A stretch of DNA of 27,269 nucleotides from positions 1-27,269 of the IMG/VR virus record IMGVR_UViG_3300047556_000015, one strand, 5' to 3'. The notes beneath the pieces are model-generated. The model ran no database searches, was not told the DNA's origin, and saw only the letters and a list, made by a program, of their open reading frames with translations. The stretch's first letter is position 1. Each line of letters begins with the position of its first letter. Position numbers and translations under genes: made by a program. Origin of the DNA: a virus. This document shows positions 1-27,269 of this stretch, piece after piece.

Positions 1-2
1 AT

Positions 3-260
3 AGAACGTACTGCTATGATTGTGCGTATTCTAACTGTAAAATGAAAGAATATTGCTACGACGTTTCCGACCCTTATTACGGAGAAGAAGAAGAGTTAAT
101 AGACAAAACTGCATATAACGCTCCGTATTGTGACTGTTTTAATAAATTTTTGATTGCACCTAAGCTAGCAAGAGCAAACTATTTTAATATTAATGAAAAT
201 ATTGAAATGCTAATGCCGACAGAGGCGCAAGAAAAGTGCAAGTGTTTTACAGCAAAATAG
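3..260 (+). CDS. Cys-rich small protein, 5' end outside window
   Basis: The open frame runs in from the left edge (frame starting at base 3) and ends at a TAG at 258-260. An ATG at 42 exists, but in-frame codons before it already read a Cys-rich stretch (RTYCYDCAYSNCK), so the true start lies outside the window. Cysteines occur as CYDC, then C at the NCK, then EYC, then a later CDC and CKC. This spacing suggests a small metal-binding protein, but no family is recognised. It is first in a plus-strand run of small accessory genes and ends 8 nt before the next start. Function unknown. Confidence 0.6.
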   Translation, partial: RTYCYDCAYSNCKMKEYCYDVSDPYYGEEEELIDKTAYNAPYCDCFNKFLIAPKLARANYFNINENIEMLMPTEAQEKCKCFTAK

Positions 261-268
261 ATACCGCA

Positions 269-538
269 ATGGCAAAGATTCACACAAACGATAAAGGGTT
301 CAAGGTTATCAGAACCGAGAGCCTATCCGAAACTATACTCCTTGGTGGTATTGCAATCTGTGATTACTGCAACAATTCGTCATATACCGGTTACTACATT
401 GCTGTACTCAATAGCTGGTACTGTGACGAGTGCTTCAACGATTGGTATAGCATAGCAACCTACTACAAAGAGGATGCTAGTACAGAGGAACGTAATTTTA
501 ACCATTACGCTCAAATTTTGGGCGTAGCAACAAATTAA
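269..538 (+). CDS. Small zinc-ribbon-like phage protein
   Basis: An 89-residue protein with two CxxC pairs: CDYC at about residues 31-34 and CDEC at about 53-56, separated by a segment containing GYYIAVLNSWYC. Two such pairs normally hold one zinc ion. The overall pattern (MAKIHTNDKGF start, then CDxC, then GYYIAVLN-WYC) matches a short conserved protein I associate with Bacteroidota phages and mobile elements, of unknown role. The ATG at 269 is preferred over one at 236, because the upstream one would overlap the previous gene and is not part of the conserved start. It sits 8 nt after the preceding stop and 4 nt before the next start, so it is cotranscribed. Confidence 0.7.
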   Translation: MAKIHTNDKGFKVIRTESLSETILLGGIAICDYCNNSSYTGYYIAVLNSWYCDECFNDWYSIATYYKEDASTEERNFNHYAQILGVATN

Positions 539-542
539 CACA

Positions 543-779
543 ATGGGCCAATTTGCAAAGCTATTCGACCTCGATGGAGGTGAGCAGGTTTTAGTAACCA
601 AGTCATACGATGAAGACGAAAAAACTTACAATGTCGCATTAGAGACAGAAGTAGGTGACATTCAATGCAGAATGTCGGCTAGATTCAATGATGAAGAAAA
701 GGCATACGACTGTTTTAAAAACATCAATGCAGAGTACGCTACTTCGTTCCGTGCTGATATGGAGGCTCAATTCAGTTAA
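543..779 (+). CDS. Small acidic protein, unknown function
   Basis: A 78-residue protein rich in Asp, Glu, Lys and aromatic residues, with no membrane segment, signal peptide or Cys pair. The N-terminus (MGQFAKLFDLDGGEQVLVTK) reads like a beta-strand-rich small domain, followed by an amphipathic helix containing EEKAYDCFKNIN. I do not recognise the family. It starts 4 nt after the zinc-ribbon gene and is followed by a 44-nt gap, so it is probably part of the same leftmost plus-strand operon. Confidence 0.6.
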   Translation: MGQFAKLFDLDGGEQVLVTKSYDEDEKTYNVALETEVGDIQCRMSARFNDEEKAYDCFKNINAEYATSFRADMEAQFS

Positions 780-823
780 CTAACCCCACAGCTGCGGTAT
801 CGGCTCGACGGCCAAATAAAGCG

Positions 824-1165
824 ATGAAAACAGGCGTAGAACTTATAGAAGAGGAAAGAAAAAGGCAGATAGAAGTTGAAGGATGGAGTATAGATCACGA
901 TGCTAAACATGATCGCAATGAGCTTAGCCTTGCAGCTGCATGCTATGCATTACCACAATTCCAGAGAAATCAATTTAGCTTTGTATATAAGTTTGGAGTT
1001 GGAAAACATATCTGGTTACCTACCTTGTGGCCTTTTAGTTCTAAGTTTTGGAAACCAACACCAAACGACCGTATTAAGGAATTGCAAAAGGCAGGTGCTC
1101 TAATCGCTGCTGAAATAGACAGATTACAACAGATTAAAAACGAAACAACCGATGAAAGCAATTGA
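824..1165 (+). CDS. Conserved phage protein with ERxRQxxxEGW...HD motif
   Basis: A 113-residue soluble protein. The N-terminus carries EERKRQIEVEGW (residues 10-21), then DHDAKHD (24-30) and NELSLAAACYALP (32-44). The C-terminal half has LWPFSSKFWKPTPNDRIKEL (68-87) and KAGALIAAEIDRL (89-101). This combination (E-R-x-R-Q, EGW, HD pair, A-A-x-x-Y-A, W-P, W-x-P, KAGALI-AEI-RL) is a small, widely shared phage family, usually left as hypothetical. The helical layout and conserved acids and His recall metal-dependent nucleotide hydrolases of the MazG/dUTPase-2 kind, but that is only inference. The last codons overlap the next gene by 14 nt. Confidence 0.65.
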   Translation: MKTGVELIEEERKRQIEVEGWSIDHDAKHDRNELSLAAACYALPQFQRNQFSFVYKFGVGKHIWLPTLWPFSSKFWKPTPNDRIKELQKAGALIAAEIDRLQQIKNETTDESN

Positions 1166-1460
1166 ATTCGATGAAGTTAACATCAGAATCGCGGAACACC
1201 AAGAAGAGTACGAAACGCTTCCTGTTCACATTGACTTGAATGACAGTGCAACACCTACCACCATGTGCTTTGAATTGGACGAGGAAGAGCGCAAGCAGGT
1301 AGCTGAAACAGGGCAAATATGGATTACAGTATTAACGTTCGGGCAACCGTTTCACCCAATAAGCATGAGCGTTATTAAGCCAGAAATGCAACCACAGCCC
1401 AACGCTTTCAAGTCGGGTGTAAATGGAAGGAGGTATAGCGATGAAACCAAAAAAGATTAA
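1152..1460 (+). CDS. Hypothetical phage protein
   Basis: A 102-residue protein of unknown function. It starts inside the end of the previous gene (14-nt overlap) and its end overlaps the next gene by 20 nt, an arrangement typical of translationally coupled phage genes. The middle part contains VHIDLNDSATPTTMCFELDE and then WITVLTFGQPFHPISMSV, consistent with a small beta-rich fold. The C-terminal 20 residues are polar and probably flexible; their codons also carry the Shine-Dalgarno sequence of the next gene. No family is recognised. Confidence 0.55.
   Translation: MKAIEFDEVNIRIAEHQEEYETLPVHIDLNDSATPTTMCFELDEEERKQVAETGQIWITVLTFGQPFHPISMSVIKPEMQPQPNAFKSGVNGRRYSDETKKD
1434..1440 (+). promoter_or_regulatory. 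Spacer after a perfect Shine-Dalgarno (GGAAGGAGG at 1425-1433)
   Basis: GGAAGGAGG at 1425-1433 lies 7 nt before the ATG at 1441. It decides the start of the following gene, because the alternative ATG at 1423 sits within this ribosome-binding sequence itself. Such strong sites are uncommon in Bacteroidota, where most genes in this window start without one. Confidence 0.55.
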
Positions 1461-2019
1461 GCGTTATAGGATGCCTGTAAGCAGGAGGTTTCCTGTTAAG
1501 CATCCGAGAGCAGGAGAGGAAACGTATTTTGTGCCTAAAATAAAAGTTGCTATAGGACGTGATTTTGAAATATGCTCCGTTTGCTTCATAAAAGGTGGCA
1601 CATCTGATATGTGTAAAAATTGCTTCGTAACAAATGGTCAATTATGGGCAAAAATCCACACCATCCGCTCCAACTACGAACTTTGGGCTAAGCGTATGGC
1701 AGAGGTGCAAAGAGGCGATGCAGTTATTGAGCTATTCTATTGGTCTGACAAGCCTTATCGTTCAAAGCAGGTAGTTTTCGCCACTATCGATAAGGATAGC
1801 GGTTGTGGGGTTCAGTCATTCCGCATTGCAGAATGGGAGGATGAAGAAGGAGAAGAGAGGGCTGGTTACTGCATTGATGATAGGCTAAAACCGTCATTTA
1901 GATTGTGGGAACTAGCCAAAAACGATGGCCTTTTACTAGACGACTTTAAGGCATGGTTCAATGGTGCAGACTTGAGTAAGCCGATGGCTATTATTCACTT
2001 TACAAGTTTTCGCTACTAG
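1441..2019 (+). CDS. Conserved Bacteroidota phage protein (HPRAGE...KIHTIRSNYELW) with internal CxxC pairs
   Basis: A 192-residue protein starting at the ATG behind a perfect Shine-Dalgarno. The N-terminus has MPVSRRFPVKHPRAGEETYF, the middle KIHTIRSNYELWAKRM and then FYWSDKPYRSKQVVFATI. I associate these three blocks with a conserved Bacteroidota phage and mobile-element protein of unknown function; the HTIR-W-K-R core and the later GKPYRSKQ-type strand resemble a small RNA- or nucleotide-binding beta-barrel of the ASCH/PUA kind, which is inference only. Between blocks one and two there are two pairs, CSVC and CKNC, at about residues 44-61, which look like an inserted zinc knuckle. An acidic EWEDEEGEE stretch follows. 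It is the largest gene of the left plus-strand group. Confidence 0.6.
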   Translation: MKPKKIKRYRMPVSRRFPVKHPRAGEETYFVPKIKVAIGRDFEICSVCFIKGGTSDMCKNCFVTNGQLWAKIHTIRSNYELWAKRMAEVQRGDAVIELFYWSDKPYRSKQVVFATIDKDSGCGVQSFRIAEWEDEEGEERAGYCIDDRLKPSFRLWELAKNDGLLLDDFKAWFNGADLSKPMAIIHFTSFRY

Positions 2020-2025
2020 CATCGC

Positions 2026-2056
2026 TTGAAGTAACCAACACAATAGTTTAACTTTG
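2026..2056 (+). promoter_or_regulatory. Bacteroidota-type promoter
   Basis: TTG at 2026-2028 and TAACTTTG at 2049-2056 are separated by exactly 20 nt. This fits the Bacteroidota sigma consensus (TTG or TTTG, 19-21 nt, TAnnTTTG). It lies in the 56-nt gap before the gene at 2076 and would start transcription near 2063. Confidence 0.6.
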
Positions 2057-2075
2057 CCATTTAAAACGCTTAACT

Positions 2076-2294
2076 ATGGACTACTCCAACCTTGACAAAA
2101 AGACCTTCCTAGAATTTACAGACGATAGTAAGGTTATCGAGCAGATAATAGGTGATACCAGCAAGGACGAATTCAAGAAGGGGCTTTCAGAGTATGGCCG
2201 ATACATTACCTTCCTAGAGTTTGCCGAGATAACTAAAAACAACGACCTGTCCGAAGAGGTGCAGAAGCAGCTCGGACACGTGGAAAACGAATAA
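2076..2294 (+). CDS. Small acidic helical protein, unknown
   Basis: A 72-residue, highly charged and mostly helical protein with no Cys, signal or membrane segment. It appears to have its own promoter just upstream (TTG/TAACTTTG) and ends directly at the convergent terminator at 2294-2326, so it may be expressed independently of the genes before it. The pattern FLEFTDDSKV and later FLEFAEITKN gives two similar F-L-E-F blocks. Small acidic phage proteins of this kind often bind a host protein, but nothing in the sequence shows the target. Family not recognised. Confidence 0.6.
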   Translation: MDYSNLDKKTFLEFTDDSKVIEQIIGDTSKDEFKKGLSEYGRYITFLEFAEITKNNDLSEEVQKQLGHVENE

Positions 2295-2326
2295 AAAAAG
2301 GGGGCTTTGCAGCTCCCTTATTTTTT
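2294..2326. terminator. Bidirectional intrinsic terminator between convergent operons
   Basis: The arms GGGGGCT (2300-2306) and AGCTCCC (2311-2317) pair across the loop TTGC, with one G-T wobble. On the plus strand the arm is followed by TTATTTTTT; on the minus strand the other arm is followed by a T-run from the AAAAAAA at 2293-2299. It can stop transcription from both sides. The stop codon of the minor head gene (2318-2320) lies within its 3' flank. Confidence 0.8.
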
Positions 2327-4234
2327 CATGATCTCACGAGAAACGATCTCTTCAAACTGTGTGGTAGTGTGCCAGCTGCAACGCTTAATCAGCAGCTTGA
2401 TATCGTTCTTACCAATTACCTTACCCTCTGCATTTCGGGGCTTCTGAGAGAAGATAGCATCAACCAAGCCATCAATCTGACTGGTGTAAGGCTTGTTGAA
2501 TAGGTGGTCTTTCACCGTATTTATCGCCCTATCCCTGTCAACTCCCAGCACGTCAATCAGCTTATCGTAGTTGCATACCATCTGGTTATAGCCTGTGGAT
2601 GCACGAGACACCATAAACTCGGGGAATGGCACCTTATCAGCCCCCATAGCCTTATAGAATTCGGGTAGCGTTTTACGTGCTACTAGCTCATTCGCTAGCT
2701 CCATGTTGGACCTTTGCAGAGCGGTTGAAGCCCACGAAGAGGTTCTGTTCCTGCAGTGGGTGATCTCGTGCCAGTAGGTAGCCAATGCATCAGCCTCTTC
2801 AAAGGTGATATCCTGCTTATTCGCAAGCTTACCAAGTGCCCTAATGGTGTTATCCATCCTGTCACGCTTCAACCATATAGTGCCGTTCCTGTTGGTTGAG
2901 CCATTTATGCTGTTTCTACGCTCGATTTCAAGCCTTGTAAAATCCTTGTAGAACCAATCCTTACCGACCTCGTTGGTTCGGTTAATCACGTCGTCAATAG
3001 TCTTGATTGACACCTGTGGTGCTGGTGTTGGTTCTGGCTTAGGCTCTGCTTTTGGTGTAGGAGTAGGTGTAGGAGTAGGAGTTGCTACCTTTGGAGCTTT
3101 GTATATCGGCTTGGTAGAATCGAGCTTTAAACCTCCCGAAATGGTACCGCCCTTGAAGTTGTCACGAATGAAGTATGGCTGCGACCTCCAATTCATCGAG
3201 CGTTGGGTGTTCGTGCTAATCCACTCCTTGAAGCCGTTAGGCACGTCCGTAACCGCATTTCGAGAAACGAACTGCTTGTACTCCGTGCCGTTAATTGCAG
3301 ACTTTAGCTCGTTCAGCTCGTCGGCGTCGAACTCGTCCATATCCATTAATATTGGAACAACGAAACAACGGCATTGCGGATGCCAACCCACGAACTTGAA
3401 GCTCTTAGGGTACTTTCCTTTTAAGTCGTCGCAAACATCAACAAAAGGCACTCCGTTAAGGGTATGATTGTTCGATAGCTTTACCTCAAACCCAACCACG
3501 AAGTCTAGGCTTTCCCATCGTAGCTGATCGCTCGTTCTATAAGCCATGTTGATTTCGGAGCGAGTAAGGCGTAGAGCGTTCTTGTGGCTACTCCTATACT
3601 TACCTTGACCAGGATGGAATGCCTTAGCGTTTTTGGATAGCACTAGATTACCATGCTTATCCCTAACCCTGCGAAATAGTTTATCGGGGTCAACAAGGTA
3701 CTGCTTGAGGTCTCTCGATAGCTCTTGTGCTGAACGTCCATCGCCAATTCCAATATCTAAACTTAGCTCCATCTGCTTCTTGAACTGGTCCGTATAGTTC
3801 CATATCTTCTTTGATACGTCCAAGCCGTTTTCCTTACGCTTTTGAAACTCTTTAAGAGCGTCCAAATTGCGCTCTTGGAACTTCTCCAACGTTTTCTTTG
3901 GTAGGGCCGAGGTGTTGAGTATATGGGCTATAAAAGCATCGTTCTTAGCGCAAGCTGCAAGCCATTGCTTCTCCGTACCCTTCACGATAACAGATTGCAT
4001 ACCGTTAGCCATCTTGCCTACTATCTCGTTCGCCTTTTTGTTTGCACCAGGATAGTCGGCAAACGAAAAAGGCTTATTCGGGCCAATGCTTAAGCCTGTA
4101 CCCATACGTGCGAAGTCGTCCACCGCTGCCATGTAGATAGCATCAACAGCCTGTACGTATGCTTCTGTGTTCCGGTAAGCAGCAGCATCGAAGCCTTGTA
4201 TCGAAAAGCCCTGCTTGGTTAGCTTCTTAGCCAT
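2318..4234 (-). CDS. MuF-type minor head protein fused to a zincin-like C-terminal domain
   Basis: A 638-residue protein. Residues about 1-330 form a phage Mu F / SPP1 gp7-like head morphogenesis domain: TRSEINMAYRTSDQ (224-237) and the diagnostic GWHPQCRC (283-290). This component sits with the portal inside the capsid. A low-complexity linker rich in Thr-Pro and Lys-Pro (384-407) follows. The C-terminal domain (about 410-638) contains HEITH (489-493), a zinc-protease type HExxH motif, followed by MELANELVARKTLPEFY (511-527), whose Glu residues could be a third metal ligand. MuF proteins with variable C-terminal enzyme domains are known as phage-carried polymorphic effectors; here the domain could be a toxin, an ejected protease or a head-maturation protease. 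It is the last gene of the minus-strand train, 35 nt after a Cys-rich gene, and no immunity gene follows before the terminator. Confidence 0.85.
   Translation of the reverse strand: MAKKLTKQGFSIQGFDAAAYRNTEAYVQAVDAIYMAAVDDFARMGTGLSIGPNKPFSFADYPGANKKANEIVGKMANGMQSVIVKGTEKQWLAACAKNDAFIAHILNTSALPKKTLEKFQERNLDALKEFQKRKENGLDVSKKIWNYTDQFKKQMELSLDIGIGDGRSAQELSRDLKQYLVDPDKLFRRVRDKHGNLVLSKNAKAFHPGQGKYRSSHKNALRLTRSEINMAYRTSDQLRWESLDFVVGFEVKLSNNHTLNGVPFVDVCDDLKGKYPKSFKFVGWHPQCRCFVVPILMDMDEFDADELNELKSAINGTEYKQFVSRNAVTDVPNGFKEWISTNTQRSMNWRSQPYFIRDNFKGGTISGGLKLDSTKPIYKAPKVATPTPTPTPTPKAEPKPEPTPAPQVSIKTIDDVINRTNEVGKDWFYKDFTRLEIERRNSINGSTNRNGTIWLKRDRMDNTIRALGKLANKQDITFEEADALATYWHEITHCRNRTSSWASTALQRSNMELANELVARKTLPEFYKAMGADKVPFPEFMVSRASTGYNQMVCNYDKLIDVLGVDRDRAINTVKDHLFNKPYTSQIDGLVDAIFSQKPRNAEGKVIGKNDIKLLIKRCSWHTTTQFEEIVSREIMKK
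3054..3083 (+). repeat. 12-bp tandem repeat encoding the Thr-Pro linker
   Basis: The unit GGTGTAGGAGTA is present twice in a row (3054-3077) and continues as a partial third copy. On the coding (minus) strand it makes the alternating Thr-Pro linker between the MuF domain and the zincin-like domain. Slippage here would change the linker length without shifting the frame. Confidence 0.75.
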
Positions 4235-4269
4235 TTATTCAGCTTTGTTGGGTTGGGTAATGAGGTTGG

Positions 4270-4461
4270 CTAAGCCTTTCTAGCTTGGTAGAATCGGCAC
4301 TCCTTTAGCCAGCATCCTACCTTGTAGCCTTTGGGGTTTCGCTCCTTGTTAAAGCAGTCTAGGAGGTGATTAACCACCTCCTTACCGCCAAACTTGCACA
4401 TCTTGCAGTCCACCTCTTCGGGCTTCTGCTCCTGTCTGTTAGTTGGTTGCTGTCGTGCCAT
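4270..4461 (-). CDS. Small Cys-rich protein between portal and MuF genes
   Basis: A 63-residue basic protein with five cysteines (19, 22, 36, 50 and 55) in a CxxC...C...CxxxxC layout, suggesting a compact zinc-binding module. The ATG at 4461 is chosen because the longer form would begin with TTG at 4470. This ATG shares one base with the stop of the 23-codon gene before it (TAATG), indicating coupled translation. It lies between portal-side genes and the MuF gene, so it is probably a late protein, but no structural role can be read from the sequence. Confidence 0.6.
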   Translation of the reverse strand: MARQQPTNRQEQKPEEVDCKMCKFGGKEVVNHLLDCFNKERNPKGYKVGCWLKECRFYQARKA

Positions 4462-4532
4462 TAGAGCCAATGGATTACGCTAATTGGTTGCCCTGCCATA
4501 TCCACTCCGATTGTGTATTCTACTTTATCCAT
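4461..4532 (-). CDS. 23-residue small ORF coupled to the Cys-rich gene
   Basis: A very short reading frame (begins MDKVEYTIGVDMAG, ends VIHWL). It starts 10 nt after the stop of the small helical protein gene and ends in TAATG, sharing one base with the start of the Cys-rich gene. It fills an otherwise empty gap in a tightly packed late operon, which is the main argument that it is translated. It could be a small structural peptide or a leader that sets translation of the next gene. No family recognised. Confidence 0.4.
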   Translation of the reverse strand: MDKVEYTIGVDMAGQPISVIHWL

Positions 4533-4542
4533 GATGCTTGTT

Positions 4543-4725
4543 TTAGGGTATTATTTCGTCTGCTGCATCGATTAGGCTATCGCCCACTGATTCCATCAGC
4601 TTCTCGGTTGCTTTAGGCTCGTTGCCTGTAGCTATCGTAATGATATCGCTACCTACTGCTAGTGGAGCAGCAGCCACTTTGACCGCTGCACTTGCCACAT
4701 CTCCAATAAATCCAAATAATCCCAT
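4543..4725 (-). CDS. Small hydrophobic/amphipathic protein downstream of portal
   Basis: A 60-residue protein that begins MGLFGFIGDVASAAVKVAAA and continues with an Ala/Val-rich amphipathic segment, then a charged helix with EKLMESVGDSLIDAADEI. Starting at 4725 leaves a 4-nt gap after the portal stop; a longer in-frame reading would overlap portal. Small proteins with an MGLF-G-Ala-rich start occur near head genes in several phages and may be membrane-active or bind the portal, but this is not shown here. Function unknown. Confidence 0.55.
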   Translation of the reverse strand: MGLFGFIGDVASAAVKVAAAPLAVGSDIITIATGNEPKATEKLMESVGDSLIDAADEIIP

Positions 4726-4729
4726 ATTC

Positions 4730-6262
4730 TTAGTTGGTTGGTTCGTTAAAAGTGAATGAGTTAGCAGCTGATTGCTCGCTTTGGTACTGCTCATAGTCTG
4801 CATCTGGATCGCTTGTTAGCCCTGCCTTTTGGAATGAAGCCTTTTGTGACATTACCGCGTTACCTCCGTTTGCATCGCTCCAAATCTTTAGCTCGGCTGC
4901 TTCATCCTTAACCATGTAAGGGGTAATAACAGGCTCTACCATGAGGTTATCAGCATCGGTAGCAAGGGAGGTATTAAACTTACCTATGAACGCCTTAACC
5001 ACGTTCAAACGCCTTTGTAGGTACTCATCGAACACCTCTTGATGGTCGGCTACCTTTAAGTGAGCATCTAGGAATAAAAGCTTGAGCGCAACGCCCGAGA
5101 TATTGCCAATACCCTTAACCGCATCAAAGCTGATATCGGGGGTTTGGGTGAGTGTATAGATCATTCGGAGTAGCGTTTCAATCTCTAGCTTCACGCTCTC
5201 GGGTGCATGATCCCAAGCTAGGTAGGAAGCCTTTGAACCAGGTTCCCCCTGCAGTACGCCTCCCGATTCGCCCTTCTTGGCAAATCCAAGTATCTTACCC
5301 TCGATGAATATCTTAGGTGCAGCGTGGTAGTCGTTGGTGTCGGAGAAGTTCGACATCAGCTTCTCAAGTCGGTCGATTAGGTTCTGCACGTCAGCCCACT
5401 CTACTTGAGGTTGACATCCGTAAATGATTGGGATTTTACCCAGCGTGTTAGCGATGGGATAGCCATCTACCAGCCTCATTTCGTTAGACACGTTCCACAG
5501 GTAGTGCATGGTGTCGGTGTACGTCTCGAAGTAGGTGCTTACCTTGCCGTCCTTATCGGTTACGGAGTACTCACGAGAAAACGCCACCATGTCGCCTGTC
5601 TCATCGAAGTAGGGATATAGCTTGTCGCCATTGAGCGGTGATAGGATGGCACTGCGAAGCTTGAAAGCACTCTTGAAGCCGTAGTTCATGTGGTACTTGT
5701 TACCAATGAGGTTGCTCACCGCATCGCTGATTTTGCTTAGTAGGCCGTTGCCTGTTTTAGTCTTATTCACAGGAACAGGGTACCAAAGCTCGGCTACCTC
5801 GGTGCTGCTCATGATATGCCTTGCTACACGCCTGTTGAACGACTTCTCCTTGTTGTCGTACATGATCTTGGAAATACCCTTAAGCACCGCCTTTTCATTG
5901 TCGTTTTCTGGGCTTGCGCTTAGGGTTATAGGATTGCCAAACAGGAAGCTAACAGCCCTGTTGACTATCAGCTTTTGAATCGCCAATCCCACACGTGCAA
6001 CAGGCTCGATGCGAGTATTAGCATCAGTACCCGAATCGGTTCCGCTCGGCTTCTGGTATTCGGGGTCGTCCTTGTCGATCTTAACCTTCTTGTCCTTGCG
6101 CTTCTCCTTATCGAACACGTCATGCTTTAGGGGGTCTAGCTGATTCCTGTAGCTCGATATGTCGGGCTGTGGCTGCAACCTGCGAGACCTTAGCTCGTCG
6201 ATGGCTGTCTTTACGTCTATGGGATTGCCCTGCTCAACCTTAAGAATTTCTTCAATTTTCAT
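4730..6262 (-). CDS. Portal protein, SPP1 gp6-like
   Basis: A 510-residue protein of the usual size for SPP1-type portals. The portal forms the dodecameric ring at one capsid vertex through which terminase pumps DNA. Recognisable parts are an RIEPVARVGLAIQKLIVNRA segment followed by SFLFGNPITL, an early block typical of this family, and the later clip/stem region with TQTPDISFDAVKGIGNISG and ALKLLFLDAHLKV. An acidic/Lys-rich stretch near residues 50-75 is probably surface exposed. The ATG at 6262 is preferred over an upstream GTG at 6289 that would run through an operator-like palindrome. It directly follows the large terminase (35-nt gap) and precedes the MuF gene, the usual packaging order. 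Confidence 0.85.
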   Translation of the reverse strand: MKIEEILKVEQGNPIDVKTAIDELRSRRLQPQPDISSYRNQLDPLKHDVFDKEKRKDKKVKIDKDDPEYQKPSGTDSGTDANTRIEPVARVGLAIQKLIVNRAVSFLFGNPITLSASPENDNEKAVLKGISKIMYDNKEKSFNRRVARHIMSSTEVAELWYPVPVNKTKTGNGLLSKISDAVSNLIGNKYHMNYGFKSAFKLRSAILSPLNGDKLYPYFDETGDMVAFSREYSVTDKDGKVSTYFETYTDTMHYLWNVSNEMRLVDGYPIANTLGKIPIIYGCQPQVEWADVQNLIDRLEKLMSNFSDTNDYHAAPKIFIEGKILGFAKKGESGGVLQGEPGSKASYLAWDHAPESVKLEIETLLRMIYTLTQTPDISFDAVKGIGNISGVALKLLFLDAHLKVADHQEVFDEYLQRRLNVVKAFIGKFNTSLATDADNLMVEPVITPYMVKDEAAELKIWSDANGGNAVMSQKASFQKAGLTSDPDADYEQYQSEQSAANSFTFNEPTN

Positions 6263-6272
6263 TGTTTTGACT

Positions 6273-6287
6273 GTATTAGTGTGATAC
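6273..6287 (-). promoter_or_regulatory. Operator-like 15-bp near-palindrome, copy 1
   Basis: Read on the minus strand this is GTATCACACTAATAC. It shares the fixed half GTATCAC with three other sites (11302-11316, 15148-15162, 17686-17700), all in the same orientation relative to transcription. It lies between the terminase stop (6298) and the portal start, 10 nt before the ATG. It may bind a phage regulator or affect portal translation. Confidence 0.6.
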
Positions 6288-6297
6288 ACTTATGTTG

Positions 6298-7764
6298 CTA
6301 AAATAAACCTGCCAATTCGCTTGCAGACATGCCGTTTCGGTTTCGTTGTTCCACCGTACCTGTTAGGCAGTCCTCTGCATCGTCGTGATCGTTCTTTCCT
6401 ACCTTCATGTAGGTTGTTACGTGTCGGTAGAAGTCCGGCCACATTCTATCCCATCCAGTAGGAAAGTAAACTAGGTTTTGCACCTCTGCGGAGTGGCTAA
6501 AGATACGAACCTGCTTATTTTCGGTTTGGCTGAACCAGGTAAACGAGGTAAGGTCGTTACCCATGATTCTGCACTGATTTTCGACCGCTCTAGCAAAGCC
6601 CCTACCACCGTTGTTACTCTCGACAATAGCTTCATCAATGCCCTGCCTACACAGCATTTCGGCTGTTTTAGGTTCGGTAAATTCCATTGGTTTCTGAGTG
6701 TAGAGAATATCGGTTACGTAGTTGGCTGTTTCTGTCTCCACGTAGCAGATGGCACATAGGTAGTCCTCCCCTGTGTCTGCGGTGTCAATATACGCCTTTT
6801 TCCGCATTGTTTTGCTATGAGGGATGGCATCATACGTCCTAAATCCTCTTTCGTACATTAAGCCCTCTACAGGCTTAGGGTCTTGTTGATAGAGTGAATC
6901 AAACACGTGTGGGTTACGAGAGCGAACGGATTCCAGCTTTTCTAGGTTGTGACGTTCGGGCCATAGTGCCTCACCTTCTTCTCTCGGGTCGTACTCTGTG
7001 GGCTTACCCACCTTGATAGCCTCATACTTCACGATTACCCACCCTCTAGGGTTGGTAACAGGGTCGTAAATGCCCTGCTCTTCGATTAGCTTACCTGCAA
7101 GGTCATGCTCGTGCCATCTGGTGAATACGATAAGCTGCTGCGAGTTGTTATGAAGACGTGTTTCGGCTACAGTGTCGTACCAGTCTTCTATGCTTTCCCG
7201 AACGGTTGGAGACCAGGCACTCTTAGCATCCTTATAGATGTCGTCCATTATCAGCACGTCAACAGGGTCACCAGTCAAAGGTCCACCAACACCGACCGTT
7301 TTAAAACCGCCTCTATGCCCTACAATTTCGCACTCATCCGCATTACGTAGCCAAGAGCCAGCAACGGTTGTAACGTTGGAGCTGTTTAGGCACGTATCGG
7401 GAAAAATTTCGTGGTATTCGGGGGTGTCGATTACACGCTGTATTTCACGGTTGAACTTACGTGCTTTTGGAGCAGAGTAGGAGACAACCGCAAGGCGTAG
7501 GTTCGGGTTTTTTCCAAGCATGTACGGAGGTAAACGTCTCGTTGAACCTTCTGACTTGCCATGCTGCGGAGGTACGAACACCATCAGCTTCTTAATCTTA
7601 CCGTCTGCAAACTTCGTCAGCACATTGTAGTAGTGCCTATGGAAGTCCACAGGTTCAAAGGTCGGCATGGTATAAGCCGTAAAATGGAGTAGGCTAGTAC
7701 GTGAATTACGTATAGCCCTCTCCTTAAGTGCTGCTAGGTACTCGATCTTCTCCCTTCGTGTCAT
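6298..7764 (-). CDS. terL: Terminase large subunit
   Basis: A 488-residue two-domain packaging motor that cuts concatemeric DNA and drives it into the prohead with ATP. The ATPase domain shows a Walker A variant PPQHGKSE (65-72), a Walker B DVLIMDD (169-175) and a likely coupling motif FTRWHEHD (214-221). The RNase-H-like nuclease domain shows YIDTADTGED (325-334), VESNNGG (381-387) and DHDDAED (459-465), giving the acidic residues expected for metal binding. Length and motif order are normal for the Terminase_6 type. It starts 7 nt after the small-subunit stop and is followed by portal. Confidence 0.93.
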   Translation of the reverse strand: MTRREKIEYLAALKERAIRNSRTSLLHFTAYTMPTFEPVDFHRHYYNVLTKFADGKIKKLMVFVPPQHGKSEGSTRRLPPYMLGKNPNLRLAVVSYSAPKARKFNREIQRVIDTPEYHEIFPDTCLNSSNVTTVAGSWLRNADECEIVGHRGGFKTVGVGGPLTGDPVDVLIMDDIYKDAKSAWSPTVRESIEDWYDTVAETRLHNNSQQLIVFTRWHEHDLAGKLIEEQGIYDPVTNPRGWVIVKYEAIKVGKPTEYDPREEGEALWPERHNLEKLESVRSRNPHVFDSLYQQDPKPVEGLMYERGFRTYDAIPHSKTMRKKAYIDTADTGEDYLCAICYVETETANYVTDILYTQKPMEFTEPKTAEMLCRQGIDEAIVESNNGGRGFARAVENQCRIMGNDLTSFTWFSQTENKQVRIFSHSAEVQNLVYFPTGWDRMWPDFYRHVTTYMKVGKNDHDDAEDCLTGTVEQRNRNGMSASELAGLF

Positions 7765-7771
7765 GCTGCTG

Positions 7772-8275
7772 TTACCCCTTTATCTTTCGTTCGAGGTCAG
7801 CAATACGCTTGTCAAGCTCATCATCGCTAACCTTTGCGAACAAGTCCTTACCATCCTTACCAGTAAGCTCGGTGTTCTGCCTGTTCTGGTATTCATCGCT
7901 CGCCTTATTGGTAAGCACAAACTTGATAGCTTCGGTGTCGGGCTGGAAGTGCTTCTTAATCGTGGTTTGCTCCTTAATTTTCGGGCGACCATCCGCATCG
8001 TTCACATACACGGTTTTCTTTTCGTCCACCTCGTAGCCGTTAACCTTTTTACGAAGCGAGTTTTTAGCCTCATTTACAATTGTTTCGTCGAATTGCTGCC
8101 TCGCTCGCGCGATGGATTCTGCAAATTCTGCGATGTTCGCTTGCCATTCATAATAGGTACGCTCTGATATTCTGACAGTTGCGCAAATTTCGGCAATCGT
8201 GTACGTGTCCTTGCTTATCAAGGCACATATCTTATCGACTACCTTCTTGTTGTACTTTGTTGGTTTTGTTCTCAT
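7772..8275 (-). CDS. terS: Terminase small subunit-like HTH protein
   Basis: A 167-residue protein with an N-terminal helix-turn-helix: ISKDTYTIAEICATVRISER (19-38) followed by TYYEWQANIAEFAESI. The middle is a long helix with many Arg and Gln residues, and the C-terminus is charged and ends DKRIADLERKIKG. This is the layout of small terminase proteins of the phBC6A51/HTH type, which recognise the packaging site and oligomerise. The position directly upstream of the large terminase supports it. The N-terminal half could equally be read as a generic DNA-binding protein, so the assignment rests on context and the HTH. Confidence 0.75.
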   Translation of the reverse strand: MRTKPTKYNKKVVDKICALISKDTYTIAEICATVRISERTYYEWQANIAEFAESIARARQQFDETIVNEAKNSLRKKVNGYEVDEKKTVYVNDADGRPKIKEQTTIKKHFQPDTEAIKFVLTNKASDEYQNRQNTELTGKDGKDLFAKVSDDELDKRIADLERKIKG

Positions 8276-8277
8276 GG

Positions 8278-8517
8278 CTAATCTGTTTCTTCATCCATTT
8301 TTTTAAACGGTCCAAACTTTTCCTCGTAGGCGTGCTTCAATGACTTTAGGTGATGAAGCCCACCTGTTCTGTATCTACCAAGAAAGACAAGCCCTCCATT
8401 TGATTCGTAAACTAGCAGGAGCGCCTTTGTTTCAAGCCTTTTAAAGGCTACCTTTGCAATCTCTTCGTCAGTCAATTCGCTAACTGGAAGATGCTTTATT
8501 TCTCTCATGTGTCGCAT
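8278..8517 (-). CDS. Small hypothetical protein between folE and terminase
   Basis: A 79-residue protein, basic in the middle, beginning MRHMREIKHLPVSELTDEEI and ending acidic (FKKMDEETD). The segment ALLLVYESNGGLVFLGRYR looks like two beta strands. ATGs at 8517 and 8508 are both possible; a GTG at 8523 would overlap the folE stop. It ends 2 nt before the terminase small subunit start, so it bridges the modification cassette and the packaging genes in one transcription unit. Family not recognised. Confidence 0.55.
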   Translation of the reverse strand: MRHMREIKHLPVSELTDEEIAKVAFKRLETKALLLVYESNGGLVFLGRYRTGGLHHLKSLKHAYEEKFGPFKKMDEETD

Positions 8518-8522
8518 GGTCA

Positions 8523-9083
8523 CTATGATTTGATAAGTTGCATAAACTCGTTTCTAGCTGTCGAATCGTTATCGAATACCCCACGAACAGCACTCGTAAT
8601 CATTTGGCTTTGCTGCTTCTCCACACCCCTTGATGTCATACATAGGTGTTGGGCTTCACATACCACCATGCATCCTTTTGCATCGAGGCAGTTCATAATA
8701 TCGTCGGCTATTTGGCTTGTCATTCGCTCCTGTATCTGTAGCCTACGAGAGTACACCTCGACAAGCCTTGCAATTTTCGATATGCCAACGACCTTTTTGT
8801 TTGGCAGGTAGCCGATGGTTATCCTTCCGCTGAATGGTAGGAAGTGATGCTCACAGGTAGAGTAGAATTCGACGTTTTTTAGGATAACCATTTCGTTACA
8901 TGTACCATCCTCAAATGCTGTTCCTAGCACGTCTGCACCGCTCTTGTTGTAGCCTCCGAAAAGCTTCTCCCAGCTTCTCACCATTCGTTTAGGGGTATCA
9001 ATTAGCCCCTCCCTGTTCGGGTTATCACCGATATAGGCGATTACCTCCTTCAAATTGTCCTCTATGTTGATGTTACTTCTCAT
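8523..9083 (-). CDS. folE: GTP cyclohydrolase I (first step of 7-deazaguanine synthesis)
   Basis: A 186-residue, near full-length GTP cyclohydrolase I that converts GTP to dihydroneopterin triphosphate. Visible family motifs are NREGLIDTPKRMVRSWEKLF (23-42), FYSTCEHHFLPFSGR (73-87) with the zinc ligands Cys77 and His80, and AQHLCMTSRGVEKQ (145-158) with the third zinc ligand Cys148. All key residues appear present, so it should be active. Its start overlaps the end of queD by 11 nt. In this setting (QueE, QueD and a DpdA-like enzyme upstream) it supplies the pterin precursor for a deazaguanine base rather than folate. Confidence 0.93.
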   Translation of the reverse strand: MRSNINIEDNLKEVIAYIGDNPNREGLIDTPKRMVRSWEKLFGGYNKSGADVLGTAFEDGTCNEMVILKNVEFYSTCEHHFLPFSGRITIGYLPNKKVVGISKIARLVEVYSRRLQIQERMTSQIADDIMNCLDAKGCMVVCEAQHLCMTSRGVEKQQSQMITSAVRGVFDNDSTARNEFMQLIKS

Positions 9084-9402
9084 ACGTTGCTATGTTTCCG
9101 CTTGATTCCTGCACATCGCACCTGTAAGCCGTTTTTACCTGCTCCACGCACCACCGAGCGATGTTTTCAGCGGTTGGGTTAAATTCAAGCACCTCGTTCA
9201 GATGCCTATGGTCTAGCCTATCGTGGATGGACTGCTTTATCCTGGTAAAGTCCTCTACCATTCCATCGCTGTTGAGCGTTTCGGCTTGGCAGTACAGAAC
9301 GATAGTCCAGTTGTGTCCGTGTAAGCCCTTGCACTTGCTTTCGTAGCCTAGCTGTAGGCTGTGGCAAGCTGATACCTCCATTGTTTTCTGCACCCTGTAC
9401 AT
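9073..9402 (-). CDS. queD: 6-carboxytetrahydropterin synthase QueD
   Basis: A 109-residue protein of the 6-pyruvoyl-tetrahydropterin synthase fold that converts dihydroneopterin triphosphate to 6-carboxytetrahydropterin. Zinc ligands can be placed at His14 (SACHSL) and His28/His30 (KGLHGHNW), and the catalytic Cys is Cys24 in SKCKGLHGH. LDHRHLNE near residue 70 and a late Glu are also as expected (second His/Asp of the catalytic triad and pterin-anchoring Glu). It is slightly short but complete. It starts 1 nt after the queE stop and overlaps folE by 11 nt, so the three genes are translationally coupled. Confidence 0.92.
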   Translation of the reverse strand: MYRVQKTMEVSACHSLQLGYESKCKGLHGHNWTIVLYCQAETLNSDGMVEDFTRIKQSIHDRLDHRHLNEVLEFNPTAENIARWCVEQVKTAYRCDVQESSGNIATYEK

Positions 9403-9403
9403 C

Positions 9404-9970
9404 CTACTCGATATTTAGAATTTTATGGGTCTGAATGGAGACCTTGAACTGCCTACTTCTAAGGGCTGATTCCACGCAATACCTCACGTTTTCCATATTC
9501 ATCGTATCGCCATCGAAGCAGGGTGATAGGTAGTAGTGCCTTGCTGCTATCGGTGGGGTAGGTAGCACATCGCCCACCTTGAGCACAAATCGAAGCTCGT
9601 CAGCCCTGTCTATGGCTACCTGCTTCGTCTTGGGGCTGCATACCACGTAGTCCAACCCCTTTGGTAAGGCTCTAAGCCCATTCGTTTCGATGCTCTTGTA
9701 CCAGCCCTTGAATGCTTCCACCAGCTGGCTATCGAGCTGCAGCGTTGGCTCACCTCCGCAAAACGAAACGTTCTTGCATCCCTTCCCAACCTGCTCGCAC
9801 GTTCTTACCATATCGTGTGCGCTCATTTCGACGTAATCCGAATGGTCGGTATCGCAAAACGAGCACTTGAGGTTACAACCCGAAAAGCGAACAAACACCT
9901 GTGGTGTTCCTGCTCGCATACCCTCGCCCTGTAGCGAGTAAAAAATCCTGTTAATTCGATACTTTTTCAT
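9404..9970 (-). CDS. queE: 7-carboxy-7-deazaguanine synthase QueE (radical SAM)
   Basis: A 188-residue radical SAM enzyme that rearranges 6-carboxytetrahydropterin to 7-carboxy-7-deazaguanine (CDG). It starts MKKYRINRIFYSLQGEG, the standard QueE opening, followed by FVRFSGCNLKCSFCD with the 4Fe-4S cysteines 32, 36 and 39 (CX3CX2C), and FCGGEPTLQ, the SAM-binding GGEP block. YLSPCFDG later matches the family C-terminal part. The ATG at 9970 is preferred to one at 10000, which would overlap the DpdA-like gene and add ten non-conserved residues. With FolE and QueD it completes the route GTP to CDG. No QueC for the next step is present in the window. Confidence 0.92.
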   Translation of the reverse strand: MKKYRINRIFYSLQGEGMRAGTPQVFVRFSGCNLKCSFCDTDHSDYVEMSAHDMVRTCEQVGKGCKNVSFCGGEPTLQLDSQLVEAFKGWYKSIETNGLRALPKGLDYVVCSPKTKQVAIDRADELRFVLKVGDVLPTPPIAARHYYLSPCFDGDTMNMENVRYCVESALRSRQFKVSIQTHKILNIE

Positions 9971-9980
9971 ATTTGTAGGT

Positions 9981-10736
9981 TTATAGGTTACTTTCCGCAT
10001 AATCTTGAAATTTTCGCCACTCCTTGAAGTTGTGCTCGCGAATCATGATGTACTTGCCCCTTTGCGTTTTGGGGTCGCCCTTTTTGGCTATCTCGATGGT
10101 CCTGCCGTTGAACCTTACCACCGTACCGTAGGCACTCTGCTTAACCCAAGAGGTGCTGTCAACCGAGTAGAACTTGAAGCGTTCGAGCATGGTGGTTTTG
10201 GTGAATCCCAAGCCGTGTACGTTGCAGCCGTTATCCTTTGCCACCTCCAAGAACCAGGTGAGCGGTTTGTACTTATGGTACTTAAGCCAGCTGCTGGTAG
10301 GGATAAAATCGCTACCAGAAACCGAAATGGACACGTAGTTGTAGTGCTTTACCATATCAATCCACTCCTGCTTTCCTCGGGCTAAATGCCAGCATGGTAT
10401 AGATGGCATTCTCACCCTGTTTTCTATTCGCTTTCGGAGCTTTCTCGATTCCTCCACGCCTATCACGTAGTCAAGATCAAGCTCTATGTAGTGCCTCACG
10501 TTCTGCTGCAGAATGAAGTCTGCGTAGCTGTCGGCAAAATGCTCCCAATTCATTCTACCTACCGTTTTCATGAAGGTAAAGGCTCCGCTGTCTAAGATGA
10601 AGTCCTTGTAGGTAGTGAAGTCGATGTTTTTCTGCTTCACAGCGTAGATCATCGAATCAAGCCGATAGACCTTGCTGTTTTCCTGCGCGGTTAATGTTTG
10701 CCATATACCCGCATTTCCGGCCAAGAACACTCGCAT
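9981..10736 (-). CDS. dpdA: DpdA-like DNA 7-deazaguanine transglycosylase (TGT superfamily)
   Basis: A 251-residue TIM-barrel type protein of the tRNA-guanine transglycosylase superfamily. ILDSGAFTF (47-55) corresponds to the DSGGF region with the catalytic Asp, YIELDLDYVIG (83-93) to the second acidic block, HGLGFTKTTM (174-183) to the base-binding glycine motif, and FYSVDSTSWVK (189-199) to the late Asp motif. It is much shorter than bacterial tRNA TGT and lacks its C-terminal zinc site, as expected for phage DpdA enzymes that swap guanine for a deazaguanine in DNA. Its ATG shares one base with the stop of the ParB-like gene (TGATG); a TTG three bases upstream is less likely. QueE, QueD and FolE follow, so substrate synthesis and insertion are one cassette. 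Confidence 0.82.
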   Translation of the reverse strand: MRVFLAGNAGIWQTLTAQENSKVYRLDSMIYAVKQKNIDFTTYKDFILDSGAFTFMKTVGRMNWEHFADSYADFILQQNVRHYIELDLDYVIGVEESRKLRKRIENRVRMPSIPCWHLARGKQEWIDMVKHYNYVSISVSGSDFIPTSSWLKYHKYKPLTWFLEVAKDNGCNVHGLGFTKTTMLERFKFYSVDSTSWVKQSAYGTVVRFNGRTIEIAKKGDPKTQRGKYIMIREHNFKEWRKFQDYAESNL

Positions 10737-11266
10737 CAACCCTCCGTTCCATGGTCGTAGATGTTCTTACCGCAATGAGGACAAAGAACCTCCTTCTCCT
10801 TACTCCCTGCACCTCCTGTGTTCTCAAAGAAGTTGTCAATGTCGCCCTTGAATATGTCGGTAGGCTTAACGCCCCAATCCTCCGATTTCACGTTCCAATT
10901 CTCGTTGATTTGGGCTATTGCTTCCTCATCCCAATTAAGGTTTGCTTTTGATGTGGCGTTATCTGCCAGAGCAAGCTCACGCCCCTTTTTGCTATCCAAA
11001 TCAATATCGGTACGCTTAACCGCTACTATCTGGTCGCCTGTGGTTTCAACGATAATCACCTTATCCAAGCCTATTGAGGCAGCGTTTTCTACGGTCTTAT
11101 TCCCTGCTATGATTCGGTTGTTCTTATCGAGCAGTATGGAGCGACCAGCCCCCAACTCCCGAAGTGATTTTTCAATTAGGTGACCTCCGTACTCCGTTCC
11201 CTTATTCGCGTTAAGGTCGTCTGGTACAAGCTGGTCAATTTTTGTCTCTTTTACTTTTGTTGCCAT
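10736..11266 (-). CDS. ParB/Srx-fold protein with C-terminal zinc knuckle, partner of the DpdA-like enzyme
   Basis: A 176-residue protein with the phage ParB-like core: IDQLVPDDLNANKGTEYGG, then ELGAGRSILLDKNNRIIAGN (37-56), VENAASIGLDKVIIVE and RELALADNATSKANLNWDEE. The GAGRS and AGNKT motifs are the nucleotide-binding signature of the ParB/sulfiredoxin fold. The C-terminus carries a CPHCG pair (LCPHCGKNIYDHG), half of a zinc ribbon. It is coupled to the DpdA-like gene by a TGATG overlap and starts 20 nt from a promoter-like TATTTTTG. In bacterial deazaguanine-DNA systems a ParB-like ATPase (DpdB, as I recall) acts with DpdA; this gene may play that part. Alternatively it is a generic phage ParB-like nuclease or methylation accessory protein. 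Confidence 0.78.
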   Translation of the reverse strand: MATKVKETKIDQLVPDDLNANKGTEYGGHLIEKSLRELGAGRSILLDKNNRIIAGNKTVENAASIGLDKVIIVETTGDQIVAVKRTDIDLDSKKGRELALADNATSKANLNWDEEAIAQINENWNVKSEDWGVKPTDIFKGDIDNFFENTGGAGSKEKEVLCPHCGKNIYDHGTEG

Positions 11267-11285
11267 TTTACGTTTCGATTATGCC

Positions 11286-11293
11286 CAAAAATA
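11286..11293 (-). promoter_or_regulatory. Possible -7 box of the modification cassette
   Basis: On the minus strand this reads TATTTTTG, a perfect TAnnTTTG box, 20 nt before the ATG of the ParB-like gene. No TTG lies about 20 nt upstream; that position is occupied by the GTATCAC operator copy. If real, the promoter would restart transcription directly after the terminator it overlaps and might depend on a regulator bound at the operator. Confidence 0.35.
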
Positions 11294-11323
11294 AAAAAGC
11301 CGTATCAGTGTGATACGACTTTT
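11287..11323 (-). terminator. Strong intrinsic terminator built around an operator-like palindrome
   Basis: On the minus strand a 13-bp stem (plus-strand arms 11295-11307 and 11311-11323, one G-T wobble) closes a 3-nt loop and is followed by TTTTATTTTT-like U-rich sequence. It should end transcription coming from the methyltransferase/PcfJ operon, just before the deazaguanine cassette. The upper stem is the same 15-bp near-palindrome found at three other sites. Confidence 0.72.
11302..11316 (-). promoter_or_regulatory. Operator-like 15-bp near-palindrome, copy 2
   Basis: Minus-strand reading is GTATCACACTGATAC, flanked by C and G that extend the symmetry to 17 bp. It forms the upper stem of the terminator and lies where the -33 element of the possible cassette promoter would be, 36 nt before the ParB-like start. 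Confidence 0.6.
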
Positions 11324-11349
11324 AGGCTAAAAGATGTAAAAAAGTTACG

Positions 11350-11505
11350 CTATCCATCATATTTGATGTCGTTTTCGTCACTTTTCGGCTCTTTTTCGTC
11401 CTTTTTTAGCGTTTTTCCGATTCCTTTAGTTACCCAATGTAGCCATAGCAGGAACCCTACTAAGAATACAACGCCAAATACTGCTTTTTCAACATCTGTT
11501 TCCAT
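11350..11505 (-). CDS. 51-residue single-span membrane protein
   Basis: A short gene starting METDVEKAVFGVVFLVGFLL, with one hydrophobic segment (residues 8-23) and a charged, Lys/Glu/Asp-rich tail (KTLKKDEKEPKSDEND). It has a strong ribosome-binding site, AGGAGG, 6 nt before the ATG on the minus strand. It is the last gene before the terminator at 11287-11323. A single N-terminal span with a long acidic/basic cytoplasmic tail is seen in phage proteins that act at the membrane, such as exclusion or holin-like accessory proteins, but no specific role can be assigned. Confidence 0.6.
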   Translation of the reverse strand: METDVEKAVFGVVFLVGFLLWLHWVTKGIGKTLKKDEKEPKSDENDIKYDG

Positions 11506-11515
11506 AATCAACCTC

Positions 11516-11650
11516 CTATATTACGGCTGCTATGCCTAGCAGCGTTTTTGCAGATACTGTTTTAGAGCCTCGTTTGGCTGTTACGCCATGCTCTGTTTCG
11601 ATAAGATCATACCCCATGCTTGCTAATACTCTCCTTAATACGTTGTTCAT
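11516..11650 (-). CDS. 44-residue small protein downstream of PcfJ
   Basis: A short reading frame beginning MNNVLRRVLASMGYDLIETE and containing TAKRGSKTVSAKTLL. It starts 4 nt after the PcfJ stop and ends 10 nt before the membrane-protein start, fitting the packed operon exactly. The N-terminal amphipathic helix and basic C-terminal half suggest a soluble nucleic-acid- or protein-binding peptide. Family not recognised. Confidence 0.5.
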   Translation of the reverse strand: MNNVLRRVLASMGYDLIETEHGVTAKRGSKTVSAKTLLGIAAVI

Positions 11651-11654
11651 TGTC

Positions 11655-12947
11655 TTACTGAGTGGTTGTTAATACTTGTGCTATTTTTGGTAAGTTCTGC
11701 CTTACTAGGCTCACTATCTGCTTGTGGTACTTGGTGGGCTTATTATCGTAGCCCCTGCTTTGGTTGATGGTAAGGCTATTTAGCAGCACCTCTACCGTCT
11801 CAACCCTCTTACCATCCACCTTAGCCGATAGAATGAGCGAATTATCGTCATTGTAGTACTCGTTTTCAAAAACGCAATGGTTCAGCTCCGAACCCTCGTT
11901 GTAGAATTCTAAAACCGACTTCAACGGCTCAACCTTTAGGCTTCCTTTTGAGAATTCGAGGTCTAGGAACGGCTTTTTAGCCTCTTGGTAGGTTTTGTTA
12001 GCCTCTTCAATCTCGCTCAAGAGGCGTTGAAGCTCCATCTTTCGGGTTAGCTCCTTCTTCTTTTTGAGGTAGTGATCGTGAGCCTTCTTGATGTTGTCCG
12101 GAAAAACGTACTTGGCATTTTTCGTGTCCTTACCCAAATCGGATAGCAGCTTGATGTAGTCGCACCACATATCGGGTTGCTTCACGATGTAGCCGTTTCG
12201 CATGCAAATCTTTATCGAGTTCCAGTACTTGTTGATGTATTCGTCGCTAGCATCGTACCTGTAGAAGTGGCTAAATAGGCGGTACTGCTTCGCCTTTATG
12301 AGCGTTTCGTATCGGCTGCTGGTGATGATTAGGCTAAGCACCTCCGCAAATCTTCCTAGTACTGGCTTAAATCCGTTTCGCTTGGCTATCGGTGTCAGCT
12401 TCATGTATGGATAGGTAAGGTGTGCCCCTGGTAGATTCCTGTAGTCAGATGAAGCTCCTTTCTGCAGCTTTCGTAGCTGTAGGAATGTACCGTAAACCCA
12501 CCTGTAGTTGTAGAAAGCTCCTGCTTTATCCACGGTTAAGGCAACTATTTCGCCCTTATCGTTAACCCAATTCTGCACGATCTCACCGTATGCCTTTCGG
12601 GATGGGCCATGTAGCCAGTACCACTTCTCTACCTGCAGGTAGCGAAATACTTGGTAGCCCTCACACCTGTCAACAACGCACATGGTGTACCTAAGATCAA
12701 ACCTCGATCTACCATACTCGGCCTTCTTAAGCTTCATTCCACAGCTAGGGCAGATGCAGGTCTTTTGGTTGGTATCAACACCCACCAGATTAGCCCCACA
12801 CTCTAGGCATACTTTGTTCTTTTTGCTCACGTACATCAACCCATCAAAAAGCTTGCTGTAGGCGTACTCTACATGCTTATCGGTGAGCGGTGGGAGCTTT
12901 TGGGATAGCTCCACCACCTCCTTCTCAAGCTTTGTTTTTGGCTTCAT
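11655..12947 (-). CDS. PcfJ-like protein
   Basis: A 430-residue protein of the PcfJ family (first named from an enterococcal conjugative plasmid and common in Bacteroidota phages and mobile elements). The N-terminal part has a zinc-ribbon-like set, CLEC (47-50) and CICPSC (64-69). The middle is rich in Tyr and Trp, then comes a charged coiled-coil (about 290-330), and the C-terminal family block contains GSELNHCVFENEYYN followed by NQSRGYDNKPTKYHKQIVSL. The His/Cys pair and the Arg-Gly-x-x-N-K-P motif are the strongest family marks. Molecular role is unsettled. It lies 2 nt after the PcfK-like gene, the standard pair. Confidence 0.88.
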   Translation of the reverse strand: MKPKTKLEKEVVELSQKLPPLTDKHVEYAYSKLFDGLMYVSKKNKVCLECGANLVGVDTNQKTCICPSCGMKLKKAEYGRSRFDLRYTMCVVDRCEGYQVFRYLQVEKWYWLHGPSRKAYGEIVQNWVNDKGEIVALTVDKAGAFYNYRWVYGTFLQLRKLQKGASSDYRNLPGAHLTYPYMKLTPIAKRNGFKPVLGRFAEVLSLIITSSRYETLIKAKQYRLFSHFYRYDASDEYINKYWNSIKICMRNGYIVKQPDMWCDYIKLLSDLGKDTKNAKYVFPDNIKKAHDHYLKKKKELTRKMELQRLLSEIEEANKTYQEAKKPFLDLEFSKGSLKVEPLKSVLEFYNEGSELNHCVFENEYYNDDNSLILSAKVDGKRVETVEVLLNSLTINQSRGYDNKPTKYHKQIVSLVRQNLPKIAQVLTTTQ

Positions 12948-12949
12948 GG

Positions 12950-13357
12950 CTAGAAGAGCGAGTTCATTTGTGGCTCCTGTGGAGCTTCCTTTTTCTTAAC
13001 AGGCTTAGCGGTTCGCTTTTCAAGCTCTTCCTCAATGATCTTAGCCTTTGCTGCCTCCTTTGCTGCCTGTACCTCTTCATCGGTTAGCTCCACCTTGTGG
13101 TTAACCACCACGCTACAGGCTATCTTACTTCCAACCTCCACATTATCCTCGTCGTAGTAGTGAATGGCCATGTTTAGAATCTCATCATCGGTAAATCCGT
13201 TGCATCCGCTCTTCTGTACGGTGTTGAGGATGTAGGTAATGCAGTCGTTAATATTCTTGTTTGGCTTTTGGAGCGTTGCTGCAAAAAGCTCGTCCTGCTC
13301 GGCTACCTTGCTTAGCATCGCCTCGATAGCCTTTTTAAAGTTGTCTGTTCCGTTCAT
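12950..13357 (-). CDS. PcfK-like protein
   Basis: A 135-residue helical protein of the PcfK family. The diagnostic part is QDELFAATLQKPNKNINDCI (about 25-44), then TVQKSGCNGFTDDEILNMAI and HYYDEDN. The C-terminus is Lys/Glu-rich with KPVKKKEAPQEPQ and ends MNSLF. PcfK and PcfJ travel together and their function is not established. The ATG at 13357 is preferred since the longer frame would start at a TTG inside the methyltransferase end. Confidence 0.87.
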   Translation of the reverse strand: MNGTDNFKKAIEAMLSKVAEQDELFAATLQKPNKNINDCITYILNTVQKSGCNGFTDDEILNMAIHYYDEDNVEVGSKIACSVVVNHKVELTDEEVQAAKEAAKAKIIEEELEKRTAKPVKKKEAPQEPQMNSLF

Positions 13358-13370
13358 AATAACTGATTTT

Positions 13371-14861
13371 TTAAACAAGTACCGATTCAACAGCCATAGC
13401 GGTAGCCCTGCAAATTGCCTTTGCCATGTTCACCTCTACAGCGTTGCCTATAAACTTCTTTTGGTCCGCTTGCGTACCTACGAGCGTGTAATCCTTTGGA
13501 AAGCCCATGATCAGCTTAAGCTCGTCAATACGTAGCATTCTCATCTTGATATCAATGATGCCGTACAATGCCATGAACTCCTTTATCTTTTGGGTATATG
13601 GGCTATCGCTTTCGTACACCTCGATACCAATACCCCCACCTGCAACCTCAATTAGGTAAGGAGGCATCTTATCCATTCGGGCTATTAGGGTGAAGCATGG
13701 AGCATCCACCGAACCGCCAGCGTTCATATACTGAGGATTCATGAGGTAGTGCCACTTGCACGTTACCATGCTAAACTTAGGGTTGGTGGTTACGGTTGCA
13801 GCTGGCTGATCTATACTCATAGCCGTGCCATTGCCATACTGCATATCAATGAATGTAGGGTTAATTAGTGCCATCCTATCCTTTGTGGTTAAGGTTGGCG
13901 AAGGATTATCAATGCTGCTACAGTTATCGCCATTTCCATAGTAAGATGCTAGGAACTTAGCCTTTACTATCGAGTGGTGATCCTTAGTCGTTACTGCATG
14001 TGCTGGCTCTTCAATGCTGATATTCTTGCTATCAGGACTTCCAGAAAAGTACTTGCTTAAAAAGGCCTCTTTCCCTCCAGCAACAAACTTAACCAGCCCA
14101 GTATAGATACGCACTAGCGTTTTCTCCGATAGAGGTTTCTTTCTATCGAAAATGCTTGTGCCCTCGTCTTTAAAATCTAGCACTTCTCGCACTGGTTTCC
14201 ACTTGTTAAAGTGGAATAGCCCAACACCACCACCCTTGCAGTGCGTAGGTTCTGGCCATGAAATAGGTAGCCCATCGGCTGCAAATTGCCCGAAAAATCG
14301 CTTTCTTGCGGTGTAAGCTCCATAGTCCGCTGAGTTCAGAATCCTAAAATCGTACTCGTAGCCGTAGGAGCAAACCGTTTTTACCCACCTCACGTAGTCT
14401 GTTCCTGCCGTTCTCGACTTAGGCTTACCGTTATCGTCCAGCTCACCCCACGACATGAACTCTTCCACGTTCTCTATCTGTATGTAGTCTGGTTGTAACG
14501 CCTCGATGTACCTAAACAGGTGTAGGGCTAAGGTTCGGCTATCGGCATCTCGTGGCAAGCCTCCCTTCGCTTTGGAAAAGTTGGTACACTCCAAAGAAGC
14601 CCAAAGCACCAGCTTCGCATCGGGGTATAGCTCTCGCATTCTGCTGACATGCTCAACCATATTAGTAAGGTCTAGGGTTCTGATATCCTCGGTGAAGTGC
14701 AACGCTTCGGGATGGTTGGCTGCATGGGAAGCAATAGCGTTAGCATCATGGTTAACACAGGCTACTACCTTGGCGCACTGATCTCCATTTATTTCTGCTG
14801 TTTCAACGCCTGTACTGGTGCCACCTGCACCACAAAAAAGGTCAACGTATAGTAGATTCAT
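13371..14861 (-). CDS. DNA cytosine-C5 methyltransferase with repeated target-recognition blocks
   Basis: A 496-residue C5-cytosine methyltransferase that uses SAM to methylate phage DNA, probably as anti-restriction. Motif I is DLFCGAGGTSTG (7-18). Motif IV is ASLECTNFSK (88-97) with Cys92 as nucleophile; it reads L-E-C-T instead of the usual P-C-Q, a variant I associate with phage enzymes. Motif VI is IQIENVEEF (127-135), motif VIII YTARKRFFGQF (183-193), motif X GNAVEVNMA (472-480). The target region between about 284 and 400 holds four repeats of the type DxPxxTxTTKDxxxxV/I. The gene starts 3 nt after a small gene and is followed by PcfK. No cognate endonuclease is visible. Confidence 0.9.
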   Translation of the reverse strand: MNLLYVDLFCGAGGTSTGVETAEINGDQCAKVVACVNHDANAIASHAANHPEALHFTEDIRTLDLTNMVEHVSRMRELYPDAKLVLWASLECTNFSKAKGGLPRDADSRTLALHLFRYIEALQPDYIQIENVEEFMSWGELDDNGKPKSRTAGTDYVRWVKTVCSYGYEYDFRILNSADYGAYTARKRFFGQFAADGLPISWPEPTHCKGGGVGLFHFNKWKPVREVLDFKDEGTSIFDRKKPLSEKTLVRIYTGLVKFVAGGKEAFLSKYFSGSPDSKNISIEEPAHAVTTKDHHSIVKAKFLASYYGNGDNCSSIDNPSPTLTTKDRMALINPTFIDMQYGNGTAMSIDQPAATVTTNPKFSMVTCKWHYLMNPQYMNAGGSVDAPCFTLIARMDKMPPYLIEVAGGGIGIEVYESDSPYTQKIKEFMALYGIIDIKMRMLRIDELKLIMGFPKDYTLVGTQADQKKFIGNAVEVNMAKAICRATAMAVESVLV

Positions 14862-14864
14862 GGG

Positions 14865-15116
14865 TTATGCTTTTTGGATATCGTCAACTTCGTAGGTGTT
14901 CTGCTCCATAGGTAGGAGGGTTAGAATTCTTGCGCCTACGTAGCAAGGGTGATCGGTATTCATTTCGAATAGTACATCTATGTACTTCTCATCAATGGTT
15001 ACTACATTTATGCTCTTCACGCCTTTAGAAAATTCATCATGCTTCGATAGCAACTCATACTCATCTTCGATAGTTCCGTTTATCAGCTTTTCGATTTGGC
15101 TCTTTAGCGTTTCCAT
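14865..15116 (-). CDS. Small acidic hypothetical protein
   Basis: An 83-residue acidic protein starting METLKSQIEKLINGTIEDEY, with a strand-rich second half (INVVTIDEKYIDVLFEMNT, then GARILTLLP). The ATG at 15116 is chosen because the longer frame reads through the operator palindrome at 15148-15162. It is the first gene after a dense regulatory region and ends 3 nt before the methyltransferase start, so it may be the first gene of that operon and is positioned like a methyltransferase accessory or regulator. Family not recognised. Confidence 0.55.
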   Translation of the reverse strand: METLKSQIEKLINGTIEDEYELLSKHDEFSKGVKSINVVTIDEKYIDVLFEMNTDHPCYVGARILTLLPMEQNTYEVDDIQKA

Positions 15117-15147
15117 GTTCTTAGGTTTGAAATTCAACTTGTTTACC

Positions 15148-15162
15148 GTATCACTGTGATAC
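15148..15162 (-). promoter_or_regulatory. Operator-like 15-bp perfect palindrome, copy 3
   Basis: GTATCACTGTGATAC on the plus strand, a perfect palindrome around a central base, 31 nt before the ATG at 15116. On the minus strand a TATTTTTG box (15169-15162) abuts it, so a regulator here would cover the transcription start region of the methyltransferase operon. Confidence 0.7.
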
Positions 15163-15169
15163 AAAAATA
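15162..15169 (-). promoter_or_regulatory. Possible -7 box of the methyltransferase operon
   Basis: TATTTTTG on the minus strand matches TAnnTTTG. A clear TTG at the right distance is not visible. The box is overlapped on one side by the 15-bp palindrome and on the other by a 10-bp inverted repeat, so activity is probably under tight control. Confidence 0.4.
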
Positions 15170-15197
15170 GCATAACTGCAATACAGATATGCTATTT
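15165..15197. repeat. 10-bp perfect inverted repeat in promoter region
   Basis: AAATAGCATA (15165-15174) and TATGCTATTT (15188-15197) are exact reverse complements with a 13-nt spacer. The left arm overlaps the -7 box. The centre-to-centre spacing of about two helical turns fits a dimeric or tetrameric DNA-binding protein different from the one using the 15-bp palindrome. Confidence 0.65.
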
Positions 15198-15217
15198 AAT
15201 CGGTTAAATTGTGTTAA

Positions 15218-15235
15218 GTAGATTGTTAAATCTAC
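15218..15235 (-). terminator. Weak hairpin at the end of the 15232 gene
   Basis: GTAGATT (15218-15224) pairs with AATCTAC (15229-15235) over a 4-nt loop; the stop codon of the minus-strand gene lies inside the stem. No T-run follows on the minus strand (TTAACACAAT comes next), so it is at most a weak terminator or an RNA 3'-end protector. Confidence 0.35.
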
Positions 15236-15426
15236 CTAGTTGGGAACTTCTGCTTGTAGAACCATTCCTCTATTAAGATGGTGTCGTTACCAAGCTTCTT
15301 GATGCAGGATTTTGGTAGCCATATCTTGTCGCCCTCACAGTCGAAAAGAATAGCCTTATGACCATCTACCAGCTGCTTGGCGAATATCTTAACGGCTGGC
15401 TTGTCGTTTAGGGTTAGGTTGTTCAT
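15232..15426 (-). CDS. Small hypothetical phage protein
   Basis: A 64-residue protein with a beta-rich core, KAILFDCEGDKIWLPKSCIK, followed by ILIEEWFYKQKFP. The I-W-L-P-K-S and EEWFYKQKF pieces recall a small conserved protein of Bacteroidota phages of unknown function. It starts 4 nt after the radical SAM gene and is the last gene before the regulatory region at 15.1-15.2 kb. Confidence 0.55.
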   Translation of the reverse strand: MNNLTLNDKPAVKIFAKQLVDGHKAILFDCEGDKIWLPKSCIKKLGNDTILIEEWFYKQKFPTR

Positions 15427-15430
15427 AATG

Positions 15431-16261
15431 TTATTCCTGGTTAAACATATTATACTCTCTACCTACGCAATTCTTAAGCAGCCAGCTTCGGTCTATCCCT
15501 GCCTGTTTAAGTAGTGAATCCTTCCAGTACACCTTGAAGCCAAAACTTAGCGAAAGCACGTTGACCATTTCAACGAAGTCGCAAAGCTCTTGCCTGTTGT
15601 ACTTTTTACCCGATTCAAGGCCGATTTTGTACAGGTTGCAGAAGCCTACCGTCTGCTTAATCATTTCAAGGCTGCTATTCAAGTCTATAATAGGCTCAAT
15701 AGAAGCAAATGTCTTAAACCCTGCATCGTGTAGCTTATTCATTGCATCTATACGTTCAGCGTTGGTGCTGGCGTTCGGTTCAAGTTCGTCGTGTCCTGTA
15801 AGGGTAAAGCCGAAGGCAATCTTGTGTATTTTTATTGCTTTGCCATCGCATACAATTGGACCATTACTGCCAAGAAATTCATCCACCCAATCCGCGCGTT
15901 TTGTAAGCACCTTTACAGGTACGTTGTTAACAACTAGAGAATTGATTGCGTTAAACGTCAAACGTATAGTTTCAGGAAGCATAGGGTCAGTTGTAAAACT
16001 AAAAAACACGCCATACTCTTTTACTTCATCCATATTTTGAAGTAATTCTTTTCTAAAGATATCCAGTGCACGCTCTTCACTTTTGAAGAACTTCTTTAGC
16101 GTTGGCTTATCGCCTCCCATAGTCGAGGCTAAAACGCCTTTCTTGCAGTAGCAGTAGGTACACCCATTAGAGCAACCTACGTAGAAGTTACAAGCCCACT
16201 CTGCATACTCCCCAGCCTTACCGCTTGGGTTGTATATTGCCTTTCCTTTAAATCCTTTCAT
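15431..16261 (-). CDS. Radical SAM protein, SplB/photolyase-like subgroup, unknown substrate
   Basis: A 276-residue radical SAM enzyme. The cluster motif is GCSNGCTYCYC with cysteines 30, 34 and 37 (CX3CX2C). The opening YNPSGKAGEYAEWACNFYVGC is typical of a phage-encoded group often annotated as DNA-repair-photolyase-like or spore-photoproduct-lyase-like. Later blocks FFSFTTDPMLPE (about 86-97) and VLTKRADWVD, then FGFTLTG and TFASIEPIID, are the barrel strands that bind SAM in that group. The substrate is unknown; a nucleic-acid base lesion or modification is plausible given the two DNA modification systems nearby, but this is inference. It lies between the resolvase and a small gene in one transcription unit. 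Confidence 0.8.
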   Translation of the reverse strand: MKGFKGKAIYNPSGKAGEYAEWACNFYVGCSNGCTYCYCKKGVLASTMGGDKPTLKKFFKSEERALDIFRKELLQNMDEVKEYGVFFSFTTDPMLPETIRLTFNAINSLVVNNVPVKVLTKRADWVDEFLGSNGPIVCDGKAIKIHKIAFGFTLTGHDELEPNASTNAERIDAMNKLHDAGFKTFASIEPIIDLNSSLEMIKQTVGFCNLYKIGLESGKKYNRQELCDFVEMVNVLSLSFGFKVYWKDSLLKQAGIDRSWLLKNCVGREYNMFNQE

Positions 16262-16279
16262 TGTTGCGGTTATTAGTTA

Positions 16280-16783
16280 TTACTTTTTTGTCTTTATCTG
16301 AATCGGAAACCCTGCCATGTGCCACGAAATTAAAGCCGAATCGCGCACCTCCTGGTTACTGCTCTTCGGGAAGTTGGGGATAAACTGCTCGATCTCCCAT
16401 TGCGTGATTTTGCCATCCTTACCAGACCAGCACTTCCTAAGGGGCAGTATCGTAGAAACATCAATGCCGTAGTGCTTACACAGCTCAATAATCTTGCGCC
16501 CTACCTCGTGGTTACGCCCTGCTGAGTTACCCTTTGCGCTTGCGGTTCGCTTGTTGTCCTTGCTGTTGACGTGCCAGTTGTGGGTAATGAGCCACCCAGC
16601 CTCTACATACACCTTAACGGTTAGGTTATTTTCGCTCTTCCATTTTCTAATGTTCTGCAGATGATCTACAAGCAGAGGGAATGTAAGGCAGTCGCACTTT
16701 ATACCCTTTGTTGCCGTGTTTAGCATTGCCACGCCCGACCTTTCGGTATCTGGGTCGATGGCTATAATGTAGTTGGGTCTCAT
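16280..16783 (-). CDS. RuvC-like Holliday junction resolvase
   Basis: A 167-residue RNase-H-fold protein. IIAIDPDTERSGVAML (6-21) gives the first catalytic Asp (Asp10), KVYVEAGWL (57-65) the Glu61, and NQEVRDSALISWHMAG (143-158) the final Asp148; this D-E-D pattern and strand order fit RuvC-type resolvases found in phages. It would cut branched DNA before packaging or during recombination. NHEVGRKIIELC (91-102) is a further block I associate with the phage subgroup. The ATG at 16783 overlaps the lipoprotein stop as ATGA, favouring this start over a TTG at 16795. Confidence 0.78.
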   Translation of the reverse strand: MRPNYIIAIDPDTERSGVAMLNTATKGIKCDCLTFPLLVDHLQNIRKWKSENNLTVKVYVEAGWLITHNWHVNSKDNKRTASAKGNSAGRNHEVGRKIIELCKHYGIDVSTILPLRKCWSGKDGKITQWEIEQFIPNFPKSSNQEVRDSALISWHMAGFPIQIKTKK

Positions 16784-17076
16784 GGCTTGGTGCAAAGTGT
16801 TTGGTGTTTATGCTTAGTACGAATTATGCCACCACGAGTAGGAATGCTGCTGGTAGTAGTCCACTCTACGTTACCTTTGGCGTTAGTAAAGTAAATGATC
16901 TCATCGCCATCCTTAAACCGATAAACAGAAATACCATCGTAATCAAACAGCTTGATCGGCTTAAACGTCTTTAAATCCTCTTCGTTTACTCCTTTTGGGG
17001 TTTCTTTACATCCTGTGGCTGCTATTATAGCAAGCATTGCAAAGGCTAGTAAGCCTCTAGTTACGTTCCTTTTCAT
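16780..17076 (-). CDS. Phage-encoded lipoprotein
   Basis: A 98-residue protein with a type II signal peptide: MKRNVTRGLLAFAMLAIIAA then TGC, the lipobox Cys at residue 23. The mature part (about 75 residues) has LFDYDGISVYRFKDGDEIIY and FTNAKGNVEWTT, which recalls small Bacteroidota lipoproteins of the DUF4884 type. It would be anchored to the envelope. A lipoprotein inside a phage early/middle operon is typical of lysogenic conversion or superinfection exclusion, though no target is shown. Coupled to the resolvase gene by an ATGA overlap. Confidence 0.75.
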   Translation of the reverse strand: MKRNVTRGLLAFAMLAIIAATGCKETPKGVNEEDLKTFKPIKLFDYDGISVYRFKDGDEIIYFTNAKGNVEWTTTSSIPTRGGIIRTKHKHQTLCTKP

Positions 17077-17078
17077 AT

Positions 17079-17450
17079 CTAGTAGTAGTTAAGCTTTGAA
17101 TCCATTTCTACAAGGTGCTTCTTTACCTTCTCCATCAGCTCGGGGCTGTCACCTGTGCGGTCAATAAGCAATCGTAGGTAGTCATACAGCCAATCGCTAT
17201 CCTCGCAAGCATCGTCCACCTCCTTCAAGTTGTATATAGGCTTGCAAAGCTCCTTCGTCATGGCATCCATCTTTTTGATTTCTCTTTTTGCTCGGTTGAA
17301 AGCGTACTTCTCTCCGAACTTAAGCTGCATCCCTATCTTGTCTAGCTTAGAATCGGCAGTCTTGATTAGCGTATTGGCAACGTCAACCAGTAGGTAGGCT
17401 AGGTTGGTGTCAATCCTTGCGCTGTTCATAATCTCTTCTCTATTTCTCAT
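17079..17450 (-). CDS. Helical hypothetical protein
   Basis: A 123-residue, all-helical, charged protein (starts MRNREEIMNSARIDTNLAYL; a second ATG at 17429 is possible). Repeated heptad-like spacing around KYAFNRAKREIKKMDAMTKE suggests a helical bundle. No catalytic motif, signal or membrane segment. It lies 1 nt downstream of the 17452 gene's stop and 2 nt upstream of the lipoprotein start. Family not recognised. Confidence 0.55.
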   Translation of the reverse strand: MRNREEIMNSARIDTNLAYLLVDVANTLIKTADSKLDKIGMQLKFGEKYAFNRAKREIKKMDAMTKELCKPIYNLKEVDDACEDSDWLYDYLRLLIDRTGDSPELMEKVKKHLVEMDSKLNYY

Positions 17451-17451
17451 C

Positions 17452-17676
17452 TTAGTTTCTCCTTTCCAATTTTTCGCGATACTCTGCTGCGTATTCCTCG
17501 TTACACTTTTCGGGGCTAACTAGTATCGTTAGCCTGTCGTTTATCTTTAGTCTTACCTTACCCTTATCGAGCTTGCTAAGCTCCGATGCTTTAACCTCTA
17601 CGCTGTTGTGGAACAGGTCGTGCTTTTTTGGTCTTGGCTTGAGGTCTCCGTTGTACTTTTCCCATTTTCTTGACAT
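17452..17676 (-). CDS. Small basic hypothetical protein
   Basis: A 74-residue basic protein beginning MSRKWEKYNGDLKPRPKKHD, with a short strand pair (KGKVRLKINDRLTILVS) and a charged C-terminal helix (EEYAAEYREKLERR). Composition suggests nucleic-acid or RNA polymerase contact, but that is a guess. It starts 10 nt after the operator-like palindrome copy 4. Confidence 0.5.
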   Translation of the reverse strand: MSRKWEKYNGDLKPRPKKHDLFHNSVEVKASELSKLDKGKVRLKINDRLTILVSPEKCNEEYAAEYREKLERRN

Positions 17677-17685
17677 CGCTATATC

Positions 17686-17700
17686 GTATTACAGTGATAC
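17686..17700 (-). promoter_or_regulatory. Operator-like 15-bp near-palindrome, copy 4
   Basis: Minus-strand reading GTATCACTGTAATAC. The stop codon of the DUF4406/DnaA fusion gene (17689-17691) lies inside it, and the next gene starts 10 nt later. The left half GTATCAC is identical to the other three copies. Confidence 0.6.
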
Positions 17701-18318
17701 ACAATTCGTTAAATTCAACTCCTTTTCAACGGCATCAGAAAGCTTCCTAAACTTCGTATTGTAGGAATATTCGGCACTAAATAGCCTCCTACACCTTCCT
17801 ATGGTTGTTCTATCCCTGTTCAGCAGGTTGCCTATGAAGTAGTCGTCAGCATCAACAATCTTGCTTAGCATGTTCACGAAAAGCAGCCTTGCATAGTACT
17901 CCTCGTTCCCATTCCTTCCGCTCTTGGAGTACTGGTGGTATGGAACGCCTGTAACCGAATCAATGGCCTCGATAATCTCGTACACCTTTTTTTCATCAAT
18001 ACCCTTGTGGCTTGCGATGCTTCTCTTGCTTCCTGGTGCCCACTCTTCAATGAATACCTGCTTCATGCACTCGATAGCGATGCTCTTCTCTATTCTACAC
18101 CTGCTTGACATGTGCCACTTGTTGATGAGATACAGTCCATCACAGCTCATAAGCACCCCTATTGAGGCTATATGGCACTGTTCGGTAGAGTAGATATCCA
18201 AAGGCATAACAGGGTTCATATTCATCTTTTTGATGCTGCTTTCTGCTCTTTCCAGCCTTTCGTTTACATCCTGCTCGTTAAGGCCGTCGAAGTTTCCCGA
18301 TATGTACACGTTTAGCAT
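17689..18318 (-). CDS. DUF4406-like domain fused to a DnaA domain-IV-like HTH
   Basis: A 209-residue two-part protein. Residues about 1-90 (VYISGNFDGLNEQDVNERLE, then VMPLDI, then MSCDGLYLINKWHMSSRC with IEKSIAIECMK) match the DUF4406 / nucleoside 2-deoxyribosyltransferase-like fold. Residues about 138-205 match the DnaA C-terminal DNA-binding domain: YYARLLFVNMLSKIV, then FIGNLLNRDRTTIGRCRRLF (161-180), where DRTT-I-G corresponds to the DnaA signature D-H-T/S-T-V, followed by YNTKFRKLSDAVEKEL. This is a candidate origin-binding or regulatory protein. The ATG at 18318 gives a 31-nt gap to the preceding gene. Confidence 0.72.
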   Translation of the reverse strand: MLNVYISGNFDGLNEQDVNERLERAESSIKKMNMNPVMPLDIYSTEQCHIASIGVLMSCDGLYLINKWHMSSRCRIEKSIAIECMKQVFIEEWAPGSKRSIASHKGIDEKKVYEIIEAIDSVTGVPYHQYSKSGRNGNEEYYARLLFVNMLSKIVDADDYFIGNLLNRDRTTIGRCRRLFSAEYSYNTKFRKLSDAVEKELNLTNCVSL

Positions 18319-18349
18319 AGCGTTCAGATTTTTTGATGGTTAAACCTTA

Positions 18350-18844
18350 TTATAATTCGTCCGGAACATTGTAAAGCTCCTTATCACACTTTCTCACATA
18401 GTAGGCTTTGCCCTTTATCGTTATACGAGCGTAGCTGCTAAAGCTCTCGCCCTTATCGGTAAGGTTGCAAAGCTCGTTGTATGTTACCAGCTTGACACGC
18501 CTGTCGAAGCTGAGGAAGTTCGCCAAAGTAGGAGTTGGGTACATGCAGTTGTCAATTACGTTGTTCACCGCATCTACTAGCCTCTGATCGCTGAACCCCT
18601 TCTCCTTAATTCGTTCAATGAACACCTTGTAGAACTCTGGTGGAAGCGATGGAAATGCAGCCTTAACCCTAGCGATGCTTTCTACTGCCACCTTTTGCGT
18701 TAGCTCTCCGCTGTAGATGCTTATAGCAAACTCTCCATCGCCAGTCCTAGCTAGCTGCGAATCCGTGCTGGACGATGGTTGCAAGCTCATTCCAGCTTGT
18801 TGCCTCTTGACCAGCTCTCCTAGTTGTGTCGGCTCTTTTTGCAT
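18350..18844 (-). CDS. Conserved replication-module protein, possible helicase-loader-like
   Basis: A 164-residue protein with a disordered, Ser/Gln-rich N-terminus and a helical core: FPSLPPEFYKVFIERIKEKG, then FSDQRLVDAVNNVIDNCMYP and TLANFLSFDRRVKLVTYNEL. This core recurs beside DUF4373/DnaD-type proteins in Bacteroidota phages, hinting at a helicase-loading or primosome role, but no ATPase motif is present. Starts at 18844 or 18790 are possible; both overlap the preceding gene in another frame (98 or 44 nt), so the overlap is real either way. Confidence 0.55.
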   Translation of the reverse strand: MQKEPTQLGELVKRQQAGMSLQPSSSTDSQLARTGDGEFAISIYSGELTQKVAVESIARVKAAFPSLPPEFYKVFIERIKEKGFSDQRLVDAVNNVIDNCMYPTPTLANFLSFDRRVKLVTYNELCNLTDKGESFSSYARITIKGKAYYVRKCDKELYNVPDEL

Positions 18845-19670
18845 TGCTTATCTTTATTAAAATCTTATCCATCTGCTTACGAAGCTTGGTGAATGATAGC
18901 ACGTTGCTTCGCCATGAGAAACCGTTCTTGTCGGGTGTCTCCGAATTCAAGTAATCGAATACAGCCCTCAAGTCGTTTACGCTATACCCATCGCTCTCGA
19001 TAATAAGGCGAATCTCATCGACTGCCGTACCCTTTGTGCTATCCACGTTCTTAGTGCTTGCGTTAGCCTCAATTAGCGTAGCCCTAAAGAGCGATTGGAA
19101 CGCCTTTGCTACCTCTATGTAGGTAGGGTTAAGCTCGGTGAACTGATCGCTTTCTATTTGGGAAAGCAGCACGTTCTTGTAGCTGTTCTTGTCGGGCTTA
19201 GCAAGCTTAATGGGTTCCTGCTGTTCGGGTTCCTGCTGTTCGGGTTCTTGCTGCTGCTCTACGGTTGGCTCTTTATGCGTTTGCAATGCTTTCGCATCCT
19301 TTTCTTGTGCGATCGCATCCGCTTCTTGCTTTTTAGCCCACCTATGCTTTGCCGATTCAGCAGCCTTTTTCGATTTAGCCATTCGCTCGTTCAACCTTCG
19401 CTCCACGCTTGCAGAACCGAATACCTTACCATCAATAACAAATAGGTCGAAGTCGCATATCACAGAGCGTACCAGCTCGGCCTTACATCTAAGATCGTAG
19501 GCAATACCTTCGTAGTCTAGCTTTAGCTCGTTGGCATTGTTGTATAAATCCTCGATGATAGCCCAATAGATGCCGTAGGCTTCCATACCAGAATGTCGTA
19601 TCAGCCTTTTAACCTTGTCGTCACTCCTAGCGTTGTAGTCGTGCGAGAAGTAATATGTATCTTTTGCCAT
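18747..19670 (-). CDS. DUF4373 (Lin1244/Lin1753-like) phage replication protein
   Basis: A 307-residue DnaD-like replication protein. The N-terminal domain has YYFSHDYNARSDDKVKRLIR, then MEAYGIYWAIIEDLYNNANE, the classic DUF4373 winged-helix opening. A basic linker (SAKHRWAKKQEAD) and a Gln-Glu-Pro repeat region (QQQEPEQQEPEQQEP) follow. The C-terminal helical domain ends FSWRSNVLSFTKLRKQMDKI, the DnaD-like tail. Such proteins bind DNA at the phage origin and recruit the helicase loader or helicase. ATG at 19670 is preferred to a GTG at 19706, which would sit in an intergenic hairpin. The 3' end overlaps the next gene in another frame. Confidence 0.82.
   Translation of the reverse strand: MAKDTYYFSHDYNARSDDKVKRLIRHSGMEAYGIYWAIIEDLYNNANELKLDYEGIAYDLRCKAELVRSVICDFDLFVIDGKVFGSASVERRLNERMAKSKKAAESAKHRWAKKQEADAIAQEKDAKALQTHKEPTVEQQQEPEQQEPEQQEPIKLAKPDKNSYKNVLLSQIESDQFTELNPTYIEVAKAFQSLFRATLIEANASTKNVDSTKGTAVDEIRLIIESDGYSVNDLRAVFDYLNSETPDKNGFSWRSNVLSFTKLRKQMDKILIKISNAKRADTTRRAGQEATSWNELATIVQHGFAAS
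19212..19256 (+). repeat. 15-bp tandem repeat, three copies
   Basis: GGGTTCCTGCTGTTC at 19212-19226 and 19227-19241, with a diverged third copy at 19242-19256. On the minus strand it encodes the Gln-Glu-Pro linker of the DUF4373 protein. The unit is a multiple of three, so copy-number change keeps the frame. Confidence 0.8.
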
Positions 19671-19691
19671 AGCCGTACATCTTTTGGTGGT

Positions 19692-19721
19692 TAGCCTCCC
19701 ACCCACTTGAGTAGGAGGCTA
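19692..19721 (-). other. Strong intercistronic hairpin without T-run
   Basis: TAGCCTCC (19692-19699) and GGAGGCTA (19714-19721) are exact reverse complements, and with wobble pairs the stem extends to about 13 bp around the loop AAGT (minus strand). It lies 5 nt after the stop of the 19727 gene and 21 nt before the DUF4373 start. No T-run follows on either strand, so it looks like an RNA-processing or translation-control element rather than a terminator. Confidence 0.6.
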
Positions 19722-19726
19722 TTTAA

Positions 19727-20464
19727 CTACTGCTCTATAATAGCGATATCGGGGCAAATCTCACGGATAGCAGCAATCTGCTCGTCAATGGCCTTATCTC
19801 TGATATCCTCGGTTACTTGGTTGGCACCAGGAGAAAGCAGTATGAACGCAACCTCTCTACCGCTAATTCTAGCGAACGTTTCAACCTCAATGGTTTCGGC
19901 AGCGCGACCTTTGAAAATTGGAATGACAAGCTTGAACGATTCGGGTAGGTTGGAGTTAACAACCTGCGAGAAGTTGTCCGTTTTGTCGCCATTTTCTCTC
20001 GACATACGCTCAATGCTGCTGTTAACAGTAGCCGTGAAATGCTTAAGCCTTGTCACAAGGTCCATATTTTCCTTTTGGCTTTCGAAGAATGAGCGGTTCA
20101 TTTTAAAGAACATACCGAGTTCGATAGGTGTCCATACCTTTCCTGTGTTGATTCCGAACTCATCAAACTTAGGATGGATAGCCAGCTTGCCCTCCACCTT
20201 ACCGCTCTCGTAGCCGTCGTTTTCAGCGGTAATAAGGGTAATGGTAATATCCTCCCTGTTCACAAGAATGTGACAAAGCTTTTGATCAATCTGTTCGGTG
20301 TCCTTGCGCTTCGATAGGAACTCAGCCACCGCACCAAGCGTACCGTTAATGTTAACCTTTACAGGAGGCAGTATAGGAAGCATATCGGGTGCTTTACCCT
20401 CTCTGATAATTAGCGTTGCCTGTTCCTTTTCACCTAGCACGACTTGCAATTTTTCGTTTTCCAT
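19727..20464 (-). CDS. Conserved Bacteroidota phage protein near recT, unknown role
   Basis: A 245-residue soluble protein. Blocks I associate with homologues in Bacteroidota phages are CHILVNREDITITLITAEND, IHPKFDEFGINTGKVWTPIE, LGMFFKMNRSFF, FTATVNSSIERM, NFSQVVNSNLPESFKLVIPI and FKGRAAETIEVETF, ending FILLSPGANQ and IAIIEQ. It is beta-rich with no known catalytic motif. Constant placement with RecT and the SbcC-like ATPase suggests a recombination or replication accessory role, perhaps DNA binding, but no domain name is certain. Followed by a strong hairpin. Confidence 0.7.
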   Translation of the reverse strand: MENEKLQVVLGEKEQATLIIREGKAPDMLPILPPVKVNINGTLGAVAEFLSKRKDTEQIDQKLCHILVNREDITITLITAENDGYESGKVEGKLAIHPKFDEFGINTGKVWTPIELGMFFKMNRSFFESQKENMDLVTRLKHFTATVNSSIERMSRENGDKTDNFSQVVNSNLPESFKLVIPIFKGRAAETIEVETFARISGREVAFILLSPGANQVTEDIRDKAIDEQIAAIREICPDIAIIEQ

Positions 20465-20496
20465 TGTCTTGAATTGTTAAAATGTAAATACTTGGA

Positions 20497-20925
20497 CTAT
20501 AACTCTGTGCCTGTTGAGCGTAGCTGGAAGATGTTGCTCTGCAGCTCGTCACCGTAGGCTGGGCGCGATTCGATCAGCTCCCCATCCTCGTTGTAGTAGC
20601 CCACCTCCTTACTATCAAGGTCGATAAACTTGAAGGTGTTTTCCCTTACTAGCTGCGATTTGGTTTTAAGCCCTTCGAGCAGCCTTTTCTTCTCATCTAC
20701 GAGAGGGTCAAGCTCCTTTTTAAACCCTGCTACTGCTTCCTTCTTAGCCTCTTCGATGTCGTTAATTTTGATCGCTGTTTCAGAAAGTTCCTCCTTCATC
20801 TGCATCAGCTCGTCGGGAGTGAATCGCTTGCTGTAGGTTTTCTCTTCAACCTTATCACAGTTGTCTTTTAAGAATCTGATACGCAATTCTTTGTCGGTGT
20901 ACTCTTTACCAAGTTCTCTTTTCAT
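20497..20925 (-). CDS. Coiled-coil hypothetical protein
   Basis: A 142-residue protein with a long charged coiled coil (about residues 35-90, e.g. FTPDELMQMKEELSETAIKI and EKKRLLEGLKTKSQLV) and a small beta C-terminal part (FKFIDLDSKEVGYYNEDGEL followed by ESRPAYGDELQ). The end of the protein resembles tails of short phage proteins that lie between recombination and replication genes. No enzymatic motif. Soluble, probably oligomeric through the coiled coil. Confidence 0.6.
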   Translation of the reverse strand: MKRELGKEYTDKELRIRFLKDNCDKVEEKTYSKRFTPDELMQMKEELSETAIKINDIEEAKKEAVAGFKKELDPLVDEKKRLLEGLKTKSQLVRENTFKFIDLDSKEVGYYNEDGELIESRPAYGDELQSNIFQLRSTGTEL

Positions 20926-20936
20926 GGTATTGGTTT

Positions 20937-21326
20937 TTAAAAAAGTTGTGTTTTAATGATATGGAATAAGTCAATATGCAAGTGGTACTTATTCAGCATG
21001 ATGAATATTAGCAAGGCGATACTAATTATCGAATCAACGTACCGAACAAAAAGCCATTTGCCTTTAGGGATTAATCCTAAAACAAGCATTACAAAAAATA
21101 GAACCCATTGACTTGAAAGAAGCCCTGCGAAAATCCACAAATAGTAGAATATTGTAGCCAGATAGTAGAAGAGTTGAGTACTTGATAGCTCTGGCTTTTT
21201 GCCATCCTCACTTTCCGCTTCCTTCTTAATTCGATCTAAAAAGGCAAGAATTCGCCTGTATGAAGCAAGTTGAAGCAATTCATACATAATGAATATGGCA
21301 GCGAATAAGTAAAATACGTGTTGCAT
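20937..21326 (-). CDS. Polytopic membrane protein, unknown
   Basis: A 129-residue protein with about four hydrophobic segments: residues 3-18, 52-70, 72-85 and 95-110. A charged cytoplasmic-type loop (ILAFLDRIKKEAESEDGKKP) follows the first. No signal peptide cleavage site and no known domain. It starts 2 nt after the MBL-fold gene and lies in the middle of the recombination block, where a membrane protein is unexpected; membrane anchoring of replication or exclusion of other phages are possible roles. Confidence 0.6.
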   Translation of the reverse strand: MQHVFYLFAAIFIMYELLQLASYRRILAFLDRIKKEAESEDGKKPELSSTQLFYYLATIFYYLWIFAGLLSSQWVLFFVMLVLGLIPKGKWLFVRYVDSIISIALLIFIMLNKYHLHIDLFHIIKTQLF

Positions 21327-21328
21327 AG

Positions 21329-22069
21329 TTAAAAAGGTGTTTTATTAAATGGTATTCTTAGCCCTCTCTCGGCAATGTGAACGGTCTTACCTGTTGCAGC
21401 GTGAATGTCACGCTTGAACTCGTCAGCGTTGCTATTGCCATCCGAAAGGTGTATAAGAACGATGTTATTGACCTTAGAAAGATCGTTAGCAAGCAGAGCC
21501 TCCTTGCATGTAGCAAAGGACATGTGGCTCTGTAGCGTTCTATTACGTAACGCTTTTGGTAGATTGCCCTTCTCTATATTGGCCTGTAAAATATCCTCTC
21601 GGTAGTTGCACTCGATTAGGATGTTCGTAAGCCCATCGAAGTTGTATGGCAAATAGTAGGTGTCGGTTGCAAAGAGCATGTTTCCCATTTCGGGGTGATG
21701 GATTAGGAAGCCTAGTGGCTCGTTGCAGTCGTGCTTCACATCGAAAGCAAGTACGGTAAAGTTGCCTAACTTCTTCCTCTCACCAGACTTAACAAGTAGA
21801 GGTAAATACTTAGCCGTAGTCTTTAACGCCTTGTCTGTTCCTGGTGACATGTACACGTTGATTCGGTTATTTAAGAAGTCGTTAACGTACTTCGAATGGT
21901 CTCCGTGTTCGTGGGAAACGATCGCCCCAACCACCTTGTTAACATTGAAGTCAAGCTCCTTTTTAACCTCAAGTAGAGGTTGGCCACACTCTATAACAAG
22001 TGCTTCGCTATCATTGCTAAGAATGTAGCCATTACCTCTACTCGATGAACCTAGTATGATGAGTTCCAT
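21329..22069 (-). CDS. MBL-fold metallohydrolase in recombination block
   Basis: A 246-residue metallo-beta-lactamase-fold enzyme. SHEHGDHS (52-59) is the H-x-H-x-D-H metal motif; further ligands are HDCNEPLG (about 113-120), FATDTYYL (Asp at about 135-136) and a late His in LIHLSDGNSN. The start MELIILGSSSRGNGYIL matches the YycJ/WalJ group, some of which act as 5'-to-3' exonucleases. It is coupled to recT by a TAATG overlap, which supports a role as the exonuclease partner of the annealing protein; that role is inferred. Confidence 0.82.
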   Translation of the reverse strand: MELIILGSSSRGNGYILSNDSEALVIECGQPLLEVKKELDFNVNKVVGAIVSHEHGDHSKYVNDFLNNRINVYMSPGTDKALKTTAKYLPLLVKSGERKKLGNFTVLAFDVKHDCNEPLGFLIHHPEMGNMLFATDTYYLPYNFDGLTNILIECNYREDILQANIEKGNLPKALRNRTLQSHMSFATCKEALLANDLSKVNNIVLIHLSDGNSNADEFKRDIHAATGKTVHIAERGLRIPFNKTPF

Positions 22070-23139
22070 TAGAATCCTGGTCCGCTAGATTGAACACCAT
22101 TGGCATCGCTGAAGAGCTTACCTTCCTGCTTAGGCTCTTCCTTTGCCTCATTACCTGGTATTGGGGCAGATTCAGGAGCTACCTCTTCGGCCTGTAAGGT
22201 AATGGTGGTTCTATTCGCGTTACCTGCTTTTTCTGCCTCCACCTTTTGGCTTACATCCTCATAAGGGATGTCTTGAACTTCATTCTCTTGAGCCAAAACG
22301 TTTTGAATCTCCTTATCAATCTTTTGGCTGTCGATGTTGATTGCATCCCAAGCAGCTCTTTTTAAGGTTTTCCATACCATTTCGTCTCTCCAACCATCTA
22401 CCTGCTCCTTACCTGTTTTTTTACCATCTACCCAAGTGTCCTTTTCTCCACCCCAAAATTCCACGGAGGCTGTTTTAGGTATTCTCTTTTCGATGTCGTT
22501 CATTGAGAATACGCGAAGCTTGTTCTTTTCTGGGTGTTCGAAGTAAACGTGGTAGTAGTAGCCTCCAACGATGTCGCCCCTATCAAAAGGGTTCTCCGAT
22601 GGCTTATGTATGAAGCTTTCCTTTTTGTTGTCCGAATCCTTGTAAATAGGAGTGAACTTTTCGTTAGAGTACACAATTCGAATAACAACATCGTCCGGAA
22701 CATCCACACCGTACTTCTTAGCAACAAGCTCGATACCGTTGTACCCTTTGGTGAACGAAATATCGTACTTGTTAAGAGCAGTGTTTTTGTAAGGGATAGG
22801 GTGCAGGTGGTTTTTCTGCATTGGGTCAAGCCCAACCGAGCTGAACGCTACCACATCAACGGCTAGCTTGTTCATGTTCACGTTATCCCACACGTAGGCT
22901 AACGGTTCCCTAAACTTTTCTGATTTCGCCAATCTTTTTATCTCTGCAGCCTTTAGCATCTGGTCAATTTTGATAAAGTAGCTCTGACAGAGCCTTTGCT
23001 GCTGGTTGGTAATTTGAACCTCACCGTTTTCTTGGGTAAAGTTCCTCATTACAGCCGAGGTGAAACGTTGGCTGGGTGAAACTTGGTTTTGGCTGTTCTG
23101 CGTTGCTGGTGCAGTTGACTGCGGTTCTTTTTGTGCCAT
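22069..23139 (-). CDS. recT: RecT-family single-strand annealing protein
   Basis: A 356-residue RecT-family protein. Family blocks are VVAFSSVGLDPMQKNHLHPI (about 95-114), TKGYNGIELVAKKYGV and YYYHVYFEHPEKNKLRVFSM, then WRDEMVWKTLKRAAWDAINI. The first 50 residues are Gln/Ser/Thr-rich and the last 80 are acidic and disordered, ending SSGPGF, a short tail ending in Phe. RecT-type proteins anneal complementary single strands in phage recombination. It lies between the SbcC-like ATPase (28-nt gap) and the MBL-fold enzyme (1-base overlap). Confidence 0.9.
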   Translation of the reverse strand: MAQKEPQSTAPATQNSQNQVSPSQRFTSAVMRNFTQENGEVQITNQQQRLCQSYFIKIDQMLKAAEIKRLAKSEKFREPLAYVWDNVNMNKLAVDVVAFSSVGLDPMQKNHLHPIPYKNTALNKYDISFTKGYNGIELVAKKYGVDVPDDVVIRIVYSNEKFTPIYKDSDNKKESFIHKPSENPFDRGDIVGGYYYHVYFEHPEKNKLRVFSMNDIEKRIPKTASVEFWGGEKDTWVDGKKTGKEQVDGWRDEMVWKTLKRAAWDAINIDSQKIDKEIQNVLAQENEVQDIPYEDVSQKVEAEKAGNANRTTITLQAEEVAPESAPIPGNEAKEEPKQEGKLFSDANGVQSSGPGF

Positions 23140-23167
23140 TTCTATAAAAGGTTAATTGGTTAATAAG

Positions 23168-25189
23168 CTAGTTGTTAATAATGGTAAGCGATTTATCCCT
23201 AGTAACTCGTAGGAATACCATCTGTGAACCTGCCTTTACAAAGTTGTTCACGCTCTCCGCTCCATCACAGAAGATAGGAGCTTGCACGTTGTAGAAGCTG
23301 CTAAGGGTACGAATGATATCAAGCCCTGCATTGATTCTCTCCGCTGTGTTGGTGGATGAGATTGGAACATTTTTCTTGTTAAGAGGGATACAAGCCTCGA
23401 ACTCGTTACCATCATTGGTTTTGTCGAATAGCTGAAACTTAACGATCTCAAACATCGAGTTAACCCTACGTTCACACTCGTCTATTTTAATTTTGGTGAA
23501 GTCGGCTATTGCAAACTCCTGCTTTTCTAGGTCGGCAATCTGCTGGGCGATATCCTTACCTTTTTGCTCTAGGTCTATAACTTCCTGCTTAAGCTCTTCG
23601 ATTCGGCTCTTGTTGCTAAACTGCTGCTTAAGTTCATCCCTACGATCGTTTAGCTCCTGCTTCCTACTTGTTAGGTCGGAGTTGTCAACATTTTCGGTTT
23701 CCTCGTTGGCAATTTCAACCTCAATAGCCTCAATTTGCGATTGTATCTTCTTCCATTCCTCGTTAGTTTCGGGGGTAATGGTGAGCGGTTCTACAGGCTT
23801 ATTTTCGGTTAGGTATGTGGTAAGGTTATCGTACTCACGTTGAAGCTCATTAACCAGCAGTTCCATAGGTGCAAGCTCCTCTTCTGCCTTAGCTTTTTGT
23901 ACGTTAAGATCATTGATTTGGTCAATGTAGCCTTTCCCTTCCCTGTTAATGCTGGTGAGCCTTTCCTGTTTGTTCTCATTAAACGCTTGTACAGCTTTTA
24001 ACTTGGCTTCGTCCTGTTTAGATACTGCCGTTTTGTCGCTACACTCATGTCCGAATAGAGGGCAAACAAGGCAACCTTCCTTACCCATATACTGCTTTTC
24101 GTTCTCTAACTTCCAATCGTTACGTAGCTTGTTAGCCTTTTCGGTAAGGGTTGCAATCTTGGTGTCGTAATCGGATATGGTACGCTTTTGGCTGTCAACG
24201 TTGCGCTTGGCATTATCCAGCTTAATTTTAGCGTTAGATTGTTCGCCTTTCTTTAGAGTAAGCTCCTGGTTAGCCTCGTTAGCTTCCTGTATCGCTTCGT
24301 TTTTTAGAGTATTGATAAGCTGGCCTTGCTTTGTCTTAAGGTCGTTTATCTGCCCTTGCTTATCCTGTATGGATTGGTACTTTGATCTAATTGCCTTTGA
24401 GCGGTCGGCAATCTGCAAGTCAATGGCTGCAATCTGCTGCTCGATGTCCTTAATCTCATTTTCAATGGCTGCAAAGTCCTTAGCTTCTGGCATCAGCCTA
24501 TTCGTTTGATCTATACGAGGCTGAATATCCTCAAGATCATCTTTAAGCTTCTTCTTTCTTGCTGAAAGTTCCTTCTTAAAGTCCACTAAAGCTTTGCCCG
24601 AATTGAGGATGTTTGTAATGTTGGCAATGGCATCCTTATTGTCAATCGTTGCCATCTTCTCCAATATATCTGCATCGCTAACTGTTCCAGCGATGTTAAA
24701 AAGGAATTCGCGCTGCTTCTGCCAGTGAAGGGAAAGGAATTGGCTTGGATTGGTGATTAGCCTAAAGATGGTTTCGTTGAATGCTGCATCGACTAGAGCC
24801 TTATACTCACCTGCCTTTTTAGGCACGTTGTTCCAATAAAACAATGTTTCGTTACCCTTAAACACCTCTTCGCTTTGACCTTTTGGCCTAACCCAATTTT
24901 GGTGGTATATACGCTTTAGCGTTATGACTGAATGGTCAATATCAATTACAGCTGTTACCTCTGAATCAACCTTATCCAATCGCTTACCATCACGAATAGG
25001 CGTTATTTCATGGTTGTCTCGATCGAACTGATCTTTCCCAAAAAGAAGCCATAAAAAGGCATCGAAAATTGTACTTTTCCCTGTTGCGTTGTCGCCCGAA
25101 ACAATGGTTTGTCCGGTAAAGTCAACATTCAGCTCTGAATGACCTCGAAAGTTGACAATAGAAATGCTTTTTAGCGTTACTTGTTTCAT
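23168..25189 (-). CDS. SbcC/Rad50-like ATPase with central Cys hook
   Basis: A 673-residue SMC-type ATPase. Walker A is SGDNATGKST (31-40). Two long coiled-coil arms (about 205-365 and 395-560) flank a central KEGCLVCPLFGHEC segment (370-383), a CxxC hook like the zinc hook of Rad50/SbcC, with a third nearby Cys. The C-terminal ATPase half has NTAERINAGLDIIRTLSSFY (614-633) and APIFCDGAES (637-646) as Walker B-like region with Asp642 and Glu645. Length is shorter than cellular SbcC and no SbcD nuclease gene is adjacent. It probably loads or regulates a nuclease to produce single strands for RecT. Confidence 0.87.
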   Translation of the reverse strand: MKQVTLKSISIVNFRGHSELNVDFTGQTIVSGDNATGKSTIFDAFLWLLFGKDQFDRDNHEITPIRDGKRLDKVDSEVTAVIDIDHSVITLKRIYHQNWVRPKGQSEEVFKGNETLFYWNNVPKKAGEYKALVDAAFNETIFRLITNPSQFLSLHWQKQREFLFNIAGTVSDADILEKMATIDNKDAIANITNILNSGKALVDFKKELSARKKKLKDDLEDIQPRIDQTNRLMPEAKDFAAIENEIKDIEQQIAAIDLQIADRSKAIRSKYQSIQDKQGQINDLKTKQGQLINTLKNEAIQEANEANQELTLKKGEQSNAKIKLDNAKRNVDSQKRTISDYDTKIATLTEKANKLRNDWKLENEKQYMGKEGCLVCPLFGHECSDKTAVSKQDEAKLKAVQAFNENKQERLTSINREGKGYIDQINDLNVQKAKAEEELAPMELLVNELQREYDNLTTYLTENKPVEPLTITPETNEEWKKIQSQIEAIEVEIANEETENVDNSDLTSRKQELNDRRDELKQQFSNKSRIEELKQEVIDLEQKGKDIAQQIADLEKQEFAIADFTKIKIDECERRVNSMFEIVKFQLFDKTNDGNEFEACIPLNKKNVPISSTNTAERINAGLDIIRTLSSFYNVQAPIFCDGAESVNNFVKAGSQMVFLRVTRDKSLTIINN

Positions 25190-25210
25190 TTGTAAAAATG
25201 TGTGTTGCGG

Positions 25211-25489
25211 TTAAGAAAATATTCGGTTAACTGACTTGGCTACCGTTTCGATCTGAATCCTGTCTATCCTTACTGAGCTGTTGCGATCGCCATCCTTAAG
25301 AAACTTAATCAAGCCTTGCTGCTCCCATCGGTTAACGGCTGCTTTTCCGTACAGGCGTTGCGCTTCTCGAAGCTTAAGGTAGGGTTTTAGCTGTCCTACT
25401 TGGATAAGTGCCTTAATCGCGCCTATTTCGGCTGCATCAATAAGGGCGTTTCTGAATTCAATTTCGGTTTGCGGTAGTAGCGTTGTCAT
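25211..25489 (-). CDS. Small winged-HTH/excisionase-like protein
   Basis: A 92-residue protein with YLKLREAQRLYGKAAVNRWE (37-56), followed by QQGLIKFLKDGDRNSSVRI (57-75), the helix-turn-helix plus wing seen in MerR/excisionase-type small DNA binders. It may be an excisionase, a recombination mediator or a regulator of the block it precedes. Its start overlaps the end of the small membrane protein gene by 32 nt. Confidence 0.6.
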   Translation of the reverse strand: MTTLLPQTEIEFRNALIDAAEIGAIKALIQVGQLKPYLKLREAQRLYGKAAVNRWEQQGLIKFLKDGDRNSSVRIDRIQIETVAKSVNRIFS

Positions 25490-25673
25490 TTTGAAAATAC
25501 TTTGATCGGTTTAGCAGATGAACAGCGAAAGCTAGGTTTGCCATCGTTACGGCTGGCACGGCTATCGTAAGGAGTAGGCTTGCATTCTCGCTTGGCTGAA
25601 TGAATATTCCCATGAAGCTGATAGCTGCATACACTATCGCTGCTTTTTGCTTAGCAGAATGTTGCCTTTTCAT
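25458..25673 (-). CDS. Two-span small membrane protein
   Basis: A 71-residue protein with two hydrophobic helices (about 10-26 and 31-53) joined by a short loop QPSENAS, and a polar C-terminus. It overlaps both neighbours in other frames (23 nt with the LuxR-type gene, 32 nt with the HTH gene), which supports cotranslation. Small two-span proteins in phage early operons can act in exclusion or inhibit host functions. Family not recognised. Confidence 0.55.
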   Translation of the reverse strand: MKRQHSAKQKAAIVYAAISFMGIFIQPSENASLLLTIAVPAVTMANLAFAVHLLNRSKYFQNDNATTANRN

Positions 25674-25911
25674 AGCTTCGCTGTTTTAGTGGTGAGTTGG
25701 AAAATGGAATGTTGTAGTTAGTGCAGAAGTACCAAGCCGAAAGCTCGTTACTCTTAGAGCAGCCTGTCTTTTTAAAGATGGCTCTGGTGTGGTTCTCAAC
25801 GGTTCGCTCTGATATGCTAAGCATGTTGGCGACCTCCTTTTTAGTAGCTCCCCACGCTATGAGTGAGGTGACTTCTTTTTCTTTTTCTGAAAGTGTTGCG
25901 GTTACTCTCAT
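25651..25911 (-). CDS. LuxR-type HTH regulator
   Basis: An 86-residue stand-alone GerE/LuxR helix-turn-helix protein. The core is LSEKEKEVTSLIAWGATKKE (about 7-26), then VANMLSISERTVENHTRAIF (27-46) and KKTGCSKSNELSAWYF. There is no receiver or ligand domain, so it acts as a constitutive or protein-controlled DNA binder. The ATG at 25911 directly precedes the conserved part; an ATG at 25950 adds 13 residues and would overlap the HNH gene end. As an early gene it may activate later phage promoters. Confidence 0.82.
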   Translation of the reverse strand: MRVTATLSEKEKEVTSLIAWGATKKEVANMLSISERTVENHTRAIFKKTGCSKSNELSAWYFCTNYNIPFSNSPLKQRSYEKATFC

Positions 25912-25934
25912 TGGTTTTACTTGTCTATTGGTTA

Positions 25935-26534
25935 TTACTGAGTGCCCCAAACATCGGCTTTCTTAATGCCGTACTTGGCGAAAATCTCTTCAATTAATTC
26001 GGCTTCATCTACCTTTGGTATTACAAGACCTCTCAATCTTTTACTCCATGATGTTCTTGTAGTTATCCTAAGAGCTGACATTATTTCTTTTTTTACTTCG
26101 TCAGCTGCACCTATTGGTATTAATAGGAATCCTTTTTTAAAGGAATATTCAGTGCTTGGTCTTACCATTTTATAGTTGTTTTTGATTTTATCTATCGGGA
26201 ATAATCCCATTTTAATAGCATGATTAATGTTTTCCTTTGATGTAGTCCATTCAAGGTTATCATAATGATTGTTGAGCTTATTACCATCTTTATGATTGAC
26301 TTGATTTTTACCATTGATTTTTGGCAAAAATGCGTTAGCCACTAGCCTATGTACATAATGAACTTTACGTTTACCATTGGCGCACAGAGTTACTACGCAA
26401 TACGGTTTGCCATTACCAGCTAACATTTTGCCCGTTCTCACATTTCTTATAATACCAATGTTTGATATTGAATAAAGGCCTTCATAACCTTCTATATCCT
26501 TTGTGCGCTCTATTTTGTCAAGTAGTTTTTGCAT
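25935..26534 (-). CDS. NUMOD4-HNH homing endonuclease fused to a Cro-like HTH domain
   Basis: A 199-residue two-part protein. Residues about 9-45 are a NUMOD4 domain (IEGYEGLYSISNIGIIRNVR). Residues about 61-106 are an HNH nuclease of the type found in phage homing enzymes (YVHRLVANAFLP, QVNHKDGNKLNNHYDNLEWT, then SKENINHA). The C-terminal 77 residues from Met123 (STEYSFKKGFLLIPIG, then LRITTRTSWSKRLRGLVIPK and LIEEIFAKYGIKKADVWG) look like the short DNA-binding protein usually found opposite the repressor in Bacteroidota phages. An internal ATG at 26168 could produce this part alone. ATG at 26534 is used because the extension to 26627 covers the promoter and repeats. Confidence 0.82.
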   Translation of the reverse strand: MQKLLDKIERTKDIEGYEGLYSISNIGIIRNVRTGKMLAGNGKPYCVVTLCANGKRKVHYVHRLVANAFLPKINGKNQVNHKDGNKLNNHYDNLEWTTSKENINHAIKMGLFPIDKIKNNYKMVRPSTEYSFKKGFLLIPIGAADEVKKEIMSALRITTRTSWSKRLRGLVIPKVDEAELIEEIFAKYGIKKADVWGTQ

Positions 26535-26542
26535 GGCACATA

Positions 26543-26578
26543 GTTTACCTTTGATTGCTTTTTTGTTTACCTTTGATT
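26543..26578. repeat. 14-bp direct repeat in the leftward leader
   Basis: GTTTACCTTTGATT occurs exactly at 26543-26556 and 26565-26578, a 22-bp period (about two helix turns). Both lie between the predicted leftward start of transcription and the ATG at 26534. Candidate operator for the repressor or the Cro-like domain. Confidence 0.75.
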
Positions 26579-26586
26579 TACATATG

Positions 26587-26618
26587 CAAAGTAAAGCAAT
26601 GCTGTGCATTCTAACAAA
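26587..26618 (-). promoter_or_regulatory. Leftward early promoter
   Basis: Minus strand: TTTG at 26618-26615, a 20-nt spacer, TTACTTTG at 26594-26587, one base off TAnnTTTG. Transcription would start near 26580 and run left through the HNH fusion gene. An inverted repeat CTGTGCA (26602-26608) / TGCACAG (26623-26629) is centred on the -33 element, a natural place for repressor binding. Confidence 0.6.
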
Positions 26619-26629
26619 TTTTTGCACAG
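26602..26629. promoter_or_regulatory. Inverted repeat centred on the -33 element
   Basis: CTGTGCA and TGCACAG are perfect reverse complements separated by 14 nt, and the centre (26615) coincides with the TTTG element of the leftward promoter. Likely operator of the divergently encoded XRE repressor. Confidence 0.5.
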
Positions 26630-26638
26630 ATATTTTAT

Positions 26639-26652
26639 TTAAATTGTGTTAA
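26639..26652. repeat. 14-bp element shared with 15204-15217
   Basis: TTAAATTGTGTTAA occurs exactly here, 12 nt before the repressor start, and again at 15204-15217 in the other main regulatory region. It is AT-rich and imperfectly palindromic. Two copies of this length could occur by chance; the matching context is what makes it notable. Confidence 0.4.
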
Positions 26653-26663
26653 ATATATTCTAA

Positions 26664-27089
26664 ATGACTGTAAAAGAAAGGCTTATTGAGTACATAAAGT
26701 ACAAGCAAATAAGCACCAGGGAGTTTTGCCGAACCATTAACGTATCAGAGACCTACGTTAACTCCATGCGAAGCTCAATCCAGCCCGATAAGCTGGTTCG
26801 AATCGCCTACCATTATCCCGACCTTAACACCACTTGGCTAATGACTGGCGAGGGCGAGATGCTTAAGGCTAACGCAATTCTACCACCAATTGAAAGAGAC
26901 GAACTTATGGCTGCAGGAGTAGAGATTTTTAAGGACAAGCTAATAGAGATGTTCAAGAACGGTGAGATATATTCTGCAACCGTTGTGAAGGAAAAGGACG
27001 ACTTGATTAGGGAGCTTTTCGCCCAAATAACGAAGCTCAAGCATGAGCTGGACGAGGCTAAGAATAGGCTTGCACAATACGAGAGTTAG
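26664..27089 (+). CDS. XRE-family phage repressor (CI-like, no peptidase domain)
   Basis: A 141-residue protein with an N-terminal XRE helix-turn-helix: ERLIEYIKYKQISTREFCRT (5-24), then NVSETYVNSM (26-35), followed by the Bacteroidota-type signature DLNTTWLMTGEGEML (53-67). The second half is a coiled coil (EIFKDKLIEMFKNGEIYS and later ITKLKHELDEAKNRLAQY) that would mediate dimerisation. There is no S24 peptidase domain, so SOS-driven self-cleavage is not expected. It is transcribed away from the leftward operon, giving a classic divergent immunity region. Confidence 0.85.
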   Translation: MTVKERLIEYIKYKQISTREFCRTINVSETYVNSMRSSIQPDKLVRIAYHYPDLNTTWLMTGEGEMLKANAILPPIERDELMAAGVEIFKDKLIEMFKNGEIYSATVVKEKDDLIRELFAQITKLKHELDEAKNRLAQYES

Positions 27090-27135
27090 GTGCAATGATA
27101 TGCTGAGCAGTTAACCAATTTTTTGAATTGAAACA

Positions 27136-27269
27136 ATGAAAAAAGTCAGAATTTCCGCTGCCGACTACTACAACCGACCCGAATGGTACCGCTTCATGCC
27201 TCCCATAATTTTCGACTTGTTGGAAGAGGCCGTTCTAAAAAGCTCAAAAAATAACGGTGAGATTTTCGC
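27136..27269 (+). CDS. Start of an unknown gene, cut by right edge
   Basis: An ATG at 27136 opens a frame that continues to the end of the window (44 codons), beginning MKKVRISAADYYNRPEWYRF and continuing with a hydrophobic-helical stretch PPIIFDLLEEAVLKSS. It lies 46 nt after the repressor stop, on the same strand, so it may be cotranscribed with the repressor. Too little is visible to assign a family. Confidence 0.55.
   Translation, partial: MKKVRISAADYYNRPEWYRFMPPIIFDLLEEAVLKSSKNNGEIF

Follow-up and report, generated by a model that had tools for sequence, protein, structure and literature searches.

Organization of the locus

The window analyzed here is a linear IMG/VR fragment of 27,269 bp (IMGVR_UViG_3300047556_000015), in which a portal and a terminase were found and no capsid or tail gene was present among the proteins identified. 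On its minus strand the genes of FolE, QueD, QueE and a DpdA-like transglycosylase are contiguous and are flanked by a ParB-like gene and the terminase:

10736..11266, minus strand: ParB/sulfiredoxin-like protein, 176 aa, upstream of DpdA (PHROG 620, E=6e-17)
9981..10736, minus strand: DpdA-like DNA guanine transglycosylase, 251 aa, ATG at 10736 (PHROG 887, E=2e-41)
10590..10592, minus strand: Asp49 of DSGAF in DpdA, equivalent of TGT Asp102 (alignment-invariant)
10314..10331, minus strand: DpdA loop, residues 136-141 (SISVSG), aligned with TGT VGG-L231-A232, which reads the 7-substituent
10158..10160, minus strand: Asp193 of VDST in DpdA, equivalent of the TGT nucleophile Asp280 (alignment-invariant)
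9968..9980, no strand: empty slot between DpdA and QueE (from the gene-order survey of homologous cassettes)
9404..9967, minus strand: QueE, 7-carboxy-7-deazaguanine (CDG) synthase, radical SAM (PHROG 2076, E=2e-30; TIGR04508, E=1e-34)
9073..9402, minus strand: QueD, 6-carboxytetrahydropterin synthase (PF01242, E=2e-26)
8523..9083, minus strand: FolE, GTP cyclohydrolase I (PF01227, E=8e-73; TIGR00063)
8278..8523, minus strand: 81-aa ORF between FolE and TerS (no match in Pfam, PHROG or NCBIfam)
7772..8275, minus strand: terminase small subunit TerS, context (PHROG 309, E=1e-28)
6298..7764, minus strand: terminase large subunit TerL, context (PHROG 38, E=2e-91)

The initial annotation had described a run of ParB, DpdA-like protein, QueE, QueD and FolE with intact family motifs, and this was borne out by the profile matches and by the residues themselves. 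FolE scored 238.5 bits against TIGR00063 (cut-off 181.6) and carries C77-E-H-H and C148. QueD, at 87.9 bits, lies slightly below the TIGR03367 cut-off of 89.25; it is 56-64% identical to its relatives, with Cys24, His28 and His30 invariant. QueE reached 120 bits against TIGR04508, far below the equivalog cut-off of 240, and has an intact C-x3-C-x2-C motif (CNLKCSFC). An upstream ATG at 10000 is the less likely start of QueE, because the homologues begin at the Met at 9967. PHROG 887 is annotated as "queuine tRNA-ribosyltransferase", and DpdA matches no Pfam family. Since the gene junctions overlap or almost touch, the cassette reads as a single operon. Over a length of 10,627 bases another record (L001) shows 100% identity, and these genes are found again at some 150 homologous loci, which places the cassette far beyond chance.

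TerL is 70.6% identical to that of Porphyromonas gingivalis phages and 74% identical to that of a Bacteroidales prophage, and on the basis of these relatives the phage was placed among the phages of Bacteroidales. A genome scan found no prophage with exactly this cassette. A radical-SAM gene at 15431-16261 and a Dcm gene were considered as further cassette members and rejected, as both are present in terminase relatives without dpd genes. PADLOC returned no Dpd match, DpdB and the Dpd restriction proteins included, for ten window proteins.

Fold and catalytic residues of DpdA

Structure prediction, which had been proposed as a check on DpdA, gave a TGT fold (Z ~15) with the active-site residues present, and not a protein lacking the TGT site. 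The best matches of the AF2 model (pLDDT 87) are TGTs, with VIA-align Z 14.6-15.4 and rmsd ~3.6 over about 231-241 residues, and the protein is modeled as a TGT-type (beta-alpha)8 barrel. D49, D87, H174 and D193 are conserved in practically all relatives (~140 loci). A profile-profile alignment of DpdA against bacterial TGT did not reach a significant score, so that the homology rests on the fold; the best local alignment was exactly the "YVAIGG"/"YAIGG" loop (E 0.1). A search of PDB sequences with the DpdA profile gave chance hits only.

FolE and QueD families also serve pterins and tRNA queuosine, which would fit enzymes working in host tRNA or folate metabolism and not on phage DNA. We regard such a role as highly improbable, since the TGT-fold protein, at 251 aa, is much shorter than tRNA TGTs (~370-390 aa), groups with the DpdA proteins of phages and has ParB and terminase as linked genes. 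In the phage, DpdA is also linked to genes of 7-deazaguanine synthesis.

Gene order and the missing QueC

Some 150 distinct homologous loci, from independent phages, share the order ParB-DpdA-[slot]-QueD-QueE-FolE. The slot is usually taken by QueC; the alternatives are a preQ0 transporter, Gat-QueC, a methyltransferase and a membrane-fused QueC-like protein. It is empty in the window and in six other loci. QueC or a QueC-like protein was found in about 80 of the 100 cassettes having QueD, QueE and FolE. In the window QueE precedes QueD, an order common only to one other locus of the survey (L136). No Vut_1-like preQ0-type transporter, the mark of a salvage-type cassette, is present in the window.

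At 127 of the 132 distinct DpdA loci, ParB lies directly before DpdA. In the window it is nevertheless not specific to the cassette: it shares 68-77% identity with the ParBs of dpd-free TerL relatives and at most 49% with the ParBs linked to DpdA elsewhere. We therefore rejected ParB as a cassette-specific partner; judged by these identities, the window ParB comes from the terminase lineage and is part of the phage backbone.

Neither the cassette nor the rest of the 27,269-bp record contains QueC (PF06508), and the gap in the cassette is meaningful because most homologous cassettes hold QueC or a substitute within the cassette itself. Among the window proteins scanned there was likewise no QueF, QueF-L, Gat-QueC or amidotransferase, the QueF T-fold model giving a weak match to FolE only, nor did any of the family annotations obtained for them name ArcS. 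The description of the cassette as self-contained, with neither QueC nor QueF, accordingly holds for the 27-kb fragment, beyond which a distant copy could lie. Indeed, the record is linear and has no identified capsid or tail gene, and longer relatives are mostly 40-52 kb, so that the gene of QueC or of another CDG-processing enzyme (a decarboxylase or amidotransferase) might lie in the portion of the genome outside the record. This seems improbable to us, given that homologues keep QueC nearly always inside the cassette and that none of the terminase relatives (n=27) has a QueC match above the cut-off.

As the initial annotation correctly stated, the cassette's own enzymes stop at CDG, which leaves insertion of CDG or recourse to a host QueC. 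The searches for queC found none in the record, and QueC in all five sampled genomes of the family that contains the nearest known terminase relative, so that host preQ0 may be available. Phage FolE, QueD and QueE would then boost the CDG pool, the host would make preQ0 and DpdA would insert it to give dPreQ0, as happens in CAjan and Rosebush. The DpdA of phage 9g alone puts host-made preQ0 into E. coli plasmid DNA (PMC6884629), which agrees with such borrowing. Against it, QueC was found in 58 of 198 sampled Bacteroidales, about 70% being without a clear QueC (host-side QueE matches fell below the family cut-off and their counts were excluded), and a host with QueC would usually have QueD and QueE, making the phage copies partly redundant. 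We consider the use of host QueC possible, albeit rather unlikely.

The missing QueC, the QueE-QueD order and the long branch formed by the window DpdA in the tree might also be signs of a decaying or idle cassette that has lost QueC and leaves the DNA unmodified. Such decay appears very unlikely in view of four intact genes with tight junctions, complete active-site motifs and two identical records.

Comparison with known systems

FolE, QueD, QueE and DpdA are all present, as in preQ0-type cassettes (CAjan/Rosebush); within the fragment, which covers part of the genome, they occur without QueC. Bipper (KU728633) shares the set ParB-DpdA-QueD-QueE-FolE adjoining the terminase, in a complete genome without QueC. 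Its QueD, however, precedes QueE, an additional 141-aa ORF occupies the slot, and its DpdA, of 357 aa, is ~23% identical, with the loop GKLL (likewise without GG) where the window has SVSG. The QueC-less cassette of this Mycobacterium phage was noted before, with CDG suggested as a possible base (Hutinet 2019, PMC6884629), and its host was reported to be without any Q-pathway genes (PMC6884629). The QueC-less condition is thus already known and not new.

The cassette ParB-DpdA-QueD-QueE-FolE-TerS-TerL is shared by MT835752 (L003), a phage clone from human faeces, and by IMG/VR relatives of that clone (L110 group); its DpdA and QueD are 32% and 64% identical to those of the window. In contrast to the window, it has a divergent zinc-site QueC after DpdA, the loop IGTTSA and a different terminase (27%). 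Systems of the CAjan/Rosebush type (dPreQ0) likewise combine FolE, QueD and QueE with a DpdA from one broad family of TGT-like proteins, to which the window DpdA also belongs, but QueC is present (FolE-QueD-QueE-QueC-DpdA), and the DpdA of a CAjan-like Seuratvirus has a GG loop and ~24% identity. Fusobacterium phage phiFN37 (OR492271) shares the ParB-DpdA pair, with a DpdA 34% identical; it is of the salvage type, a preQ0-type transporter adjoining DpdA in a stretch without FolE, QueD and QueE. The Cellulophaga phiSM/phi38:2 group, also phages of Bacteroidota, has DpdA adjoining ParB together with QueD, QueE and FolE, whereas QueC and QueF are present and DpdA is ~26% identical.

The pocket loop of DpdA

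In TGT, Leu231 and Ala232 undergo a peptide flip (PMC3660597). At the aligned position the window DpdA has an unusual SxSG and not the GG of preQ0-type enzymes; the DpdAs of Vid5 (dG+), Iggy and a CAjan-like Seuratvirus have IGGMVG/LGGMVG. A [GS]xSG loop occurs in 12 of 12 methyltransferase cassettes, in 0 of 32 with a transporter, in 8 of 82 with QueC and in 2 of the 8 whose slot is empty or undefined. A Fisher test of the association, made with a previous and smaller set and with phylogeny ignored, gave p=4e-8; on the tree, where the window sits on a long branch, loop and lack of QueC were associated in the expected direction, not significantly (2.3 to 0 pairs).

A strict rule equating the SG loop with absence of QueC had to be abandoned, since five SG-loop loci carry canonical QueC. 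These loci, together with the nearly identical DpdAs of L213 (with QueC) and L219 (with methyltransferase), indicate that the loop does not fix the substrate. On the side of CDG insertion stand the lack of GG in QueC-less Bipper and the loop of MED16, the DNA of which was measured to carry dADG (PMC8306585) and the DpdA of which has GSSG at the loop columns; on the other side, a MED16-type DpdA with the same loop adjoins a preQ0-type transporter. As to host-supplied preQ0, the GG loops in four other empty-slot cassettes (L154, L188, L192, L335) are consistent with it, while the window loop is without the GG that cassettes with a transporter or QueC usually have.

Seen in the alignment, the loop is suggestive only with regard to CDG insertion. 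A wider hypothesis, which we hold to be unlikely, is that SxSG marks a convergent class of DpdA for a planar carboxyl-type 7-substituent (CDG or its amide or ester) and not for the nitrile of preQ0, such that the window would insert CDG directly, and relatives whose QueC slot holds a methyltransferase would produce a methylated form of CDG that has yet to be described as a DNA base.

Discussion

We propose that the cassette serves to exchange guanine in the DNA of a Bacteroidales phage after replication, an already known form of disguise for phage DNA. FolE, QueD and QueE would convert GTP to CDG during infection, and DpdA, with its TGT fold, would excise guanine at chosen sites of the phage DNA by means of the aspartate nucleophile D193 and insert a 7-deazaguanine at the vacated position. 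The inserted base may be CDG itself, giving the negatively charged dCDG. We favour this direct insertion of CDG over preQ0 made by a host QueC and would give it roughly an even chance: the cassette is without the QueC that nearly all homologues carry or replace, and the pocket loop differs from the GG loop seen in preQ0-type enzymes. The presence of dCDG in phage DNA was reported in 2023.

Such a base might protect the DNA from host nucleases. The earlier expectation that the phage DNA would resist many restriction enzymes whichever base is inserted found no support, as dPreQ0 and dADG were weak or inert in published tests: dG+ blocks EcoRI and preQ0 does not (Hutinet 2019, PMC6884629), and for phage MED16 the enzymes tried were not noticeably affected by dADG (PMC8306585). 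In the literature we found no published 7-deazaguanine measurement for Bacteroidales phages.

If CDG is inserted, the four genes would make up a minimal pathway for introducing a negatively charged base into the DNA of Bacteroidales phages. The step after DpdA appears as a swap slot, filled by QueC, Gat-QueC, a membrane-fused QueC-like protein, a methyltransferase, a transporter or nothing. Moreover, the short pocket loop of DpdA may predict the inserted base, which would make base identity testable from the sequence.

Cassette genes and their neighbors

The cassette is a five-gene run whose gene ends overlap or lie at most about 14 bases apart. FolE and QueD are clearly assigned by Pfam, QueE, which carries the CNLKCSFC motif, by PHROG 2076, and DpdA, which has no Pfam family, by a PHROG 887 match (2e-41); every residue named in the initial annotation was found in these proteins. 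Since a second IMG/VR contig shows 100% identity to the window across 10,627 bases, the arrangement is not an accident of a single assembly.

11266 to 8523, minus strand: ParB-like, DpdA-like, QueE, QueD, FolE; downstream of FolE follow an 81-aa ORF, TerS, TerL, portal and MuF-type head protein
11655-12947, minus strand: PcfJ-like protein, next to ParB on its upstream side (PF14284, E=4e-33)
13371-14861, minus strand: cytosine-C5 DNA methyltransferase (PF00145, E=2e-28), which gives the same phage another, independent gene for DNA modification
15431-16261, minus strand: radical-SAM protein near the DUF5131/PA0069/spore photoproduct lyase families
2318-4234, minus strand: MuF-like head morphogenesis protein, 638 aa, with a C-terminal HExxH (HEITH) extension after a TP-rich linker, a fusion in polyvalent-protein style

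Several DpdA cassettes (loci L003, L110, L128, L242) likewise have PcfJ on the upstream side of ParB, and the radical-SAM protein is kept in terminase relatives without dpd genes.

In the window's terminase relatives, ParB is found just before TerS with no dpd gene, and the best cases are 68-77% identical to the window ParB, whereas other DpdA-linked ParBs reach at most 49%. It is therefore most likely that ParB and TerS were already neighbors and that the dpd genes entered between them. Other phages of the group hold other genes at this junction. Terminase relatives (L007:617-1534, L010:8642-9508) carry a conserved 'YPIH[VI]PSKGRY[NS]SNITVKALERM' protein between ParB and TerS, at the window's dpd position, which suggests a swap site for modification genes.

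Diversity of DpdA cassettes

DpdA relatives from viral contigs and genome contigs were annotated with profiles built in this analysis. ParB immediately precedes DpdA in 127 of the 132 distinct loci with sufficient upstream sequence. Gene orders were counted in about 100 distinct loci carrying QueD, QueE and FolE; the slot is the position directly after DpdA.

Gene orders and slot content (distinct loci)
DpdA-QueC-QueD-QueE-FolE: 61
Same order, divergent zinc-site QueC in slot: 6
Same order, YdjM-like membrane domain fused to SGGxDS QueC-like domain without zinc cysteines in slot: 9
Same order, methyltransferase in slot: 11; in one more locus, L202, DpdA comes after the synthesis genes
Same order, no recognised gene in slot: 6 (an ORFan in L170)
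DpdA-QueE-QueD-FolE without QueC: 1 (the window itself)
Rarer orders: a few

QueE before QueD recurs only in L136, which has a membrane-fused QueC-like gene, and 32 further distinct loci carry a preQ0-type transporter. Loci without canonical QueC or transporter are scattered on the DpdA tree (16 changes, with the membrane-fused type scored among those without), so QueC has been lost or exchanged repeatedly. L238 and L242, from Prevotella and Bacteroidales MAGs, each carry a tandem pair of DpdA copies within a single cassette, and L243 (Muribaculaceae isolate genome) combines a QueC-like gene with a preQ0-type transporter.

The slot methyltransferase, present in 12 distinct cassettes from uncultured phages, all of which retain FolE, QueD and QueE (L130:2154-2717, L122:2409-2963, L134:1379-1948, L202:3271-3825 and eight further loci), is a class I enzyme of 185-195 aa (Methyltransf_23, E=6e-6). 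Its model (pLDDT 89) matches alpha-N-terminal and small-molecule methyltransferases (VIA Z 15), and zero homologues were found among 50,697 phage records; a methylated CDG base is a possible product. The membrane-fused loci (L111:8876-9634, L115:3399-4148, L136:2557-3294, L144-L148, L156, L298) join, in the QueC slot, a YdjM/phospholipase-like membrane segment to a QueC-like ATPase domain with SGGxDS but no zinc cysteines.

DpdA fold and pocket loop

The DpdA model, built from 40 sequences (window and IMG/VR), has pLDDT 87, and its top VIA-align matches are TGTs: mouse QTRT1 (Z 15.4), Z. mobilis TGT with preQ0 (2qii, Z 14.9) and an archaeal TGT (Z 14.9). tRNA TGTs are about 130 residues longer. 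D49 (DSGAF), D87 (ELD), H174 and D193 (VDST) are conserved in practically all homologues. D49 and D193 lie at the positions of TGT Asp102 and Asp280, respectively. The latter is the TGT nucleophile (PMC3660597). Because of this fold and these positions, the TGT active site, whose lack the initial annotation had named as evidence against its reading, appears to be kept.

In TGT, the 7-substituent is sensed by the Leu231/Ala232 peptide, which flips from one orientation with preQ1 to another with guanine and is anchored by Glu235 (PMC3660597). The DpdA family reads 'YVAIGGIVTKE' here, with a glutamate at the Glu235 position in most GG-type sequences, and the window DpdA reads 'YVSISVSGS'. The pattern [GS]xSG occurs in 12/12 methyltransferase cassettes, 4/10 membrane-fused types, 2/8 with an empty or undefined slot (window and L170), 8/82 QueC cassettes and 0/32 transporter cassettes. 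Its association with lack of QueC or transporter is strong when phylogeny is ignored (p=4e-8, from an earlier 90-row set excluding membrane-fused rows); independent pairs point in the same direction (2.3 to 0), at a number where significance is unreachable. With the loop columns excluded from tree building, the loop requires about five changes. Counter-examples are L206, L213, L228, L296 and L301 (SG loop with canonical QueC) and Tbat1_6 (GSSG adjoining a transporter). Beyond this family, GGMVG is present in Vid5, Iggy and a Seuratvirus and GKLL in Bipper, and MED16, whose DNA contains dADG (PMC8306585), shows GSSG at these same columns; Salmonella phage 7-11, for which dADG is reported too, has GCMG. 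The loop is taken here as a lead and not as proof.

The inserted base and its consequences

We give direct insertion of CDG by the window phage an even chance. Bipper is the cleanest precedent for CDG, since QueC was not found in its 77.8 kb and mycobacteria are reported to be without any Q-pathway genes (PMC6884629). Completion to preQ0 by host QueC is a weaker candidate. The window terminase is 70.6% identical to that of Porphyromonas gingivalis phages and 74% to that of a Bacteroidales prophage, and we infer a Bacteroidales host. In the family to which the nearest terminase relative belongs, 5/5 genomes have QueC, but only 58/198 sampled Bacteroidales do (E 1e-20; genomes may be incomplete). 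That the phage encodes QueC elsewhere is improbable. The whole record (27,269 bases, class linear) is probably a fragment; no capsid or tail gene was identified in it, and longer relatives are mostly of 40-52 kb. In the tested QueC-less loci, several of them with short records, a search of the full record found no QueC.

Resistance to many restriction enzymes, predicted initially, is unsupported as a property of every 7-deazaguanine by direct published tests (PMC6884629, PMC8306585): dG+ protects from EcoRI and preQ0 does not (PMC6884629), and the low level of dADG in MED16 had no noticeable effect (PMC8306585). A charged carboxylate might behave differently from the tested bases.

The window cassette is of an ordinary kind for phages, from an under-sampled phage group; its oddity, the lack of QueC in the record together with a non-GG pocket, is real and testable.
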